Assembly (NCBI GenBank): GCA_029253585.1
Contig: JAQWZF010000026.1
Location: 186,001 to 250,000, forward strand
From: Gammaproteobacteria bacterium
GTDB taxonomy: Bacteria > Pseudomonadota > Gammaproteobacteria > Pseudomonadales > Pseudohongiellaceae
DNA: 64,000 nucleotides
Direction of reading: 5' to 3'
The translations under genes were made by a program, and so were the position numbers. This document shows, one piece after another, positions 1-64,000 of this stretch (its first letter is position 1; every line of letters starts with the position of its first letter). Below the pieces are notes generated by a model. The model did no database searches. It had not been told where the DNA came from and saw nothing but the letters and a program-made list of their open reading frames with translations.

Positions 1-67
1 GACGGGCAGGGTGCCGTCGGATAGGTCGAGTGGTGCCTAGTTAGTTCAGTGGTGGTCAGCGGCTCTC

Positions 68-148
68 TAGTGGAGCTTGATGCACGCTATAAATACATCC
101 CTGTAGCTCGGGCTGGCGTCCTGCCTCGCACGGCATCAATCTCCACTA
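68..148. repeat. Imperfect inverted repeat, REP/MITE-like hairpin
   Basis: Arms 68-83 and 133-148 are reverse complements at 15 of 16 positions and enclose a 49-nt loop. Inside the loop a short palindrome (TACA at 94-97, TGTA at 102-105) gives a smaller hairpin. The organisation resembles dispersed palindromic intergenic elements of marine Gammaproteobacteria. Only one copy is seen in this window, so the dispersed-repeat reading is inference. Confidence 0.45.
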
Positions 149-320
149 AAAACCCACTGCCTTTGGAGTCAGGTGAGAAACTCAAAGTCAGAAACTCGCA
201 GCGGTTAAAATAGCGTCCGGGGGGGGAATTCTGCGTAATAATTTTCGAAGCGGGATCTTAGGTGGAACCCTGAAAATAGAACAGGTGCGTCTGTGTCGCT
301 GTGCCAATAAATTTTTGCGG

Positions 321-348
321 GAAAAACAAAACGGCCCCGCAGGGCCGT
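321..348 (-). terminator. Rho-independent terminator of the 371-1384 gene
   Basis: A 7-bp GC-rich stem (ACGGCCC at 331-337, GGGCCGT at 342-348) with a four-base loop is followed, reading the minus strand, by a T-rich tract (complement of 321-330). It starts about 20 bases past the stop codon at 371-373. Confidence 0.75.
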
Positions 349-370
349 CTGGTAATTCGAGTAGTCGTAT

Positions 371-1384
371 TTAGTTGGCGCCGGATTCCTCTGCCATTCT
401 CTCCGCCATGCGCTCGCCACGCAGAATATTCTGCATGCCATAGTTACCTTCGTGACAAGCATACTCATAGAGTTGCCCGGCAACTTTCGTCATCGGCACG
501 ATGGCGGTAATTTTATCGGTGAACGTCGACGGATCATCGAGAGTCCATTCGTAGTTCACTGTATAGGGGTCTACCCGAGAAAATTTCTCAACGAGTAGTT
601 TATCTTCGGAATCACCGAACACGCTGTAGCTCTGAGTGAGTCCATTGAAGTTTCTCGTTTCAACGACTAGTGTATCGCCGTTCCAATAACCTCTGGAATC
701 GCCGGTCCATAATCCTATCTTCTCATCCAGTGGCGGCCGTTCACCAATGAGCACGATACGCGCATCATGGATCATCTCGGTGATAATGACCGCTGTGTCT
801 TTACTCTGAAAGATCTGTACGTTGTTATTGTATAGGCTAGGGACGAAGGGAGGGCCTGAGTTAAAACCGACGATGCAGCGCTCGGACAGGCCTCTATCTT
901 CGGGTCCGTTCTTTGCGATACCCCCTACCGTGTACCGCACTGGTCGTTCGCCCGGAACGTCATCGCCCAGACCACCAAAAGCAATAGCGGCACCCTCGAC
1001 TCTTGCCGGAACACGACCGTCGGGAGGGTAGACGATGTGTGACGTACGAATCTGATCGGTAATTCCCGCGCTCTCTACCCAGAAGTCATTGTAGCCACCG
1101 GGACCACCTTCGGTCTGTGCCACGGCCTGATCAGAAGCGGCGTCTGACGCGGCCAGTCGGGCACGCATCTCGGCAATTTCTTCAGTGGTCATAAATTCTC
1201 TATCGCCGAAGCGCTCGGGTCGCTGCATAGGCACGTTGGATGAAAAATTCCATACGCCTTGCAGATCCGGTTGCCCCCACTCGGTTCTGGGTGACTCATA
1301 GTCCTCTGCAGCCCAGGCGCTGAGGCTAAAACCAGAGCCCAGGGCAAGAAAGCAAAGAAGGCCTAAATGTCGTTTATTGTTCAT
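371..1384 (-). CDS. Secreted protein of unknown function, WGQPDLQGVW family
   Basis: The 337-residue product starts at the ATG at 1384, where a GGGGA ribosome site precedes a clear Sec signal peptide (MNNKRHLGLL... to AWA-AED). An upstream in-frame start at 1462 would bury the signal peptide and is rejected. The mature N-terminus reads TEWGQPDLQGVWNF, and later a conserved block runs from RCIVGFNSGPPFVPSLYNN through VIITEMIHDARI. The gene at 24882-25889 encodes a paralogue with the same landmarks in the same order. Such proteins are common in marine Gammaproteobacteria and Acidobacteria as uncharacterised exported proteins. No catalytic motif is recognisable. It is probably monocistronic, with its own terminator. 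Confidence 0.8.
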   Translation of the reverse strand: MNNKRHLGLLCFLALGSGFSLSAWAAEDYESPRTEWGQPDLQGVWNFSSNVPMQRPERFGDREFMTTEEIAEMRARLAASDAASDQAVAQTEGGPGGYNDFWVESAGITDQIRTSHIVYPPDGRVPARVEGAAIAFGGLGDDVPGERPVRYTVGGIAKNGPEDRGLSERCIVGFNSGPPFVPSLYNNNVQIFQSKDTAVIITEMIHDARIVLIGERPPLDEKIGLWTGDSRGYWNGDTLVVETRNFNGLTQSYSVFGDSEDKLLVEKFSRVDPYTVNYEWTLDDPSTFTDKITAIVPMTKVAGQLYEYACHEGNYGMQNILRGERMAERMAEESGAN

Positions 1385-1530
1385 GGCTGTTCCCCTGAGA
1401 TTCAGTTGGAGGTCGCTGCTGTTGGATAAGCCTAGAATCGCTTGTTTGGCCGAGCTAATCAAGCGAGGGAGAGACCGCCTTCCTAGATAGGGTTCCAGAC
1501 CATAGATTTCTCGACCTGCTTCAGAGAACG

Positions 1531-1557
1531 GAAAAAAACGGCTCCCTTAAGGAGCCG
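1531..1557 (-). terminator. Rho-independent terminator downstream of DUF6356 gene
   Basis: CGGCTCC (1539-1545) pairs with GGAGCCG (1551-1557). On the minus strand the stem is followed by seven Ts (complement of 1532-1538). It lies about 30 bases past the stop of the 1590-1847 gene. Confidence 0.8.
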
Positions 1558-1589
1558 CGTGATAAGACTTCATCAATAGCTGTGGAGAA

Positions 1590-1847
1590 TCAATTCAATT
1601 CCGGTTGGGCGCCAGTGGGACGCTGTGCATCGCTGTCACGGGCGGAGAGCTTCGCGCGATTAACTACCATACGATCATACAGCCGATTTACGATTTGGCT
1701 ACCGGCGCTTTCGCACAGGAAGGGGCAGAAGGCATGAATCAGGCAGCAGAACGCGCCAACTGTCATCTCTAATGCAAAGCTCAGCGCATGTCGCATGTGC
1801 TGGCAATAGCTTTCATCTACGCTATTTAGGTGCGAATTCCATTTCAT
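1590..1847 (-). CDS. DUF6356 family protein
   Basis: This 85-residue protein is recognised as DUF6356 from its overall pattern: an N-terminal HLNSVDESYCQHMRHAL segment, a hydrophobic central helix (MTVGAFCCLIHAFCPFL), then a GSQIVNRLYDRMV helix. The length is usual for the family. The ATG at 1847 is chosen because GGGGGAACGG lies just upstream; an in-frame start at 1898 gives an atypical extension. The function is unknown; the family is small, probably membrane-associated and widespread in Proteobacteria. The gene is divergent from the Lrp-type regulator at 1993 across 145 bp, so the two may share a control region. Confidence 0.75.
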   Translation of the reverse strand: MKWNSHLNSVDESYCQHMRHALSFALEMTVGAFCCLIHAFCPFLCESAGSQIVNRLYDRMVVNRAKLSARDSDAQRPTGAQPELN

Positions 1848-1992
1848 CTGTCCGTTCCCCCTAACTGCGAATAGACTTACTGGAGTGAAGAATAGCAAAG
1901 TCCAAGGGAAATCCGTTTGCGTATTTGCTGTTATTGGGCTCTATTTTAGAATATATTGCTAATAAAGTTGATTAATATGGTTTTTTTATTCT

Positions 1993-2457
1993 ATGGATAA
2001 GATAGATCGCAATATACTTAGACTCTTACAGGAGGATTCGACGCTTTCTACGGCAGATATCGCCGAACGAGTGGGCCTTTCCACCACCCCCTGTTGGCGA
2101 AGAATCCAGCGCCTCGAAGAGTCCGGTGTAATCCGCAAGCGGGTAGCCTTGCTGGCGCGGGACAAGCTAAACCTGGGGGTCAGTGTCTTCGTCGCCGTCA
2201 AGACGAACCAGCACAACTGGGAGTGGCTTGCTAAATTTTCGGAGGCAGTAAATCAGTTTCCCGAGGTGGTCGAGTTCTATCGCATGGCCGGTGAGTCCGA
2301 CTATTTGCTGCGGGTGGTTGTCCCGGATATCCCTGCTTTCGATACTTTCTATAAGAAACTCGTGCAGACCACAGACCTATCCGATGTCTCATCCAGCTTC
2401 GCCATGGAGCAAATAAAATACACCACCGCCCTGCCTTTGGAATATGCAGCGGATTAG
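1993..2457 (+). CDS. Lrp/AsnC family transcriptional regulator
   Basis: The 154-residue product has the standard two-domain Lrp/AsnC layout. An N-terminal winged helix (residues 1-60) begins MDKIDRNILRLLQEDSTLS and has the recognition segment GLSTTPCWRRIQRLEE. A C-terminal RAM ligand-binding domain follows (about 65-145), with the FYRMAGESDYLLRVVV strand typical of amino-acid-sensing members. Such proteins bind DNA as dimers or octamers and respond to amino acids. The likely target is its own promoter and the divergent DUF6356 gene or the downstream hydrolase; this is inferred from position only. Confidence 0.9.
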   Translation: MDKIDRNILRLLQEDSTLSTADIAERVGLSTTPCWRRIQRLEESGVIRKRVALLARDKLNLGVSVFVAVKTNQHNWEWLAKFSEAVNQFPEVVEFYRMAGESDYLLRVVVPDIPAFDTFYKKLVQTTDLSDVSSSFAMEQIKYTTALPLEYAAD

Positions 2458-2603
2458 ATTCAAGACACCTCTACCCGGACTATTTGCATATCCACGAGAA
2501 CGGTTCAGGTAGGCAAGACTGTGTATCGAGAGTGTCGCTCTAACGTAGCCAATTCGGTCGTCGCTCGCCGCCAATTTTCAGCAAGGCTAGACACTAGCCA
2601 CAG

Positions 2604-2643
2604 ACCGCGCAAGAGGGTTAATATCTGCCTCCTGCGCGGTTTT
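2604..2643 (+). terminator. Possible terminator downstream of lrp-type gene
   Basis: ACCGCGC (2604-2610) pairs with GCGCGGT (2634-2640), extended by AAGAGG/CCTCC pairing toward the loop, and is followed by TTTCC. It is about 145 bases past the regulator's stop, so it may end that transcript or belong to the leader of the next gene. Confidence 0.5.
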
Positions 2644-2726
2644 CCATAGTATGACCCCTATCCAAGATAAGTCAGCAGCCGTCAGGACATGCCACAACAA
2701 CATTAAGAACACGCGGAGAGCGGAAC

Positions 2727-4040
2727 ATGAACAAGTCTACTTTGAACAGCTGGCAGAGATCGCTGCTGACAGTCGCAGTCAGCTTCTCGATTATCACGGG
2801 CGCACAGGCAAGCACATGGCCTCAGCAAGAATCCAGCGCAGCGGCGGCCGGGTTTACCGAAGAGGGTATTCAGGCACTCGATGCCGCTATGGAAAAGATC
2901 GTCGACGATCAAGATGTGGCGGGCATGGTCTGGCTGCTTGCTAAAGATGGCGAGGTAGCTACATTTGAGACGACTGGCCTGGCCAGAGTCGACGATCAGG
3001 CAGCCATGGAGATGGACTCGCTTTTTCGTATTTATTCCATGAGCAAGCCGGTGACGGGTGTCGCTTTAATGATGCTTCACGAACAGGGTCTATGGAATTT
3101 CGATGATCCGGTTAGTATGCACGTGCCAGAGTTGGCGAACCTGCGCATCATGAGCAGCTATGATGACGACGGTAATATGGAATTGATCTCTCCGATGCGG
3201 GAACCGAATATGCGCGAGCTGCTTAACCACTCGGCAGGGTTTGGCTATGGTCTGGGCGGCAATGATCCGGCAAATACGGCGTTTCGCGAGAAAGAAGTGC
3301 TCGCCTCTTCAGATCTTGATGAGCTCATTGAAAAGGTCGCCGACATTCCCTTGCTGTTCCAACCCGGTGAGCAGTGGTCGTACTCTATATCAGTCGATAT
3401 TCAAGGCTATATAGTGCAGAAACTTTCGGGAGTTAGCTTTGGCGAGTTTTTGCAGCAGAATATTTTTGGGCCTCTAGACATGAGCGACACAGGCTTCTAT
3501 GTGAAGGCCGAAGACGTAAGCCGCTTCGCCGAGGTGCACAACTGGGATAGCGAACGCAATCGCCTCGTGCAGAGGCCGCACCGAACGGACCGACCCAGCT
3601 ATCTAGATCCCGAACGTCTGGAGTCGGGCGGTGGCGGCTTAGTTTCATCCACACATGACTACGCGCGCTTCCTTCAGATGCTTGTAAACGAAGGGGAGCT
3701 CGATGGTCAGAAGATCCTATCACCTGAGTCGGTGAGAATAATGCGCACCAATAGCCTGCGTGATGAGCTCAATCTACGTGGTACCGCTAGAAGCGATGGA
3801 CAGGCAGGACAAGGCTTCGGTGTCGACTTCGCCGTTATCTACGATCCGGAGAAGGCAAACACGCCAGCAAGCCCCGGAACGTATTACTGGTCTGGCGCCG
3901 CCGGCACCTGGTTCTGGGTCGATCCGGTAGAGGACATGTTTCTAATTGGTATGATTCAAGCGCAAGGGGAAAGACGACCCGGTGCCGCCAATATGAGAAA
4001 CGTATCCAGAGACATCATCTACGACAGCCTTGTAGATTAA
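2727..4040 (+). CDS. Exported serine hydrolase, class C beta-lactamase family
   Basis: The 437-residue product has a Sec signal peptide (cleavage near AQA-S, residue 29) and a beta-lactamase/esterase fold. The nucleophile motif S104-M-S-K107 is in its usual place, about 70 residues into the mature protein. The second motif reads Y219-S-I rather than the canonical Y-x-N, as in several esterase-type members, so beta-lactam hydrolysis should not be assumed. The C-terminal part (GTYYWSGAAGTWFWVDP, then MIQAQ) matches the HxG-equivalent strand region of EstB-like hydrolases. It probably acts on esters or peptides in the periplasm. GGAGAGCGG precedes the ATG. Confidence 0.88.
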   Translation: MNKSTLNSWQRSLLTVAVSFSIITGAQASTWPQQESSAAAAGFTEEGIQALDAAMEKIVDDQDVAGMVWLLAKDGEVATFETTGLARVDDQAAMEMDSLFRIYSMSKPVTGVALMMLHEQGLWNFDDPVSMHVPELANLRIMSSYDDDGNMELISPMREPNMRELLNHSAGFGYGLGGNDPANTAFREKEVLASSDLDELIEKVADIPLLFQPGEQWSYSISVDIQGYIVQKLSGVSFGEFLQQNIFGPLDMSDTGFYVKAEDVSRFAEVHNWDSERNRLVQRPHRTDRPSYLDPERLESGGGGLVSSTHDYARFLQMLVNEGELDGQKILSPESVRIMRTNSLRDELNLRGTARSDGQAGQGFGVDFAVIYDPEKANTPASPGTYYWSGAAGTWFWVDPVEDMFLIGMIQAQGERRPGAANMRNVSRDIIYDSLVD

Positions 4041-4048
4041 AAATTAGT

Positions 4049-4084
4049 TCAGCAGAGCGAGGCCTTTGTGACTCGCTCTGCTGA
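4049..4084. terminator. Strong hairpin between convergent genes
   Basis: A perfect 13-bp stem (4049-4061 with 4072-4084) and a 10-base loop sit 9 bases after the hydrolase stop and 41 bases before the end of the convergent GST gene. The minus-strand side is followed by an AT-rich TTTTTAA tract, so it may terminate both transcripts. Confidence 0.65.
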
Positions 4085-4124
4085 CTTACTTCACGAATAC
4101 TTCCTAGCACCCTCTGCATAGCAC

Positions 4125-4778
4125 CTATTCGGGCATCGGCACTTCTAGTTTTTCCGGCACGCCATAGCCTCTCTGCACGGCGGGTCTGTTAGCAATATCT
4201 ATATACCAACGCCTTAGATCAGGAAACTCCGATAGGTTCATCTCCTGCCACTCGAAGCGAGATATCCAGGGCCATGTGGCGATATCTACGATCGAATATT
4301 CATCGCAAATATACTGCCTATCTTTAAGCCTGTTATCGAGAACCCTGTATAGGCGAGCATTTTCTTTGCTATAGCGCTCCTCCGAATAGGGAGACTTGCC
4401 CCGGTTGAATTTGACGAAATGATGAGTCTGACCAAGCATCGGACCGACCGAGCTCATCTGCAGCATCAGCCACTCCATCTGCTCCCAATATTTATCACCC
4501 ATGGGGCTAATCAGCTTCCCCGTTTTGTTCGCCAGATACAGTAAAATTGCACCTGACTCCATTAGATGAATACCGGCATCGTGGTCGACGATAGTCGGGA
4601 CCTTATTGTTTGGGCTAAGCTGCAAGAAATCTGGCTGCAGCTGATCGCCCTTAGTGATATCGATAGGAATGACGGAGTAAGGAAGCCCAAGCTCTTCTAA
4701 CATGATAGACACCTTGCGCCCGTTAGGTGTATTCCAGGTATATAGGTCAATTCCTTGTTGCCTCTTAGCTGTACTCAC
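4125..4778 (-). CDS. Glutathione S-transferase, Ure2p/YfcG-like
   Basis: The 217-residue protein has an N-terminal thioredoxin-like domain (LYTWNTPNGRKVSIMLEELG), in which the TPNGRK motif is characteristic of YfcG/Ure2-like (nu-class) enzymes. The cis-Pro strand is NKVPTIVD and the ESGAILLYLA motif binds the gamma-glutamyl group. An all-helical C-terminal domain includes YSIVDIATWPWI, the N-capping box. Members bind glutathione or glutathione disulfide and act in disulfide reduction or detoxification. The start is a GTG preceded by GAGGAT. It is convergent with the serine hydrolase. Confidence 0.88.
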   Translation of the reverse strand: MSTAKRQQGIDLYTWNTPNGRKVSIMLEELGLPYSVIPIDITKGDQLQPDFLQLSPNNKVPTIVDHDAGIHLMESGAILLYLANKTGKLISPMGDKYWEQMEWLMLQMSSVGPMLGQTHHFVKFNRGKSPYSEERYSKENARLYRVLDNRLKDRQYICDEYSIVDIATWPWISRFEWQEMNLSEFPDLRRWYIDIANRPAVQRGYGVPEKLEVPMPE

Positions 4779-5123
4779 ATCGTATCCTCGTAAAATAAAC
4801 CAGACTCACCGCAACCAGCCTACTAAAAATGGCACAGATAAGCCGGGCACAGAATATATCCATGCTGCATGTTAGCCAACCCTTTGCGAGTTTGCAGCCA
4901 TTTGTGCAGGATAGCTGGGCACTGCCGGAGCGACCGTATAGCTACATTGCCTTGGTCGATCTCGCAAAGAAACGCATGCCGGGCAGCGCCCAGATTTGTC
5001 GACGTTCATGCGCGGCCCGATGACTGATTCATAGGAGACGATTTTTCTAGACTACGATAAGAAGAAGCGGTGACGACTACTCATCAACGCTTCTTCAGGG
5101 CAGTGTGTTCACGCAGACCAGAT
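4779..5123. other. Intergenic stretch without a supported gene
   Basis: A 64-codon plus-strand frame (4829-5023) has no ribosome site and no recognisable family. Shifting frame near 4996 would extend it, which hints at a decayed gene end, but I cannot name the parent. A hairpin (5061-5096) near the right end may terminate the minus-strand genes that follow. Confidence 0.35.
5061..5096 (-). terminator. Possible terminator of the bacteriocin-like locus
   Basis: GAAGAAGCG (5061-5069) pairs perfectly with CGCTTCTTC (5088-5096). It lies 28 bases past the stop of the 5124-5333 gene on the minus strand. There is no immediate U-run, so the assignment is tentative. Confidence 0.35.
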
Positions 5124-5333
5124 TTAGAGAATCGCTGCCAGCATGACGGCGTGATAGGCAGGAAACCCCCACACAAATTTCTGGTAACGGGAATTATCAG
5201 CAAGCTCTCCAAACTCGTTCCAGCTCTTTGCCATCAGCATCTTGGGATTTCTGTGTAGATAGTAGAAGGCGGAGGCCGATGATATGCCGACCATTGCACC
5301 CACATAGCTCTGATCAATAGATATATGCAGCAT
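5124..5333 (-). CDS. Small membrane protein, candidate bacteriocin immunity protein
   Basis: The 69-residue frame begins at the ATG at 5333. It has two hydrophobic stretches, about residues 9-26 (SYVGAMVGISSASAFYYL) and 52-69 (FVWGFPAYHAVMLAAIL), joined by a polar loop (KSWNEFGELADNSRYQK), which suggests two membrane segments. The gene lies 85 bases downstream of the bacteriocin-like precursor on the same strand. Small two-helix proteins in this position are often immunity factors for class II bacteriocins, so that role is inferred from context. The open frame extends upstream to 5492 and overlaps the precursor, but the extra part is low-complexity and looks non-coding. Upstream signals are weak (GGGGGA about 14 bases before the ATG). 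Confidence 0.5.
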   Translation of the reverse strand: MLHISIDQSYVGAMVGISSASAFYYLHRNPKMLMAKSWNEFGELADNSRYQKFVWGFPAYHAVMLAAIL

Positions 5334-5418
5334 TCTCTCTAGTCCCCCTACTCTACTAACACCTTCTCCACTCTCTTCGCACTCTCCGCACTCTCCAACT
5401 TTCTTACTAGCGGAAGAG

Positions 5419-5637
5419 TTAGGATAGATAGTCATAGAGTGCAGAGCCTGCCATATAACCCGCGCCGAAAGAGGCGCCGACCAGTGCGCCACCCAGACCG
5501 CCTCGGGTCGCTCCGCTCATCGTGTTCGTCACTAGTGCGCCTGCAATCGAACCGATTGCTCCGCCGTCGGCAGCGAATTCGCCTAGTGAGCTTCCACCAC
5601 TAACCTGCTCTATTTCATTGATAGTGAGTTCTCTCAT
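5419..5637 (-). CDS. Double-glycine leader peptide, class II bacteriocin/microcin-like precursor
   Basis: The 72-residue peptide starts at the ATG at 5637, seven bases after a perfect GGAGGT ribosome site; an upstream frame to 5721 is not needed. Residues 1-15 (MRELTINEIEQVSGG) are a textbook double-glycine leader, cut by C39-peptidase ABC exporters. The predicted 57-residue mature peptide has no cysteine and contains 14 glycines. Seven G-x3-G pairs (for example mature positions 10/14/18, 27/31/35/39/43 and 45/49) suggest helix-helix packing in a membrane, as in two-peptide bacteriocins and class II microcins. No dedicated exporter gene is present in the window, so processing would need one elsewhere. 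Antibacterial activity is inferred; a signalling peptide is an alternative. Confidence 0.75.
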   Translation of the reverse strand: MRELTINEIEQVSGGSSLGEFAADGGAIGSIAGALVTNTMSGATRGGLGGALVGASFGAGYMAGSALYDYLS

Positions 5638-5804
5638 TTGTGACCTCCAAACTAAGTAAGAATAGTATTCCCAAAAACTCAGGAACAATCTAAGACTAGC
5701 CTGGTTTTCGTGAAGAGCCAAAAATTGAGAAATTAAATCAGCGCTACTGTATCCATACCTATCGAGCAGGAATAGTTTACAACGGGTTTACAGGCCAAGT
5801 GAGG

Positions 5805-5837
5805 AAGCCAGGGCGCCCTATGCCGACGCCCTGGCTT
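5805..5837. terminator. Perfect 11-bp hairpin past thrC-like gene
   Basis: AAGCCAGGGCG (5805-5815) pairs with CGCCCTGGCTT (5827-5837). It lies just past the stop of the minus-strand threonine synthase gene (5852) and upstream of the bacteriocin-like gene. The T-rich side (GGTTTTC) is on the plus strand, so efficiency in the minus direction is uncertain. Confidence 0.55.
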
Positions 5838-5851
5838 GGTTTTCGAGGTGA

Positions 5852-7081
5852 CTAACAGTCGCGGATGAAGTCGTAGTCGATAAGCTGGCTAAGGTCGATC
5901 GTATGATGGGTTGAGGGCATGGGATACTTCAGCCCGGTAGCACAGTTAAACAGCATGACCTGCTCTTCTGTCTTGATTCGACCATTGACGAGCTCCTGCT
6001 TTAGGGCGGCCAGAGTTGCAGCACCCTCTGGACAGAGCAGGATGCCTTCTTTCTGAGCGCACTCTCGATGCGCCTCGTTGATTGACTCATCGCTCACTGC
6101 AACGGCGAAGCCATTGCTTGCACGAACAGCATCCAGGATAAGAAAGTCCCCCACCGCGGCAGGCACGCGTATGCCCGATGCAATTGTATGGGCATCTAGC
6201 CAGGGCTCTGCATGACGAGTCCCCTCGTCGAAGGCTTTAACAATGGGCGCACAACCTTCGGCCTGCACCGCCACCATGCGTGGCCGCTTGGAGCCAATCC
6301 AACCAATCGCCTCCAGTTCGTCGAAGGCTTTCCACATGCCGATTAAGCCGGTGCCACCACCGGTGGGATAGAGAATTACATCGGGCAATTGCCAATCCAG
6401 CTGCTCCGCAAGTTCGAGTCCCATTGTCTTCTTACCCTCGATTCGATAGGGCTCTTTTAGGGTAGATGCGTCGAACCAATTCATCTTCTCTTTGCCTTCA
6501 CCGACGATACGACCACAGTCGTTAATATAGCCGTTAGCTAGAAATGTCTTGCCGCCCTGAAAGGCGATCTCGGCGATATTCACCTTGGGAGTGTCTTCCG
6601 GGCAGAATATATATGTCTCTATATCCGCGGCCGAACAATAGGCCGCAAGCGCAGCACCGGCATTGCCGTTGGTTGGCATAGCCATGCGCGTCACACCCAG
6701 CTCTTTAGCCATGGCAACGGCAAGGGCCAAGCCTCTGGCCTTGAACGAACCCGTTGGCAGACGACCTTCGTCTTTGATTAGAATCTCACCGCAGCCATAC
6801 TCGTTCTGCAACTTCTCGGCGGGCAAGATTGGCGTCATCAGCTCACCGAGACGCACAATATTTTCTGACTTTCTAACCGGCAGGAATTCGCGGTAGCGCC
6901 AAAATTCCGGAAGCCGTCCTTCTAAGTCTTCTTTTTCAATAGCCTTACCAAGAGCTTCCAGATCGTAGCGCACCAGCAGCGGCTTGCCTGCCTCCGACAA
7001 ACCATGAAGTTGATCGGCTGGATAGGTCTTGCCTGTGTAACTGCATTCTAGATGCGTTACAAATGTATCTATTTCTATCAT
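5852..7081 (-). CDS. thrC: Threonine synthase (PLP fold type II)
   Basis: The 409-residue protein fits the ThrC2-type threonine synthases, which convert O-phosphohomoserine to threonine. The PLP lysine lies in G111-S-F-K114-A-R-G. The substrate loop is PTNGNAGAALAAYC, and the phosphate-binding loop is YPTGGGTGLIGMW. The C-terminal LCPEGAATLAAL and FNCATGLKYP blocks are also typical. The N-terminal LECSYTGKTYPADQ segment resembles the short lid of this subgroup, although it has a single Cys where some members have a zinc-ribbon. No other threonine pathway gene is adjacent, so the substrate assignment rests on family resemblance. A related PLP lyase such as cysteate synthase is a less likely alternative. 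Confidence 0.88.
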   Translation of the reverse strand: MIEIDTFVTHLECSYTGKTYPADQLHGLSEAGKPLLVRYDLEALGKAIEKEDLEGRLPEFWRYREFLPVRKSENIVRLGELMTPILPAEKLQNEYGCGEILIKDEGRLPTGSFKARGLALAVAMAKELGVTRMAMPTNGNAGAALAAYCSAADIETYIFCPEDTPKVNIAEIAFQGGKTFLANGYINDCGRIVGEGKEKMNWFDASTLKEPYRIEGKKTMGLELAEQLDWQLPDVILYPTGGGTGLIGMWKAFDELEAIGWIGSKRPRMVAVQAEGCAPIVKAFDEGTRHAEPWLDAHTIASGIRVPAAVGDFLILDAVRASNGFAVAVSDESINEAHRECAQKEGILLCPEGAATLAALKQELVNGRIKTEEQVMLFNCATGLKYPMPSTHHTIDLSQLIDYDFIRDC

Positions 7082-7116
7082 TCAGTTTTCTCGCAATAGC
7101 ATTTTCTTAAAATTTT

Positions 7117-7683
7117 TCAACGCAGTCGAAACATCCTATCGACCAGGCCATCGTTCCCGAAGGCATGAAAGAGCGCTGCGCAGATATGAAGCAGAATAAC
7201 ACCCAGCAATGCCCAGCAGCTGAACATATGAATATCGGAGAACAGTATGTTTAGTTCGTCATTCTCAGCCGACCAAGACGGGAAGTCCACTAGCCACCAG
7301 AAGCGGGTAGCCCAACCACTATAGGAAGATGACATATAGCCGCTTAGGCAGCATAGCGCCAACAGGAAATAGATAAGAATGTGGTCCAACAGCGCGAGTC
7401 GCTCTAGGAAGGTCTTACCGATTTTCGGCTTGGCCATCGAAGTGATCGCTCGGGTGACGGCCATAACCATGACTGCGAAAAACAGGGTGATGCCAATATT
7501 CTTATGGAGTTGAAAAGGCAGTTCTCGATAGATGAATTCGCTCGACGGAAGAGGCAACGACAACATCCACCAGCTGGAAATAAACAGGAAGAATACCGAA
7601 GCCGCCACCAGCCAGTGCAGAAGCAAAATCGTTCTCGGCTGCCGCAGGTCTGTATTTTTCTCTCGAGAACGTTGTTCGCTCAT
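7117..7683 (-). CDS. Cytochrome b561 family protein
   Basis: The 188-residue integral membrane protein has four predicted helices and the histidines expected for two b hemes: LLLHWLVAASVFF in helix 1, PFQLHKNIGITLFF in helix 2, and SDIHMFSCWALL plus LLHICAALFHAFG in the C-terminal helices. CybB-like proteins pass electrons between quinones and periplasmic acceptors. The length matches the E. coli CybB class (about 176 residues). The start overlaps the stop of the upstream membrane gene by four bases (ATGA), so the two are translationally coupled and probably act together. Confidence 0.9.
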   Translation of the reverse strand: MSEQRSREKNTDLRQPRTILLLHWLVAASVFFLFISSWWMLSLPLPSSEFIYRELPFQLHKNIGITLFFAVMVMAVTRAITSMAKPKIGKTFLERLALLDHILIYFLLALCCLSGYMSSSYSGWATRFWWLVDFPSWSAENDELNILFSDIHMFSCWALLGVILLHICAALFHAFGNDGLVDRMFRLR

Positions 7684-8225
7684 TCGCTACCGACTTCGCT
7701 TTGTTGCTGGGCAAGACGACTAGATGCTACCAGAGCACACAGATGCACAACGAACCACAGTAGCAGCGGCCACAGATATCGAGCCCGCAATAGGGGGCCG
7801 GTATTGACCGCCGCAAGAAAACCCGCCAAATCTATTAATAACAGAATACCCATACTCACTGCGGCTAGCCTGAAGGGCGGGCTCTGCCGGTTAATCAAGC
7901 CAAAGGCGGTGACGATCGAGAACACTGCCGCGGCGATACCGAAATAGGAAAGAGTCAGTTGATAGGAGCGAAACCAGGCTGGGCTAGAACTCAGGACGAT
8001 TTGCACATCGACAACCAGCAGCTGGCATTCTTGCAGCGAGAGCTGTTCTTCCTCGAGCTCGTCTGCCCGGCAAGCGGCCTCTACGCCGAGGTCTGCGCTA
8101 CTGCCCGGGGCAATGACAATCTGCCGCAGCAATTCATTGCTGTGGCTCGCCAGCAGCAGCAACCCGAACAAGGTGATCACTGCGGCGAGTCCCGTAACAT
8201 TGGCTCGTGCCAGAGAGTTTTGCAT
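7680..8225 (-). CDS. Four-helix membrane protein of unknown function, coupled to cytochrome b561
   Basis: The 181-residue product has four predicted membrane spans at about residues 10-28, 88-108, 116-137 and 146-167. Between spans 1 and 2 is a roughly 60-residue extracytoplasmic loop with two cysteines (AACRADELEEEQLSLQECQ) that could form a disulfide. It overlaps the cytochrome b561 gene by four bases. I do not recognise the family. Gene order suggests an accessory subunit of the b561 protein. Nothing in it looks like a heme ligand set. Confidence 0.65.
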   Translation of the reverse strand: MQNSLARANVTGLAAVITLFGLLLLASHSNELLRQIVIAPGSSADLGVEAACRADELEEEQLSLQECQLLVVDVQIVLSSSPAWFRSYQLTLSYFGIAAAVFSIVTAFGLINRQSPPFRLAAVSMGILLLIDLAGFLAAVNTGPLLRARYLWPLLLWFVVHLCALVASSRLAQQQSEVGSE

Positions 8226-8512
8226 TTAGTCTACTGCACCCAGGCTCTTTGAGTCAGAGCTCACGTTCGTTCCGCTGCATACACAGCTGGGACAAACAGA
8301 CCTGATATTCTCTACGAGGCAGTTGCCGCCATGGGGAAACACAGGTATGAATTACGCTTCATCTTACCGTCATACTCTGGCAAATATAAGAGCATGACTT
8401 TTCCTGGATCTATCTGCAATTGGATCACGTTTTAATTCGGGTATACTGTTTTAATCGTGAGAAATTTCTTGCCCTTTTACCTCTGCCATTGAATAAATAC
8501 CGGAGAATTACA

Positions 8513-10621
8513 ATGCCCTCGTCTACAAAATTCTTAGCGCTAGCTACTTGTTCCCTGCTCGCTGCCTGTAGCGGCGAAGAAAACCCGGACAACACGGCAC
8601 AGGGCAGTATCGAGACGGCAGCGCCTGCTGAAGTTGCGGCAGTTGAGAGTATGACACCCGAGCTAGGCAGCTTTGGTATCGATCTATCGTATCAAGACTT
8701 GAACACCAGGCCGGGAGATGATTTTTTCCGCTTCACTAATGGCAGCTGGCTGGACAGCTACGAACTGCCTGCAGACAGAAGCACCCACGGCTCCTTCAAC
8801 GATCTGGTTGACCGTTCCGATGAGAGAGTTAGAACCATTATCGACGACCTGACCTCGATTGAACCCGCGCAAGAATCCATGGAGCAGAAGGTTAGCGATT
8901 ACTATCTTAGCTTTATGAATACCGAAGCCTTGAACGAACTAGGCATCAGTCCCTTAGTGCCTGGCCTGTCTCGGCTTGCACAGATAGACACGCAGGCGGA
9001 GCTGGTTGCCGCCTTTGGCCGCGCGCGCATAGACACTACGGCGAGCCCTATCAGTTTTTCCGTTGGCACTGATCGCAGCAATTCAGATCGACATCAGCTT
9101 GGTGTTTCCGTAGGCGGCATAGGTCTACCAGACCGCGATTACTACCTGGAAGACACCGAGCGATTTCTCGAGGTACGCGGCGAATATGTGGCACATATCG
9201 AGCGCATCCTGAATTTTGCCGACATCGAGGATAGCGCCGCGAAGGCCGCTAAAATCTTAGAGCTAGAAACCCAGATTGCCGAGCATCTGTGGCCCAGAGC
9301 CGACCGTCGTAATCGCGACCTTACCTACAATCCTATGAGCCTCGACGAGTTCCGCACTAGCTACCCGGGTTTCGACTGGGATAGCTATTTTTCCGCGGGC
9401 GGTGTGCAAGACCTGGAAAACCTCAATGTCTCCTACCCCAGCGCCATGGCACCGATCATCGATCTGATAGCAGATGTGCCTGTAGCGGATTGGAATGCCT
9501 ATATGAGTTATCACTTCATTTCCAACAACGCGAGCGTGTTGTCGGATGAGATCGATAATGAAAATTTTAACTTCTATTCCACCGTCCTCAACGGTGTGCC
9601 TGAACAGAGAGAGCGCTGGGAGCGTGGTGTAGCTCGTGTAGGCTCTCGAAATAGTCTGGGCGAGGCGATCGGACAGGTTTATGTAGAGCGCCATTTCCCG
9701 GAATCTGCCAAGCAGCAGATGGACGACTTAGTCGAGAATTTACGCAGCGCGCTGGCACAGAGCATTGAGCGTATTGACTGGATGGGTGAGGAGACGAAAC
9801 AGCAGGCCATACTAAAACTGAATGCCTTCCGCCCCAAGATAGCCTACCCGGATGAATGGACCGATCTGTCATCGATCGAGATAACTCGCGACGACCTTTT
9901 TGCCAACGCCCAGAGTGTTCGCGAATATTACTATGAAGACAACCTGAGCCGCCTCGGCCAGCCGACGAATCGTGAAGAATGGGGCATGACACCGCAGACG
10001 GTTAACGCCTATTACAACTCCTCCTTCAACGAGATCGTATTCCCTGCCGGCATTTTACAGCCGCCCTTCTTCGACCCGGCAGCAGACCCTGCTGTTAACT
10101 ATGGTGGCATCGGCGCAGTCATCGGTCATGAGATGGGCCACGGCTTCGACGATCAGGGTTCGAAGTCCGATGCCCGAGGCGTACAACGCAATTGGTGGAC
10201 AGATGAGGACCGTGCTAACTTCGACGTGCTAACTACAGCCCTCGCCGCGCAATACGATCAGTTCGAACCGGTGCCGGGATACTTTGTCGATGGCAATTTC
10301 ACCCTGGGTGAAAACATCGGCGATGTAGGCGGCCTCTCTATCGCTTACCGCGCCTATAAAATGGCCTTGAATGGCGAAGAGGCGCCGATTATCGACGGCC
10401 TAACCGGCGATCAACGCTTCTTTCTATCCTGGGCACAGGTATGGCGCGCCAAGCATCGAGAAGATGCGCTAATCCAGCGCCTAACTTCCGATCCCCACTC
10501 TCCCGCGGAGTTTCGTGTGAATGGTGTAGTAAGAAACTTCGATGAGTGGTACGACGCCTTCGATGTGCAGCCTGAAGATGCATTGTATATTCAACCCGAG
10601 GAACGCGTACGGATCTGGTGA
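8513..10621 (+). CDS. M13 family zinc metallopeptidase, lipoprotein
   Basis: The 702-residue product starts at the ATG at 8513 behind CGGAG. The upstream frame to 8420 is discarded because a lipoprotein signal (LLAAC, Cys at residue 18) begins here. It is a neprilysin/PepO-type peptidase. The zinc motif is H539-E-M-G-H543 and the third ligand motif is E600-N-I-G-D604. The substrate-binding NAYYNSSFNEIVFPAGILQPP block precedes the zinc site, and the C-terminus has the conserved DPHSPAEFRVNGVVRN segment. The length is usual for M13. It probably degrades peptides in the periplasm, tethered to a membrane. No partner gene is evident. Confidence 0.95.
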   Translation: MPSSTKFLALATCSLLAACSGEENPDNTAQGSIETAAPAEVAAVESMTPELGSFGIDLSYQDLNTRPGDDFFRFTNGSWLDSYELPADRSTHGSFNDLVDRSDERVRTIIDDLTSIEPAQESMEQKVSDYYLSFMNTEALNELGISPLVPGLSRLAQIDTQAELVAAFGRARIDTTASPISFSVGTDRSNSDRHQLGVSVGGIGLPDRDYYLEDTERFLEVRGEYVAHIERILNFADIEDSAAKAAKILELETQIAEHLWPRADRRNRDLTYNPMSLDEFRTSYPGFDWDSYFSAGGVQDLENLNVSYPSAMAPIIDLIADVPVADWNAYMSYHFISNNASVLSDEIDNENFNFYSTVLNGVPEQRERWERGVARVGSRNSLGEAIGQVYVERHFPESAKQQMDDLVENLRSALAQSIERIDWMGEETKQQAILKLNAFRPKIAYPDEWTDLSSIEITRDDLFANAQSVREYYYEDNLSRLGQPTNREEWGMTPQTVNAYYNSSFNEIVFPAGILQPPFFDPAADPAVNYGGIGAVIGHEMGHGFDDQGSKSDARGVQRNWWTDEDRANFDVLTTALAAQYDQFEPVPGYFVDGNFTLGENIGDVGGLSIAYRAYKMALNGEEAPIIDGLTGDQRFFLSWAQVWRAKHREDALIQRLTSDPHSPAEFRVNGVVRNFDEWYDAFDVQPEDALYIQPEERVRIW

Positions 10622-10704
10622 TAGAGATCATCTGCGAACGGATATTTTGCTAACTTAGATATCACCCTCAAGAGGCACTACGTAGGCCGAATAGGAGCAA
10701 ACAA

Positions 10705-11286
10705 ATGAATCCACCTGAAATTTTCACTGGTAGAGAAGAAAACCGAGATCAGATAATTCAATCCATCGTATTGGGTTTTTCTACTGATCCGCTAACGCGA
10801 TGGTTTTGGGCTGATGCCAATACCTATTTAGATTCCGGCCCTGGGTTTGATGCATTTGGTGGTCGCTCGATTGACAGCGGCACTGCCTATGTTACTAAAG
10901 GGTATGAGGGTGCAGCGCTGTGGATGCCTCCAGGGGTGGAGTCTGATGAAGAGAGAATGATTTCACAATTGGAGGCGACGGTTCCCGAGGAGAAGCTGGA
11001 AGATGTTTTTGGCGTATTCGAAGCAATGGAATCCTACCACCCTGAAGACCCGTGCTGGTATTTACCCATTATCGCTGTCGACCCTTTCTATCAAGGCAAA
11101 GGTTATGGTTCTCAGCTGATGAAGCACGCCTTAAGCCGAGTAGATGAGGATGGGCTTCCTGCTTATTTGGAATCTTCAAACCCGCGCAATATTTCTCTAT
11201 ATGAAAGGCACGGTTTCGAAAGTATGGGTCAGATTCAAATAGGAACATCGCCAATTGTTACACCAATGATTAGAAGTGCGAGATAA
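10705..11286 (+). CDS. GNAT family N-acetyltransferase
   Basis: The 193-residue protein has the GNAT acetyl-CoA motif A, IIAVDPFYQGKGYGSQLM (Q/R-x2-G-x-G/A with QGKGYG), followed by motif B with LESSNPRNISLYERHGFE. The N-terminal half (ENRDQIIQSIVLGFSTDPLTRWFW) is the pattern of GNATs often annotated near toxin or amine acetylation. The acceptor substrate cannot be deduced. The gene stands alone, 83 bases after the M13 peptidase. Confidence 0.85.
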   Translation: MNPPEIFTGREENRDQIIQSIVLGFSTDPLTRWFWADANTYLDSGPGFDAFGGRSIDSGTAYVTKGYEGAALWMPPGVESDEERMISQLEATVPEEKLEDVFGVFEAMESYHPEDPCWYLPIIAVDPFYQGKGYGSQLMKHALSRVDEDGLPAYLESSNPRNISLYERHGFESMGQIQIGTSPIVTPMIRSAR

Positions 11287-11448
11287 CCAGGGAAGAAACA
11301 AGTATAGAATTGAATAGAAAAATTAAGCTAGAACCGCTATGTAACAGACAGATGAATTAGGGTAGTGCCAAGAACTCTAATTATTCAGTAGTTATGTTTT
11401 TAATTTGTATCTCTAATATTCTGAAAAAAGCTGCGAAGGACTAAAATT

Positions 11449-11862
11449 TTGAACCGGACGAAGAACAAACTGTACTTTGCCAAAAGTGCAACAACCGCCC
11501 TGTGTGCATCTGTACTGGCTCTAATGCTGCTACCCTCTATTTCCACGGCGCAGTCTATGAGCTATGAGATCAACCGGCTAATCAGCTCAGTCGGCAGGAA
11601 TGGCTGTACATTTATTCGCAATGGTGAAAGGTATCGAGGCAGAGCTGCCCGGGAACACCTGCGCAATAAAAGAAAGCTGAATGAAAATCTCTTTGCTACC
11701 ACCGAAGAGTTCATCACAAAAATTGCCAGCGCAAGCGCGACTACCGGGGAGCCATACCTGGTTCGGTGTCGTGGCCAAGAAGAAACGGAGGTGAGTGAGT
11801 GGTTTACTGCCTTGCTTGAACAATTTCGTACGGCTAGCAAGCAAGATGAAGACGAAGCCTAA
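11449..11862 (+). CDS. DUF5329 family exported protein
   Basis: The 137-residue protein begins at a TTG with GAAGGA upstream and carries a signal peptide ending near STAQS (about residue 35). The mature part matches DUF5329: EINRLISSVGRNGCTFIRNG, then AREHLRNKRK, then an FITKIASASATTGEPYLVRC block and a terminal W..LLEQF helix. Two cysteines (about 53 and 106) may form a disulfide. The function of the family is unknown. The protein is periplasmic by its signal. Confidence 0.8.
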   Translation: MNRTKNKLYFAKSATTALCASVLALMLLPSISTAQSMSYEINRLISSVGRNGCTFIRNGERYRGRAAREHLRNKRKLNENLFATTEEFITKIASASATTGEPYLVRCRGQEETEVSEWFTALLEQFRTASKQDEDEA

Positions 11863-11942
11863 CTGATCTATTAGAAACCAGGCTTACGGCCTGCTCGTTA
11901 CTAACAGCATTAGTTTGCTCTTTGAACATTAAGGATTAACAG

Positions 11943-12248
11943 ATGGTTGTAGTAATCTTCAGATCGCGCGTCAAAGAAGATAAGTTAGTAGAGTACTACG
12001 CTGGTGTAGAAGAAATGGCAGCGATTGCGACAAGTATGCCAGGTTATATTTCTCACAAGTCCTACTCTGCGCCAGATGGAGAGCGCATATCAGTCCATGA
12101 ATGGGAATCTAAAGAATGTCTAGAAGCGTGGCGCACTCATCCAGCACATCTGAGAATGCAATCCCACGGGCGAGAGAATTTTTACGAAGATTACACGCTG
12201 TATGTTTGCGATGAACCGAGAGAGTCTCGTTTCAATGACAGCAGATAG
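11943..12248 (+). CDS. Antibiotic biosynthesis monooxygenase (ABM) domain protein
   Basis: The 101-residue single-domain protein has the dimeric ferredoxin-like ABM pattern: VVVIFRSRV, then EEMAAIATSMPGYISHKSY, then ISVHEWESKECLEAWRTHPAHLRMQ. Members are small homodimeric oxygenases or heme-degrading or chaperone-like proteins that act without metal. The substrate is unknown. There is no neighbouring biosynthetic cluster, so a stress or quinone-related role is as likely as secondary metabolism. Confidence 0.82.
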   Translation: MVVVIFRSRVKEDKLVEYYAGVEEMAAIATSMPGYISHKSYSAPDGERISVHEWESKECLEAWRTHPAHLRMQSHGRENFYEDYTLYVCDEPRESRFNDSR

Positions 12249-12712
12249 GAAGGCACAGCCTAACGAGCTAGCCAATTGAGTTGAACACAGCGCTTCCGAT
12301 CGGATAGTGCATCTAGTTTAGAAAAGTGGTCGAAAAATTCGGCTGCGATATAACTACTGCATTGTTGCAGAAGTGTTTGGTGACTGTTCAGCACTGCGAC
12401 CACGTTCGCGATGGCCTGCCCTGCTTGCACGACAAGTCGGGATACATGACAAGTCTGGCCCCCGTGCTAAATTTCGGGGAATACTAGATTAGAGCCAGCT
12501 TATTGGAGCCTCTTCGATTGCTGCTGCCTAGTCCAGAGACACGGGCTATGCATAGGAGATTTGTGTTGGGAGCAGTGACATTTGTAAATCACTTGTAATA
12601 TAGTCTGCTACTGCCAGTTCGCCCAAGGCGATTTTTAGCGTTCACTATTGCGCCGATTCGGCTAATCGAATTAACTTAACTAGAATTGTCCTGCAAGGGA
12701 TAGGAGATATAA
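12249..12712. other. 464-base gap without a supported gene
   Basis: One plus-strand frame of about 55 codons ends at a TAG near 12490. It has no good start or ribosome site, and its translation resembles nothing I know. It may be a decayed gene. No RNA gene, terminator or mobile-element end is visible here. Confidence 0.35.
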
Positions 12713-13201
12713 ATGATCAAAAAGGCACTTGTATTGGTTTCTGCTTTAGCGATGCTTGTTTCGGGCACACTGTTTACCGCATCAGCCCAAGATGAACCTA
12801 CACCTGCACAGATTGCTGCAGCTGCCGCCGAGACGCGCCAGTCTGTATTCAAACTACTATTATTCAATCTGGTTCCTATTGCTGGCATGGCACGGGGAGC
12901 ACCATTTGACGCGGCAGTCGCCGAGAAGAATGCGCGCAACATCGCCGCTCTTGCTCCGATGATTCCTGATTTATTCTCGGCAGTAGACACACGGGACTTC
13001 GACGTTGAGACTGAAGCGCTTGACGTAATCTGGGAGAATCCAACTGAGTTTGCTGCGAAAGCACAGGCGTTGATGGAAGCTGCGGGTACCTTTGCAGACG
13101 TTGCTGCCGGTGGCGATAGGGCAGCGACTCTTGGCGCTTTCCGAGCATTAGGTGGCGGCTGCGGAAACTGTCATGACGACTTCCGAGTAGACAATGACTA
13201 G
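12713..13201 (+). CDS. Cytochrome c' -like (class II) exported protein
   Basis: The 162-residue product has a signal peptide (cleavage after TASA, residue 25) and a single C-terminal heme-binding motif C150-G-N-C153-H154, close to the end as in class II (four-helix bundle) cytochromes c'. The preceding helices (IAALAPMIPDLFSAV, FAAKAQALMEAAGTF, AATLGAFRALGGGC) fit that fold. Such proteins bind NO or CO or carry electrons in the periplasm. AGGAG lies upstream of the ATG and a strong terminator follows. It is convergent with a diheme cytochrome gene. Confidence 0.88.
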   Translation: MIKKALVLVSALAMLVSGTLFTASAQDEPTPAQIAAAAAETRQSVFKLLLFNLVPIAGMARGAPFDAAVAEKNARNIAALAPMIPDLFSAVDTRDFDVETEALDVIWENPTEFAAKAQALMEAAGTFADVAAGGDRAATLGAFRALGGGCGNCHDDFRVDND

Positions 13202-13221
13202 ATAGTAGTCATCTACTCAAT

Positions 13222-13250
13222 AAAAAGGGCAGCCTCGGCTGCCCTTTTTT
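13222..13250. terminator. Bidirectional rho-independent terminator
   Basis: GGGCAGC (13227-13233) pairs with GCTGCCC (13238-13244) around a CTCG tetraloop. The stem is flanked by five As on the left and six Ts on the right, so it can end both the cytochrome c' transcript and the convergent diheme cytochrome transcript. Confidence 0.85.
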
Positions 13251-13269
13251 GTGTCTGTTTTTTTGTTAT

Positions 13270-14172
13270 TTATTGCGCGTCATCAGACGCATTGTGTCTG
13301 GTAAAGAATACCGCCAGTGCAGCTCTGTCTTCATCGCTAATCTTACTGGTATTGTGTTCTATCACACCGTTCATATCGCCACCGGCAAAATCCCCATCGG
13401 GTTTTAAACCCAGGAGTAAGAATAGATCAAGATCGAATGCAGTCCATTCTTCCATCGCGGCGGCATCGATCGCCTCGATAACATCTTCCCCCAGAGTCGC
13501 CCCGGCGAACTCTCGCCTGGCATCAAGAATCCCTAGTGAGTTTCTTGGCGTATGGCATTCACTGCAGTGCCCAAGATTTCTGGCCAGATAGGCACCTCGC
13601 TCCACTAAGTCATCATCAAAAGCTTCGTATTCAACTTCGCTGATGTCCGCCATGAGATTCCACCCCGCCATCGCCCAGCGATTCAGCCAGGGTGGCGTCT
13701 GTGCATCGGGAACCGAATTGGCTATGGGATCGAGGCTCATGAGATAGGAACCTATATCCACTACATCCTGATCGCTAAGACCTGCGTAGGCGCGAAAGGG
13801 AAACGCCGGATAATAGAAACTACCACCAGGTGTTCGCCCGTGCTTCAACGCTAAGAGAAAATCGTCCGCCTGCCAGCTGCCAATTCCTGTCTCCATGTCG
13901 GGAGTGATATTTGGCGCGAAGAAGGTGCCGAAGTCGGTTTCCAGCGCCAGCCCACCGACGAATGACTCCTCATCCTCTTCGCCGCGATGACAACTTATGC
14001 AGCCACCGGCGATGACCAGATACTCTCCGCGCTCAATGGCCTCATCGCTAGTGGACAGTTGCGCAGAACTGGAAACAGACGGAGGCAGGAATAGTATTAG
14101 CGATATCAATAACAAAACCAGAGCGGCTGCTATTAAAAATAGTCGTGCTTTGGATATTGCTAGCTGTGCCAT
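13270..14172 (-). CDS. Membrane-anchored diheme cytochrome c
   Basis: The 300-residue protein has an N-terminal membrane helix (residues 10-31) that is probably an uncleaved anchor. Two class I heme motifs follow, C58-I-S-C61-H62 and C203-S-E-C206-H207. The spacing and the sequences between them (GTFFAPNITPD, then KHGRTPGGSFYYPAFPF, then YLMSLDPI) match the cytochrome subunits of membrane alcohol or aldehyde dehydrogenases. Candidate methionine ligands lie in the segments after each heme. No dehydrogenase subunit is adjacent. The nearest candidate partner is the PQQ-type protein at 19151, which has its own cytochrome. It is likely a periplasm-facing electron carrier. Confidence 0.88.
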   Translation of the reverse strand: MAQLAISKARLFLIAAALVLLLISLILFLPPSVSSSAQLSTSDEAIERGEYLVIAGGCISCHRGEEDEESFVGGLALETDFGTFFAPNITPDMETGIGSWQADDFLLALKHGRTPGGSFYYPAFPFRAYAGLSDQDVVDIGSYLMSLDPIANSVPDAQTPPWLNRWAMAGWNLMADISEVEYEAFDDDLVERGAYLARNLGHCSECHTPRNSLGILDARREFAGATLGEDVIEAIDAAAMEEWTAFDLDLFLLLGLKPDGDFAGGDMNGVIEHNTSKISDEDRAALAVFFTRHNASDDAQ

Positions 14173-14234
14173 TTCTCTTACCTCTCACTTCTAACTTAAG
14201 CGCCTACTAAGTATCGATCTCTATGCCAACCTGA

Positions 14235-15329
14235 TTAAACCAATTCCGTCAGTTGTTCCTTATTAAAAGTCTCTATCGAATCCATGTCATTGTTGCAGAT
14301 CTTGTCTGCCCAATCGGGATTGGCAAGCAGCGCACGACCCACGGCGATAAGATCAAACTCGGCTGCTTCCATGCGGCTGATAAGCTCATCGATGCCTGCA
14401 ACTTCCGCAGAGCCATCACGATAGGTTGCGACAAACTCTTCAGTCAAACCAACACTGCCAACGCTGATAGTTGGCTTGCCCGTAATCTGTTTCACCCAAC
14501 CGGCAAGATTCAAGGAAGAGCCTTCGAACTCTGGCTCCCAGAAGCGTCTGTTGCTGCAGTGGAAGATGTCCACTCCGGCATCGGACAAGGGGCTGAGAAA
14601 CTGTTCCAGCTCTTCGGGTGTCTGCGCTAGCCTCGCTTCGAAGTCTTGCTGCTTCCACTGTGAGAATCGCAGAATCATCGGGAAGTCGTCGCCGATCTCA
14701 CGGCGTATGGCCTGCATGATCTCAACCGCGAAGCGTGTGCGCTTGGATAGCGAGCCGCCGTATTTATCGTCTCTCTGGTTTGTCCCTTCCCAGAAAAAAT
14801 TATCAATTAGATAACCGTGGGCGCCATGTAACTCGATGGCATCGAACCCAATCCGAACGGCATCTGCTGCCGCCTGTGCAAAGGCTGCGATCACTTCATC
14901 AATTTCCGCTGTTGAGAGAGCTTCCAACACCTTCTTGCCAGGACTAAGCAGCCCCGAAGGCGTCGCCGATGGATAGTCTGGATATGGGCCCTCGCCAGGC
15001 TTGCGAATTCCACCTACATGCCACAGCTGCGGTGCTATCTTGCCGCCGGCGGCATGCACACTCTCGACTACCTTTGCCCAGCCTTCCAATGCTTCGCCAT
15101 GGAAACAGGGAATCTGCACCGCCGAAGAAGCCGCCTTGTGATTGACGGTGGTGCCTTCGGTGATGATGAGACCCACATTGCCTTCGGCGCGTCTTCTATA
15201 ATATTGCTCAACGTTTTCATCGGGAATACCGTTTGGAGAAAACTGTCTGGTCATCGGCGCCATGACAATTCGATTCGGTAGCTGAAGTTTTGGGCTATCA
15301 AAGGGTTTAAAGAGTACGTCCGGGTTCAT
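14235..15329 (-). CDS. NADH:flavin oxidoreductase, old yellow enzyme family
   Basis: The 364-residue TIM-barrel flavoprotein has the OYE hallmarks: PNRIVMAPMTRQFSPNGIP at the N-terminus, the FMN/substrate region ELHGAHGYLIDNFF with two histidines, the conserved NQRDDKYGGSLSKRTRF block, and the phosphate-binding SVGSVGLTEEF and AVGRALLANPDW near the C-terminus. Members reduce activated alkenes, nitro compounds or related xenobiotics with NAD(P)H. The physiological substrate is unknown. The enzyme is cytoplasmic. It follows the diheme cytochrome on the same strand with a 62-base gap, though no functional link is evident. Confidence 0.92.
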   Translation of the reverse strand: MNPDVLFKPFDSPKLQLPNRIVMAPMTRQFSPNGIPDENVEQYYRRRAEGNVGLIITEGTTVNHKAASSAVQIPCFHGEALEGWAKVVESVHAAGGKIAPQLWHVGGIRKPGEGPYPDYPSATPSGLLSPGKKVLEALSTAEIDEVIAAFAQAAADAVRIGFDAIELHGAHGYLIDNFFWEGTNQRDDKYGGSLSKRTRFAVEIMQAIRREIGDDFPMILRFSQWKQQDFEARLAQTPEELEQFLSPLSDAGVDIFHCSNRRFWEPEFEGSSLNLAGWVKQITGKPTISVGSVGLTEEFVATYRDGSAEVAGIDELISRMEAAEFDLIAVGRALLANPDWADKICNNDMDSIETFNKEQLTELV

Positions 15330-15446
15330 CTGCTATCCTATTTCTACTTCGTTGTATCGGTTATTCGGGTGTAGGTGAATTTACTGGCGAGCATTCTATT
15401 GCCTGCCAGTTTGCCTGTCGACTCATTGACTCGAGGCTAAGATTCC

Positions 15447-16286
15447 CTAGGGTATCCAGGCGGATCGTGTCGCAGCCTGTTTCAGGGTAGAACGATTCGC
15501 ATCCGATGGAGGCGGCTCCGAATCACCGAAGATGGCACGAATCCAGTGGCCATCTGTTGGATTGGGAAAGAGGATATAGTCGCGCCCGTAATGCCCTCGA
15601 TCTTCTTCCATGAGGCTGAGACGTTGCTCAAGGTCGGTAGAATAGTAGCGACGGGCAAAATCATTCAGGTTGTCACCCAATAGCACCACGACCTCATGGT
15701 CTTCTCTTATCTGCTGTTGAACCTGCTCCTTGTTCGATGTCTCGCGCAAGACGCGCAGGTGTGCTCGGTCCACCGAGGGAAAACCTACCGCATTCAGATT
15801 ATCTAGTGCCAAGTCTACGGTAGAATCCCCCTGGTCGCGATTGGTTACATAGAAGATCTCCACGCCGTTGGCGACGCAGAATTCCAAAAACTCCAACGCG
15901 CCGGGGCTGGCAACCGCGCGATTCTCTGCAACCCAGCGATCCCAGATCGCATCATCGAAAAAGTCTCGCCCCTGCTCGATTAGATAGCCCCAGTAGCCAT
16001 TCGCCAATAGCAGGGTTTCATCGACATCACTGATTATGGCGAGGGGAAGCGAGCCATCCTGCTTCTGTGCCAAGGCTAGCTCGACGCGCAGTCGTGCCAG
16101 ATTGAAGCCTTGGTGATACAGCGCGCGGTATTCGGCGGCGGTCTGTTTCCATGCCATCGCCATCGTCAGATTGTTCTCCAAGTCTGCATCAGCATCTATC
16201 GAGTCCTGCCCAAATGCCGGTACTACGGCACTCAATGTAATCAGAGTCGCTATTATTTTTCCTGCTACTTTCACTTCGCCGCGCAT
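15447..16286 (-). CDS. Exported HAD-type acid phosphatase (class C / e(P4)-like 5'-nucleotidase)
   Basis: The 279-residue product has a signal peptide (cleavage near AFG-QD, residue 26) but no lipobox, unlike the e(P4) lipoproteins. The catalytic motif is D87-V-D89-E-T. An upstream AWKQTAAEYRALYHQGFN helix, the TNRD second motif (FYVTNRDQG) and VVVLLGDNLNDF complete the class C acid phosphatase pattern. The family releases phosphate from 5'-nucleotides in the periplasm. It is transcribed divergently from the exported SurE gene across 154 bp, suggesting a joint nucleotide-scavenging function. Confidence 0.88.
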   Translation of the reverse strand: MRGEVKVAGKIIATLITLSAVVPAFGQDSIDADADLENNLTMAMAWKQTAAEYRALYHQGFNLARLRVELALAQKQDGSLPLAIISDVDETLLLANGYWGYLIEQGRDFFDDAIWDRWVAENRAVASPGALEFLEFCVANGVEIFYVTNRDQGDSTVDLALDNLNAVGFPSVDRAHLRVLRETSNKEQVQQQIREDHEVVVLLGDNLNDFARRYYSTDLEQRLSLMEEDRGHYGRDYILFPNPTDGHWIRAIFGDSEPPPSDANRSTLKQAATRSAWIP

Positions 16287-16440
16287 AGAGAGTTCCTAAT
16301 GGGTGTATCACTGTAATTTGTGCAAGCTAGTCTGTACTATAACCAGCTGGATGTAATGCAATCCTAAATCAAATTAACTAACAACGACACTCAACAAACC
16401 AAAATTGCGCAAGATAAGCCAATACAGCGAGGACTAGATA

Positions 16441-17301
16441 ATGCACTCAATTCGACTACGTCTATCAAATAGAACCAACACAGGTTTAGCACAACTCGCA
16501 CTAATGGTCGGTCTATTCAGCTTTAGCGCCGTGGTATCTGCGCAGTCCTACCGCGTGCTTCTTTCAAACGACGACGGTATCGAGTCTCCGCGCCTGCATG
16601 CCCTGCAAGAAGCCCTGTCGCAACTTTCGAATGTCGAGGTTGTGGTCTCCGCACCTAATGTGAATCAGTCCGGCTCCAGTCAGTCATCCATCGGCTCGGT
16701 AACTGTGGACAACTATGAGCGCAATGGCCGTTTTTTCGGCTATGCCGTCCACGGCAGACCCGCCGATGCGGTTCGCTTCGGCATCAAGGAGTTGGGCGAG
16801 GATCAGCCTTTCGATATCGTCGTGTCGGGCATTAACCGAGGCGCCAATGTTGGCAACGTCTCCCATCTGTCGGGCACGGTGGGGGCCGCGATGGAGGGCT
16901 TGTACCATGGTCTGCCTGCGATAGCCGTCTCGGAAGACCCGAATAGTGAAAATACCGCCGCCACGGCAAAGTTTGCCGCAGACCTTGTCGACCGCTACCG
17001 CAGAGAAGGCGCGCCATTGGGTACGCTGATTTCGATCAACGTACCAGCCGGCGAGCTAAAAGGCGTAGCCGTGCGTCCCATGGGGGATTCCTACCTAAGC
17101 ACTGCCAGCTACGATGTAGTCAATAGCACTGCACAGAGCACCGAGTATGAAAGTGTGCGCGTAATTGTGAGCTCAGAGAATCCAGCGACAGACACCTATG
17201 CCTATCAACAGGGATATATTTCAGTCACGCCACTTAAATTCGACTGGACCGATTTCGAGATGCTCGATGAAGTTGAATCGTGGAATTTACAGATAGACTA
17301 G
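16441..17301 (+). CDS. surE: 5'/3'-nucleotidase SurE, exported form
   Basis: The 286-residue protein carries an N-terminal signal peptide (hydrophobic residues 16-33, VVSA-QS cleavage). The mature part then opens directly with the SurE core, RVLLSNDDGIESP, where N43-D44-D45 supply metal ligands. The other SurE motifs follow: SAPNVNQSGSSQS (phosphate site), PADAVRFG, and VVSGINRGANVG. SurE hydrolyses 5'- and 3'-nucleoside monophosphates. The classic enzyme is cytoplasmic and sits in the pcm-rpoS region, whereas this copy is clearly exported and sits elsewhere. It is followed after 22 bases by a DUF1857 gene and is divergent from another exported phosphatase. Confidence 0.9.
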   Translation: MHSIRLRLSNRTNTGLAQLALMVGLFSFSAVVSAQSYRVLLSNDDGIESPRLHALQEALSQLSNVEVVVSAPNVNQSGSSQSSIGSVTVDNYERNGRFFGYAVHGRPADAVRFGIKELGEDQPFDIVVSGINRGANVGNVSHLSGTVGAAMEGLYHGLPAIAVSEDPNSENTAATAKFAADLVDRYRREGAPLGTLISINVPAGELKGVAVRPMGDSYLSTASYDVVNSTAQSTEYESVRVIVSSENPATDTYAYQQGYISVTPLKFDWTDFEMLDEVESWNLQID

Positions 17302-17323
17302 TCGATTTACTCAGGAGAGTGTT

Positions 17324-17797
17324 GTGCTCGAATTCGAACACATAATACAGGTCAACGATCCGGCCAACTGTGAACTGCCCATGCTGACAAGGGCTCAGTT
17401 GTGGGAGGGCTTGGTGCTGCGCGCAAGGCGCCCCGATAGATTCAATACTAGCCTGCAGGTAACCACCAAAGAATACGCCGAGGATGAGTTCGAGCGCATC
17501 ATCGAGGTGGGAGATGCTAAGTTTTATGAGCTGGTCATGCTCTATCAGGATGAGAAAATTCACACCCAGACCTTGGAAGAGTATGAGCAGATAGATGCCG
17601 AGAGCGTTACCCATCTGGAAGAACCTGAGGAGGGCTATCTATTTGTGCGCTTCAGCTATAAGCGCGAGATAGACGAAGACGACTCCGTTGACGTTGGCGA
17701 GCATTTAAAATCGGCTTATCTAGAGACCGACCGCGACGCAATTGCGTTAATTCGAGTGCTTGCCGAAAGCGGTCTGTTTGGCGAATCGATAGACTGA
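17324..17797 (+). CDS. DUF1857 / AtaL-like SRPBCC family protein
   Basis: The 157-residue protein starts at a GTG behind CAGGAG, 22 bases after surE. The opening FEHIIQVNDP, then TRAQLWEGLVLRARRPDRFN, and a C-terminal amphipathic helix (DRDAIALIRVLAESG) match AtaL-like members of the START/SRPBCC superfamily, which form a hydrophobic ligand-binding cavity. The ligand is unknown. The protein is cytoplasmic and acidic. Co-transcription with the exported SurE is likely from spacing, although no functional link is known. Confidence 0.75.
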   Translation: MLEFEHIIQVNDPANCELPMLTRAQLWEGLVLRARRPDRFNTSLQVTTKEYAEDEFERIIEVGDAKFYELVMLYQDEKIHTQTLEEYEQIDAESVTHLEEPEEGYLFVRFSYKREIDEDDSVDVGEHLKSAYLETDRDAIALIRVLAESGLFGESID

Positions 17798-17968
17798 GCA
17801 ATTACCATTGCTGTTGAACCTCACCATCTGTCCGTGATTATTGTGTTAAGCATCTTCTGCTGTTAACGCCGCCGACTTCGTTCTTCTTTGATATATAGGG
17901 CTAAATTGGTTTATTCTCTGAGGCCCTGCTCACTAATTCCATGCCCTCAGAGGCGGAAGAGAATAACA

Positions 17969-18766
17969 ATGAAGGCACTCCTGCATGTACTACTTACCGC
18001 TGTCGCCTTGGGCGCAAATACCCTAGCCATGGCCGACCGTCAGGCCAGCGATGATGAACAGCATATCGACGACCCCCGCGTGCAGCATCTCAGTTACGAA
18101 TTTCCATCGACGGGTGAGTCAATTCCCTATGCCGTGTTTGTTCCTTCCAGCTATGATGCCAGCCAACCTTCCCCGTTGATCGTTTCCTTACATGGCCTGG
18201 GCAGAAGTCACGATTGGCTGATGGGCTATCACGGCTTTCTCGACCAGGCTGAGGCGAACGGTTATATAGTTGTCACGCCACTTGGCTATATCCGCCGTGG
18301 CTGGTATGGCTCACGGGCCCTCGATGACAGGGAAGATGCCATTAATAGTGAGCAAGACGTTCTCAATGTCCTGCAGTTGGTGCGCGATGAGTTTACTGTC
18401 GATTCCAATCGAATCTATCTCTGGGGACATTCCATGGGCGGTGCGGGCACCTATCATATCGCCGCGAAGTACCCAGACCTATTCGCAGGTCTGGGAGTTG
18501 CAGCACCCGCCCCGGAAGCCAATGCACCGATGGCTGAAATTCTAGAAAAGATTAAGCATCTGCCTATCTTCGTTCTGCAAGGCGACCGAGATGAGTCCGT
18601 ACCCGTCGAACGCACCCGTGCCTGGGTAGAAAAGATGCGCGAGCTTGGCATGCAACATGTCTATGTAGAAATTCCCGGCGCAGATCACTCTCTTCTAATC
18701 TCTCAGGATAAGAACAATATGCAGAAGTTCGTCGACTTTTTTAACATCGTAAGCAAACAGTATTAG
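17969..18766 (+). CDS. Exported alpha/beta hydrolase, PHB-depolymerase/feruloyl-esterase-like
   Basis: The 265-residue product starts at the ATG at 17969, where a signal peptide begins (LLTAVALGANTLAMA); an upstream frame to 17888 is discarded. The fold is alpha/beta hydrolase, with an oxyanion region SLHGLGRSHDW, the nucleophile elbow G-H-S155-M-G-G, a later acid region (QGDRDESVPV) and the histidine in PGADHS. It is similar to LpqC/feruloyl esterases and PHB depolymerase-type proteins. Twenty bases later a cytochrome c gene begins, then a PQQ-type dehydrogenase, so the three may form one operon for using an ester whose alcohol is then oxidised; this is inference. Confidence 0.85.
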   Translation: MKALLHVLLTAVALGANTLAMADRQASDDEQHIDDPRVQHLSYEFPSTGESIPYAVFVPSSYDASQPSPLIVSLHGLGRSHDWLMGYHGFLDQAEANGYIVVTPLGYIRRGWYGSRALDDREDAINSEQDVLNVLQLVRDEFTVDSNRIYLWGHSMGGAGTYHIAAKYPDLFAGLGVAAPAPEANAPMAEILEKIKHLPIFVLQGDRDESVPVERTRAWVEKMRELGMQHVYVEIPGADHSLLISQDKNNMQKFVDFFNIVSKQY

Positions 18767-18786
18767 ATTGAAGGACACAATAAAAA

Positions 18787-19110
18787 ATGAGATCAAAATT
18801 TCTAGTTAGTGCAATCTGCTCTTTCCTGCTCGCGATGACGCAGGCTAATGCCGCGGAAGACGCTGCCTTCGATGCGGAAACAACTTATCAGTCTACCTGC
18901 TTTGCGTGCCATGGAACCGGCGCTGCTCACTCACCCGAGGTCGGCGATCAGATCGAATGGGAAATACGCATGGACAAAAGCATGGACACTCTCGTCCAGA
19001 ACACCATCAACGGGCTCAATGGCATTATGCCGCCCAGAGGTCTCTGTGCGGCCTGTAGCGACGAGCAACTAAGGTCCATCGTAGAATTCATGGTTCAGAG
19101 CAGTCTATAA
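18787..19110 (+). CDS. Cytochrome c5-like exported monoheme cytochrome
   Basis: The 107-residue product has a signal peptide (cleavage near ANA-AE, residue 22) and one heme motif C38-F-A-C41-H42. The probable Met ligand is in GIMPPRG. A second cysteine pair (C-A-A-C in LCAACSDEQL) close to the C-terminus is the usual structural disulfide of the c5 group. It sits between the esterase and the PQQ-type dehydrogenase, with gaps of 20 and 40 bases. The dehydrogenase has no heme domain, so this cytochrome is the natural electron acceptor. Confidence 0.9.
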   Translation: MRSKFLVSAICSFLLAMTQANAAEDAAFDAETTYQSTCFACHGTGAAHSPEVGDQIEWEIRMDKSMDTLVQNTINGLNGIMPPRGLCAACSDEQLRSIVEFMVQSSL

Positions 19111-19150
19111 CAACGCTACTCACTCTACTAAAAAATAGGGAGCACGATTA

Positions 19151-20974
19151 ATGATGCACTCAGGAAAAAATTCTATTCACCGTTTATTACTTGCAGCCTG
19201 TTTGCCAATTTTTTTAGTTGGCTGTGCGCCCGAAGGCGATTCCACCTCGATTGAAGTCGCGACCAGTAGCAGCAGTACCGGTGGAGAGGTTGAGCAGGTA
19301 GAAGTTACTTCTGCACTGCGGCCTGTCTCATCCGTGCAGAATATGGACTGGCGTCTGCACAATCTCGACCTCGCAGGTTCACGTTACGCGCCCAGCGATC
19401 AGATCAATCGAGAGAATGTTGCCGAGCTAACTCCCAAGTGGCTTTTCCAACACGGCGTGATCGATGGCGTTAGCAACCAGACCACGCCGGTGATTGTCGG
19501 CGAGATCATGTACGTCACCGACTCCCGCGGCAGTGTCTATGCACTAAATGCGGTAGACGGACACCTGCTGTGGACCTATGACGTAACACGCCTGCTGGGC
19601 GGTGGTCGTCGCGAAGGCTATGTCTTCAGACACAGAGGCGTAGCCTATGAGGACGGCGTTGTGTATTCCGCAGCGGGCTCGTTTGTCTTCGCCCTCGATG
19701 CAATCACCGGCGAACCCCTGGAAGGGTTTGGAGACAACGGTCAGGCACCGGTGATTCTGGATGTACTGCATCAGAAGAATCCGGATATCGAGACAGCGAT
19801 CTCCGTGGGCTATTGGTTTACAACCGCGCCACAAGTCTATGACGGCGTGATCTATGTCGGCACGACGCGCAGCGAGAGCCACATCGCTGGCGGCTATGTA
19901 CTGGCAATCGATGCCAAGACCGGCGAGGGCATCTGGAACTTCAATACTGTTCCGCAGGACGAGACCGATCAGGGCTGGGATATCGCAGGGCCAACCTGGG
20001 TTGGCGGCGAACGCAACGGTGGCGGCATCTGGGAAACACCCGCAATCGATCCCGAGTTAGGGATGGTCTATGTGGCCGTAGGCAATCCCTTCGGCGATAG
20101 CACCAAGCGCGACGGCATGAATCTTTTCAGCGATTCCATTATTGCCCTTTCTCTCGAAGAGGGAAATCTGGAGTGGTACTACCAACAGGTCCATCACGAT
20201 GTATGGGACTACGACTCTGGCAACCAGCCAGTGTTATTCGATATGGAAGTCGATGGACAGGACGTTAAAGCCCTGGCCCAGGCGAGCAAGAATAGCTGGC
20301 TCTACATACTCAATCGAGAAACCGGCGAACCGGTTCACCCGATAATAGAGACGCCTGTCTCAACGGAAACAGATGTGGAAGGTGAAGTCCCCTATCCTAC
20401 ACAGCCGATTCCTCACAAGGCCAATGGCGAGAGGATGGAGCCGGTATCACCGGTCTTTCCTACGGATATTCCTGCGCAGCAGATGGAAGCAAACGAACTT
20501 GTTGAGCAGTTCACGCCTATTGGGCCGAACCAGATTTTCTCTCCCGGTTATGGAGGCGGTGCAAACTATGCGCCGATTTCCTATGGCAAAGACACCGGCT
20601 ATTTATATATTAATGCCATCGATCAGCCGTTCAATTCGGGACGCGACCCCAAGGGATATTTCTCTGCCTATGACCCAACCACAGGCGAGTTAATCTGGCG
20701 ACAGATCTTCGAGGGTTACGGACAGGCCGGATCGGTAGTCACCGCGGGGGGCATTGTATTTGTCGGGGCCGGAAGCAATACCGCTGGTTACTTCTATGCC
20801 TATGATGCCTATACCGGTGAAGAGCTATGGAAGTTCAACACAGGCGCCGGCGTGTTCGCCTCACCTTCGGTATATGTCATCGATGGTCAGGAATATGTGA
20901 CCGTTGCATCGGGCGGCGGATCGAGGGGACGAAGAGGTGGCGATCTAATTCTTGTCTTCGCCCTTCCTGATTAG
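19151..20974 (+). CDS. PQQ-type quinoprotein dehydrogenase-like lipoprotein
   Basis: The 607-residue protein has a lipobox (LVGC, C25) followed by an eight-bladed PQQ dehydrogenase-type propeller. Seen motifs include NRENVAELTPKWLF, repeated W-docking strands such as ALNAVDGHLLWTYD and AIDAKTGEGIWNF, the HHDVWDYDSGNQPV block of PQQ alcohol dehydrogenases, and TGEELWKFNTGAGV near the end. After the lipobox I find no cysteine, so the vicinal Cys-Cys ring of classical PQQ alcohol dehydrogenases is absent, and there is no C-terminal heme. It probably oxidises an alcohol or sugar in the periplasm and passes electrons to the neighbouring cytochrome. A non-catalytic propeller is an alternative. Confidence 0.85.
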   Translation: MMHSGKNSIHRLLLAACLPIFLVGCAPEGDSTSIEVATSSSSTGGEVEQVEVTSALRPVSSVQNMDWRLHNLDLAGSRYAPSDQINRENVAELTPKWLFQHGVIDGVSNQTTPVIVGEIMYVTDSRGSVYALNAVDGHLLWTYDVTRLLGGGRREGYVFRHRGVAYEDGVVYSAAGSFVFALDAITGEPLEGFGDNGQAPVILDVLHQKNPDIETAISVGYWFTTAPQVYDGVIYVGTTRSESHIAGGYVLAIDAKTGEGIWNFNTVPQDETDQGWDIAGPTWVGGERNGGGIWETPAIDPELGMVYVAVGNPFGDSTKRDGMNLFSDSIIALSLEEGNLEWYYQQVHHDVWDYDSGNQPVLFDMEVDGQDVKALAQASKNSWLYILNRETGEPVHPIIETPVSTETDVEGEVPYPTQPIPHKANGERMEPVSPVFPTDIPAQQMEANELVEQFTPIGPNQIFSPGYGGGANYAPISYGKDTGYLYINAIDQPFNSGRDPKGYFSAYDPTTGELIWRQIFEGYGQAGSVVTAGGIVFVGAGSNTAGYFYAYDAYTGEELWKFNTGAGVFASPSVYVIDGQEYVTVASGGGSRGRRGGDLILVFALPD

Positions 20975-20991
20975 ATTCGATTCAGAAAACT

Positions 20992-21025
20992 GGTTTCTTC
21001 GTGGTTACACAACCACGAAGAAACC
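20992..21025. terminator. 15-bp perfect hairpin between convergent genes
   Basis: GGTTTCTTCGTGGTT (20992-21006) is the exact reverse complement of AACCACGAAGAAACC (21011-21025), with an ACAC loop. On the plus strand it is followed by TTTAATTTTT, so it should end the dehydrogenase operon. The right arm overlaps the last codons of the convergent DUF6515 reading frame (stop at 21005-21007). Confidence 0.75.
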
Positions 21026-21445
21026 TTTAATTTTTCTATAGCGCACATTATTGAAACTATAGAACGTTGCGTTGCCCTCTCGAATTACCCTATACCCTCT
21101 AGGCAGTTTCGCGACACGGAATCCAGCTCGCGGTTTTACGATAATATAGCCGCGGGCCTTCTTCTGGTAGTAAACACCTTCGCTATAATATAACGTCTCA
21201 TCAATGTGGACAAAGCGCACATGGGCCGCAGGCAGGCTATTTAGTCATAGTGCAGAAACACTGGCAACCGTTCTAATGGGTGCGGGTCTGGTGACTATAA
21301 TCGTGTTCACCGTTTGATGGGAATGCACGACACCCTGTCTGTGAACACCTCTGTGCAATGGGTCCGCACTTGCACTCGTCGCCCACAGCAGCATGGCACA
21401 GCCTAAGGTATATCCGATTACGCTAGTTGTAGAAAACAATTTCAT
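21005..21445 (-). pseudogene. DUF6515 family protein, interrupted by an in-frame TGA
   Basis: Two minus-strand frames, 21245-21445 and 21005-21220, are in the same phase and separated only by a TGA at 21245-21247. Joined, they give a typical exported DUF6515 protein. It has a signal peptide (MKLFSTTSV... ATSASA), a His/Arg-rich linker (LHRGVHRQGVVHSH), LPAAHVRFVHIDETLYYSEG, and the family's repeated Y-rich strands (VYYQKKARGYIIVKP, LPRGYRVIREG, NNVRYRKIKG). GGAGAGA precedes the ATG at 21445. The stop sits exactly where the linker meets the conserved domain. It could be a recent nonsense mutation, a sequencing error or a read-through site; the base after the stop is C (TGA CTA). Confidence 0.75.
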
Positions 21446-21574
21446 GAGATCTCTCCAATTTCCAACACTGTAAAAACTACTACACGATCAAGCACCGCTT
21501 AATAAGTAGAACGCTTGGGGAGAGAATTGGTTTACACGAAGACGAGACCGTTTTGCCGAAACGGGGGGAGCAGG

Positions 21575-22546
21575 CTATAGCGTGGTGATAACGAGCCTGA
21601 AGCCGATAGCATTGTTGCGGACCCCGGGGTCGACGCCGCCGCGTACGGCGGCCCGTATATTGCCCACACCATCGGCAAATGAGCCGCCGCGCATTACCCA
21701 CAGTGCATCTTCGGCCAGATTGGCCGCGTCGTCGTCTGCGGTATAAGGGTAAGCCTGCAGCGGGCTGCGTGTCAGCTCCCACACATTACCGCTCATATCT
21801 TGAAGGCCGAAGGCGCACTGATCACAGGGCTTGGAGCCGACGGGGAGTAGGGTGCTAGAGCCGTAATTAGCAAATTCCATGGAGGGCGTATTTCCCCAAG
21901 GGAAGAGTCGGCCATCTGTGCCACGGGCAGCCTTCTCCCATTCTGCCTCTGAGGGCAGGCTTATGCGAGCGCCGCTTGCGAGATAGCTGCGTAATTCTTC
22001 GGGCGTGTTTGGCGAGCTCTCCATTTTCCCCTGTAACCAACGCGCATATCCCAGGGCTTCCGGCCACGTAATATTTGTTATGGGCGTATTGCCTGGCTCA
22101 TCTTCTGGAATCTTGTCAGCCAGAGTCGGCCTCTCCTGTGCATAGGCCCAAAACTGTGCGAGGGTAACCTCGAGCTTCCCGATATAAAAATCTGCCAGCT
22201 CAACCGATCCCTGACGACGGGAACTGGACCAGCGTTCGTTCTCGTAGGCAAGACGATCAAGAGCAGGATTGCTGCCCATGGTGAAAGTGCCGGCGGGAAT
22301 TTTTACAAAGCCTAGCAGTGGCTCGTCCGGAAGATACCAGGCATCGCTGCGAAGTCCGGTAACCGAAGCGAGTGCCTCGGCAGAGGCTATCACTGCAGCT
22401 TCCTGCTGTCGTGATTGAAAAGCCATCCATGCGGCGACAAAGACAATCATAAGACACATAATGCTAAGACCCAGAGTTCGTCCAGGTATTTGCTGCGCGC
22501 TAGACCCACCCCCTTCGGCGTTCGCCTTAGGCTGGGGCTTGCTCAT
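21575..22546 (-). CDS. SUMF1/FGE-fold protein with N-terminal membrane anchor
   Basis: The 323-residue protein has one membrane helix (about residues 26-43) and then a formylglycine-generating-enzyme-like domain. The markers are LLGFVKIPAGTFTMGSNP, the LPSEAEWEKAARG block, LFPWGN, LQDMSGNVWELT and RGGSFADG...NAIGFRLV. The catalytic cysteine of true FGE (after RGGSW/Y) is absent: the segment reads RGGSFADG. A C-x2-C pair (KPCDQCAFG) is present instead. It therefore belongs to the wider SUMF1/EgtB/PvdO-type fold used as a binding or accessory domain. It overlaps the upstream RnfD-like gene by four bases, so the two are translationally coupled and probably form one membrane complex. Confidence 0.85.
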   Translation of the reverse strand: MSKPQPKANAEGGGSSAQQIPGRTLGLSIMCLMIVFVAAWMAFQSRQQEAAVIASAEALASVTGLRSDAWYLPDEPLLGFVKIPAGTFTMGSNPALDRLAYENERWSSSRRQGSVELADFYIGKLEVTLAQFWAYAQERPTLADKIPEDEPGNTPITNITWPEALGYARWLQGKMESSPNTPEELRSYLASGARISLPSEAEWEKAARGTDGRLFPWGNTPSMEFANYGSSTLLPVGSKPCDQCAFGLQDMSGNVWELTRSPLQAYPYTADDDAANLAEDALWVMRGGSFADGVGNIRAAVRGGVDPGVRNNAIGFRLVITTL

Positions 22547-24147
22547 ATCTGCGACCTGTTACTCTCACAGGCGAAGGCCCAGTTATGGTCACAGGCCTTC
22601 TCATACAACTCTTGCGTAGAGGCGGACATTAAGTTTTGTCCGCCCTCTCTCAGAAGTAATCTCAGATCCAGCTCATGAGGTACTTCACGCGCCACGAGAT
22701 CTTGATCCAGCAGATTGAGACATGCCGCCTGGAACTTTAACTCACAGCCCCTGGAAAAATAGGCTAGCGAGAGCTCCTCATTAGATTCTGTAATCTTTCC
22801 TTCACGGTAGTGGGCCCCTATTTCGTTACATGCCCAGGCTGCATTGTCGCCACAATAGCTTGCCTCGAGTTTTAGCATTCGGCCACAGGCATTCGGCAAC
22901 TCACTGGCGCAGGCCTGTTCCCAAAACGGAAGACTATCGCCTTCGTGCATGCTGTCGGTCTTTCCAAGGAAGGACATCGAGGAAAAGATTACGATCCAGA
23001 TACTCATATGCGCCAGATTGGCACGGCCGCCAAACCAGCTCTCTCGCCAAACATTCAATAGCGCCTTGGAATGTATAGCACGCACAGACCTGTCGATAGC
23101 GATGACACTCAGATTCAGAAGTGGCACTACGAGAAGCTTGTCGTAGAAGGTGGGCGAACCCATGCTGCCTAGCAGGGTGTACAATCCAAAAACTCCTAGC
23201 CCATAGAGCATACCGAAGATCGTTTTCCCTAATGGCGTTCTGGGGGAAGTCGAAGGATCAGTAATCAATAGATGCAGGCCCAGAAAAACTGCGGCGGGGA
23301 TTTCCGAGTCCAGGAAATAGGGAACTCCAGTACCCGCCGAATAGAGCGCACTTATGCCGAATAGTGTAATCGCCGCTGCTCCGGCAACGAGTGTGATGGA
23401 AAAGAAATACATAACGACGAGGCCAACCAGGAATAGGAAGGTATAGATATTCGGTGCCAAAGTGAGTGTCGATGCAATCTCCTGCCCCCAGGTCAGAGCA
23501 GTTGTGTTAGTGGCGATGAGTATCAATGAGAAAAAACCCAAGGCAAAGGCCGAGGGATTAAAGATATGCGAGCTACGCCCGTCTCTTTGCCAGCGCACAT
23601 ATTCCTTGCCCATGAAGCCGACGGCAATCATCAGGAACTGGAGATAGAACCAATCATCCCTAAACCAGAGAAAGAGGTTGATACTGAGGATAATAGGAAT
23701 TGGTCCAAAGCCCAGGCTGTACTCGCGACGTCTGGACCAGGCCAGCAACATATCGAAAGTATAGGCAAACAGCAGCTGGCCGAGTATCAGCCAGGCATGG
23801 TCGTACACGGGGCGCCAATAGTAGCCCCAGTAGGCATAGACGCTGAACTGCACCATCGCCTGAATATAGTGCTGTGGCCGCAGAAGGATATTGAATACCC
23901 TCTCTTCATTCTTGTTTTTCGAATTCACCAACAGATAGGCCTGCCACGCGAGTAATGCAGCGGCTGCGCCCCAGAATGACCAGACCAGGGTGGTATTACC
24001 CTGTATGCGAGGGACGAAACTGAGAGCTACAAGCAGGATAGATAGGGCGAATGGAAATTTGAAGGCGCCCAGTCCTGAGCCTAACTGCCCGGCAGTAGAC
24101 GGCTTGTTATTGCGGCTATGTTGTTTGGAACTGGCAGAAATGGCCAT
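22543..24147 (-). CDS. RnfD/NqrB-like membrane protein fused to Cys-rich Sel1-like repeats
   Basis: The 534-residue protein has about ten membrane helices in its first 380 residues, with landmarks of RnfD/NqrB: RSSHIFNPSAFALGFF and LLITDPSTSPRTPLGKTIFG. The last 150 residues are soluble and contain four C-x7-C pairs (CASELPNAC, CGDNAAWAC, CELKFQAAC, CDHNWAFAC) inside helical segments, as in Hcp-type Sel1 repeats with disulfide-clamped helices. RnfD normally works with RnfABCGE in ion-coupled electron transfer and carries covalent FMN. None of those genes is here, and I do not see a clear SGAT flavin motif. The partner is instead the SUMF1-fold protein, joined by an ATGA overlap. The function is unknown. 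Confidence 0.75.
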   Translation of the reverse strand: MAISASSKQHSRNNKPSTAGQLGSGLGAFKFPFALSILLVALSFVPRIQGNTTLVWSFWGAAAALLAWQAYLLVNSKNKNEERVFNILLRPQHYIQAMVQFSVYAYWGYYWRPVYDHAWLILGQLLFAYTFDMLLAWSRRREYSLGFGPIPIILSINLFLWFRDDWFYLQFLMIAVGFMGKEYVRWQRDGRSSHIFNPSAFALGFFSLILIATNTTALTWGQEIASTLTLAPNIYTFLFLVGLVVMYFFSITLVAGAAAITLFGISALYSAGTGVPYFLDSEIPAAVFLGLHLLITDPSTSPRTPLGKTIFGMLYGLGVFGLYTLLGSMGSPTFYDKLLVVPLLNLSVIAIDRSVRAIHSKALLNVWRESWFGGRANLAHMSIWIVIFSSMSFLGKTDSMHEGDSLPFWEQACASELPNACGRMLKLEASYCGDNAAWACNEIGAHYREGKITESNEELSLAYFSRGCELKFQAACLNLLDQDLVAREVPHELDLRLLLREGGQNLMSASTQELYEKACDHNWAFACESNRSQI

Positions 24148-24279
24148 GTGATTACGCTCTGACGCAAGAATTTAGTCGATGGCAAGAATAAACCACCTAC
24201 TGGAGCAATTCAATTTGGTTGCGCTATGAGCTAGGCATTTACTGCCTCTAGGGTGTACATACCGACAATTGAGCCTTAG

Positions 24280-24645
24280 CTAGCGCTCATTTGTATAGCC
24301 ATGGGCTTCATCAGTTGCCTGTAAATGAAGGTGCTGGTGCCCAGGCTGGCCATCTTGATGGGCCGAACCGTGATGACTATGGGGCCTATCATGACCTTCT
24401 TGACCGCCGTGGCGAGTGCCGCCTACGGCAGCATTGGCCATTCGAAACGGCGCCGCTATCACCGTACCTGTTGTGTTCGCAGCAACGCCCACCACCGCTG
24501 AAGCCAGATGGAATAGGGCTTTAACCACCGCCGCAGTCGTATCTACGGCCACACCGGCAACGGCGCCTACGCAGCTGCTAAGTGTAAGCACGAGAGCGAG
24601 GCTGACTATCAATTTTGGGCACTTCACTGGCAATCTCCAGATCAT
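24280..24645 (-). CDS. Small His-rich lipoprotein
   Basis: The 121-residue product is taken from the ATG at 24645, which gives a proper lipoprotein signal peptide (LTLSSC, Cys at residue 25); an in-frame GTG at 24690 would add 15 residues. After the lipobox comes an Ala/Val/Gly-rich helix pair (VAGVAVDTTAAVVKAL, VVGVAANTTGTVIAAPF) with near-repeat character. A C-terminal tail with about 12 histidines (DRPHSHHGSAHQDGQ, PGHQHLHLQ) follows and could bind metal ions such as Zn, Cu or Ni. I do not recognise a named family. The gene is monocistronic, upstream of the RnfD-like gene on the same strand. Confidence 0.65.
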   Translation of the reverse strand: MIWRLPVKCPKLIVSLALVLTLSSCVGAVAGVAVDTTAAVVKALFHLASAVVGVAANTTGTVIAAPFRMANAAVGGTRHGGQEGHDRPHSHHGSAHQDGQPGHQHLHLQATDEAHGYTNER

Positions 24646-24881
24646 TCTTCGCAGCCCCGCTGAAGTGGGATGATCTACCTTAGTGCTCACTGACTGAATC
24701 AGGGCTGAATCGCCTCAATGGCTCTTCCCTGTCTAGCCACGGCACTTAAGCCTACTGAGAGAGTGACTTTAGCAGGGCCGAACAAGCGAAAATTGACCTT
24801 GAAAATTAGCCTAAACAAGCGTATTTTCAGCCGACTAGCCCCTAATTTCTCATAAGAATTAGAATACTGTTGGAGGTTCAG

Positions 24882-25889
24882 ATGAACAACAGAGTACCTA
24901 GCAAACTAAGCCTAGTCATTATCGGTCTTTTGACTGCCCCACAATTGCTGGCACAGTCGGGCGAAATGCCCCGAACTGAATATGGTCACCCGGATTTTCA
25001 GGGCACCTACACCTTCAGAACACTGACGCCGCTTAATCGCCCGCGAGAATTGGCGGATAAGGCCACTCTGACTCCTGAGGAAGCTGCCGAATGGGAAGCG
25101 TTCGAGAATCGTCGCCAGAATCGTGACCTGATTATCGATTCCGTAGGCGGTGCGGGGTATCCACCTGGCGTAATCTCCTACAATGAATTCTGGTATGAGC
25201 GAGGCGTCGAGACTATCGCCGACCGCCGCACATCTCTGGTTTACGATCCACCGAATGGCCGCGTACCCGAATTAAACGCTATTGGTAAAGAACGCCGCGC
25301 CGCCTACGGGCAAATGGTCTTCGAGAGCGCCGGGCCTGAAGGCAGAACTACAGTCGATCGCTGTCTTACTGGCTTCGTTGCCGGGCCACCGATGATTCCT
25401 GGCTCCTACAATAACAATATGCAGTTGGTGCAAACCAAAGACACGGTAATGATCTTGAACGAGATGGTGCATACGGCACGCATCATTCGCATGGACAGTG
25501 AGCACAATACCAAGCAATTGAAGTGGGAAGGTGATTCGGTCGGCTACTGGGATGGAGACGAGCTTGTTATCACTACCAAGCACTTCTACCACGACTACAA
25601 TTTACGCGGCATGTCGGATCAAGCTGTGATCCAAGAGCGTTTCAGCTGGGTTGATGAAAACACGCTTGAATACGACTTCACCGTAGAAGATCCCCAGTCT
25701 TGGGATGTAAGCTGGTCTGGGAAAGTACCCATGCGCCGCGCTGCTGACCCGGTCTATGAGTATGCCTGCCACGAAGGCAACCATGGCTTGCAGGGCATTC
25801 TTGCCGGCTGGAGACGCTACGAATCCATGGGCTTGAATGGGGACGGCTCACCTCTGTCTAAGACTGGAACCGTTGCTATAGAAGAATAG
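24882..25889 (+). CDS. Secreted protein of unknown function, paralogue of the 371-1384 product
   Basis: The 335-residue protein begins at the ATG at 24882, six bases after GGAGG. It has a signal peptide (LLTAPQLLAQ-SG) and the same landmarks as the 371-1384 product: TEYGHPDFQGTYTF, FWYERGVETIADRRTSLVYDPPNGRVP, RCLTGFVAGPPMIPGSYNN, MILNEMVHTARII and YEYACHEGNHGLQGIL. The Cys in RCLTGF and that in YACHEGN are conserved in both paralogues and may form a disulfide. The family is uncharacterised. Two tandem hairpins follow the stop. Confidence 0.8.
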   Translation: MNNRVPSKLSLVIIGLLTAPQLLAQSGEMPRTEYGHPDFQGTYTFRTLTPLNRPRELADKATLTPEEAAEWEAFENRRQNRDLIIDSVGGAGYPPGVISYNEFWYERGVETIADRRTSLVYDPPNGRVPELNAIGKERRAAYGQMVFESAGPEGRTTVDRCLTGFVAGPPMIPGSYNNNMQLVQTKDTVMILNEMVHTARIIRMDSEHNTKQLKWEGDSVGYWDGDELVITTKHFYHDYNLRGMSDQAVIQERFSWVDENTLEYDFTVEDPQSWDVSWSGKVPMRRAADPVYEYACHEGNHGLQGILAGWRRYESMGLNGDGSPLSKTGTVAIEE

Positions 25890-25905
25890 TTACTCGTCGA
25901 GAACA

Positions 25906-25978
25906 CAAGATCTGCAGTTAGTTGCAGATCTTGGAAATTTCAAATAAACCAGAGTTGGGTTACTATCCAACTCTGGTT
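25906..25978 (+). terminator. Tandem hairpins downstream of the secreted-protein gene
   Basis: Two perfect hairpins lie in series. CAAGATCTGCA (25906-25916) pairs with TGCAGATCTTG (25923-25933), and AACCAGAGTTGG (25947-25958) pairs with CCAACTCTGGTT (25967-25978). The second is followed by GTTCCTTT. They should block transcription into the next gene or stabilise the 3' end. Confidence 0.65.
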
Positions 25979-26031
25979 GTTCCTTTAGTAATTCCCAACT
26001 TTTTGCACTAACTCAATGGAAGGGTTTGCTC

Positions 26032-26475
26032 ATGCGACTTGGCAGGTTTCTTTCATCAAGCAGTCTTTTTTGTATCTTGTTTTTTATGAGTGGAACTACG
26101 CTTGCCGAAGTCAGCTCCGTCTTTATCTCATCTAAGCTGGATCCAAACGCCATCATCATCACCGAAGTCGATGTGATATTTATCTACGATACCGACATAG
26201 CGAACAGCTTGCCCGCAACGAAGTCTGCCTGGTACTCCAACAAGAGGGGCTTCACCGCGAACGCGGCAGAGAAGATGGATATAGTGAATATTTTCATTCC
26301 CCAGGGATTCGATTCCGAAATGGCCAGCCTGCCTGCACGTAGAGCGGAAGCATTAAAAGTAGTGGTTTTTGCCTACCATGACGACTCCAAGGCAGAGCCT
26401 CGTGATATCACAAACATGGTAGATGTGCTGGTGGAGATCGATCCATTCGGCATTCGGGTATCCAGCAGAGACTAA
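26032..26475 (+). CDS. Exported protein of unknown function
   Basis: The 147-residue product is taken from the ATG at 26032, seven bases after GGAAGGG; a TTG two codons upstream is in frame. A signal peptide ends near TTLA-EV. The mature part has alternating hydrophobic strands (IIITEVDVIFIYD, IVNIFIPQGF, LKVVVFAYHDD, DVLVEIDPFGIRV), suggesting a small beta-sandwich, and a SAWYSNKRGF segment. There are no cysteines in the mature part. I do not recognise the family. It is followed by a 355-base gap with no gene. Confidence 0.6.
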   Translation: MRLGRFLSSSSLFCILFFMSGTTLAEVSSVFISSKLDPNAIIITEVDVIFIYDTDIANSLPATKSAWYSNKRGFTANAAEKMDIVNIFIPQGFDSEMASLPARRAEALKVVVFAYHDDSKAEPRDITNMVDVLVEIDPFGIRVSSRD

Positions 26476-26830
26476 TAAAAAGTTATTCTTGAAGGCGCGT
26501 CATGGAACGGGGTCAGATACTTTTATTTCTTCTGAATATCACTTGTCAGCCCTAAAACGATTATATCGCTCAGTGCTTTTCTAGAAAAATTCGCGAACCC
26601 CAACAGTACCTTTCTGCCGCAGATCGCAATTGTGTCTGTCTGTTTTCTATCACTCGCCGCGGCCATCGATTGCGGTTAGATAAATCTGCCTGGAGCCTCG
26701 AAAGACATAGACAGGATAAGTAAAGGTGTAAGTGGCGCTTTCTTTATTAGTGCCGAAGGTCCTTTAGCCAGCACAAACCGCGTCTAGCTTTTCTGTGCTA
26801 GCCGAAAGCCTATACACAGGCGGGAGGTTT
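26476..26830. other. Gap with a possible transposable-element remnant
   Basis: No open frame is supported. The segment 26503-26530 has the GGGGTCAGATAC-TTTTATTT form described in the next entry. The rest (26531-26830) shows nothing I can name. Confidence 0.35.
26503..26530. mobile_element. Possible end of a degenerate Y1 (REP-associated) transposase element
   Basis: The string beginning ACGGGGTCAGATAC followed by TTTTATTTCT closely resembles the conserved flank often found beside REP-associated tyrosine (Y1) transposase genes in Gammaproteobacteria. No transposase frame remains in this gap. It may mark an excised or eroded copy. The identification is from memory of such flanks, not from alignment. 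Confidence 0.35.
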
Positions 26831-27211
26831 CTATTGCTGAACTAGCTGTATCCAGTTTCCACAGCCATCATCGAAGGTGGCCAACCAGACTCCGCCGTTT
26901 TCTGTAGGAAGCTCCCTGAATGAGACGCCCTGCGCAGACAAGCGTCTAAATTCGTCGTGAATGTCATCACAGTGAAATACAGTAGCCGGTATGCCATCGT
27001 CATAGATGGCTACCTGGAACGCCTTGGCTGCTGGATGTACATTCGGCTCCAGTAGCAATTCTGTCTCCCCCGAACCATCAGATGAGACAGTAAGCCAGCG
27101 AAATTCACCGAGGTCGATGTCGTTAATCTTCCGAAAGCCCAGTATATCGGTGTAGAAGGTGAGCGCCTTGCCTTGATCTGCTACGAAGATGCTCGCTGTT
27201 TTTATGTCCAT
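26831..27211 (-). CDS. VOC superfamily (glyoxalase/bleomycin-resistance-like) protein
   Basis: The 126-residue protein is taken from the ATG at 27211 behind GGGAGA; a longer frame to 27256 lacks a ribosome site. It shows the paired beta-alpha-beta-beta-beta units of the VOC fold: IKTASIFVADQGKALTFYTDILGF, GETELLLEPN, then TVFHCDDIHDEFRRLSAQGV and WLATFDDGCGNWIQLVQ. The last block is the usual place of a metal-ligand Glu, which here appears as Gln. It may be a lyase or dioxygenase-like enzyme or a resistance protein; the substrate is unknown. Confidence 0.85.
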   Translation of the reverse strand: MDIKTASIFVADQGKALTFYTDILGFRKINDIDLGEFRWLTVSSDGSGETELLLEPNVHPAAKAFQVAIYDDGIPATVFHCDDIHDEFRRLSAQGVSFRELPTENGGVWLATFDDGCGNWIQLVQQ

Positions 27212-27336
27212 AAGCACGTCTCCCGAGTCTCTTAAGCCCGTATAGCTATGGCACATTTTACAATTGAATTGCTATTACCCCTAGTTTATTCTACCACGAC
27301 AATCCCTAAAACAAAGCGTAATGAGAGTTCTAGAAG

Positions 27337-28398
27337 ATGACTAATAACAACATAAAAACAGCTTTACTAGCATTGGCAGTAGCGCCAGCCTTGGCTTTTG
27401 CCCAGGCTGATATGCCGCCTACTAACGATTTGGAAAATCCTTATCTAACTCAGTCGGGCTACTTTAAGATGCCGGCAGGCCGCGACTGGGGTTCCTCCAG
27501 TACGGTTGAAGTCGATGCCGATGGTGAGAGCATCTGGGTCGCCGAGCGTTGCGGCGGCAATGCGAATGCCTGCGTTGAGAAGCCTGACACAAACCTGATC
27601 ATGTTATTCAGCAAGAACGGAGACATGGTTCGTAGCTTCGGCGCCGGTTATATTACCTGGCCTCACGGCATTCACGTAGACCACGATGGCAATGTCTGGG
27701 TTGCGGACGCGCGTGGCTCAGAGCAGACACAGGGCTACGACGGCGAGCATTATGGACATCAGGTTCACAAGTTCAGCCCTACCGGTGTTCACCTGATGTC
27801 GCTAGGTCAGAAAGGCGGTGGTCAGGACGACGAATATTTCTACACGCCCAATGACGTGCATGTTGCGCCTGACGGATCCATTTTTGTAGGCGAGGGACAC
27901 TCCAGCGCTGAAGGTTCTACTAACCGCGTACACAAGTTCGACGCAGACGGAAACCACCTTTTCTCATTCGGCGAATGGGGAACCGAGCCTGGTAATTTTC
28001 GTCAGCCACACGGTCTGGCGATGGACTCTAAGGGACGCCTGTTTGTTGCGGACCGCGGCAATGACCGTATCCAAATCTTTGATCAGGAAGGTAACCTGCT
28101 CGAAGTATGGCATCAGTTCAGCCGCCTGAGTGGCATCTACATCGACGAGAATGACGTGCTCTACGGCGCAGATTCAGAGTCAGGTTCGGTTAACCCCGAC
28201 CATGGCGACTGGGTTCGTGGTATCCGTATCGGAAGCGCTATTACCGGTGAAGTGGAATTCCTGATCCCTGACCCGCAACCAGATTGTCGTGGTACTTGTA
28301 CTGCAGAGGGTGTGGTTGCCGATGCACATGGCAATATCTTTGGTGCCGAGGTTGGCCCGGTTGGCGGAATCAAGCGTTACATTCGACCCGTCAAGTAA
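27337..28398 (+). CDS. Exported NHL-repeat beta-propeller protein
   Basis: The 353-residue product has a signal peptide (ALAFA-QA) and NHL-type repeats: WPHGIHVDHDGNVWVADARG, TPNDVHVAPDGSIFVGEGH, QPHGLAMDSKGRLFVADRGNDRIQIFD, and SGIYIDENDVLYGADSE. The pattern is that of six-bladed propellers such as the peptidyl-alpha-hydroxyglycine alpha-amidating lyase domain, which are common as exported proteins in marine bacteria. Two cysteines near the N-terminus (RCGGNANACVEK) and two near the C-terminus (CRGTC) probably form disulfides. The enzymatic role is unproven. A strong terminator follows. Confidence 0.85.
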   Translation: MTNNNIKTALLALAVAPALAFAQADMPPTNDLENPYLTQSGYFKMPAGRDWGSSSTVEVDADGESIWVAERCGGNANACVEKPDTNLIMLFSKNGDMVRSFGAGYITWPHGIHVDHDGNVWVADARGSEQTQGYDGEHYGHQVHKFSPTGVHLMSLGQKGGGQDDEYFYTPNDVHVAPDGSIFVGEGHSSAEGSTNRVHKFDADGNHLFSFGEWGTEPGNFRQPHGLAMDSKGRLFVADRGNDRIQIFDQEGNLLEVWHQFSRLSGIYIDENDVLYGADSESGSVNPDHGDWVRGIRIGSAITGEVEFLIPDPQPDCRGTCTAEGVVADAHGNIFGAEVGPVGGIKRYIRPVK

Positions 28399-28437
28399 TG
28401 AATCACTAAGTACTACTTAGGATCCACTACTAAGAGA

Positions 28438-28465
28438 GCCCACCCTAAGCGGTGGGCTTTTTTTT
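28438..28465 (+). terminator. Rho-independent terminator of the NHL gene
   Basis: GCCCACC (28438-28444) pairs with GGTGGGC (28451-28457), followed by eight Ts (28458-28465). This is a canonical plus-strand terminator. Confidence 0.9.
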
Positions 28466-28607
28466 GCCAACAAGACGGCCCAGCTTAGTAAAAGCAACCG
28501 GCTTGTCAGAGAAATTTTGGAGAGGCTTTAGGGTTCGATTCTAGTCACCCTCGGAGCCTACGTGCTGATATCCGAGAGTGAGTAGAGGCTTACTTTGCTA
28601 GCGCCAT

Positions 28608-30845
<2,238 letters not shown>

Positions 30846-31128
30846 TTATATTGACTCGTTCTAGCCGTGCTAGTGCTGTGATAGTGCCGTGTTAATACCC
30901 TGATAGTACTCTGTTAATTAAGCAGCCTTTTACGCACACCTGCCTAGCGGCAAAAAGGGCGCGCATTATAGCAGTCACAGAGCAACACTTACAGTGGCCA
31001 CAGATGCTCTACGGCGGCTATCTACGCTATAATTCGCACTCTTGGTACTGCGCGAGCCCGCCTTAGCTCAAGCAGATAGCGACTATACGCCGATCGAGAA
31101 GGCAACCGTAAATTAGAGAAGAGAGACT

Positions 31129-31635
31129 ATGCAATTAGCCACAGCTATCCCAGATTTTACTATTCGTTCCGCCACAGTCGACGACTGCCCCTTAATTCTG
31201 AGCTTCATTCAGGAATTGGCAGACTATGAGAAACTGAGTCATGAGGTAGTTGCCACGGTCGCGACTCTGGAAGAAACCTTATTTGGAGAGAAGGCTTACG
31301 CCGAAGTCACCATTGGCGAATACCAAGGTAAGGCAGTCGGTTATTCACTGTTCTTTCACAATTTCTCTACTTTTACTGGAAGGCCGGGAATCTACCTCGA
31401 AGATATCTATGTACAGCCGCAGATGCGCGGCAAGGGATTCGGAAAGCTACTTCTGGCATATATCGCCAAACTAGCCGTTCAGCGCAACTGCACAAGAGTT
31501 GAATGGTCGGTTCTAGATTGGAACGAGCCCTCTATTAAATTCTATAGATCGATCGGTGCCGCCCCCATGGATGGCTGGACGGTACAGCGGCTCGATGGCA
31601 CCGAGCTTGCTGATTTCGCACAACAATTCAAATAA
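31129..31635 (+). CDS. GNAT family N-acetyltransferase (diamine acetyltransferase-like)
   Basis: The 168-residue protein has GNAT motifs IYLEDIYVQPQMRGKGFGKLLL (motif A with R-G-K-G-F-G) and WSVLDWNEPSIKFYRSIGA (motif B). The N-terminal DFTIRSATVDDCPLILSFIQELADYE and the overall length match the spermidine/diamine acetyltransferase (SSAT-like) branch found widely in Gammaproteobacteria. The acceptor is unproven. The start at 31129 follows GAGAAGAGAG. It is 57 bases upstream of the D-amino acid transaminase gene, so they may be co-transcribed. Confidence 0.87.
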   Translation: MQLATAIPDFTIRSATVDDCPLILSFIQELADYEKLSHEVVATVATLEETLFGEKAYAEVTIGEYQGKAVGYSLFFHNFSTFTGRPGIYLEDIYVQPQMRGKGFGKLLLAYIAKLAVQRNCTRVEWSVLDWNEPSIKFYRSIGAAPMDGWTVQRLDGTELADFAQQFK

Positions 31636-31692
31636 ACTTAGATCTTGTTTGGTTCTTATATTGTATAGCTCATAGAGAAGACGAGGTTTAGC

Positions 31693-32553
31693 TTGAGTAG
31701 AATAGTCTATGTAAATGGCGAGTATGCCGCGAAAGAAGAGGCAAAGATTTCAATTTTCGATCGCGGCTTTATCTTCGGCGATGGGGTGTATGAAGTCGTA
31801 CCTGTGATTTCCGGGAAACTGGTAGACCGCGCCTATTTCCTTGAACGACTCGAAAGATCTCTCTGCGAGCTCGGTATTACCTGGCCCTGTTCTCAGCGCG
31901 AGTATATAGACATCATGCAGGAGCTTATTTCGCGCAATTGCCTGAAGGAAGGGATAGTTTACTCGCAGGTGACTCGTGGTATCGCCGATAGAGACTTTGC
32001 CTTTCCCCCGAATACTCCTCCGACTCTAGTCGCGTTTACCTCAGCTATGGACTTGCTGGAGAACCCTCAAGCCGAGACTGGTATTTCCATCGCTACGAGC
32101 GAAGACATTCGTTGGAAGCGTCGCGATATCAAATCGATAAATCTTCTCGCCCAGTGTTTGGCTAAACAGGATGCGCAAAGCAAGAGCGCGAATGAAGGCT
32201 GGATGGTTGAGGATGGCTTTGTTACCGAAGGTGTTTCCTCGAGCGCCTACATCGTAAAGAATAGAAAAATAATTACACGCCCTCTCTCCAACTTGATTCT
32301 TCCCGGGATTCGCCGTCGCACCTTGATCGAGATTGCCCAGCGTGAAAATATACAGATCGAACAGCGCCTGTTTACTATCGAAGAAGCACTGAAGGCTGAC
32401 GAGGCTTTCATAAGCAGTGCCACAACTATTGCCCTGGGAGTCGTGAGTATAGACGGGCAGCCAATTGGCGACGGAAAACCTGGCGAGATAACTGAGTTAG
32501 TACGGAACTTGTACATACAACGGCTGTTAGAAGAAGCCAGCACCGCAGATTAG
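31693..32553 (+). CDS. dat: D-amino acid aminotransferase (class IV PLP enzyme)
   Basis: The 286-residue protein is a fold-type IV transaminase. It opens VYVNGEYAAKEEAKISIFDRGF, with the conserved FGDGVYEVVPV block. The PLP lysine is K147 in RRDIK147SINLLAQ, and the cofactor-phosphate loop is VTEGVSSSAYIV. The pattern fits D-alanine transaminase rather than branched-chain IlvE or PabC. It supplies D-alanine/D-glutamate for peptidoglycan. The start is TTG behind a GACGAGG site. It is convergent with epmA. Confidence 0.9.
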   Translation: MSRIVYVNGEYAAKEEAKISIFDRGFIFGDGVYEVVPVISGKLVDRAYFLERLERSLCELGITWPCSQREYIDIMQELISRNCLKEGIVYSQVTRGIADRDFAFPPNTPPTLVAFTSAMDLLENPQAETGISIATSEDIRWKRRDIKSINLLAQCLAKQDAQSKSANEGWMVEDGFVTEGVSSSAYIVKNRKIITRPLSNLILPGIRRRTLIEIAQRENIQIEQRLFTIEEALKADEAFISSATTIALGVVSIDGQPIGDGKPGEITELVRNLYIQRLLEEASTAD

Positions 32554-32572
32554 TCTTGCGGGGTATTAGCAG

Positions 32573-33529
32573 TTAGGATTGATCACCGCCGAAGCTAATC
32601 ACCTCGCTAATATGCTGCGCATCCATCAATAGCATTAGCAAACGATCTACTCCCACGGCAACGCCAGAACAGCTGGGTATACCGCTTTCAAGTGCGGCGA
32701 TTAGCCTCTCGTCTATGGCATGGGTCTGCTGTCCCCTCTCTTTCCTTAGCCCATTGGCCTCTTCAAATCGTGCTCGCTGTTCATCCCCGTCGCTGAGCTC
32801 GAAATAACCATTCGCCAGTTCCATGCCGTGGCCGAACAACTCGAATCGCTTGGCTACCACTACACTAGAATCGTCCTCGGCCAATACTGATAATGCCGCT
32901 TGCTCCTGCGGGTAGTCATAGATAAAGCAAAACGCCGGTAGTTCAGGCTCTATGGCGTTGGCAAGCAATAGCTGGAGATAGTCTGTTCTGCTTAGGTCAC
33001 TGCCAGCCAGATCGATTCTCTCTCTGGCCAACTGCTCTAACTCCGCGAAGGGGATCTGATGAGGGTCGATATGCAGATGCTTCTGAAATATTTCCCGGTA
33101 GGTAAAACGCGGTAAAGAATCGCAGCCTAGAATTTCTTTTACCAGGCACTCCAGCTCGGTCATCAGTTGCTCTAGGGAGTAGGACACTCTATACCATTCG
33201 AGAAGTGTAAATTCGGTACTGTGAATTCTTCCCTTCTCTTCCTGTCGAAAGGCTTTCGTAATCTGATAGATGGAACCACTGCCACTCGCGAGCAAGCGCT
33301 TCATAAAAAATTCGGGAGAGGTTTGTAGAAAACAAGCTTGGCTGTTATTGCCGTCCATGAGCTCAGCGGATACGGATTCGATATACACATCGGGGACTGT
33401 TGTGCTGGCGAGTAAGGGTGTTTCTACTTCGAGAACATCACGCTCGGCGAAGAAACGCCGAATGCTTGCAAGGGCCTGCGCACGCTGCTGTAGATTTTGT
33501 AGGGGAGAACTTGGTTTCCAATCGACCAT
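32573..33529 (-). CDS. epmA: EF-P (R)-beta-lysine ligase EpmA
   Basis: The 318-residue class II lysyl-tRNA synthetase-like enzyme lacks the anticodon-binding domain. Motifs are LQTSPEFFMKRLLASG, QEEKGRIHSTEFTLLEWYR (motif 2) and GVAVGVDRLLML (motif 3). EpmA (PoxA/GenX) attaches (R)-beta-lysine to Lys34 of elongation factor P. It is followed upstream on the same strand by the efp gene (73-base gap), and epmB lies divergently just beyond, so the modification set is together. The start ATG is at 33529. Confidence 0.97.
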   Translation of the reverse strand: MVDWKPSSPLQNLQQRAQALASIRRFFAERDVLEVETPLLASTTVPDVYIESVSAELMDGNNSQACFLQTSPEFFMKRLLASGSGSIYQITKAFRQEEKGRIHSTEFTLLEWYRVSYSLEQLMTELECLVKEILGCDSLPRFTYREIFQKHLHIDPHQIPFAELEQLARERIDLAGSDLSRTDYLQLLLANAIEPELPAFCFIYDYPQEQAALSVLAEDDSSVVVAKRFELFGHGMELANGYFELSDGDEQRARFEEANGLRKERGQQTHAIDERLIAALESGIPSCSGVAVGVDRLLMLLMDAQHISEVISFGGDQS

Positions 33530-33602
33530 GAAATCTTCCTTTCACTATCTGCTGCGTAACGGCGTAGATTTGAGGCTAGTTTCAAAACCCACTAGAGTCC
33601 GG

Positions 33603-34175
33603 CTATTTAGTGACTCGGTTTTGGTATTCAGAGGTTCGTGTGTCCACACGCAGCACATCGCCAATATTCACAAACAGGGGTACCTTGACCACGGCGCCTG
33701 AACTCAGTGTCGCTGGCTTGGTTCCACCCTGGGCTGTATCCCCCTTCAGGCCTGGGTCGGTGTCTGTCACTTCGAGTTCAACGAAGTTGGGCGCAGTAAC
33801 AGAGATCGGCGCATCATTCCACAGCACTACCGAATATCTGTCTTGCTCCTTTAACCAGATCTTCGCATCGGTGATTGCATTCACATCGGCGGCAACTTGC
33901 TCGTAGCTGTCATCGGTTTTCATAAAATGCCAGAACTCGCCGTCCTCGTAGAGAAATTCCATTTCCAGCTCCATGACATCGGCGGCATCTACCGATTCAC
34001 CTGACTTATAGGTGCGCTCCCAGACTCTCCCGTTTACCAGATTGCGCAGCTTCACGCGATCGAATGCCTGCCCCTTACCGGGTTTAACCTTTTCAACTTC
34101 GATCATCGAGCAGGGTTCGGAGTCGATGAGGACCTTGAGCCCCGATTTGAATTCGCTGGTGGAGTAAGTTGCCAT
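33603..34175 (-). CDS. efp: Elongation factor P
   Basis: The 190-residue protein helps ribosomes form bonds at polyproline stretches. The modified loop reads VKPGKGQAF with the lysine at residue 34, consistent with lysylation by the adjacent EpmA/EpmB. The three-domain length and the C-terminal [18 protein letters not shown] signature are as expected. The gene is divergent from epmB across 242 bases and upstream of epmA on the same strand. Confidence 0.98.
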
Positions 34176-34417
34176 GTTTCCCTCTTGAGGTATTTGCTAA
34201 CGAGGCTTGCAAACTGCCTCGACCATGAATCTTATGTTCAGTGACTGCTTATGATAGCGACTAGCAGCAGCTTTCTCGTCTATTGTCTCAATTCGCAGCA
34301 AAGGTATCAGCATCGATTAACTATCTATCGAAGGTGCTAGCCTTATGTTGCTATGATGTGGCAACGGATACTAACAACTGCCTTTATAAAATCAAATTTT
34401 TTGTTTCGGAACAGTAG

Positions 34418-35434
34418 ATGGGAAATCAGGTTAGCTCACTTATTCGATCGGATCGTAGCCTGAATTGGCAGGATCAATTATCCGATCTGATCACGGATCC
34501 AGAGGAATTGCTCGGCCTACTCCAGCTCGATCCCGAGGCCTGCCCCTATTCTCTAGAGGCTCTTAGTCAGTTCCCACTGAAGGCGCCCAGGCCCTTCGTA
34601 GAGAGAATCGAGAGGGGCAACTGGCATGACCCGCTACTGAAACAGATATGGCCTGCCAAAGAAGAACAGAGCAAGACCGAAAGCTTCGTCGCGGACCCTC
34701 TCGATGAGCAGAATTTCAACCCCGTGCCTGGCCTTCTGCATAAGTATCAGGGGCGCGTGCTGCTAACCGCCGCACCCCATTGCGCCATCCATTGCCGCTA
34801 CTGCTTCAGACGCCATTTTGACTATCGGGCAAATTCCCCCAGCCGTAAGCAATGGGACTCTGCTTTCTCCTATATCGCCAAGGACAGTAGCATCAAGGAG
34901 GTCATTCTCAGCGGCGGCGACCCCTTGGCACTCTCAGACAGGCAGTTTCATTGGCTAATGCAGCAATTGGCCGGTATCGAGCACCTGATTACGGTGCGAA
35001 TTCACACACGGCTGCCCATCGTGATTCCCAGGCGGGTTACCACCGAGTTACTGCAATGTCTGAGTGAATCGCGGCTGCGTATCGTGATGGTAGTGCACTG
35101 CAACCATGCTCGGGAGCTGGACCCAGCCGTAGCCGATGGTTTTAGCTCGTTAGGCACAATTGGCGTCACGATGCTGAATCAATCAGTAGTTTTAAAGGAT
35201 GTTAACGACAATTCAGAGGCTCTGACCAATCTCAACAAGGCGTTATTCGCGCACAATGTACTACCCTATTACTTACATATGCCCGATCAGGTAGCTGGCA
35301 CCGAGCACTTCATGGTGTCCGATCAACATGCCAAAGCACTGATTAAGACCCTTCACGCCACACTGCCCGGATACCTGGTTCCTCGACTGGTTAGAGAGAG
35401 CCCCGGTGAGCGAGGTAAAACCAGAATAGCCTAA
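34418..35434 (+). CDS. epmB: EF-P beta-lysylation protein EpmB (lysine 2,3-aminomutase-like)
   Basis: The 338-residue radical-SAM enzyme converts (S)-alpha-lysine to (R)-beta-lysine for EF-P modification. The [4Fe-4S] motif is C122-A-I-H-C126-R-Y-C129, followed by FRRHFDYR. The SAM-binding GGD appears in VILSGGDPLALSD. The C-terminal part (PYYLHMPDQVAGTEHF) matches the PLP/substrate region of the aminomutase family. The length matches EpmB (about 340) and is shorter than catabolic KamA. It is followed 30 bases later by the FimX-like gene on the same strand. Confidence 0.97.
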   Translation: MGNQVSSLIRSDRSLNWQDQLSDLITDPEELLGLLQLDPEACPYSLEALSQFPLKAPRPFVERIERGNWHDPLLKQIWPAKEEQSKTESFVADPLDEQNFNPVPGLLHKYQGRVLLTAAPHCAIHCRYCFRRHFDYRANSPSRKQWDSAFSYIAKDSSIKEVILSGGDPLALSDRQFHWLMQQLAGIEHLITVRIHTRLPIVIPRRVTTELLQCLSESRLRIVMVVHCNHARELDPAVADGFSSLGTIGVTMLNQSVVLKDVNDNSEALTNLNKALFAHNVLPYYLHMPDQVAGTEHFMVSDQHAKALIKTLHATLPGYLVPRLVRESPGERGKTRIA

Positions 35435-35463
35435 GCGCTAGGGCCCAAAGGGAGTGGAATAGA

Positions 35464-36768
35464 ATGACAGCCAATCAGGCATTCAAGTCCAGGCAAATCG
35501 CAACTAGCTCCCGCGGCGATACATCCGCCCTAAACCCACTTCCAGATACCAACGCCGAGCCACTGCGGCAAAGACCCCCTGCTTTCGAGAAAGACCCATT
35601 AACGGGGCTGCACCGCCAGGACTATCTGTGCCATGTCATCGATCACTGTCTCGCACAAGGTCGCAAGCGAAAGATAAGGGCCAGCCTTGCCCTGCTGCAA
35701 CTTGAAAACTTCTATGAAATTCGCTTTTGGGTTGGCACCCCGGAAGCCGACCTGCTGTTAAGCGAAATCGCACGGCTGCTTAAGAAGACACTGCCGAAAC
35801 GCGTGCTGCTGTGCCGCTGTCCCAACTACGAATTTGCGGCGCTAATGCTCGCCGAGTGCAACGTCAATGCCGGGCTGATAACCGACATGTTTAAGCAGGC
35901 CCTGCTAAGAGCAGTTGCACAGACCCTGCCCAGGCAACTAGCGCTCAAGTGCGGCGCTGGCCTTGCAGCACAAGAGCCGAATATACCGTCCTGGCCCGGA
36001 GTCTTTGCCCGCGCGAGGCACAACCTATGGCTTAGTCTTCGGACTAGAGAGCTGCCCGCCCATCTTCACTCTATCAGTGCAGAAACTGCCCTTAGCCAAC
36101 TGCGCTCAATCGAGGCAGGCACAGAACTCCAGCTTAGCTTTCAAGCACTGGTAAATTTCTCACAGGACTCACTGCAACACTACGAAGTACGCTGTCTGCT
36201 TTCGCCCAATGACGAGAGCCTGCCAAACTACTTGCTCTTCGAAACCGCTGTCAGGAATGCCCGCGGCAAGCAACTGGACCGCCGTATTCTCGAGCAGGTG
36301 ATTTCCCTGCTTGTCGAGGGAAGCAACTGTGAGCTGCGGCTGCTGGTAAATCTTAGTCACAATTCTCTGGTTAGCAGCGACTTCCTGATCTGGATTAAAG
36401 AGAGGCTGACAGCAAATCCGGTCATAGCCACACAGCTGATATTTCAGATCAGCAAGACAGACGCGCTCGTTGTCCAACACCATCTGAGCGTCTTCTGTGA
36501 GGCCATGACGTCTGCGGGAATTAAGATATCCCTATCCAATTTTGGCTGCACTCCCGACCCGCTGCGCTATCTCTCTCTTGTTCCCGCTAGCTTCGTGAAG
36601 TTGGATAGCACAATCTTAAGTAAGATCGATATCAACCAAGAAAGCTTGGGCAATCTGCATGCAATGATCTCGGCGCTGCACGAGCTACAGATCAAGATAG
36701 TTGCACCACTGTTAGAACGACCCCCTATGCTTCCATTGCTATGGCAAGCCGATGTCGATTTTCCGTAG
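35464..36768 (+). CDS. FimX-like degenerate GGDEF-EAL protein, C-terminus cut by an amber codon
   Basis: The 434-residue frame has a degenerate GGDEF domain (about 40-200) where the GGDEF position reads C-P-N-Y-E-F124, and a degenerate EAL domain (about 215-434) where EAL reads E241-V-R. It has no N-terminal membrane span, REC or PAS domain. Degenerate partners of this sort bind c-di-GMP rather than make or break it. FimX in Pseudomonas lies in the same gene neighbourhood. The frame stops at TAG (36766-36768) after WQADVDFP. Reading on in phase gives GNCLHRPSPSMDFEF... to TGA at 36841-36843, which is the normal end of EAL domains (V-D-x-x-Q-G). A single C-to-T change in a Gln codon explains it. 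The truncated protein lacks its last strand or helix. Confidence 0.75.
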   Translation: MTANQAFKSRQIATSSRGDTSALNPLPDTNAEPLRQRPPAFEKDPLTGLHRQDYLCHVIDHCLAQGRKRKIRASLALLQLENFYEIRFWVGTPEADLLLSEIARLLKKTLPKRVLLCRCPNYEFAALMLAECNVNAGLITDMFKQALLRAVAQTLPRQLALKCGAGLAAQEPNIPSWPGVFARARHNLWLSLRTRELPAHLHSISAETALSQLRSIEAGTELQLSFQALVNFSQDSLQHYEVRCLLSPNDESLPNYLLFETAVRNARGKQLDRRILEQVISLLVEGSNCELRLLVNLSHNSLVSSDFLIWIKERLTANPVIATQLIFQISKTDALVVQHHLSVFCEAMTSAGIKISLSNFGCTPDPLRYLSLVPASFVKLDSTILSKIDINQESLGNLHAMISALHELQIKIVAPLLERPPMLPLLWQADVDFP

Positions 36769-36878
36769 GGAAATTGCCTGCACAGACCATCGCCATCAAT
36801 GGACTTTGAATTTGTCGAGTCGCTCACAGTGAGCTTTCATTGATATTGGCAAGGTGCTGACGCACAAACTGATTGGGG

Positions 36879-38357
36879 ATGGGCCTAGAGACTGATATTC
36901 TTAAGCCTAGTAGCCATCGTAATTCACCGAATAGAGTGGTCGTGTTGCAAGAAGATCTTTCGAATAAAAACTCTCCCGTCGCAGCAACCTCGGCGCCTGC
37001 CAAAAAGAATTCTCAGATATCGCGGAAATTCGCTTCCGCTGTCTGTCTGCTTTTGGTCCTCGCGATGTGTATATTCTGGCTGATCAGCAACTACAACACG
37101 CAGAACCTGTTATTACAGCAAGCCGACAGCCTAGGCAATACCCTGGCACAGCAAACCGCCACGCAGCTGACGGAGCTAGTGTTGGCAAACGACTTAATCA
37201 GTATGAACGTTTTTCTTGGGGGCCTTGCCAGAAACTCAAGCATTAACGAGATCGCCGTGGTAAATATAGATAACGAGGTCATCGCGGCGGCGAGAAGCGA
37301 AGCGCTAGAGCCGAGAACTCTAATTTCTCTGCCTATCCCACTGAGCCGAGTCGAAACCGACTACCTGGCACCGATTACTGTCGCCGATTCCACCGCGGGC
37401 TTTGTACGCCTGAGTCTTGATCTAAGTTACATCGAAGCCGGCATCGTAAACAACTTATTGTTTGTGGTGGCAGCGACCGTATTACTGTTAATTGTAGCCG
37501 CCACGCTTATCACTACCTACTTTCAATACCTGGTTAGCTTTCCTGCGAACCTGCTCGCCTTTGCCATTAGCAATATTCGTAAAGGCGAGATTGAGACCTG
37601 CCCCGAGCCCAAAGATCTTAATGAGATAAGTATGGCGATACGGCAGTTCAATGCCACCGCAGAATTCTTGGCGCAGAACACCTTCCTCGATAATTTTGGC
37701 CATAGAAAACCTGAGACTAGCCTGGAAGAGTTCGGCGCTAAATTTGGAACACAGGACGTCACTATCTTATCGATTAAGATGGCAAATTTTCACTACCTCG
37801 CCTCGACGCTCAGCGAAGTCACCTTGGTTAATCTTTTAAATAAGTATTATTTTCTCGCGGGCAAGGTCGCACAGCTTTATAACGGAAGCGTTACTTACTG
37901 CGCAGAAGATGAAGTAGTCATCAATTTTGCATCGGAGCAATTGGAGGAAGAGCAAGCCTTCTATGCGATCTGCTCGGGACAATTATTCCTGCAATTAGTG
38001 GGCGATCTAAACGATATTGAAGGTGAGCACATCGCTGCAAAATTTAAACTCGCCGTGCATAGTGGTCAAGCGGTTAGCGGCTTGTATTCGCCGGTAACCC
38101 AGGAGAAGAATAATCTGACGGGTAAGACGCTAGACATCACTCGGATAATCTGTGATGAAGCGCCAAATAATTCGCTGTTAATCAGCGAGCGCTGCTTCAC
38201 CCATGTTGGGGCTGGCACTCGAATAAATGCCGAAGAGTATTCCGTCGTCGATGACGATATGCAGATAATAACTTATCTGAGTAATGAGCCTATGTCAGAC
38301 TACCAGCTATTACTGGAGCGACAGGCCATACAGCTAGTTACGCTGTATACCGATTAG
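36879..38357 (+). CDS. AhpA/YtjB-type membrane protein with HAMP and cyclase-like domain
   Basis: The product (about 492 residues from the ATG at 36879; a TTG two codons upstream is also in frame) has a membrane helix near 50-70 and an extracytoplasmic sensor region resembling YtjB/AhpA (TLAQQTATQLTELVLANDLISMNVFLGGLARN). A second membrane helix lies near 190-212, then a HAMP-like stretch. The C-terminal domain resembles adenylate cyclase (VTILSIKMANFHYLASTL, then LNKYYFLAGKVAQLYNG, then FKLAVHSGQAVSGL). Some catalytic metal positions look unconserved, so activity is uncertain. It is convergent with parC, the neighbourhood it also has in Pseudomonas. The start codon is uncertain because no strong ribosome site is visible. 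Confidence 0.7.
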   Translation: MGLETDILKPSSHRNSPNRVVVLQEDLSNKNSPVAATSAPAKKNSQISRKFASAVCLLLVLAMCIFWLISNYNTQNLLLQQADSLGNTLAQQTATQLTELVLANDLISMNVFLGGLARNSSINEIAVVNIDNEVIAAARSEALEPRTLISLPIPLSRVETDYLAPITVADSTAGFVRLSLDLSYIEAGIVNNLLFVVAATVLLLIVAATLITTYFQYLVSFPANLLAFAISNIRKGEIETCPEPKDLNEISMAIRQFNATAEFLAQNTFLDNFGHRKPETSLEEFGAKFGTQDVTILSIKMANFHYLASTLSEVTLVNLLNKYYFLAGKVAQLYNGSVTYCAEDEVVINFASEQLEEEQAFYAICSGQLFLQLVGDLNDIEGEHIAAKFKLAVHSGQAVSGLYSPVTQEKNNLTGKTLDITRIICDEAPNNSLLISERCFTHVGAGTRINAEEYSVVDDDMQIITYLSNEPMSDYQLLLERQAIQLVTLYTD

Positions 38358-38374
38358 GCTCATCGCATCCGATT

Positions 38375-40648
38375 CTAGTTGCTCACCGCTTCACCCTTCG
38401 AAATTACCTCAACTCTATCGACGTTCTGAAAGCCTCGCGGCAACTTGTTTCCACGGCGTCCCCGCTCACCCTTATAGTGCAGCAGATCGGCTGGTTTAAG
38501 ATTATGATGGCGTTTCCCAGCGTGTACGGTCAGTATGTCGTCTTCGCTGAGCACAGTGAGTGCGACTATGAACTCGAGACGGTCCGCTACGCGGCCGGGA
38601 GGAATGCTAATGATCTTGTTGCCCTTGCCTTTCGCCAGACGGGGCAGCTCAGAGATTGGGAACATGAGCATCCGGCCTTCATTGGTAATGGCGACAATCA
38701 GATCCTTCTTATAGTTATCTACCATTCTTGGAGCCAAGACCTTACCGCCCTTAGGAGGCCTGAGCACGGCCTTGCCCGACTTGTTCTTGCTGATCAGATC
38801 GCCAACTTTGCCGACGAAGCCGTAGCCGGCGTCGCTCGCCAGCAGAACGTCTTTGTCATCGTCGCCGGTCACGACACCCTCGAAAGTAGCGCCAGATGGT
38901 GGATTAACCTTTCCTGATACCGGCTCACCCTGGCCTCGTGCCGAAGGCAGGCTATGGGCCGCTAGAGAGTAGGCGCGCCCTGTGGAATCCATGAATATGG
39001 CTAACTGGTTGCTCTTGCCCCTTGCCGCAATCTTGAAGGCGTCTCCGGACTTGTATTGCAAGGAAGCCGGGTCGACTTCGTGGCCCTTCGCCGCCCGCAT
39101 CCAGCCGCGTTCGGATAACACGATTGTCACCGGCTCGGTAGAGATTAACTCGGTTTGGCTAAAGGCCTTTGCCTCTTCTCTCTGAACTATCGGTGTGCGT
39201 CTGGCATCGCCAAACTTGTCTGCGTCCGCCTTAATTTCGCCCTTGATGAAAGTCTTTAGTCGTGCAGCCGAAAAAAGCAATTGTTCCAGGGTCTTTCTTT
39301 CTGCCGCTAATTCTTTCTGTTCCGTCGTTATTTTTATCTCTTCGAGCTTTGCCAGTTGACGCAACTTCAATTCGAGAATGGCCTCTGCCTGTCGGTCGGA
39401 GATCTTGAACTTCTTGATCAGCGCAGGCTTTGGCTTGTCTTCCTTGCGGATGATCTTGATGACTTCATCGATATTAAGAAACGCGATCAGCAAGCCATCG
39501 AGGATGTGCATGCGGTCGATGATCTTGTCGAGGCGAAATTGCAGACGTCGTCGTACTGTCTCGGTACGGAACTGTATCCATTCCTTCAGTAGGCTGGCGA
39601 TGTCTTTTACTTGCGGCCGCTTATCGATGCCAATCATATTGAAATTGACGCGGTAGTTTTTCTCGAGATCTGTAGTCGAGTACAGATGAGACATGATGGC
39701 ATCGATGTCAACGCGATTTGATTTCGGTACTATGATAATGCGAGTCGGATTCTCATGATCCGATTCGTCACGAAGGTCCACCACCATGGGCAACTTCTTC
39801 TTCTGCATCTGTGCAGCAATCTGCTCAAGCACCTTGGCGCCGGAAACCTGGTAGGGCAATGCGTTTATTAGAATCTCGCCGTTATCTTTGACGTAGGTTG
39901 CACGCGCCTTCAACGAGCCACGGCCAGTATTGTATAGCTCTTCGATCTCACTCTTCGGCGTGATCAGCTCCGCCTCTGTCGGATAGTCGGGCCCCTTAAT
40001 AAACTTACAAATATCTTTGACCGTCGCCTTGGGCTTGTCCAACAGGTGAATACAGGCGGCCGCCACTTCTTTCAGATTATGAGGAGGGATATCGGTGGCC
40101 ATACCGACGGCGATGCCACTTCCACCGTTAAGCAGAACGTTGGGTAGTCGCGCAGGCAATACCTCTGGTTCTTCCAGGGTACCGTCGAAGTTGGCTTTCC
40201 ATTCCACCGTGCCCTGACCCAGCTCGCCCAGCAGCACGTCGGCATAGCCTTGCAGTCTCGATTCGGTATAACGCATGGCTGCGAAGGACTTCGGGTCATC
40301 CTGCGAGCCCCAGTTGCCCTGGCCATCTACTAGTGGATAACGATAGGTAAACGACTGCGCCATGATCACCATAGCTTCGTAGCATGCCGAGTCGCCGTGG
40401 GGGTGAAACTTACCGATAACATCACCGATGGTTCGAGCTGATTTTTTAAATTTGGCACTGGCCTTCAGTCCCAATTCGGACATGGCATAGACAATGCGAC
40501 GCTGCACAGGCTTTAGACCGTCGCCTATATTCGGCAGCGCACGATCGTTAATAACGTACATTGAGTAATTCAGATAGGCTTGCTGCGTATAGGTTTTTAA
40601 CGCAATCTGTTCGACGCCATCTTCACTGATTGTGATTTCTTCGTTCAT
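38375..40648 (-). CDS. parC: DNA topoisomerase IV subunit A
   Basis: The 757-residue protein cuts and rejoins DNA to decatenate chromosomes. The active-site tyrosine is Y127 in SFAAMRY127TES. The quinolone-resistance region reads GKFHPHGDS87ACYE91AM, with the wild-type Ser and Glu found at E. coli positions 80 and 84. The C-terminal blades are shorter than those of GyrA and lack a clear GyrA-box, which supports ParC. parE lies 62 bases upstream on the same strand. The gene is convergent with the cyclase-like gene. Confidence 0.97.
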
Positions 40649-40710
40649 TGACTTCTCGGTTTACTAATCTTCGGTAAATTTGTTTAGGCGCAACTACTTT
40701 GCTTGAAATA

Positions 40711-42633
40711 TTATTCGGCAAAGTCCGCGTGACTGCCGCTATCTTCCAGCCAGGCTTTTCTGTCTGCGGACCGACCCTTGGCGAGCAATAGGTCCATCAT
40801 CTGAAAGGTGCTGGTTTTTTTCTTCGCTGCTGGATCTTCTTCCAGTGTCAGCTGTACCAGGCGACGCGTGTCTTTCGCCATTGTTGTTTCGCGCAGCTGC
40901 AAGGGGTTCATCTCACCCAGACCCTTGAAGCGCTGCACATTCACCTTGGCGGTTTTCTTCTCCGCCGCGATTCGATCGAGGATGCCATTCTTCTCGTCTT
41001 CGTCCAGCGCGTAGAAGACTTCCTTGCCTACGTCGATACGAAACAGAGGTGGCATAGCAACGTAGATGAAGCCGCCTCCAACCAGCGGCCTAAAGTGTTT
41101 AACGAATAGGGCACATAGGAGCGTGGCGATGTGCAGTCCATCGGAATCGGCGTCGGCGAGTATGCAGATCTTGCCATAGCGCAGGCCATCAATATCGGTT
41201 GTTCCCGGGTCTACACCCAGCGCAACGGCCACATCGTGCACGGTCTGCGAAGCTAGAATCTCGTTGGAGTCCACTTCCCAAGTATTGAGAATTTTGCCTC
41301 GCAGCGGCAGTATCGCCTGAAACTCACGATCTCTCGCCTGCTTCGCGGAACCCCCCGCGGAGTCTCCCTCTACAAGGAACAGCTCACCCGACATGACATC
41401 CTGAGTTGAGCAGTCGGCCAATTTTCCAGGCAGTGCCGGGCCAGAGGTAATCTTCTTGCGGGCGACCTGTTTGCTAGCCTTGAGTCGTACCTGCGCGTTA
41501 CTAATACAAAGCTCGGCAATAGCCTCCGCCTCGTCGGTGTGCTGGTTCAACCAGAGGCTGAATGAATCTTTGACCACACCGGCAACGAACACGGCACATT
41601 GTCGTGAGGACAGTCGTTCTTTCGTTTGACCGGAGAACTGCGGGTCTAGCAACTTCGAAGAAAGCACGTAGCAGCACTTGTCCCAGACGTCGTCTGAGGT
41701 GAGCTTTAGCCCGCGGGGCAGCAGATTCCGAAACTCACAGAACTCGCGCAGTGAATCGAGTAGACCCGTACGCAGACCGCTGACGTGGGTTCCACCCATT
41801 GGTGTCGGAATCAAGTTTACATAGCTCTCGCCGGTTATCTCTCCACCTTCGGGTAGCCATTGAATCGCCCAATCTACCGCCTCGTCGTTGCCCTGCACGG
41901 AACCGAAGAAAGGATCCTTCGGCAGGGTCTCGTAGTCTTCCGTGGCCTGAGTTAGGTAATCGATCAAGCCGTCCTCGAAGCACCATTCCTCGCTCTGCGA
42001 CTTCTCCTCGCTTACCGTGTTGTCCACGAAGCTAACGCGTAGACCCGAGCAGAGAACTGCCTTGGCCCGAAGTACATGTTTGAGGCGAATGATCGAAATC
42101 TTGGGCGAGTCAAAATACTTCTCATCGGGCATAAACTTGACAGTGGTGCCTGTGTTTCGCTTGCCAACAGTATCGATGACCTTCAACTCTGTCGCTTTCT
42201 CGCCACCCTTAAATGACATTGAGTAGACTTTGCCGTCGCGCCTGACTATTACTTCCAGGTCTTTGGACAGCGCATTTACTACCGAAACGCCAACTCCGTG
42301 TAATCCCCCAGAGTATTGGTAGTTCTTATTCGAGAATTTGCCGCCGGCGTGAAGTCGGGTAAGAATGAGTTCGACACCACTGACTTTCTCGCCCTTGTGC
42401 TTGTCGACTGGCATACCTCGACCATCATCGCTCACCTCAACCGAACCGTCTTTGTTCAGCTGTAGCGAGAGGTGGTTCGCGTGGCCTGCCAGGGCTTCAT
42501 CTACGCTATTGTCGATCACCTCTTGAACGAGGTGATTCGGACGGGTTGTATCGGTGTACATGCCGGGCCTTTTTCTCACCGGATCCAGGCCGGTAAGTAC
42601 TTCGATGGCATCAGCGTTGTAGGTATTACTCAT
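40711..42633 (-). CDS. parE: DNA topoisomerase IV subunit B
   Basis: The 640-residue GHKL ATPase has the N-terminal NADAIEVLTGLDPVRKRPGM, the ATP-site helix VIDNSVDEALAGHA, the DDGRGMPVD loop and the GLHGVGVSVVNALS lid. The TOPRIM block LVEGDSAGGSAKQARDR coordinates magnesium for DNA cleavage, and a DADSDGLHI motif supplies further acidic ligands. It pairs with the parC gene just downstream. The upstream gap to yqiA is 86 bases, so nudF to parC may be read as one long operon. Confidence 0.97.
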   Translation of the reverse strand: MSNTYNADAIEVLTGLDPVRKRPGMYTDTTRPNHLVQEVIDNSVDEALAGHANHLSLQLNKDGSVEVSDDGRGMPVDKHKGEKVSGVELILTRLHAGGKFSNKNYQYSGGLHGVGVSVVNALSKDLEVIVRRDGKVYSMSFKGGEKATELKVIDTVGKRNTGTTVKFMPDEKYFDSPKISIIRLKHVLRAKAVLCSGLRVSFVDNTVSEEKSQSEEWCFEDGLIDYLTQATEDYETLPKDPFFGSVQGNDEAVDWAIQWLPEGGEITGESYVNLIPTPMGGTHVSGLRTGLLDSLREFCEFRNLLPRGLKLTSDDVWDKCCYVLSSKLLDPQFSGQTKERLSSRQCAVFVAGVVKDSFSLWLNQHTDEAEAIAELCISNAQVRLKASKQVARKKITSGPALPGKLADCSTQDVMSGELFLVEGDSAGGSAKQARDREFQAILPLRGKILNTWEVDSNEILASQTVHDVAVALGVDPGTTDIDGLRYGKICILADADSDGLHIATLLCALFVKHFRPLVGGGFIYVAMPPLFRIDVGKEVFYALDEDEKNGILDRIAAEKKTAKVNVQRFKGLGEMNPLQLRETTMAKDTRRLVQLTLEEDPAAKKKTSTFQMMDLLLAKGRSADRKAWLEDSGSHADFAE

Positions 42634-42719
42634 TAATTTTTTCTCACTGCATTTGTGCTTCTATGGAGACCGGAAGAGGTATTGGGAAGCATCATATTTA
42701 TCGGCGATCCAATAGTATT

Positions 42720-43322
42720 TTATCGCTGATTCTCGCTAATTCTTAATAGGAAAAAGTCAAAAATAGCGGGCAATTCCTGATCGAAATTGTCGTAGCTATG
42801 GCTGCCATTCTCTCGCACTACACACTGATCGTCAGGAAACTTTTCAGTCGCCTGCCTATAGTCCAGTGTTTCGTCTCCGGTCTGCAAGAAGACTTTGAAA
42901 TTCGACGGATTTGATAGGCTAGCCATATCGATCTGCCTTAGCTCATCGATGTGCTCTCTCGTCACAACATGCACCTCGTCTGAGTAGTAATTGTGCTTTT
43001 CACCCAGGTGAGACTCCCATAAGTCGTAGGGCCGCACTGCAGGATTAATGAGTACCGCCGGAGCTTGATAGAACTCCGATAGATAAGTGGCGTAGTATCC
43101 GCCTAGCGAGCTGCCCATCAACACCAGGTTTTCGGGGCTTAGCTCCTCTACCAGAGCCTTTAGCTGCGCTATTGTCCGAGCGGGCCCATCGCTCAACTGA
43201 GGAATCGCGATTCTTTCGCCAAGGCCAAGCTCAAGACAATAGGCCAGGGTCTGCTGAGCCTTAAGAGACTGGGGGGAACTCAGAAATCCATGAAGATAGA
43301 GGACATACGGTTTATCAGGCAA
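42720..43322 (-). CDS. yqiA: YqiA/YcfP family alpha/beta-fold esterase
   Basis: The 200-residue hydrolase has LYLHGFLSSPQSLKAQ near the start and the nucleophile elbow G70-S-S72-L-G-G. The acid region is LQTGDETLDYRQA, and the histidine is in ENGSHSYDNF. YqiA esterases are small cytoplasmic acyl-ester hydrolases that sit next to cpdA and parE in many Gammaproteobacteria, as here. The gene follows cpdA after 24 bases. Confidence 0.93.
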   Translation of the reverse strand: MPDKPYVLYLHGFLSSPQSLKAQQTLAYCLELGLGERIAIPQLSDGPARTIAQLKALVEELSPENLVLMGSSLGGYYATYLSEFYQAPAVLINPAVRPYDLWESHLGEKHNYYSDEVHVVTREHIDELRQIDMASLSNPSNFKVFLQTGDETLDYRQATEKFPDDQCVVRENGSHSYDNFDQELPAIFDFFLLRISENQR

Positions 43323-43346
43323 ATTTTACTAAATCTCTATCGAATA

Positions 43347-44174
43347 TCAGTAGCCGGGGCTATTATAGTCAGCTTCGAATATCTCACCCGACACTCGTCT
43401 AACTTCTGACTCTATGCTTCCGTCCGCATACAGCTGAAGGGACCTATAGCCGGGGTTCACTCTATCCAATGAGAAACTAGTGACCTTCGGTTTGAATTGT
43501 ATACAGGTTGAAGGTGTGCAAAAGCATCGAACGCCTTCATGTTTGAAATCGAGTTCTTGATGGATGTGGCCATAGAGAACACACCTGACTTTCGAAGACA
43601 TCTTAATGATGTCGAAGAATTCTTGCCCGTTCTCAAGACCGATATCTCTCATCCACGCTGAATTTCCAGGCACCGGATTGTGATGCATAGTCAGGAGACA
43701 GTGATCAATAGTCTCGTCCTGTTCTGCAGCACGTAATACGCTTCTTAGAAATATTAGCTCTGTCTTGTTGAGCTTTCCATGCGCCTGACCCAGGATGCTA
43801 GAGTCGAGCAAGATGATAAGCCAGTTATTTAACTGCGCCGTCTTCTCGCCAGTCTCGGTTCCCCCCGCTATTCTACTCATGACTTTAGCGCTATCGTGAT
43901 TCCCAGGAATCCATCGGAAGGGCGCGTCTAACTTAGCGACGGTATCGAGAAAATTCTGATAGGCTTTTTCTGATGCGTCTTGTGCGATGTCGCCAGTGGC
44001 AAGCACTAGATCAATCTCTTCCTCGTTTTGCTTTACCAGTTCGATTACGTGATTCAAGGTCTCATTGGTATTCATCTTCAATAAGGTGCCTGAGGGCTTA
44101 CCGTAGAGATGAGTATCAGTGACCTGAGTAATCTTAATTGGGTTCTGTGTAATCAATGAGGTTATGACTGCCAT
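43347..44174 (-). CDS. cpdA: 3',5'-cyclic-AMP phosphodiesterase
   Basis: The 275-residue class III cyclic nucleotide phosphodiesterase has all the metallophosphoesterase motifs: QVTDTHLYG (D-x-H), LATGDIAQD, WIPGNHDSA (GNHD), LTMHHNP and LYGHIHQE. It hydrolyses cAMP and so may tune CRP-dependent expression. The gene lies in the conserved parE/yqiA/cpdA/DUF1249/nudF set, between yqiA (24-base gap) and DUF1249 (18-base gap). Confidence 0.94.
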   Translation of the reverse strand: MAVITSLITQNPIKITQVTDTHLYGKPSGTLLKMNTNETLNHVIELVKQNEEEIDLVLATGDIAQDASEKAYQNFLDTVAKLDAPFRWIPGNHDSAKVMSRIAGGTETGEKTAQLNNWLIILLDSSILGQAHGKLNKTELIFLRSVLRAAEQDETIDHCLLTMHHNPVPGNSAWMRDIGLENGQEFFDIIKMSSKVRCVLYGHIHQELDFKHEGVRCFCTPSTCIQFKPKVTSFSLDRVNPGYRSLQLYADGSIESEVRRVSGEIFEADYNSPGY

Positions 44175-44192
44175 TGACGATTATTATTAATT

Positions 44193-44753
44193 TTAAATGA
44201 TGCCCAGCAATTCGGTACTTCTGCCCACTTTAAGACTATGGGTCAACCACTCACCGAGAAACATATTCACCTGCATTTTTTCATCCGAATGGTACATCTG
44301 CGCATTCGGCTGTGGATATCTAGGCTGAAGATTATTGTGCCCCTGGTAGGAAACTACTTCAGCTGTACTCGCATCATGATAGACACGAACCAACATCGAA
44401 GGGTTCGTCATCCATTTCTTTAAAACCGGCTTCTGCCGAATTTCTAATGTTGTGGTGTACTTAAATGCCTCGACGATTTCAATTTCTACGGTTACTTTTT
44501 CACCGAAACTGGTCTCGTCGGCAATACAGAATTCAACGAGCAGACCTACCAATAATTTTTCAGGCTTACTACTATTCTTAATCTCGTCTATGATGTGTTT
44601 ATCACACCCAGTATTCTCGAGCAGCGCTATCTCCGCAAACGATCTATTGCGATAGGCTTGTAAGTGTGGCACCAATTTAAGCAGCCGAATATAGTTGGCA
44701 TCACATTCCGCCATCTGCTTGATTAGATTTACCCTGTAGCTACTCTTTGCCAT
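44193..44753 (-). CDS. DUF1249 family protein
   Basis: The 186-residue protein matches DUF1249 in YRVNLIKQMAECDANYIRLLKLVPHL and the later EIVEAFKYTTTLEIRQK and VRVYHDASTAEVVSYQGH blocks. Its constant place between nudF and cpdA in Gammaproteobacteria supports the identity. The function is unknown. It has a terminal FLGEWLTHSLKVGRSTE segment. At about 186 residues it is slightly longer than the usual 140-150. Confidence 0.9.
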   Translation of the reverse strand: MAKSSYRVNLIKQMAECDANYIRLLKLVPHLQAYRNRSFAEIALLENTGCDKHIIDEIKNSSKPEKLLVGLLVEFCIADETSFGEKVTVEIEIVEAFKYTTTLEIRQKPVLKKWMTNPSMLVRVYHDASTAEVVSYQGHNNLQPRYPQPNAQMYHSDEKMQVNMFLGEWLTHSLKVGRSTELLGII

Positions 44754-45003
44754 TTCATCTCAGAGCCTAAATCAGATCTGCCATGGGCAAATCTCCGCTC
44801 TTTCTATTTAAATGATTGAATTTCGATAAAGCTTAAACTATTTTCTTTCAGCGCCTCTTCGACTTGACCTAAGGTTGTTCAATTGTAACGTTTTAGGACC
44901 TTTTTGCGAGCCAATTGACCCCGCAATGACCCAGAAGTGCTCAACAAATGCCTAAATAGCGGTTGCCGAAGCCCTAACTGCCTGAATTATAGGATGTTAG
45001 GCG

Positions 45004-45624
45004 CTAAATCCAGCGATCCAGCAGCTCCTGACGGTGCAGCCGTAGCCACTGTAGCGCGATGATGGTCATTGCATTGTCAATCTGGCCACGCTCCAGCATC
45101 GCGATAGCATCGTCGTAGCTTAGCAGCTGGACCTCGATATCTTCATGCTCATCCATCAGGCCAAAGACACCACCGGCATTACTGCTGTCGATACGCCCGC
45201 AGAAAAGAGTGATTTTTTCGTTGCTGCCGCCCGGGCTATTGTAATATTCGCAAATACTTATGAGTTCGGTGGGAACACAGTTCGATTCCTCTTTGGATTC
45301 GCGCAGGGCGACCTGCTCCGGCGGCTCACCGTGATCGACCATGCCTGCTACGATTTCCAGTGGCCATGAGCTGCCCTGCTCGCCGAGCATGCCGATGCGG
45401 AATTGTCGTACGAATAGAATTCTGTCTAAGATCGGATCAAATAGCAGCACACCGACGGCGGGGTCTTTTAGCTGTAACTCTCGCTTGAAGAATTCGCTCC
45501 ATTCGCCTGAAAAGAGGCGGTGGCGCAGCTGAATGTGTTCGATGCTCAAAAAGCCATCATGAGCGAGATGCCTGGAGATTATCTCCACGTCATCGTCCCC
45601 GAAAGTTTTTCGCTTTTCGCTCAT
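45004..45624 (-). CDS. nudF: NUDIX hydrolase, ADP-ribose pyrophosphatase type
   Basis: The 206-residue protein has a NUDIX box in its centre, GEPPEQVALRESKEESN, fitting the G-x5-E-x7-R-E-x2-E-E-x-N pattern loosely. Upstream blocks are FFKRELQLKDPAVGVLLFDP and ILFVRQFRIGM, and after the box comes YNSPGGSNEKITLFCGRID, all as in ADP-ribose pyrophosphatase. It removes ADP-ribose and related nucleotide sugars. The gene lies at the head of the cpdA/parE run, 250 bases from DUF1249. Confidence 0.92.
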   Translation of the reverse strand: MSEKRKTFGDDDVEIISRHLAHDGFLSIEHIQLRHRLFSGEWSEFFKRELQLKDPAVGVLLFDPILDRILFVRQFRIGMLGEQGSSWPLEIVAGMVDHGEPPEQVALRESKEESNCVPTELISICEYYNSPGGSNEKITLFCGRIDSSNAGGVFGLMDEHEDIEVQLLSYDDAIAMLERGQIDNAMTIIALQWLRLHRQELLDRWI

Positions 45625-45724
45625 TGGCAGGGCAGCCTTGTCTTCACTAAACTAACATTGAAAACGCAGCTGCATTTTGGGTGACTTCTAATTTTGCTTG
45701 ATTGTAGATAAGCTGCGTTGCTGG

Positions 45725-46006
45725 CTAGTCTTCGCGGCTCGTGACTTCCAGCAGATGGTAGCCAAACTGAGTTTTCACTGGCCCCTGCAGTGTGTTTACA
45801 CCGGCACTGAATACAACCTCATCAAATTCTTTCACCATCATGCCAGGACCAAATTGACCGAGATCACCACCTTGTGCCTTCGAAGGGCAAGTGGAATGCT
45901 CTTTCGCAATATCTGCGAAATCTTCACCCGCATTTATTCTCTCTTTCAATGCGTTACATTCGTCTTCAGTCTGAACAAGGATGTGGCGTGCACTAGCTGT
46001 AGTCAT
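45725..46006 (-). CDS. PpiC-type (parvulin) peptidyl-prolyl isomerase
   Basis: The 93-residue single-domain parvulin starts at the ATG at 46006 behind AGAGGAG; a longer frame to 46060 is not supported. Motifs are ASARHILVQTEDECNAL, then FADIAKEHSTCPSKAQGGDLGQFGPG, and a terminal GYHLLEVTSRE. It is the size of E. coli PpiC and cytoplasmic. It isomerises peptidyl-prolyl bonds. Confidence 0.94.
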   Translation of the reverse strand: MTTASARHILVQTEDECNALKERINAGEDFADIAKEHSTCPSKAQGGDLGQFGPGMMVKEFDEVVFSAGVNTLQGPVKTQFGYHLLEVTSRED

Positions 46007-46162
46007 TGGGTATCTCCTCTTAATCTGACGCATTATGCCCCATATGGCAGGACAGAGCACACAAAAAATCCCTCATACGGTATACTCCGTTTTCGAGTCA
46101 TCACTCTCATTAAAAGATTGTACAGCGGCGATCAGAGCCCGCTAGAGAAATAAGGTACCGTT

Positions 46163-46726
46163 ATGCCATTGCCAGAATCTACTCCCCGTAGGCATGTCCA
46201 CACACGCGCCATCGACTATCGAGGTTATGAGCGTGAAGACGGGCTATGGGACATCGAAGCACATATGACAGACAAGAAGACCTATCAGTTCAGCAATAAC
46301 TGGAGAGGAGAAGTTCCCATAGGCGAGCCGCTGCACGAGATGCTGCTGCGGGTGACCATCGATGATAATTTTGTAATTCAAGAGGTGGTAGCGGTGACTG
46401 AGCACAGCCCGTTCGAGATGTGCCCAAGCATTACGTCTGCCTATAAGTCTGTGATTGGCATACAGATGGGCGCAGGCTGGCGCAAGGCGATTCGAATGAA
46501 GGTAGGCGGAGTACACGGCTGCACCCATCTAACCGAGCTACTGTTTCCCATGGCTACTGTGGCGATGCAAACTATCTGGCCACTGCTAAGACACAGAAAG
46601 GATAAGGCAGATTCCGATGTTAGCAGCAGTGACAAGCGGCCAGTGGTATTAAATACCTGCCATGCCTGGTCAACCGATTCGCCGATAGTTAAGGAAAATT
46701 CTCCAAAGTATTACACTGGCGACTAG
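46163..46726 (+). CDS. DUF2889 family protein
   Basis: The 187-residue protein matches DUF2889 in RHVHTRAIDYRGYEREDG, WDIEAHMTDKKTY, EPLHEMLLRVTID and the conserved HGCTHLTELLFPMATVAMQT segment. The family is often found near aromatic-compound or steroid catabolism genes, but not here. The cysteine and histidine of HGCTH suggest a metal or catalytic site. The last 15 bases before 46742 separate it from the convergent sensor kinase. Confidence 0.88.
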   Translation: MPLPESTPRRHVHTRAIDYRGYEREDGLWDIEAHMTDKKTYQFSNNWRGEVPIGEPLHEMLLRVTIDDNFVIQEVVAVTEHSPFEMCPSITSAYKSVIGIQMGAGWRKAIRMKVGGVHGCTHLTELLFPMATVAMQTIWPLLRHRKDKADSDVSSSDKRPVVLNTCHAWSTDSPIVKENSPKYYTGD

Positions 46727-46741
46727 AGCCGAATCGCATTG

Positions 46742-48925
46742 CTATCGATAGAACAGCGGAACTACCACTGTAATAACCACTCCCTCTCTATCCTGTCGAT
46801 TCTCCGCCCCTATCTTGCCGCCATGAAATTCTGTGATCAGCCGCGCAATATGCAGGCCCATACCTAGATGCGGCTGATCTTGCTTCACCTGCGGTCGGAC
46901 TGAAATCATAGACTCGAAAAGTCTGTCTTTCATTTCTTCTGGCAGATAGGGCCCGGCATTCGACACTTTGATGATGGCATGATCGCGCAGCGAGCGACAG
47001 AAAACTGTCACCGGCTGCTTTGGGTAAGAGAATTCGACCGCGTTCGCAATCAATTTGTCTAACAATTGTGCTATGTATTCGGGTACGCCATTTATGTAGA
47101 TAGGCTGCTGACTAATATCAAGATCGAATATGGATTCTGGATAGACAAGCTTGTATCCCTCTACACAGCCAGGTAGCACCTTGCTTAGATCGATCTTCTC
47201 TTTTTCTGAGGTCTGCAGCATCTGTTCTAACCGCGTAGCCTCACTCATATTAGTAAGAATGAGATTCAGGCGCTTAATACCTTCTTCTGCGCGCTCGATA
47301 TAGACGGCAGACTCATGATTCGATGCAGTTAGCCCAAGGTTCTCGAGAGATGAACGTACAACCGTCACCGGCGTACGCAGCTCATGGGACAGACGGGAAG
47401 ACATGTTCTCAAGATAGTTCGTATACTGCGTCAGCCGTTCGACGATGTTGGAAAAGCTACGCGACAGATCACCAATCTCATCCGAATTGCGTGTGGCAAC
47501 GATCGTATTTCGAATACGCCCCGTATCGTCAATTATGTCCTCCGCCTGATTGCGTAACCCACGTATGCGTGAAGAGATTCTCGAAGCCGAGAAGAATAAG
47601 CCCAGCGTTACAACTAGCATCACACCCAGCATGGTATTGAACAGAGCCTCCATCGCCTGATTTCTGAATGTTCTTAAGCCATTCATATTCTGATCGACCA
47701 CAACCGCACCCATGATATCGCCGTTGGCGAGAATCGGATGTGCCGCCTCTAGTAACCGTGTCTCGGAATCGGCGAGAGTTCGAAACTGGGTTGCTGCCTC
47801 TCCCTCCAACGCCGAGTTAATATGGGCACCCTCGCGGCTCACATCAGAGTAGAGATCATCGATGAAGTCATTGCTGGGCTTCGTTAGAAACTGATAATAC
47901 AAGGGGTTCAGTATCTTATTCTGTACATACACCCAGTATTTGTTGCTAGGTGTCTCATCGGGATCTGCAGTCAACAACACGCCCGTTGCTGACTGAATAT
48001 CTCCAACCGAGAGCAGTACCCGACCGCTTCTATCGACAACCTGGATACGTGAATTATTGTGGCCCATACCGGCTACAATTCTATCGATCTCTGGTGTTGG
48101 TAATCGCAGAGAACCAAGACGCTCGGCATCGGCGACTCTATAGGTTGACACGACCGTGTTCACATAGCGCTTCTGCGCATCATCGACATCGAAGATCGCA
48201 AAGCCTAGCCTGTCACCCAACATGTCCATTGGAATCTGCAGCTCGATCTCATAGCCTTCGTTGGACTCATACCACTGGCCGCTGATTCTATCTTCGTGGA
48301 TGGGATTGCTATACCCATCTTGCACCTGAAATGGATAGAGATATTCCGGCTCATGAGGAGCAACGACGTAACGATTAATAGCATTTCCTTCTTTCGACAA
48401 CATTGTGATTTCCAGGAAATCACTGCGGTGTACGCTGAGCGCATCACGACTTCTGTAGACAATCTCGTCGTCTACCACTTTGAAATAGGCATACAGCGAT
48501 CCATTATGCTCGCCTACCATATTTCGAAAGCTAAGCGTCTCATTCGCCCGATAGTATCGCGATGGATTTAGCTCTGTTCGCGTTTGATCTTTTTCGCCGA
48601 ACATAACTTCGTACTGCTGATATTCACCCCAATCGACCAGGGAATCGTCATCCAGAGAGAGCGCAGAAAAGATTGGGTAGACGTACAGGTCTTCGCTACG
48701 TCTGGCAGGTGTATAGCTGCCTTCGTTGAAGAGCTCTGGCCTTTCATTCAGGGCTGTCGCCAATGCCTGTGCGGTACCAAGAACGGTTTGTTCTTGCCCG
48801 CGTCGCAGCACTTGCTCCATTTCCAGAATATACTGATACCCTAGCCACGGAATTATCAACAGAAAACTGGAGAGGAATACCAACTTGAATCGAATCCCAA
48901 AAGGATTCCTGAATGAAAGGCTCAT
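46742..48925 (-). CDS. pdsS: PdsS: sensor histidine kinase of the proteobacterial dedicated sortase system
   Basis: The 727-residue kinase has an N-terminal membrane helix (FKLVFLSSFLLIIPWLGYQ), a long periplasmic sensor, and a second helix (about 430-450). HAMP, HisKA (H514 in LSHELRTPVTVVRSS) and HATPase domains follow, the last with its nucleotide site in KVSNAGPYLPEEMKDRLFESM and the G-box LGMGLHIA. The overall length and architecture are those of the PdsS family. The gene is read with pdsR (gap of 6 bases). Normally this pair adjoins a sortase gene, an LPXTG-type target and pdsO. Here only pdsO remains, on the other side of pdsR. Confidence 0.85.
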   Translation of the reverse strand: MSLSFRNPFGIRFKLVFLSSFLLIIPWLGYQYILEMEQVLRRGQEQTVLGTAQALATALNERPELFNEGSYTPARRSEDLYVYPIFSALSLDDDSLVDWGEYQQYEVMFGEKDQTRTELNPSRYYRANETLSFRNMVGEHNGSLYAYFKVVDDEIVYRSRDALSVHRSDFLEITMLSKEGNAINRYVVAPHEPEYLYPFQVQDGYSNPIHEDRISGQWYESNEGYEIELQIPMDMLGDRLGFAIFDVDDAQKRYVNTVVSTYRVADAERLGSLRLPTPEIDRIVAGMGHNNSRIQVVDRSGRVLLSVGDIQSATGVLLTADPDETPSNKYWVYVQNKILNPLYYQFLTKPSNDFIDDLYSDVSREGAHINSALEGEAATQFRTLADSETRLLEAAHPILANGDIMGAVVVDQNMNGLRTFRNQAMEALFNTMLGVMLVVTLGLFFSASRISSRIRGLRNQAEDIIDDTGRIRNTIVATRNSDEIGDLSRSFSNIVERLTQYTNYLENMSSRLSHELRTPVTVVRSSLENLGLTASNHESAVYIERAEEGIKRLNLILTNMSEATRLEQMLQTSEKEKIDLSKVLPGCVEGYKLVYPESIFDLDISQQPIYINGVPEYIAQLLDKLIANAVEFSYPKQPVTVFCRSLRDHAIIKVSNAGPYLPEEMKDRLFESMISVRPQVKQDQPHLGMGLHIARLITEFHGGKIGAENRQDREGVVITVVVPLFYR

Positions 48926-48931
48926 AGAAAT

Positions 48932-49639
48932 TTAATTGGCGGTTTCGGGTGCAATGTTCCAGCGATAGCCCATTCCATAGACAGTCTCTATGCATTCAAA
49001 TTCTTCATCTATCTGAATAAATTTTTTGCGAATCCTTTTGACGTGTGACGTTATCGTGCTGCCGTCGACAAAGATTTTCGATTCCTGCATAAGCACCTGG
49101 CGACTCTTAACATGACCGGGGAATTTTGCCAGAGCGTGAACCATCCAGAATTCCGTTACTGTCAATGCCACTGGCTGGCCGTCCCACTGGATAGTAAGAC
49201 GCCCGATATCGAGAGTAAGCTTGCCTCGATGCAATAGGCTTTCCGGTGACGGTGGTTGATCGATTACGTCTAGTCGGCGAAATAGTGCAGCTATGCGCGC
49301 GGTGAGGTGGGGCAGACTAATATCTTTAGTTAGATAATCGTCCGCGCCCATACGCAGGCCACTTACTGTATCAAAATCATTATCCCGTGCCGTCAGAAAA
49401 ATAATCGGCAGCGTATCTGAAAGTGAGCGCAATGCCTGACAAAGTGTAAATCCGCCATCTATCTCATTCTCCAGGCCAATATCGATTATTGCCAGATTCG
49501 GAAGACGGATATCGAATGCCGCCATCGCGCCCTTTCGGTTGGCAAAGGTTTGCACTTCGTAGCCCTGCTTACGCAACACATCAGCATAATTCTCGCGAAT
49601 TGCAACTTCGTCCTCGACTATGGCTATGCGTCTACTCAT
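48932..49639 (-). CDS. pdsR: PdsR: response regulator of the proteobacterial dedicated sortase system
   Basis: The 235-residue regulator has a receiver domain with acidic pocket E9-D10, phospho-acceptor D53 (NLAIIDIGLE) and the Thr/Lys switch residues (FLTARD, YLTKDIS). A winged-helix DNA-binding domain of the OmpR/PhoB kind follows (about 135-235, with SRQVLMQESK and TITSHVKRIRKKF). It is paired with pdsS, six bases downstream. The ATG at 49639 faces a 339-base region shared with the divergent pdsO, a likely site for its action. Confidence 0.88.
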   Translation of the reverse strand: MSRRIAIVEDEVAIRENYADVLRKQGYEVQTFANRKGAMAAFDIRLPNLAIIDIGLENEIDGGFTLCQALRSLSDTLPIIFLTARDNDFDTVSGLRMGADDYLTKDISLPHLTARIAALFRRLDVIDQPPSPESLLHRGKLTLDIGRLTIQWDGQPVALTVTEFWMVHALAKFPGHVKSRQVLMQESKIFVDGSTITSHVKRIRKKFIQIDEEFECIETVYGMGYRWNIAPETAN

Positions 49640-49978
49640 CAGTTTCTCTATCTCTCAATTATCAGGTCCGCTCTCTTGACTAGCGTACTAGCTCTCACAA
49701 GCACTGTAAGTCGTTGTTGGCAGACGATTTGGGGCGACTATACCGGAATTACCGCAGTAAACGCAGCAACAAATCTCACCGCGCAGCGATTGCCATGATT
49801 CTGCCATATTTAATCACCACATGGCCTTTTTCTGCGCCTCTCAGGGCAATAAGTCTTCTGTTTAATAGCCTCACTGACGCGAAGTTGGCTAAGGCCTCTA
49901 GACGTTCCAAAACCATGAACACAGAACATTAGACGTCAAAAACCCATTATTTGTTCCATCTAAGACAGGATTATTGAA
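49640..49978. other. Divergent control region between pdsR and pdsO
   Basis: No gene is supported here. The region separates the divergent pdsR and pdsO starts and should contain both promoters and any PdsR binding sites. I see no clear direct repeat or terminator. Confidence 0.5.
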
Positions 49979-50752
49979 ATGATTAAGCAATTCTCTATCG
50001 CCCTCGTATTTAGCATCGCTTCTGCCACGGCAGTCGCAGACTCGCAGCGTGCTCCCTATCAAAACCCGCCATCTCGCCAAGAAACTACCGGATTTTTCAG
50101 TGGCGCAGTTCTCGGCGGACTCGCTGGCGGCCCCCCTGGCGCAATCATAGGCGCCGCCTTTGGTGCATTATTTGGCGATGGATGGCGCGCGAAATCCGAG
50201 GTCGGCGAATTACAGGCCAAGCTCTATGAGAACCAGCTACGTTTAGCTGCGCTGCAGGAAGAGACCGATTTGATGCAAGCGCAGCATCAATTAGCACAAC
50301 AGCGTCTCGAAGCGCTTTCAACAAATCGCGCCCGAGTTTATCCTGCCAATGTGGCGGTGCCGGCATCCGCCTGCTGCGACAACACAGTGCTTTCACTGAA
50401 TTTCCGCAGCGGTTCCAGCGCAATCGAGACGCACTATGAAGAACAGCTAACAAGCCTAATCAAGATTGCTGAACAGATGCCAACAGCCAGCGTAGAAATT
50501 ACCGGCTATGCAGATCGCAATGGCGATCCGGATCTGAATCTTAGATTGTCGCGCGAGCGTTCGAAGTCTGTAGAACAATTTCTAAACAGCAGGGGAATTC
50601 AGGGCTCTTCTATAGAAACGATTGCCTACGGTGAAACCCAACCTTTGCATTCCACGCAAAATTTCGAATCTGATTTTTTTGATAGACGTGTCATCGTTCG
50701 ACTTCGCGACAATAGTGCATCGATGCTTACCCAAACCCCGGACGGTGATTAA
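49979..50752 (+). CDS. pdsO: PdsO: sortase-associated OmpA-like protein
   Basis: The 257-residue exported protein has a signal peptide (VFSIASATAVA) and a glycine-zipper segment, SGAVLGGLAGGPPGAIIGAAFGALFGDG in form, that could cross or stick to a membrane. A coiled-coil stretch (ELQAKLYENQLRLAALQEE) follows. A C-terminal OmpA-type peptidoglycan-binding domain ends the protein (ITGYADRNGDPDLNLRLSRERSKSVEQFL). This arrangement, beside pdsR/pdsS, is that of PdsO. It is probably anchored in the outer membrane or cell wall. The sortase and its substrate that normally accompany it are not in this window. Confidence 0.85.
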   Translation: MIKQFSIALVFSIASATAVADSQRAPYQNPPSRQETTGFFSGAVLGGLAGGPPGAIIGAAFGALFGDGWRAKSEVGELQAKLYENQLRLAALQEETDLMQAQHQLAQQRLEALSTNRARVYPANVAVPASACCDNTVLSLNFRSGSSAIETHYEEQLTSLIKIAEQMPTASVEITGYADRNGDPDLNLRLSRERSKSVEQFLNSRGIQGSSIETIAYGETQPLHSTQNFESDFFDRRVIVRLRDNSASMLTQTPDGD

Positions 50753-50811
50753 ATAGCTCATCTATTCATGCTTGCTGTGTATCAACACAGTCGTTATCTG
50801 GAGTTAGATAA

Positions 50812-51471
50812 ATGAAAGACCTTCGACTTGTAATTGGAAACAAAAACTATTCTTCTTGGTCCATGTGCCCCTGGCTCTTGCTTAAGATGTTCGATGTGGA
50901 TTTCGAAGAAATTCAGATCGCTCTATACCAAGACAACACGGCCGAGAAACTTGGGCCCTATTCTCCCTCGCTTAAGGTTCCAGTATTGTTACATCGCGAG
51001 ATAACAGTATGGGATTCTCTTTCCATCTGTGAGTATATTTCGGAACAATTTCTGAATGGTTCTGCCTGGCCGGCTATTCCAAAGCGACGTGCCAGTGCCA
51101 GATCAGCCAGTGCGGAAATTCACGCCGAGTTCCCCCATCTCAAAGAAGAGTGGCCGCTCAATTGCAAGGCCTCGTACAAGCTTAAGCCGTCGCCGGAGCT
51201 TCTCAATGAAATAGCCAGAATCGATGCGATCTGGAGTTGCTGCAGGCGCAAGTTTGGCGAGAACGGCAATTATCTCTATGGCCGCTTTTCGATTGCGGAC
51301 TGTATGTACGCTCCGGTGGCGGCATGTTTCGATATTTATGGGGCAGAGCTAAGTGAAGAAGCTCACAGCTATACGCAGACTCTACTCGACAATCCCTTCG
51401 TGCAGAAATGGCTAACTCTGGGTCGCACAGAGCAGGAGCCAATGCACATCGCCTATGCCAGCAACGCCTAG
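50812..51471 (+). CDS. Glutathione S-transferase family protein
   Basis: The 219-residue protein has the thioredoxin-like N-domain with the beta-class-like NKNYSSWSMCPWLLLKM (a catalytic Ser/Cys region), the cis-Pro strand LKVPVLLHR and the DSLSICEYI motif that binds the gamma-glutamyl moiety. The C-domain carries the YGRFSIADCMYAPVAAC capping box. The C-domain is rich in cysteine compared with relatives. The substrate is unknown. It starts 59 bases after pdsO on the same strand. Confidence 0.87.
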   Translation: MKDLRLVIGNKNYSSWSMCPWLLLKMFDVDFEEIQIALYQDNTAEKLGPYSPSLKVPVLLHREITVWDSLSICEYISEQFLNGSAWPAIPKRRASARSASAEIHAEFPHLKEEWPLNCKASYKLKPSPELLNEIARIDAIWSCCRRKFGENGNYLYGRFSIADCMYAPVAACFDIYGAELSEEAHSYTQTLLDNPFVQKWLTLGRTEQEPMHIAYASNA

Positions 51472-51602
51472 TCGGCGTTACCCTGGCGGCTAAACAAGGT
51501 CTTCTCGAAGGCTCTGTTTAGCTGGCCTGTAGCAAATTACCTAAGGCGCCTCTAATACTGCAGCCACTGCTGTCGATAAATAAAATTAGGTATAGTTATT
51601 AT

Positions 51603-52154
51603 TTGGAAACCTTCTTGTCCGCAATTGATGTCATTCAATTCTGGTTCGATGAAATAGAACCCAAGCAGCGATTTATCAAAGATCTGAATTTTGATGAATT
51701 ACTTCGATCGAAGTTTGGGGAGACTCATCAGCGCGCGCGGCAGGGCCTGCTCTATGCATGGCGAGAACATCCTCTTGATGCACTTGCGGAGATTATAGTT
51801 CTGGATCAATTCTCCAGAAATATGTATCGCGATACTGCCCAGGCATTCGAGACTGACACGCTGGCGCTGGTTTTAGCTCAGGAGGCTATAAGGCGTAAGT
51901 TTGACAAGGAACTGGACAATAGCAAACGTGCATTCCTGTATATGCCCTTCATGCACAGCGAATCCAATGAGATTCATGACATCGCCTTATTCTTGTTTGA
52001 TCAACCGGGTCTTGAAGATAATTACAACTTTGAGGTTAGACACAAGGACATAATCGACCGCTTCGGTCGTTATCCACATCGCAATGAAATACTGGGGAGA
52101 GAGTCGACTAAGGAAGAGCTGGAATTCCTTTCCCAGCCCGGCTCCTCATTCTGA
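51603..52154 (+). CDS. DUF924 family protein
   Basis: The 183-residue protein matches DUF924: DVIQFWFDEIEPKQRFIKD, then YAWREHPLDALAEIIVLDQFSRNMYR, AFETDTLALVLAQEAI, RAFLYMPFMHSESNEI and a terminal RFGRYPHRNEILGRESTKEE. The fold is a TPR-like helical bundle, often linked by annotation to glutathione or heme enzymes but of unknown function. A TTG is used as start. It ends 8 bases before the convergent DAHP synthase stop. Confidence 0.88.
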   Translation: METFLSAIDVIQFWFDEIEPKQRFIKDLNFDELLRSKFGETHQRARQGLLYAWREHPLDALAEIIVLDQFSRNMYRDTAQAFETDTLALVLAQEAIRRKFDKELDNSKRAFLYMPFMHSESNEIHDIALFLFDQPGLEDNYNFEVRHKDIIDRFGRYPHRNEILGRESTKEELEFLSQPGSSF

Positions 52155-52162
52155 TTCAGTAA

Positions 52163-53227
52163 CTACCTTGCCGGTAGCACGTCTTTCAATATTTCTGCCA
52201 TACCCAGAATTGCCTGTTCGGTCGTTTGCCAATCCATACAGGCATCGGTTACCGATACACCGTACTTAAGTTCGCTCAGGTCTTTGGGTATGGATTGATT
52301 GCCATGATTTATATTGCTCTCAAGCATAACGCCAATGATCGACTTGTTGCCTTCGAGAATCTGGTGGCTAATATCCTTAAGCACTAGAGGTTGGACGTCG
52401 GGGTCTTTACTGGAGTTCGCGTGACTGCAATCGATCATGATATTGCTGTTTACGCCACCATCGAGCAGGGCCTTCTCACACTGGGCTACATGAACCGTAT
52501 TGTAGTTCGGGCCATTGCCTCCACCACGCAGCACTACATGTGCATAGGGATTGCCCTTGGTAGTGACGACAGACACCTGCCCATCGGCATTAATTCCAAG
52601 AAATCTATGTGGGCTAGACACCGATTGCATAGCATTGACTGCAACGGTAAGCCCGCCATCGGTTCCATTCTTGAACCCAACGGCGGAAGAAAGGCCGGAA
52701 GACATTTCACGGTGTGTCTGCGACTCAGTCGTGCGCGCACCGATTGCTGACCATGCAATTACATCTTGCATGTACTGTGGAGAAATTGGATCCAATGCTT
52801 CGGTAGACGTTGGCAGCCCGATTTCAACAACATCCAGAAGAAGTTTTCTACCCTTGCGCAGCCCTTCCTCAATTTTGAACGAATCGTCGAGATAGGGATC
52901 ATTGATCAGTCCCTTCCAACCAACCGAGGTTCTCGGCTTCTCGAAATAGACACGCATTACTATATATAATGTGTCTTGAACTTTGTCCGCCAACTCTTTA
53001 AGTCGCTTCGCATAGTCCAATGCCGCATCGGTGTCATGAATCGAACAGGGGCCCACTACAACAAACAAGCGCGGGTCTTTGCGATCGAGAATAGAAAAGA
53101 TCGTATTACGCGCCTTCTGTACCGATTCCAAGGCGGCGCCTTCCAGAGGCAGCTCCGCTTTAAGTTGAGCTGGAGTAATCAGAGCTTCATTGGAATCAAT
53201 GTTTAGATTGTCAGTTATTACCGACAT
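52163..53227 (-). CDS. aroG: 3-Deoxy-7-phosphoheptulonate (DAHP) synthase, type I
   Basis: The 354-residue enzyme makes the first committed step to aromatic amino acids from PEP and erythrose-4-phosphate. Recognised blocks are FVVVGPCSIHDTDAALDYAKRL, YIVMRVYFEKPRTSVGWKGLINDPYLD, GARTTESQTHREMSSGL, KNGTDG, and IMIDCSHANSSKD with a metal-site Cys-Ser-His. The length matches the AroF/G/H group of E. coli. Which effector (Phe, Tyr or Trp) it obeys is not evident, so the symbol is provisional. Confidence 0.95.
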   Translation of the reverse strand: MSVITDNLNIDSNEALITPAQLKAELPLEGAALESVQKARNTIFSILDRKDPRLFVVVGPCSIHDTDAALDYAKRLKELADKVQDTLYIVMRVYFEKPRTSVGWKGLINDPYLDDSFKIEEGLRKGRKLLLDVVEIGLPTSTEALDPISPQYMQDVIAWSAIGARTTESQTHREMSSGLSSAVGFKNGTDGGLTVAVNAMQSVSSPHRFLGINADGQVSVVTTKGNPYAHVVLRGGGNGPNYNTVHVAQCEKALLDGGVNSNIMIDCSHANSSKDPDVQPLVLKDISHQILEGNKSIIGVMLESNINHGNQSIPKDLSELKYGVSVTDACMDWQTTEQAILGMAEILKDVLPAR

Positions 53228-53337
53228 AAGATTTCTCGTCTACAAGGAAAAAAGGTCGGCAATGATACCAAATACCAGTAAGCTGACAACCGCTAAATAA
53301 CTAGAAAACAAACAGATTTTGCTTAAAGAGGAAGATT

Positions 53338-54474
53338 GTGAACATAAGTCAGAACTTTGACGCGGGTAATATTGAAGTAGTTAACTGCGAGGACGCCGGC
53401 AATATCCAACTGAAGATTCGGGCCGATAGAGCATCGGATTTTTACCAGTGGTTTTATTTTCGTCTTAGCGGAGCAAAAAATACGCCCTGCACGATGCGTA
53501 TTCTCAATGCTGGCGGTGCCGCCTATCCCCATGGGTTTCAGAACTACCGCGTCTGTTATTCCTATGATCGTCAGACCTGGCTAAGACACCCAACCTCTCT
53601 AGATGATGGCGTGATGAGCATCGAGTTCCTGTCCGAGTACGATTCCGTCTACTTCGCCTACTTTGCGCCTTATTCGATGGAAAGGCATGCCGACCTGATC
53701 GCGAGAAGCTTACTCTCGCCCTTATGTTCGCATCGCGTAGTAGGCAAAACCCTGGACGGTCAGGATCTGGACCTACTCAGGTTTTCATCCAGTGAGGAAG
53801 GCGCACCGAAGAAGAATTGTTGGGTCATCGCCAGACAACACCCGGGCGAATCTATGGCCGAGTGGTGGATGGAAGGCTGCATCGAGCGTCTTTTGGACGA
53901 GAACAATGTCGAGACAAAGAAACTGCTCAGCCAGTGTAATGTTTATCTGATGCCCAATATGAACCCCGACGGGAGCAGACGCGGGCATCTACGCACGAAT
54001 GCCGCGGGTAGAAATCTCAATCGGGAATGGGCGAACCCCGAAATCGACGCTAGCCCCGAGGTCTATTGCGTCAAGCAGGCAATGCAAGAGATTGGCGTTG
54101 ATTTCTTGTTAGACGTGCATGGTGACGAATCCTTGCCGTACTGTTTCATAGCAGGCACCGAAGGCCTTTCCAATTGGGATGAACAAAAACAATCTCAGCT
54201 GGATTTCTATAAGAATAAGCTGGTCGAGCTGAACGCAGATTTTCAAACGAAGAGGGGTTACCCGGCGAAAACGCCCGGTACCGCAAACCTGACTATGAGC
54301 ACCGCGCAAACGGCACAGGGTCATGGCTGTCTCGCCATGACCTTGGAGATGCCTTTTAAGGATACAACAGCCACTCCGGATGAGACTTGCGGCTGGTCCG
54401 GTGAGCGCAGCAAAAAGCTAGCCCATTCCTGCCTGGATGCATTGTCCAGTTATTTGGAGAGCGGACTCGTATAG
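53338..54474 (+). CDS. M14-like zinc carboxypeptidase with N-terminal beta domain
   Basis: The 378-residue protein begins at a GTG behind AAAGAGG. Residues 1-125 form a beta-sandwich domain (DFYQWFYFRLSGA, NYRVCYSYDRQTW), as in the cytosolic carboxypeptidase (CCP/AGBL) subfamily. The catalytic domain has H168-P-G-E171, then H261-G-D, and the general base E337 in MTLEMPF. A substrate-pocket NPDGSRRGHLRTNAAGRNLNREW segment lies between. There is no signal peptide, so it is cytosolic. Bacterial members may remove acidic residues from proteins or peptides; the substrate is unknown. Confidence 0.92.
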   Translation: MNISQNFDAGNIEVVNCEDAGNIQLKIRADRASDFYQWFYFRLSGAKNTPCTMRILNAGGAAYPHGFQNYRVCYSYDRQTWLRHPTSLDDGVMSIEFLSEYDSVYFAYFAPYSMERHADLIARSLLSPLCSHRVVGKTLDGQDLDLLRFSSSEEGAPKKNCWVIARQHPGESMAEWWMEGCIERLLDENNVETKKLLSQCNVYLMPNMNPDGSRRGHLRTNAAGRNLNREWANPEIDASPEVYCVKQAMQEIGVDFLLDVHGDESLPYCFIAGTEGLSNWDEQKQSQLDFYKNKLVELNADFQTKRGYPAKTPGTANLTMSTAQTAQGHGCLAMTLEMPFKDTTATPDETCGWSGERSKKLAHSCLDALSSYLESGLV

Positions 54475-54574
54475 CCCGCCGTCCTAATTTTGCGATGTTG
54501 CTGAAATCGAGAAGATATCAGCTAAAAGATCGAATTTGCTGTAATTTTAAGCACTAATGGAACGTCTAAGCATT

Positions 54575-54673
54575 TATCTAAGTGGCTATCTAACTAACTA
54601 TCTAAGTAACTATTTAAGTTAAGTGACTATCTGAACGGCTATCTGAATAACTATCTGAACGGCTATTTCAACC
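54575..54673. repeat. 12-bp degenerate tandem repeat upstream of tolC
   Basis: Successive units begin at 54575, 54587, 54599, 54611 (17 bases long), 54628, 54640 and 54652, with a partial copy from 54664. The unit is of the form TATCTAAGTAAC or TATCTGAACGGC. The spacing is close to one DNA turn. No frame is coding here. The array lies 170-270 bases upstream of the tolC start, inside a 370-base gap. It may bend DNA or bind a regulator in phase, or be a neutral expansion. Confidence 0.75.
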
Positions 54674-54719
54674 ATTAATAGAGCAATAAGGTCACCTGTC
54701 GCAAATGCTGGGGTTTAGT

Positions 54720-54749
54720 TTGTCACTTTTGGTTACGAAAGTGTAGAAT
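54720..54749 (+). promoter_or_regulatory. Possible sigma-70 promoter of tolC
   Basis: TTGTCA at 54720-54725 and TAGAAT at 54744-54749 are each one base from consensus and have an 18-base spacer. This would start transcription about 90 bases before the tolC ATG and downstream of the tandem repeat. Confidence 0.45.
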
Positions 54750-54844
54750 GCCGTCTGTTTTCAAAATCGCCATTCAAAACTCTTGTTGAATCAGCCCCTT
54801 AGGCAGATGAACATAATTATTTAGTACAGAGAAGGTCACATATT

Positions 54845-56236
54845 ATGGGACGACTAGCGAAGTTTTCTGGAATTCTAGTATTGAGCTGCATGACCAGCTC
54901 ATTCAGCTACGGTGACGACCTGGTGTCTATACTGCAGCTCGCACTGGAGAATGATCCGACCCTGCGACAGGCAGAGGCCAACTACCGTGAAAATCGTGAA
55001 GGCATGATTCAGACCCGTGCCTCATTACTGCCATCCATTGGGCTCGGTGGGTCGACCTCGCGCTTGACCAGTGGCCCGACAGACTCGGTCTATGTCGATG
55101 TTCCTGATCCGATCTCCGGCCAATCGATTCGAACCCGAGTCGCCGAGGATCACAGTTTTAGACCCGGTCTCAACAATCACGGCTGGGGCATGAACCTTAC
55201 CCAGAGTGTTTTGAATCTAGCCAATTGGTATAGCTTTCAGAGCGCCAAGGCGCGTGACAAGGCGGCGGCGGTTAATTTAGCGTCACAAGAGCAAGACCTT
55301 ATCATGCGCGTTGCCACCGCCTATTTCGATGTATTGCGCGCCATCGACACACTGGAAACAAACGTACAGGAAGAAGAAGCGGCACTGCGCTCACTAGAGC
55401 AGACGCGGCAACGTGAAGAAGTTGGCCTTGTGGCAATTACAGATGTGTTTGACAGTCAGGCCGCCTACGATCTGGCGCAGAACACAACGATTCTGCAACA
55501 GGACATACTGCAATCACGTTATGAGGCACTGGCAGCTATTACGGGTCAGCCACATCCTTCTATAGAGGTACTCCGTGAAGACTTTCCTATATTAGAAGTA
55601 GACGGCAGCTTGGATGACTGGGAAAACGAGGCCGAGAATAGCAGTCTTGCCATCGCTGCCGCTGAATACAACCTCGAAGCCTCGCGAAAGAACCTGAAGG
55701 CCAGAAAATCTGATCATCTACCCACCATAGACTTTAGTAGCGGCTGGAACCACAACGTAACTGCACCTATTGTCAGTCAGGGTATTCAGATTGGCGGCGG
55801 TGCTTTTGATCGTACCTCCCTGGCGTTGAGTCTTTCCATTCCTATCTATTCTGGCGGCGCAATTAGCTCACGCAAACGCGCGGCAGAGTACAATGTCATC
55901 TCCGCCCAAGAGTCTCTTAACCTCACAGAGCGACAACTTACCCAGAATATACGCAACGCCTACAGGCGTGTGAACACCGACGTTCTGGTTATCGCGCAAC
56001 GGCAGCAGTCGATCACCTCTGCGCAGAGCGCCCTGGATGCGACTGAGTTGGGCGCCGAGGTCGGCACTCGAAATATCGTTGAGGTACTGCGTGCCAGAGA
56101 GAATCTGTACAGGGCGCTGCGTCAGTACGCCGATGCCCGATACAGCTACGTCCTGGACAGCCTGATACTGCGGCAGGTCGCTGGCATACTCACGCCACAG
56201 GATATTATCGATCTTAATGAGTGGTTACTGCTGTAA
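54845..56236 (+). CDS. tolC: TolC family outer membrane protein
   Basis: The 463-residue outer membrane channel protein has a signal peptide ending near SFSYG-DD. It then has two related halves of long coiled helices with TolC landmarks: LLQLALENDPTLRQAEANY-type N-helix, TQSVLNLANWYSFQSAK, GLVAITDVFDSQAAYDLAQ in the first half, and YSGGAISSRKRAAEYN and VGTRNIVEVLRARENLYRA in the second. It would connect inner-membrane exporters to the cell surface. Its position near the nudF/parE gene set in Pseudomonas is noted, although here it is 9 kb away. No exporter gene is adjacent. A strong hairpin follows. Confidence 0.92.
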   Translation: MGRLAKFSGILVLSCMTSSFSYGDDLVSILQLALENDPTLRQAEANYRENREGMIQTRASLLPSIGLGGSTSRLTSGPTDSVYVDVPDPISGQSIRTRVAEDHSFRPGLNNHGWGMNLTQSVLNLANWYSFQSAKARDKAAAVNLASQEQDLIMRVATAYFDVLRAIDTLETNVQEEEAALRSLEQTRQREEVGLVAITDVFDSQAAYDLAQNTTILQQDILQSRYEALAAITGQPHPSIEVLREDFPILEVDGSLDDWENEAENSSLAIAAAEYNLEASRKNLKARKSDHLPTIDFSSGWNHNVTAPIVSQGIQIGGGAFDRTSLALSLSIPIYSGGAISSRKRAAEYNVISAQESLNLTERQLTQNIRNAYRRVNTDVLVIAQRQQSITSAQSALDATELGAEVGTRNIVEVLRARENLYRALRQYADARYSYVLDSLILRQVAGILTPQDIIDLNEWLLL

Positions 56237-56282
56237 CGGCGATCATTATTTGGCTTACAGCTAGCCACACTATTCTTGTTAG

Positions 56283-56311
56283 AACCACCGGCTCGGTATG
56301 AGCCGGTGGTT
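56283..56311 (+). terminator. 12-bp perfect hairpin past tolC
   Basis: AACCACCGGCTC (56283-56294) pairs with GAGCCGGTGGTT (56300-56311) around a five-base loop. It lies 47 bases past the tolC stop. A run of Ts is not present, only a pyrimidine-rich stretch. Confidence 0.6.
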
Positions 56312-56507
56312 ATTCCTCCCTCCTGACGCTTCACCCTCGTTGCCCCTCGCTCCTCTCTCCCTCGTCCCGATCTAGCCCCTCTCATGACTGACCCTTGCGC
56401 TGGATAAAAATGCCTCATCAAGCTTCGGCACCGGCATCGCTTCATCGGATATCGCTTAGCCGAGACAATCAGTTAGAATAAGTCGCCCAATCATCGAGGT
56501 GAGAATT

Positions 56508-57647
56508 TTGCAGAGTAAATTACCCAATGTCGGTACTACCATCTTTACCGTCATGTCCAAAATGGCCCAGGACTATGACGCCATCAATCTATCCCAGGGG
56601 TTTCCGGATTTCGATTGTCCTCCGCGGCTTCGAGAACTGGTCGCTGCGCATCTCAACGATCGCAAGAATCAATACCCTCCCATGGCGGGAATTCCGTCAC
56701 TGCGGCAGCAGATCGCCCTCAAGATACGAGACTACTATGGCTATGATGCCGATCCCGAGACTGAGATAACCGTTACCTCTGGCGCTACCGAAGCCTTGTT
56801 CGATGCGGTTCAGGCTGTGGTAAGTGCGGGAGATGAGGTGATAGTGTTCGACCCTGCCTACGACTCCTATGAACCGGCTATCCTGCTTGCTGGCGGGAAA
56901 ACGATTCATGTTCCACTCTCTCTTCCAGATTATGCGATGGACTGGGATCGGCTGGAACAGGCGATCAATTCCAAAACGCGGCTCATCATAATCAATTCGC
57001 CGCACAATCCCTGCGGCAGCGTTCTCAGTACAGACGATTTCGATAGACTGGCCGCACTCATTCGAGATCTTGACATTCTGGTTCTCTCCGATGAGGTCTA
57101 CGAACACATGGTCTACGACGGCAAGAAGCACGAGAGCATACTCGCCCATGCTGAGTTGCGCGAAAAGAGCTTTGCCGTTTTTTCCTTCGGCAAAACCTAT
57201 CACGCTACCGGGTGGAAATTAGCCTACTGCGTGGCTCCTGAAGCACTAACAACAGAGTTTCGAAAGGTACACCAGTTTGTAACTTTTACCACGTCGAGCT
57301 TCGTGCAATACGCGATCGCCGACTTCATGGCAGAATGCCCGGAACACACGCTAGAGCTTCCCGATTTCTATCAGGAAAAGCGCAATACATTCTGCGAATT
57401 AATCACGCCATCCAGATTTACATTCACTCCCTCTAAGGGCACCTATTTTCAACTTGTAGACTACAGCGAGATCAGCGATAAGAACGATGTAGAGTTCGCC
57501 AACTATCTGACCCAAGAGAAAGGAGTCGCCGCTATTCCTCTCGCTCCGTTCTATGCGAAACCTCCGGCAACCAAGATCATTCGTTTCTGCTTCTGCAAAG
57601 ACGATAGCACCCTAGAGAAAGCCGCCGAAATTCTCTGCAAGCTGTAG
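56508..57647 (+). CDS. ybdL: Pyridoxal-phosphate aminotransferase, methionine-type (YbdL-like)
   Basis: The 379-residue class I/II enzyme is started at the TTG at 56508, five bases after GAGGTGAG; a GTG at 56499 lies inside that ribosome site. The N-terminal QSKLPNVGTTIFTVMSKMA, INLSQGFPDFD and NQYPPMAGIPSLRQQIA blocks match methionine aminotransferase of E. coli. The PLP lysine is in FAVFSFGKTYHATGWKLAYC, where SFGKTYH is the signature. It probably transaminates methionine or aromatic amino acids against 2-oxoacids. It is 14 bases from queG. Confidence 0.92.
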   Translation: MQSKLPNVGTTIFTVMSKMAQDYDAINLSQGFPDFDCPPRLRELVAAHLNDRKNQYPPMAGIPSLRQQIALKIRDYYGYDADPETEITVTSGATEALFDAVQAVVSAGDEVIVFDPAYDSYEPAILLAGGKTIHVPLSLPDYAMDWDRLEQAINSKTRLIIINSPHNPCGSVLSTDDFDRLAALIRDLDILVLSDEVYEHMVYDGKKHESILAHAELREKSFAVFSFGKTYHATGWKLAYCVAPEALTTEFRKVHQFVTFTTSSFVQYAIADFMAECPEHTLELPDFYQEKRNTFCELITPSRFTFTPSKGTYFQLVDYSEISDKNDVEFANYLTQEKGVAAIPLAPFYAKPPATKIIRFCFCKDDSTLEKAAEILCKL

Positions 57648-57661
57648 ATGGGAATCTGCTT

Positions 57662-58714
57662 ATGACTCAGATCGACTTCAATCAGTTCGCCGCAGACGTC
57701 AAGGCCTGGGGTAATGAGCTGGGGTTTCAGGAGGTCAGCATCACCGATGTTGATCTCAGCGAACACGAGCCGCACCTGAAAGCCTGGATTGCAGAAAACT
57801 ATCATGGCGCCATGTCATACATGGCAGAGAACCACGACAAACGCTGTCATCCAGAGCAGCTGGTTCCCGGCACTATTCGCGTTATCTGTGCACGCATGGA
57901 CTATGCGATAGATTCCCAAGATTCCCTGGCGTCAATGGACAATACCGGCAAGGCCTATGTGTCACGCTATGCGCGCGGTAGGGACTATCACAAATTGATT
58001 CGCAAGCGGCTGCAGAAGTTGGCAACACGCATTAAGGAAGAGACCGGGCCCTTTGGATATCGCGCTTTCGTAGATAGCGCCCCGGTATTGGAACGCGCGC
58101 TCGCAGAGAAATCTGGCATGGGCTGGATAGGCAAGAACACGATGCTCATAAACAAAAAGGCCGGTTCCTGGTTCTTTCTTGGCGAGCTCTTTACCGATCT
58201 ACCACTACCCGTAGACGCGCCAGTTTCTGACCATTGCGGCACTTGTACCGCTTGTCTCGACGTGTGCCCTACCAACGCCTTCGTTGCGCCCAATCAGTTG
58301 GATGCCACGCGCTGCATATCATACCTAACGATTGAACTACGATCTGCAATACCCGTGGAGTTTAGGAAACCAATGGGCAATCGGATATTTGGATGTGACG
58401 ACTGTCAAATGGTCTGCCCCTGGAACAAATTTTCAAAGCACTCAGACGAGAAAGACTTTACGCCCAGACATGGTTTAGATGATGCTCAGCTGGTGGATTT
58501 ATTCGCCTGGTCCGAACATGATTTTCTCAATCGCACCGAAGGCTCTGCGATACGCAGAATCGGTTACGATTGTTGGCTGCGGAACATAGCGATCGCCCTA
58601 GGAAACGCACCGACGTCGAAGGAAATTATTGCTGCTCTAAATTCGCGCCTTAACAATGTATCCGAAATGGTCAACGAACACATCACTTGGGCTTTACAAC
58701 AACACACCAGCTAA
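57662..58714 (+). CDS. queG: Epoxyqueuosine reductase QueG
   Basis: The 350-residue cobalamin and iron-sulfur enzyme performs the last step of queuosine tRNA modification. The N-terminal ENYHGAMSYMAENHDKRCHP block, RALAEKSGMGWIGKNTMLIN, and the two ferredoxin-like clusters (CGTCTACLDVCPTNAF and CDDCQMVCPWNKF) are characteristic. A C-terminal HEAT-like repeat ends the protein. It is convergent with orn at 58724. Confidence 0.97.
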   Translation: MTQIDFNQFAADVKAWGNELGFQEVSITDVDLSEHEPHLKAWIAENYHGAMSYMAENHDKRCHPEQLVPGTIRVICARMDYAIDSQDSLASMDNTGKAYVSRYARGRDYHKLIRKRLQKLATRIKEETGPFGYRAFVDSAPVLERALAEKSGMGWIGKNTMLINKKAGSWFFLGELFTDLPLPVDAPVSDHCGTCTACLDVCPTNAFVAPNQLDATRCISYLTIELRSAIPVEFRKPMGNRIFGCDDCQMVCPWNKFSKHSDEKDFTPRHGLDDAQLVDLFAWSEHDFLNRTEGSAIRRIGYDCWLRNIAIALGNAPTSKEIIAALNSRLNNVSEMVNEHITWALQQHTS

Positions 58715-58723
58715 GCGCAAAGA

Positions 58724-59266
58724 CTAGGCGTCGATGAAGTGTTCTCGATAGTACTGCAGCTCGGCTACCGAATCCTTGATATCTTCCATCGCCTGATGCG
58801 TGCCCTGTTTAACCAGGCCGCTAAGAATTTCAGGTTTCCAACGACGGACAAGTTCTTTGACGGAGCTGACATCCAGATTTCGATAGTGAAAATAACTCTC
58901 TAGCTCTGGCATGTAATTCGCCATGAACCTGCGGTCCTGACAGATGCTATTGCCGCACATGGGAGAGGTATTCTTCGCGCAATATTGCGAGAGAAATTCT
59001 ATAGTCTTCCTGGTTGCTTCATTCTCATCTATAGTACTTTTTTTAACGCGCTCTATGAGGCCTGACGCACCATGGTGTGATTGGTTCCACTCATCCATTG
59101 CCTTTAAGGCGGCATCGGATTGTTTGATGACCAGTGTCGGACCCTCGGCGAGTAGATTTAGCTCAGCATCGGTTACCAGCGTAGCGATTTCGATTATACG
59201 ATCTGACTCGGGCTGCAATCCCGTCATCTCCAGATCTATCCAGATTAAATTTAAGCTTTTGTCCAT
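58724..59266 (-). CDS. orn: Oligoribonuclease
   Basis: The 180-residue DEDDh exonuclease degrades 2- to 5-nucleotide RNAs, including pGpG from c-di-GMP breakdown. Acidic motifs are [11 protein letters not shown] (D11, E13), [16 protein letters not shown] and a C-terminal [14 protein letters not shown] with the catalytic H and D. It is divergent from rsgA, as in Pseudomonas and E. coli. Confidence 0.98.
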
Positions 59267-59421
59267 GCTGTTTTCCGCTGTTTTATCGCGATGCTGTTAG
59301 GGCGACGTTGACTAGTAGTCCTGATTGTAACAAAGCTTCCCCAAGTGGAATATGCAATAATCTTCTCTTAAGAGCGCGCTTGCAGTTCGCCTACACCTTG
59401 AGATGGTCGCCTACACTTTCC

Positions 59422-60429
59422 ATGAGTAAGAGAAGACTAAGTAAACATCAGTTGGCTCGTATATCCGAGAACCAACGCAAGGAGTTGGGTCTGGAACAAT
59501 CCGACTCGGGCAGCTGCGAAACTCCAATCGAAAAGTGTAATGGCCGCATCATTAGTCATTATGGGCAACACGTTGATATCGAGTCCCTCGCCGAGGAAGA
59601 CGAGGGCGCGGTGCTTAGGTGCACGCAGAGGTCTAACCTGCCTAAATTGGTCGCCGGCGACCTGGTCGTATGGACTGACGATGGCGCCCAGTCAGGGGTT
59701 GTAGTGGCCCTTGGTAAGCGCCGTAACTCCTTTGGCCGCCCCACCATCGATGGCCAGTACAAGGCTATCGCCGCCAATATCGACGCCCTTCTTGTGGTAT
59801 TTGCCTCATCTCCGACTCCTCACGTCAGTCTTATTGACCGCTATCTTGTTGCGATCGAGCAACAGAACCTCGATGCCGTGCTGGTTTTGAACAAAATAGA
59901 TCTGCTTGACCAGAACGCGGCAGAGATTTTTGACAATATATTGTCGAAATATGAGAATATCGGCTATCCGGTGCATAAGGTGTCGGCTGAAGATGGCCGT
60001 GGCATTTCTACTCTCGAACAATCCCTGACTAATAAGACCACAATTCTGGTGGGCCAATCCGGTGTGGGCAAATCTTCACTGCTGAACAAGCTCAATAAGG
60101 GCAGCCTCGCCGATGTAGGCGCCCTCTCCGAGACCTGGGATCGCGGCACACATACCACTACTACGTCCTCTCTGTATCATATGTCTGGCTTCGATTTGAT
60201 AGACTCACCAGGTATTCGAGAGTTTGGCCTAGGCCATATTAATCCGCAGCAGGTATTCGAGGGCTTCAAGGAATTTAGACCCCTCGCCGGTGCCTGTAAG
60301 TTTAGAGACTGCTCGCACAGGCAGGAACCGGGCTGCTCCATACAGGCAGCTGTTGAGGCTGGGCAGATAAGTATCGAACGCCTTCAGAGCTACTTCCGCA
60401 TTCTGGATTCACTGGAGGAGCTGAGCTAG
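59422..60429 (+). CDS. rsgA: Ribosome small-subunit-dependent GTPase RsgA
   Basis: The 335-residue circularly permuted GTPase is taken from the ATG at 59422 (KRRLSKHQLARI..., the usual start region); a longer frame to 59308 is not needed. The order is OB-fold, then NKIDL (G4), then the P-loop GQSGVGKSSLLNKL (G1) and DSPGIREFGL (G3). A C-terminal zinc finger (CKFRDCSHRQEPGC) follows. It matures the 30S subunit. It is divergent from orn. Confidence 0.96.
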   Translation: MSKRRLSKHQLARISENQRKELGLEQSDSGSCETPIEKCNGRIISHYGQHVDIESLAEEDEGAVLRCTQRSNLPKLVAGDLVVWTDDGAQSGVVVALGKRRNSFGRPTIDGQYKAIAANIDALLVVFASSPTPHVSLIDRYLVAIEQQNLDAVLVLNKIDLLDQNAAEIFDNILSKYENIGYPVHKVSAEDGRGISTLEQSLTNKTTILVGQSGVGKSSLLNKLNKGSLADVGALSETWDRGTHTTTTSSLYHMSGFDLIDSPGIREFGLGHINPQQVFEGFKEFRPLAGACKFRDCSHRQEPGCSIQAAVEAGQISIERLQSYFRILDSLEELS

Positions 60430-60466
60430 TCAGATCATGCGAGAAATAGTAAAGAGTACGTAAGCA

Positions 60467-61291
60467 ATGAATAGAACAAGACTACCTATTATTATTTCAC
60501 CGGAGGCATTCAACGAACTCCCCTCTACGGATGAGCTCTTGATAGTCGCGGTCGTGCAGAAGGCCGTTTTCGATGCCCATCATATTTCAGGAGCGGTATT
60601 GGTGGAGCCTTCAGAATTGGTAAGCGGAGTTAAACCTGCAGTTGGTAAGCTGCCAACGAAGGATAGACTTCAATCGCTATTCTCGAGGATCGGCTTGAGC
60701 CCCGAGAAACATGTCATCGTCTATGACGACGAAGGCGGTGGCTGGGCGGGCAGATTGATATGGACCCTAAATATTGTCGGACATCAGAACTACAGCTATC
60801 TCGATGGCGGGCAAACGGCCTGGCTGAAGATGGGCTTTCCCTTATCGAATGCAACGACCGAGGCATTGGCAGCAGATCGTGTAGACTACTCGGTCAAAAT
60901 CAATGAGAGCCTGCTTGTTTCCAAAGAAGATGTTCTGGCAAGCCTTCGGGATGAAGCGTCAATAGTCTGGGACGCCCGAGCACCTGAGGAGTTCAAAGGA
61001 TCTAAAGTAACTGCTCTCAGGAATGGGCACATTCCCGGTGCTAAGAATCTAGATTGGATTGAGTTACAGGATTCAGAAAATGACCTGCGTTTAAAGCCTC
61101 TGCCGCTGATCGAACAGTTGCTGACCGAGGCAGGCATTAGCGATGCGAAGAGAATCATTACTCACTGTCAAACCCATCATCGCTCGGGACTCACTTATCT
61201 CGTTGGCAAAGCCCTAGGCTACGATATAAAGGCGTATGATGGCTCCTGGTCTGAATGGGGAAATGACCCTGAAACACCCATCGAGAACTAA
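60467..61291 (+). CDS. Rhodanese-domain sulfurtransferase
   Basis: The 274-residue protein has two rhodanese domains. The first (about 1-130) is inactive in type, with IVYDDEGGGWAGRLIW, and the second contains WDARAPEEFKG and the active Cys, C234 in ITHCQTHHRSGL. It transfers sulfane sulfur from thiosulfate or mercaptopyruvate. In Pseudomonas a related gene (rhdA) also lies beside psd. It is 37 bases after rsgA and 91 bases before psd. Confidence 0.92.
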   Translation: MNRTRLPIIISPEAFNELPSTDELLIVAVVQKAVFDAHHISGAVLVEPSELVSGVKPAVGKLPTKDRLQSLFSRIGLSPEKHVIVYDDEGGGWAGRLIWTLNIVGHQNYSYLDGGQTAWLKMGFPLSNATTEALAADRVDYSVKINESLLVSKEDVLASLRDEASIVWDARAPEEFKGSKVTALRNGHIPGAKNLDWIELQDSENDLRLKPLPLIEQLLTEAGISDAKRIITHCQTHHRSGLTYLVGKALGYDIKAYDGSWSEWGNDPETPIEN

Positions 61292-61382
61292 GCAAAGTAA
61301 TCGGCGCACAGGATGTGGCGGGCAAGCCATAAGTAGCGCTATCGCCGGTAAAGTAAAACTCTAGAAACAGATAATAAAATTT

Positions 61383-62267
61383 ATGTCGAGCCTGTTCATT
61401 ATTCTCCAATACCTGCTACCAAAGCACCTATTTTCCAGACTCGTTGGTAAGTTTGCGCAGAGTCGTTTTCTGCGCAAGCCTCTTATTCGAATTTTCATAA
61501 AGCGTTACAAAGTGAATATGAGCGAAGCCAAGATTCAGGATATCGACAAGTTCGAAAACTTCAATGCCTTCTTTACGCGGGAATTGCTTCCTGACGCGCG
61601 AACAATCAGTGATTCTCCGGGGGCTATAGTCTGCCCGGCGGACGGATCGATTAGCCAGCTTGGGTATATTACAGACAGCCAACTACTGCAGGCAAAGGGC
61701 CGACACTATAACTGCGAGACCCTGCTTGCAGGCGACACGGGCATGGCGAGCCTTTTTAACGAGGGTAAGTTCGCTACTATCTATCTCTCTCCGAAGGACT
61801 ATCATCGCGTGCATATGCCACTGGCTGGCACTCTGTTGAAGACAATCTACGTGCCAGGGGATCTTTTCTCGGTGAATCAAACTACGGCGGATTCGGTTCC
61901 CGATTTGTTCGCAAGGAATGAGCGTCTCGTTTGCCTGTTTGAAACCGAAATCGGACCGATGGCGGTTATACTGGTCGGTGCTATGATTGTAGCCGGCATC
62001 GATACCGTATGGGCGGGTGAAGTTTGCCCTAAGCAGGGTAAGAGAGAGATTCAAGAAACAGACTATGCCGATCACGCCCCAGCTGTTGAGCTGAGCTTAG
62101 CTGACGAGCTTGGAAGGTTTCGCCTGGGCTCTACCGCCATCGTTTTGTTCTCTCATGGCGTAATGGATTTTGACCCGGCATTGGAAGCTACTAGCGGTGT
62201 TGCGATGGGGCAGCTGTTAGGACGAGTTAAGGCCCCTCACAAATTAGACGAACGAGGATCAGCATGA
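61383..62267 (+). CDS. psd: Phosphatidylserine decarboxylase proenzyme
   Basis: The 294-residue membrane-associated enzyme makes phosphatidylethanolamine. The self-cleaving motif LGS250T gives the pyruvoyl prosthetic group at Ser250, splitting the protein into large and small chains. Other landmarks are [42 protein letters not shown] and a C-terminal [10 protein letters not shown]. The length is normal for Gammaproteobacteria. Its stop overlaps the start of rpiA by four bases. Confidence 0.97.
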
Positions 62268-62935
62268 CACAAGATGAGCTAAAGCTAGCTGTTGCACAGA
62301 CTGCCTTTGAATACGTAGAGTCATTATTAGATAACGACACAATAATCGGCGTAGGCACCGGCTCCACTGCCAACCTGTTCATTGCTGAGTTGGGAAAGAT
62401 TAAGCACAAGATCTATGGGACCGTTGCTAGTTCAGAAGAATCTGCAAGGCGCCTAAAGGAGCTGCATATTCCAGTGCTGGATCTGAACAGCGCTGGAACC
62501 TTGCGTGTCTATGTCGATGGCGCGGATGAGACCAACAAACATCTACAGCTTATTAAGGGCGGCGGAGCCGCGCTCACCAGGGAGAAAATTATCGCCGCCG
62601 CATCGGAAGAATTTGTCTGTATTGCAGATGAATCGAAGCTGGTGCCGGTGCTAGGTAAATTTCCCCTGCCTGTCGAAGTCATTCCAATGGCACGCAGTTA
62701 CGTTGCCAGAGAGATTGTGAAGCTAAGGGGAGACCCTGTTTATCGGGAGGGCTGTATTACAGACAACGGGAACAATATTCTCGATATCTATAATCTTGAG
62801 ATTCTCGATCCGAGAAAGCTGGAAACTCAGCTCAACCAGATAACAGGTGTTGTGTGCAATGGCCTTTTTGCAGAACGAGGGGCAAACCGCTTGTTTCTAG
62901 GCACAAGCGCAGGGGTCAAGACATACCTGCCCTGA
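62264..62935 (+). CDS. rpiA: Ribose-5-phosphate isomerase A
   Basis: The 223-residue enzyme interconverts ribose-5-phosphate and ribulose-5-phosphate. Motifs are [35 protein letters not shown] with catalytic Asp/Glu, and [13 protein letters not shown]. The length is standard. ATGA overlap with psd suggests coupled translation. Confidence 0.97.
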
Positions 62936-63099
62936 TGATGAAAGAGATTGCAGTTAATTGCTTAGAATAATTGAGAAGTGATGGAAGTGTCTGTCTCTGG
63001 AAGTTTGCAGTCTCGAAAACTTACCAAGACAAAATCCAGAACGAGTACTCGCTTGCTTTTCTTATCCCTGCAAATATTTACAGTTAGCCTACTTACATA

Positions 63100-63377
63100 C
63101 TATCGTTAGCAAACACTAACTAGAGTGGATTTACGTTTTCTGCCTGAGGACCTTTCTGGCCTTGAGTGACTTCCATGGTTACTTTCTGACCTTCCTGAAG
63201 CGTTCTTCTACCTGAGCCATTAATAGCAGAAAAATGTACGAATACATCTTTGCCACCTTCCTGCTCTATGAAACCAAAACCCTTCTCGTCGTTAAACCAC
63301 TTAACGGTACCTTCAACTAAATCTGACATATTTTCTCTCGTGCTTAAAAATTTAGAAATCAAACCGCTAACGATAGC
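63100..63377. repeat. 11-bp inverted repeat flanking the cold-shock gene
   Basis: CTATCGTTAGC at 63100-63110 is the exact reverse complement of GCTAACGATAG at 63367-63377. The two arms sit 10 bases past the stop and 38 bases before the start of the cold-shock gene. This may be a chance match or the end of a small mobile or folded RNA unit. Confidence 0.5.
63120..63329 (-). CDS. Cold-shock domain protein (CspA family)
   Basis: The 69-residue OB-fold RNA-binding protein starts at the ATG at 63329; a longer frame to 63401 adds non-family residues. RNP1 is KGFGFIE and RNP2 is DVFVHF. The size and the [15 protein letters not shown] opening match the CspA/CspE family. It acts as an RNA chaperone. 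The leader upstream is at least 70 bases, consistent with the long 5' UTRs of csp genes, although no cold box is recognisable. Confidence 0.95.
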
Positions 63378-63537
63378 GATCCCCCGATTAAAATCGACCA
63401 AAATCCAGTGTATACCTATAAATTAGCAGATGGAAACTCTAAATGTTGCAAATTGTAACGATGTTTTGGCGGCCCACAGAAGCCTCTAACGCTCTATTCG
63501 TGGCAACAAACGCGGGCCTTACCAACAGCTGCACAGC

Positions 63538-64000
63538 TCAGTCGATTAACTTGCCAGGGTTCATAATATTGTTAGGGTCGAAGATTTTCTTGACCGCCTT
63601 CATGTACGCGATCTCCGCAGGGGAACGCGAGTAATGCAGGAATGGTTTTTTTAATAGACCGACACCGTGCTCGGCAGAAATACTGCCGCCGTGTTTCTCA
63701 ACGATCTCAAAAACCAGATTTGATACCTTGGTACACTTTTCGAAAAATGCCTCTGCTGCCAGGGACTCTGGCTTGAGGATATTGAGATGCACATTTCCGT
63801 CGCCGATATGGCCGAACCAGATGGTCTCGAAATCGGGATAGGCCGATGTGACCAAACTATCGACCTCGTGTAAGAACTTAGGAACCTTGGAAACCTTTAC
63901 CGAGATATCGTTTTTGTAGGGAGTAAACTTAGAGATAGTCTCCGAGATGTCTTCGCGCAGGCGCCACAGACTATTTGCCTGCGTACTATTTTGACTAATC
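63538..64000 (-). CDS. FAD-linked oxidase, GlcD / D-2-hydroxyglutarate dehydrogenase type (5' part outside window)
   Basis: Only the last 153 residues are in the window; the frame stays open to the right edge, so the gene is partial at its start. Visible blocks are the cap-domain opening SLWRLREDISETISKF, NDISVKVSKVPKFL, then the highly conserved FGHIGDGNVHLNI and HGGSISAEHGVGLLKK, and the C-terminal FDPNNIMNPGKLID. These fit D-2-hydroxyglutarate or D-lactate dehydrogenases of the FAD-binding type 4 family. The missing N-terminal part would bind FAD. Confidence 0.92.
   Translation of the reverse strand, partial: ISQNSTQANSLWRLREDISETISKFTPYKNDISVKVSKVPKFLHEVDSLVTSAYPDFETIWFGHIGDGNVHLNILKPESLAAEAFFEKCTKVSNLVFEIVEKHGGSISAEHGVGLLKKPFLHYSRSPAEIAYMKAVKKIFDPNNIMNPGKLID

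Follow-up and report, generated by a model that had tools for sequence, protein, structure and literature searches.

Class II microcins are described as having a double-glycine leader of 15–18 residues with hydrophobic residues at positions -4, -7, and -12, a glycine content of 12–26%, and an encoding gene near that of a C39 exporter (PCAT) (PMC11494933). Microcin immunity proteins are reported to be cognate, encoded close by, and usually equipped with transmembrane helices (PMC9746304). In pneumococcus, blp strains without functional BlpAB, referred to as 'cheaters', have been reported to keep their bacteriocin and immunity genes (PMC4739721, PMC12150690), and the substitution of ComAB for BlpAB has also been published (PMC12150690). 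Moreover, the Nap peptides of Neisseria, which share features with microcins, are reported to act in autolysis and not in the killing of competitors (PMC11798529).

In the present study, a peptide locus was analysed that is best explained as a toxin/immunity cassette of class II microcin-like type that became stranded when its exporter was lost and is now decaying (probability about 0.8), with toxicity and immunity as predicted functions. The window, i.e., the whole 64-kb stretch of DNA that was analysed (G000:C32:186001-250000), belongs to a genome of 3.35 Mb in 42 contigs (G000) that is 94% complete. Analysis of the window confirmed the 72-aa double-glycine precursor proposed by the initial annotation, with its strong ribosome site, its 15-residue leader, and its Cys-free mature part of 57 residues containing seven G-x3-G pairs (Table 1). 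The ribosome site, TTTGGAGGT, has its last base 5 nt ahead of the precursor ATG. The leader carries V at -4, I at -7, and L at -12, and 14 of the 57 mature residues are glycine (24.6%), so that leader and glycine content both agree with those described for class II microcins; the net charge of the mature peptide is -2. Shuffles of the same residues contained 3.0 G-x3-G pairs on average, and at least seven pairs occurred in 0.7% of 20,000 shuffles. Structure prediction gave two helices or a hairpin at low confidence (mean pLDDT 59, pTM 0.24). The N-terminal MRELT was invariant in all 17 aligned family sequences, supporting the ATG at 5637 as the start. A longer TTG-started frame (5419-5721) is also present; as the homologues align from the ATG, a chance ORF and a part of a longer protein, including the unrelated protein considered in the initial annotation, were rejected. 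Upstream of the gene, a block around CTTAGATTATTCCT is common to ten aligned upstream regions of the family; no match to the sigma-70 consensus was found at this block, and the promoter and terminator scan returned none.

Table 1. Positions of the features at the precursor locus, numbered within the window.
Feature	Position	Strand	Remark
Precursor gene	5419..5637	(-)	72 codons plus stop; homologues in 23/84 genomes of the genus
Double-glycine leader, 15 residues, MRELTINEIEQVSGG	5593..5637	(-)	Predicted cleavage after GG
Predicted mature peptide, 57 residues, glycine zipper	5422..5592	(-)	Low-confidence two-helix model
Ribosome-binding site GGAGGT	5643..5648	(-)	Read from the sequence
Upstream block CTTAGATTGTTCCT	5681..5694	(-)	Common to the other 9 aligned upstream regions; putative promoter or other regulatory element
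Broken immunity-like gene, of which a 69-aa ORF is left, with helix 1 and five C-terminal residues missing	5124..5333	(-)	
Site of ~66-bp deletion (helix 1) relative to the sister species G039	5322..5332	(-)	Length from alignment block coordinates
TAA stop (TAT in G039), five C-terminal residues lost	5124..5126	(-)	

In database searches, the window peptide scored 19 bits against PF10439 (Bacteriocin_IIc; 22.3 bits in the genome search; cut-off 27.1) and 16.3 bits against PF17508 (MccV; curated cut-off 27), and nothing in NCBIfam exceeded its cut-off. The best match among PDB sequence profiles had an E of 0.053, and plasmid searches with the peptide and with one immunity-like protein gave no match. 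A glycine-zipper outer-membrane protein was considered and rejected, since the zipper models matched the window peptide at E 0.0089 or worse and would leave the leader unexplained. That the window peptide lies below every curated Pfam cut-off, and that some family members (L059, L065, and L066) lack a clean GG, speaks against the best reading. Scanned singly at E <= 0.01, 7 of the 17 family members matched PF10439 (best 1.8e-5) and 7 of the 17 matched MccV (best 1.3e-4).

A family profile (A2) built from the 17 homologues, window copy included, detected the family in 23 of the 84 genomes of the genus, 22 of them at E <= 2.1e-20, together with the sister species G039, in which a contig end truncates the gene. 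Weaker matches (3.6e-8 to 6.5e-4) in eight further genomes among the 84 were taken for other double-glycine peptides. Outside the genus, the profile matched G379 (3.1e-15) and G380 (3.4e-6) at E <= 1e-5 among 390 genomes of the order. In G379, which belongs to another family of the order, the double-glycine peptide (L165:1471-1719) shares the core LTNTMRGA..GG..GAALG and is followed 3' by a different small membrane-type ORF of 121 aa. Positions M1-T5, E8, V12, G29, G33, G42, G47, and G54 were invariant in the alignment of the 17 sequences. Comparisons of the window copy with its relatives yielded dN/dS values of 0.07–0.17 in seven of the eight printed pairs, the eighth being saturated, and these values are rough because pS was 0.67–0.75 throughout; compared with G039, six synonymous and one non-synonymous differences were counted in the 26 available codons. 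Such low dN/dS would speak against a long-dead relic. Among the 22 peptide loci of relatives, some of which are cut by contig ends, nine had both neighbours of the window locus (glutathione transferase and PLP enzyme), five had one, and eight had neither.

The initial annotation had also suggested a comparison with class IIb models. Two-peptide (class IIb) bacteriocins consist of two different peptides that share one immunity gene. A pattern-and-RBS scan for other double-glycine peptides, a search suggested by the initial annotation, returned the precursor gene alone in the window, and the family profile and PF10439 (E up to 1) matched the precursor locus alone in the whole of G000. A tandem duplication of the peptide/immunity-like cassette was observed in G017 (L056:159-1423), with two slightly different copies. 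As the window holds one peptide, and as each of the two copies in G017 has its own immunity-like gene, a class IIb assignment is not supported.

Downstream of 15 of the 17 peptide copies, an open frame encodes a membrane protein of ~95 aa; in the window and in G035, this frame is broken. The profile of this immunity-like family (A1) matched at 23 places in 22 of the 84 genus genomes, each at most 90 nt behind a peptide gene, and no A1 match lay away from a peptide gene in these 84 genomes; G118 was the sole peptide-bearing genome among the 23 to lack a match. Among the 390 genomes of the order, A1 was found in four, all of the same genus as the window species. Comparison with Pfam gave no credible match for the family (four different families, each with one of the 16 members, best E 0.0062), and with the immunity-like protein neither the PDB sequence search (E <= 1) nor the fold search with its model (E <= 0.001) returned a hit. 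AlphaFold2 predicted long helices at residues 3–27, 32–49, and 77–94 (mean pLDDT 72, pTM 0.59). An adjacent gene with predicted helices thus accompanies the peptide in 22 of the 23 genomes of the family, and its position, size, and helices match the microcin immunity proteins described in PMC9746304, suggesting that the product may protect the producer. This frame is intact in the sister species G039 and broken in the window by the lesions given in Table 1. In G035 (L118, C15:22024-22308), a TAG interrupts the immunity-like gene, yet the exporter is present, so the gene can break without exporter loss.

Genes for C39 domains were detected in 38 of the 84 genus genomes, i.e., in 16 of the 23 genomes with the peptide family vs 22 of the 61 without it (Fisher p = 0.007, with species that are not independent). 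When the comparison was restricted to the 48 genomes that are at least 90% complete, the counts were 11 of 15 vs 17 of 33, which is not significant (p = 0.21). The exporter sites were compared in 15 of the 16 genomes with both peptide and C39 (G106 was left out). All 15 sites encoded a C39-ABC protein together with an HlyD-like protein, beside the gcvP (glycine cleavage) and/or Xaa-Pro peptidase gene, and in all 15 the exporter was unlinked to the peptide gene, with distances on shared contigs of ~198 kb (G011), 215 kb (G012), and 264 kb (G013). Pfam confirmed the C39, ABC membrane, ATPase, and HlyD domains at the exporter locus of G039. The Cys and Asp motifs were present in all 12 exporters picked by pattern (16 loci given), and HWDTDHFVVL, the catalytic His region, was seen by eye in two exporters. 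The microcin-like reading is therefore supported by the leader anatomy, the glycine content, the conserved downstream gene, and the C39/HlyD exporter in 16 of the 23 genomes.

Several further observations concern these exporters. A weakly lipid A acyltransferase-like protein (PF03279, below cut-off) adjoins HlyD in G039 (L082:10402-11373), and 14 of the 16 clustered exporter loci have such an acyltransferase-like protein beside HlyD. G044 has the exporter at the conserved site and no member of the peptide family. Multiple C39 matches were obtained in G021 (8), G057 (6), G119 (6), and G104 (4), all without a strong peptide-family match, and G046 (L083) has two adjacent large ABC exporters; these five genomes may hold further, undescribed double-glycine peptide systems.

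The initial annotation had stated that no C39 exporter stands beside the precursor, and this holds for the whole of G000, in which PF03412 (C39) matched nothing; 8 of 14 control genomes gave a match with this model. With the G039 exporter as query, the ABC proteins of G000 were matched beyond residue ~170 alone, never over the C39 domain. The reason is the deletion of the exporter site. This site lies inside a 344-kb contig, and an assembly gap was thus rejected for G000. Two collinear blocks, one of 5,465 columns at 93.6% identity and the other of 4,267 columns at 96.1%, touch in G000 (L095 6981/6982 = C28:324,980/324,981) and lie 7,271 bp apart in G039, indicating a clean deletion. Through it, the cl7 membrane protein lost its residues 1–151 and a MAPEG protein almost its entire length, and cl2 (without a Pfam hit), the C39-ABC exporter, HlyD, the lipid A acyltransferase-like protein (weak PF03279 match of 15.3 bits against a cut-off of 22.3), and a YbjQ protein were removed. 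Six of the relatives are metagenome-assembled genomes and the genome of the window may be one too, which would suit an artefact of assembly or binning behind both the exporter deletion and the broken immunity-like gene; given that ~19 kb separate the junction, with its collinear flanks, from the closer end of the contig, that three separate lesions (exporter site, helix 1, and C-terminal stop) fall in one pathway, and that the exporter sites of seven other genomes are truncated at different breakpoints, such an artefact is highly improbable.

The absence of any C39 exporter from the genome formed one part of what the initial annotation had named as counting against its proposal, and this part was found, with the site deleted. 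Consequently, its assignment to class II bacteriocins or microcins is retained in the sense that leader, glycine content, partner gene, and the exporter of relatives fit it, whereas the precursor in the window looks like a stranded relic and not like part of a working system. A stand-in exporter in the window species is possible, though none was seen in G000, and another exporter could sit in the missing ~6% of this genome. Continued function through another transporter, or through a C39 exporter in the unassembled part, in the manner of ComAB for BlpAB, would accord with the intact precursor, ribosome site, and upstream block; we nevertheless consider it unlikely, both for the lack of a C39 match in G000 and because a producer would not be expected to tolerate a broken immunity-like gene.

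Comparison of the exporter site was extended to 12 C39-less genomes, six with the peptide (G003, G023, G059, G102, G116, and G118) and six chosen without it that are at least 93% complete (G027, G047, G050, G105, G110, and G113). Truncated leftovers were found at the site in 7 of the 12, with differing breakpoints. The leftover of cl7 starts at residue 222 in G003, 217 in G059, and 267 in G050; cl7 from residue 114 and an acyltransferase-like piece are left in G023, cl2 and YbjQ pieces in G102, and a YbjQ piece in G118, and in G113 an HlyD-like piece abuts a cl7 piece, with the ABC gene absent. As for the others, the contig ends at the exporter site in G116, so an assembly gap is possible there; G110 and G027 have a cl2-like gene alone, G105 has a distant cl7-like piece, and G047 has no exporter-side leftover. 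A tree of 27 genomes, built from up to four proteins flanking the site (G102 was left out for too little sequence), paired G000 with the exporter-bearing G039, G118 with G035, and G113 with G012, each with support of at least 0.99. These pairings and the differing leftovers point to separate exporter losses, and a gain of the exporter by the other genomes is unlikely because leftovers remain. Both the peptide and the immunity-like frames were open in four of the seven truncated-site genomes (G003, G059, G102, and G023), although the earliest ATG, GTG, or TTG in the latter frame of G023 falls within helix 1. In G118, the immunity-like gene is absent, and the peptide (67 aa) is altered and shortened at its end.

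These patterns allow a tentative reading, held well short of even odds, in which the exporter was lost repeatedly in the genus (eight truncated sites) and the peptide, often with its immunity-like gene, is kept under selection without export, either by non-producing but immune competitors or through a second role of the unexported peptide in the cell. Quite unlikely, in our view, is a peptide that is no exported toxin at all and has been retained because it serves within the cell, in the cell's own membrane, or as a signal: the open frame in the exporter-less G000, G003, G023, G059, and G102, the low dN/dS, and the precedent of the Nap peptides (PMC11798529) would agree with it, but the classical double-glycine leader, a partner gene found exclusively behind the peptide, and the link to C39 suit an exported peptide better.

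Under the preferred reading of a stranded microcin-like cassette, the precursor would in exporter-bearing relatives be translated and cleaved after GG by the C39 domain, and then exported via the dedicated C39-ABC protein, HlyD, and an outer-membrane channel, the exporter genes occupying a fixed position on the chromosome far from the peptide gene. The glycine-zipper helical hairpin, as suggested by the low-confidence model, may insert into the membrane of a competitor, and the neighbouring protein would protect the producer. In the window species, a single 7.3-kb deletion took out the exporter, which would be expected to have ended maturation and export. Without its exporter, the intact precursor is probably no longer matured or secreted, and for a non-producer the subsequent breakage of the immunity-like gene would carry little cost, which is the order of losses that we infer for the window species; the presence of the exporter in G035 despite the TAG in its immunity-like gene speaks against so simple an order. 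The precursor of the window is thus probably a stranded, decaying relic or belongs to a recent non-producer.

The loci compared here make up a natural series in which a toxin system of uncultured bacteria falls apart, from the complete system through stages with the exporter gone, with the exporter and the immunity-like gene gone, and with both gone and the peptide altered. Because the exporter has a fixed chromosomal site, its loss is readable in any relative, so that the pneumococcal producer/cheater question becomes testable in a Gram-negative lineage. In addition, the analysis offers a peptide family with low Pfam scores and an immunity-like family that no Pfam model matches credibly; microcin searches limited to exporter neighbourhoods would miss such systems. 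No report of the peptide family, or of such exporter losses in a related lineage, was found in the open-licence literature.

In comparison with known systems, the locus resembles the microcin V type (PF17508; also PF10439) in its double-glycine leader, its Gly-rich mature part, the adjacent small membrane immunity-like gene, and the C39-ABC and HlyD exporter of its relatives, and it differs in that the exporter is unlinked and, in the window genome, deleted, and that the peptide is Cys-free and below the Pfam cut-offs. Judged from its sequence, the system would work like a class II microcin, with likeness and not membership claimed here, as the exporter is absent from G000 and distant in relatives and the activity is a predicted one. 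The Nap peptides are likewise Gram-negative double-glycine peptides with microcin features, but they are described as cationic, with a C39 peptidase and a FapF-like channel in the same island (PMC11798529), unlike the window peptide with its negative charge. The nearest precedent found is that of the blp cheaters, in which, as here, the exporter is lost and the peptide gene remains. In the cheaters, a frameshift is reported in the exporter gene, which belongs to the linked blp locus, and ComAB can take over its role (PMC4739721, PMC12150690), whereas the window species has lost a distant operon, for which no substitute was found, and its immunity-like gene is broken as well.
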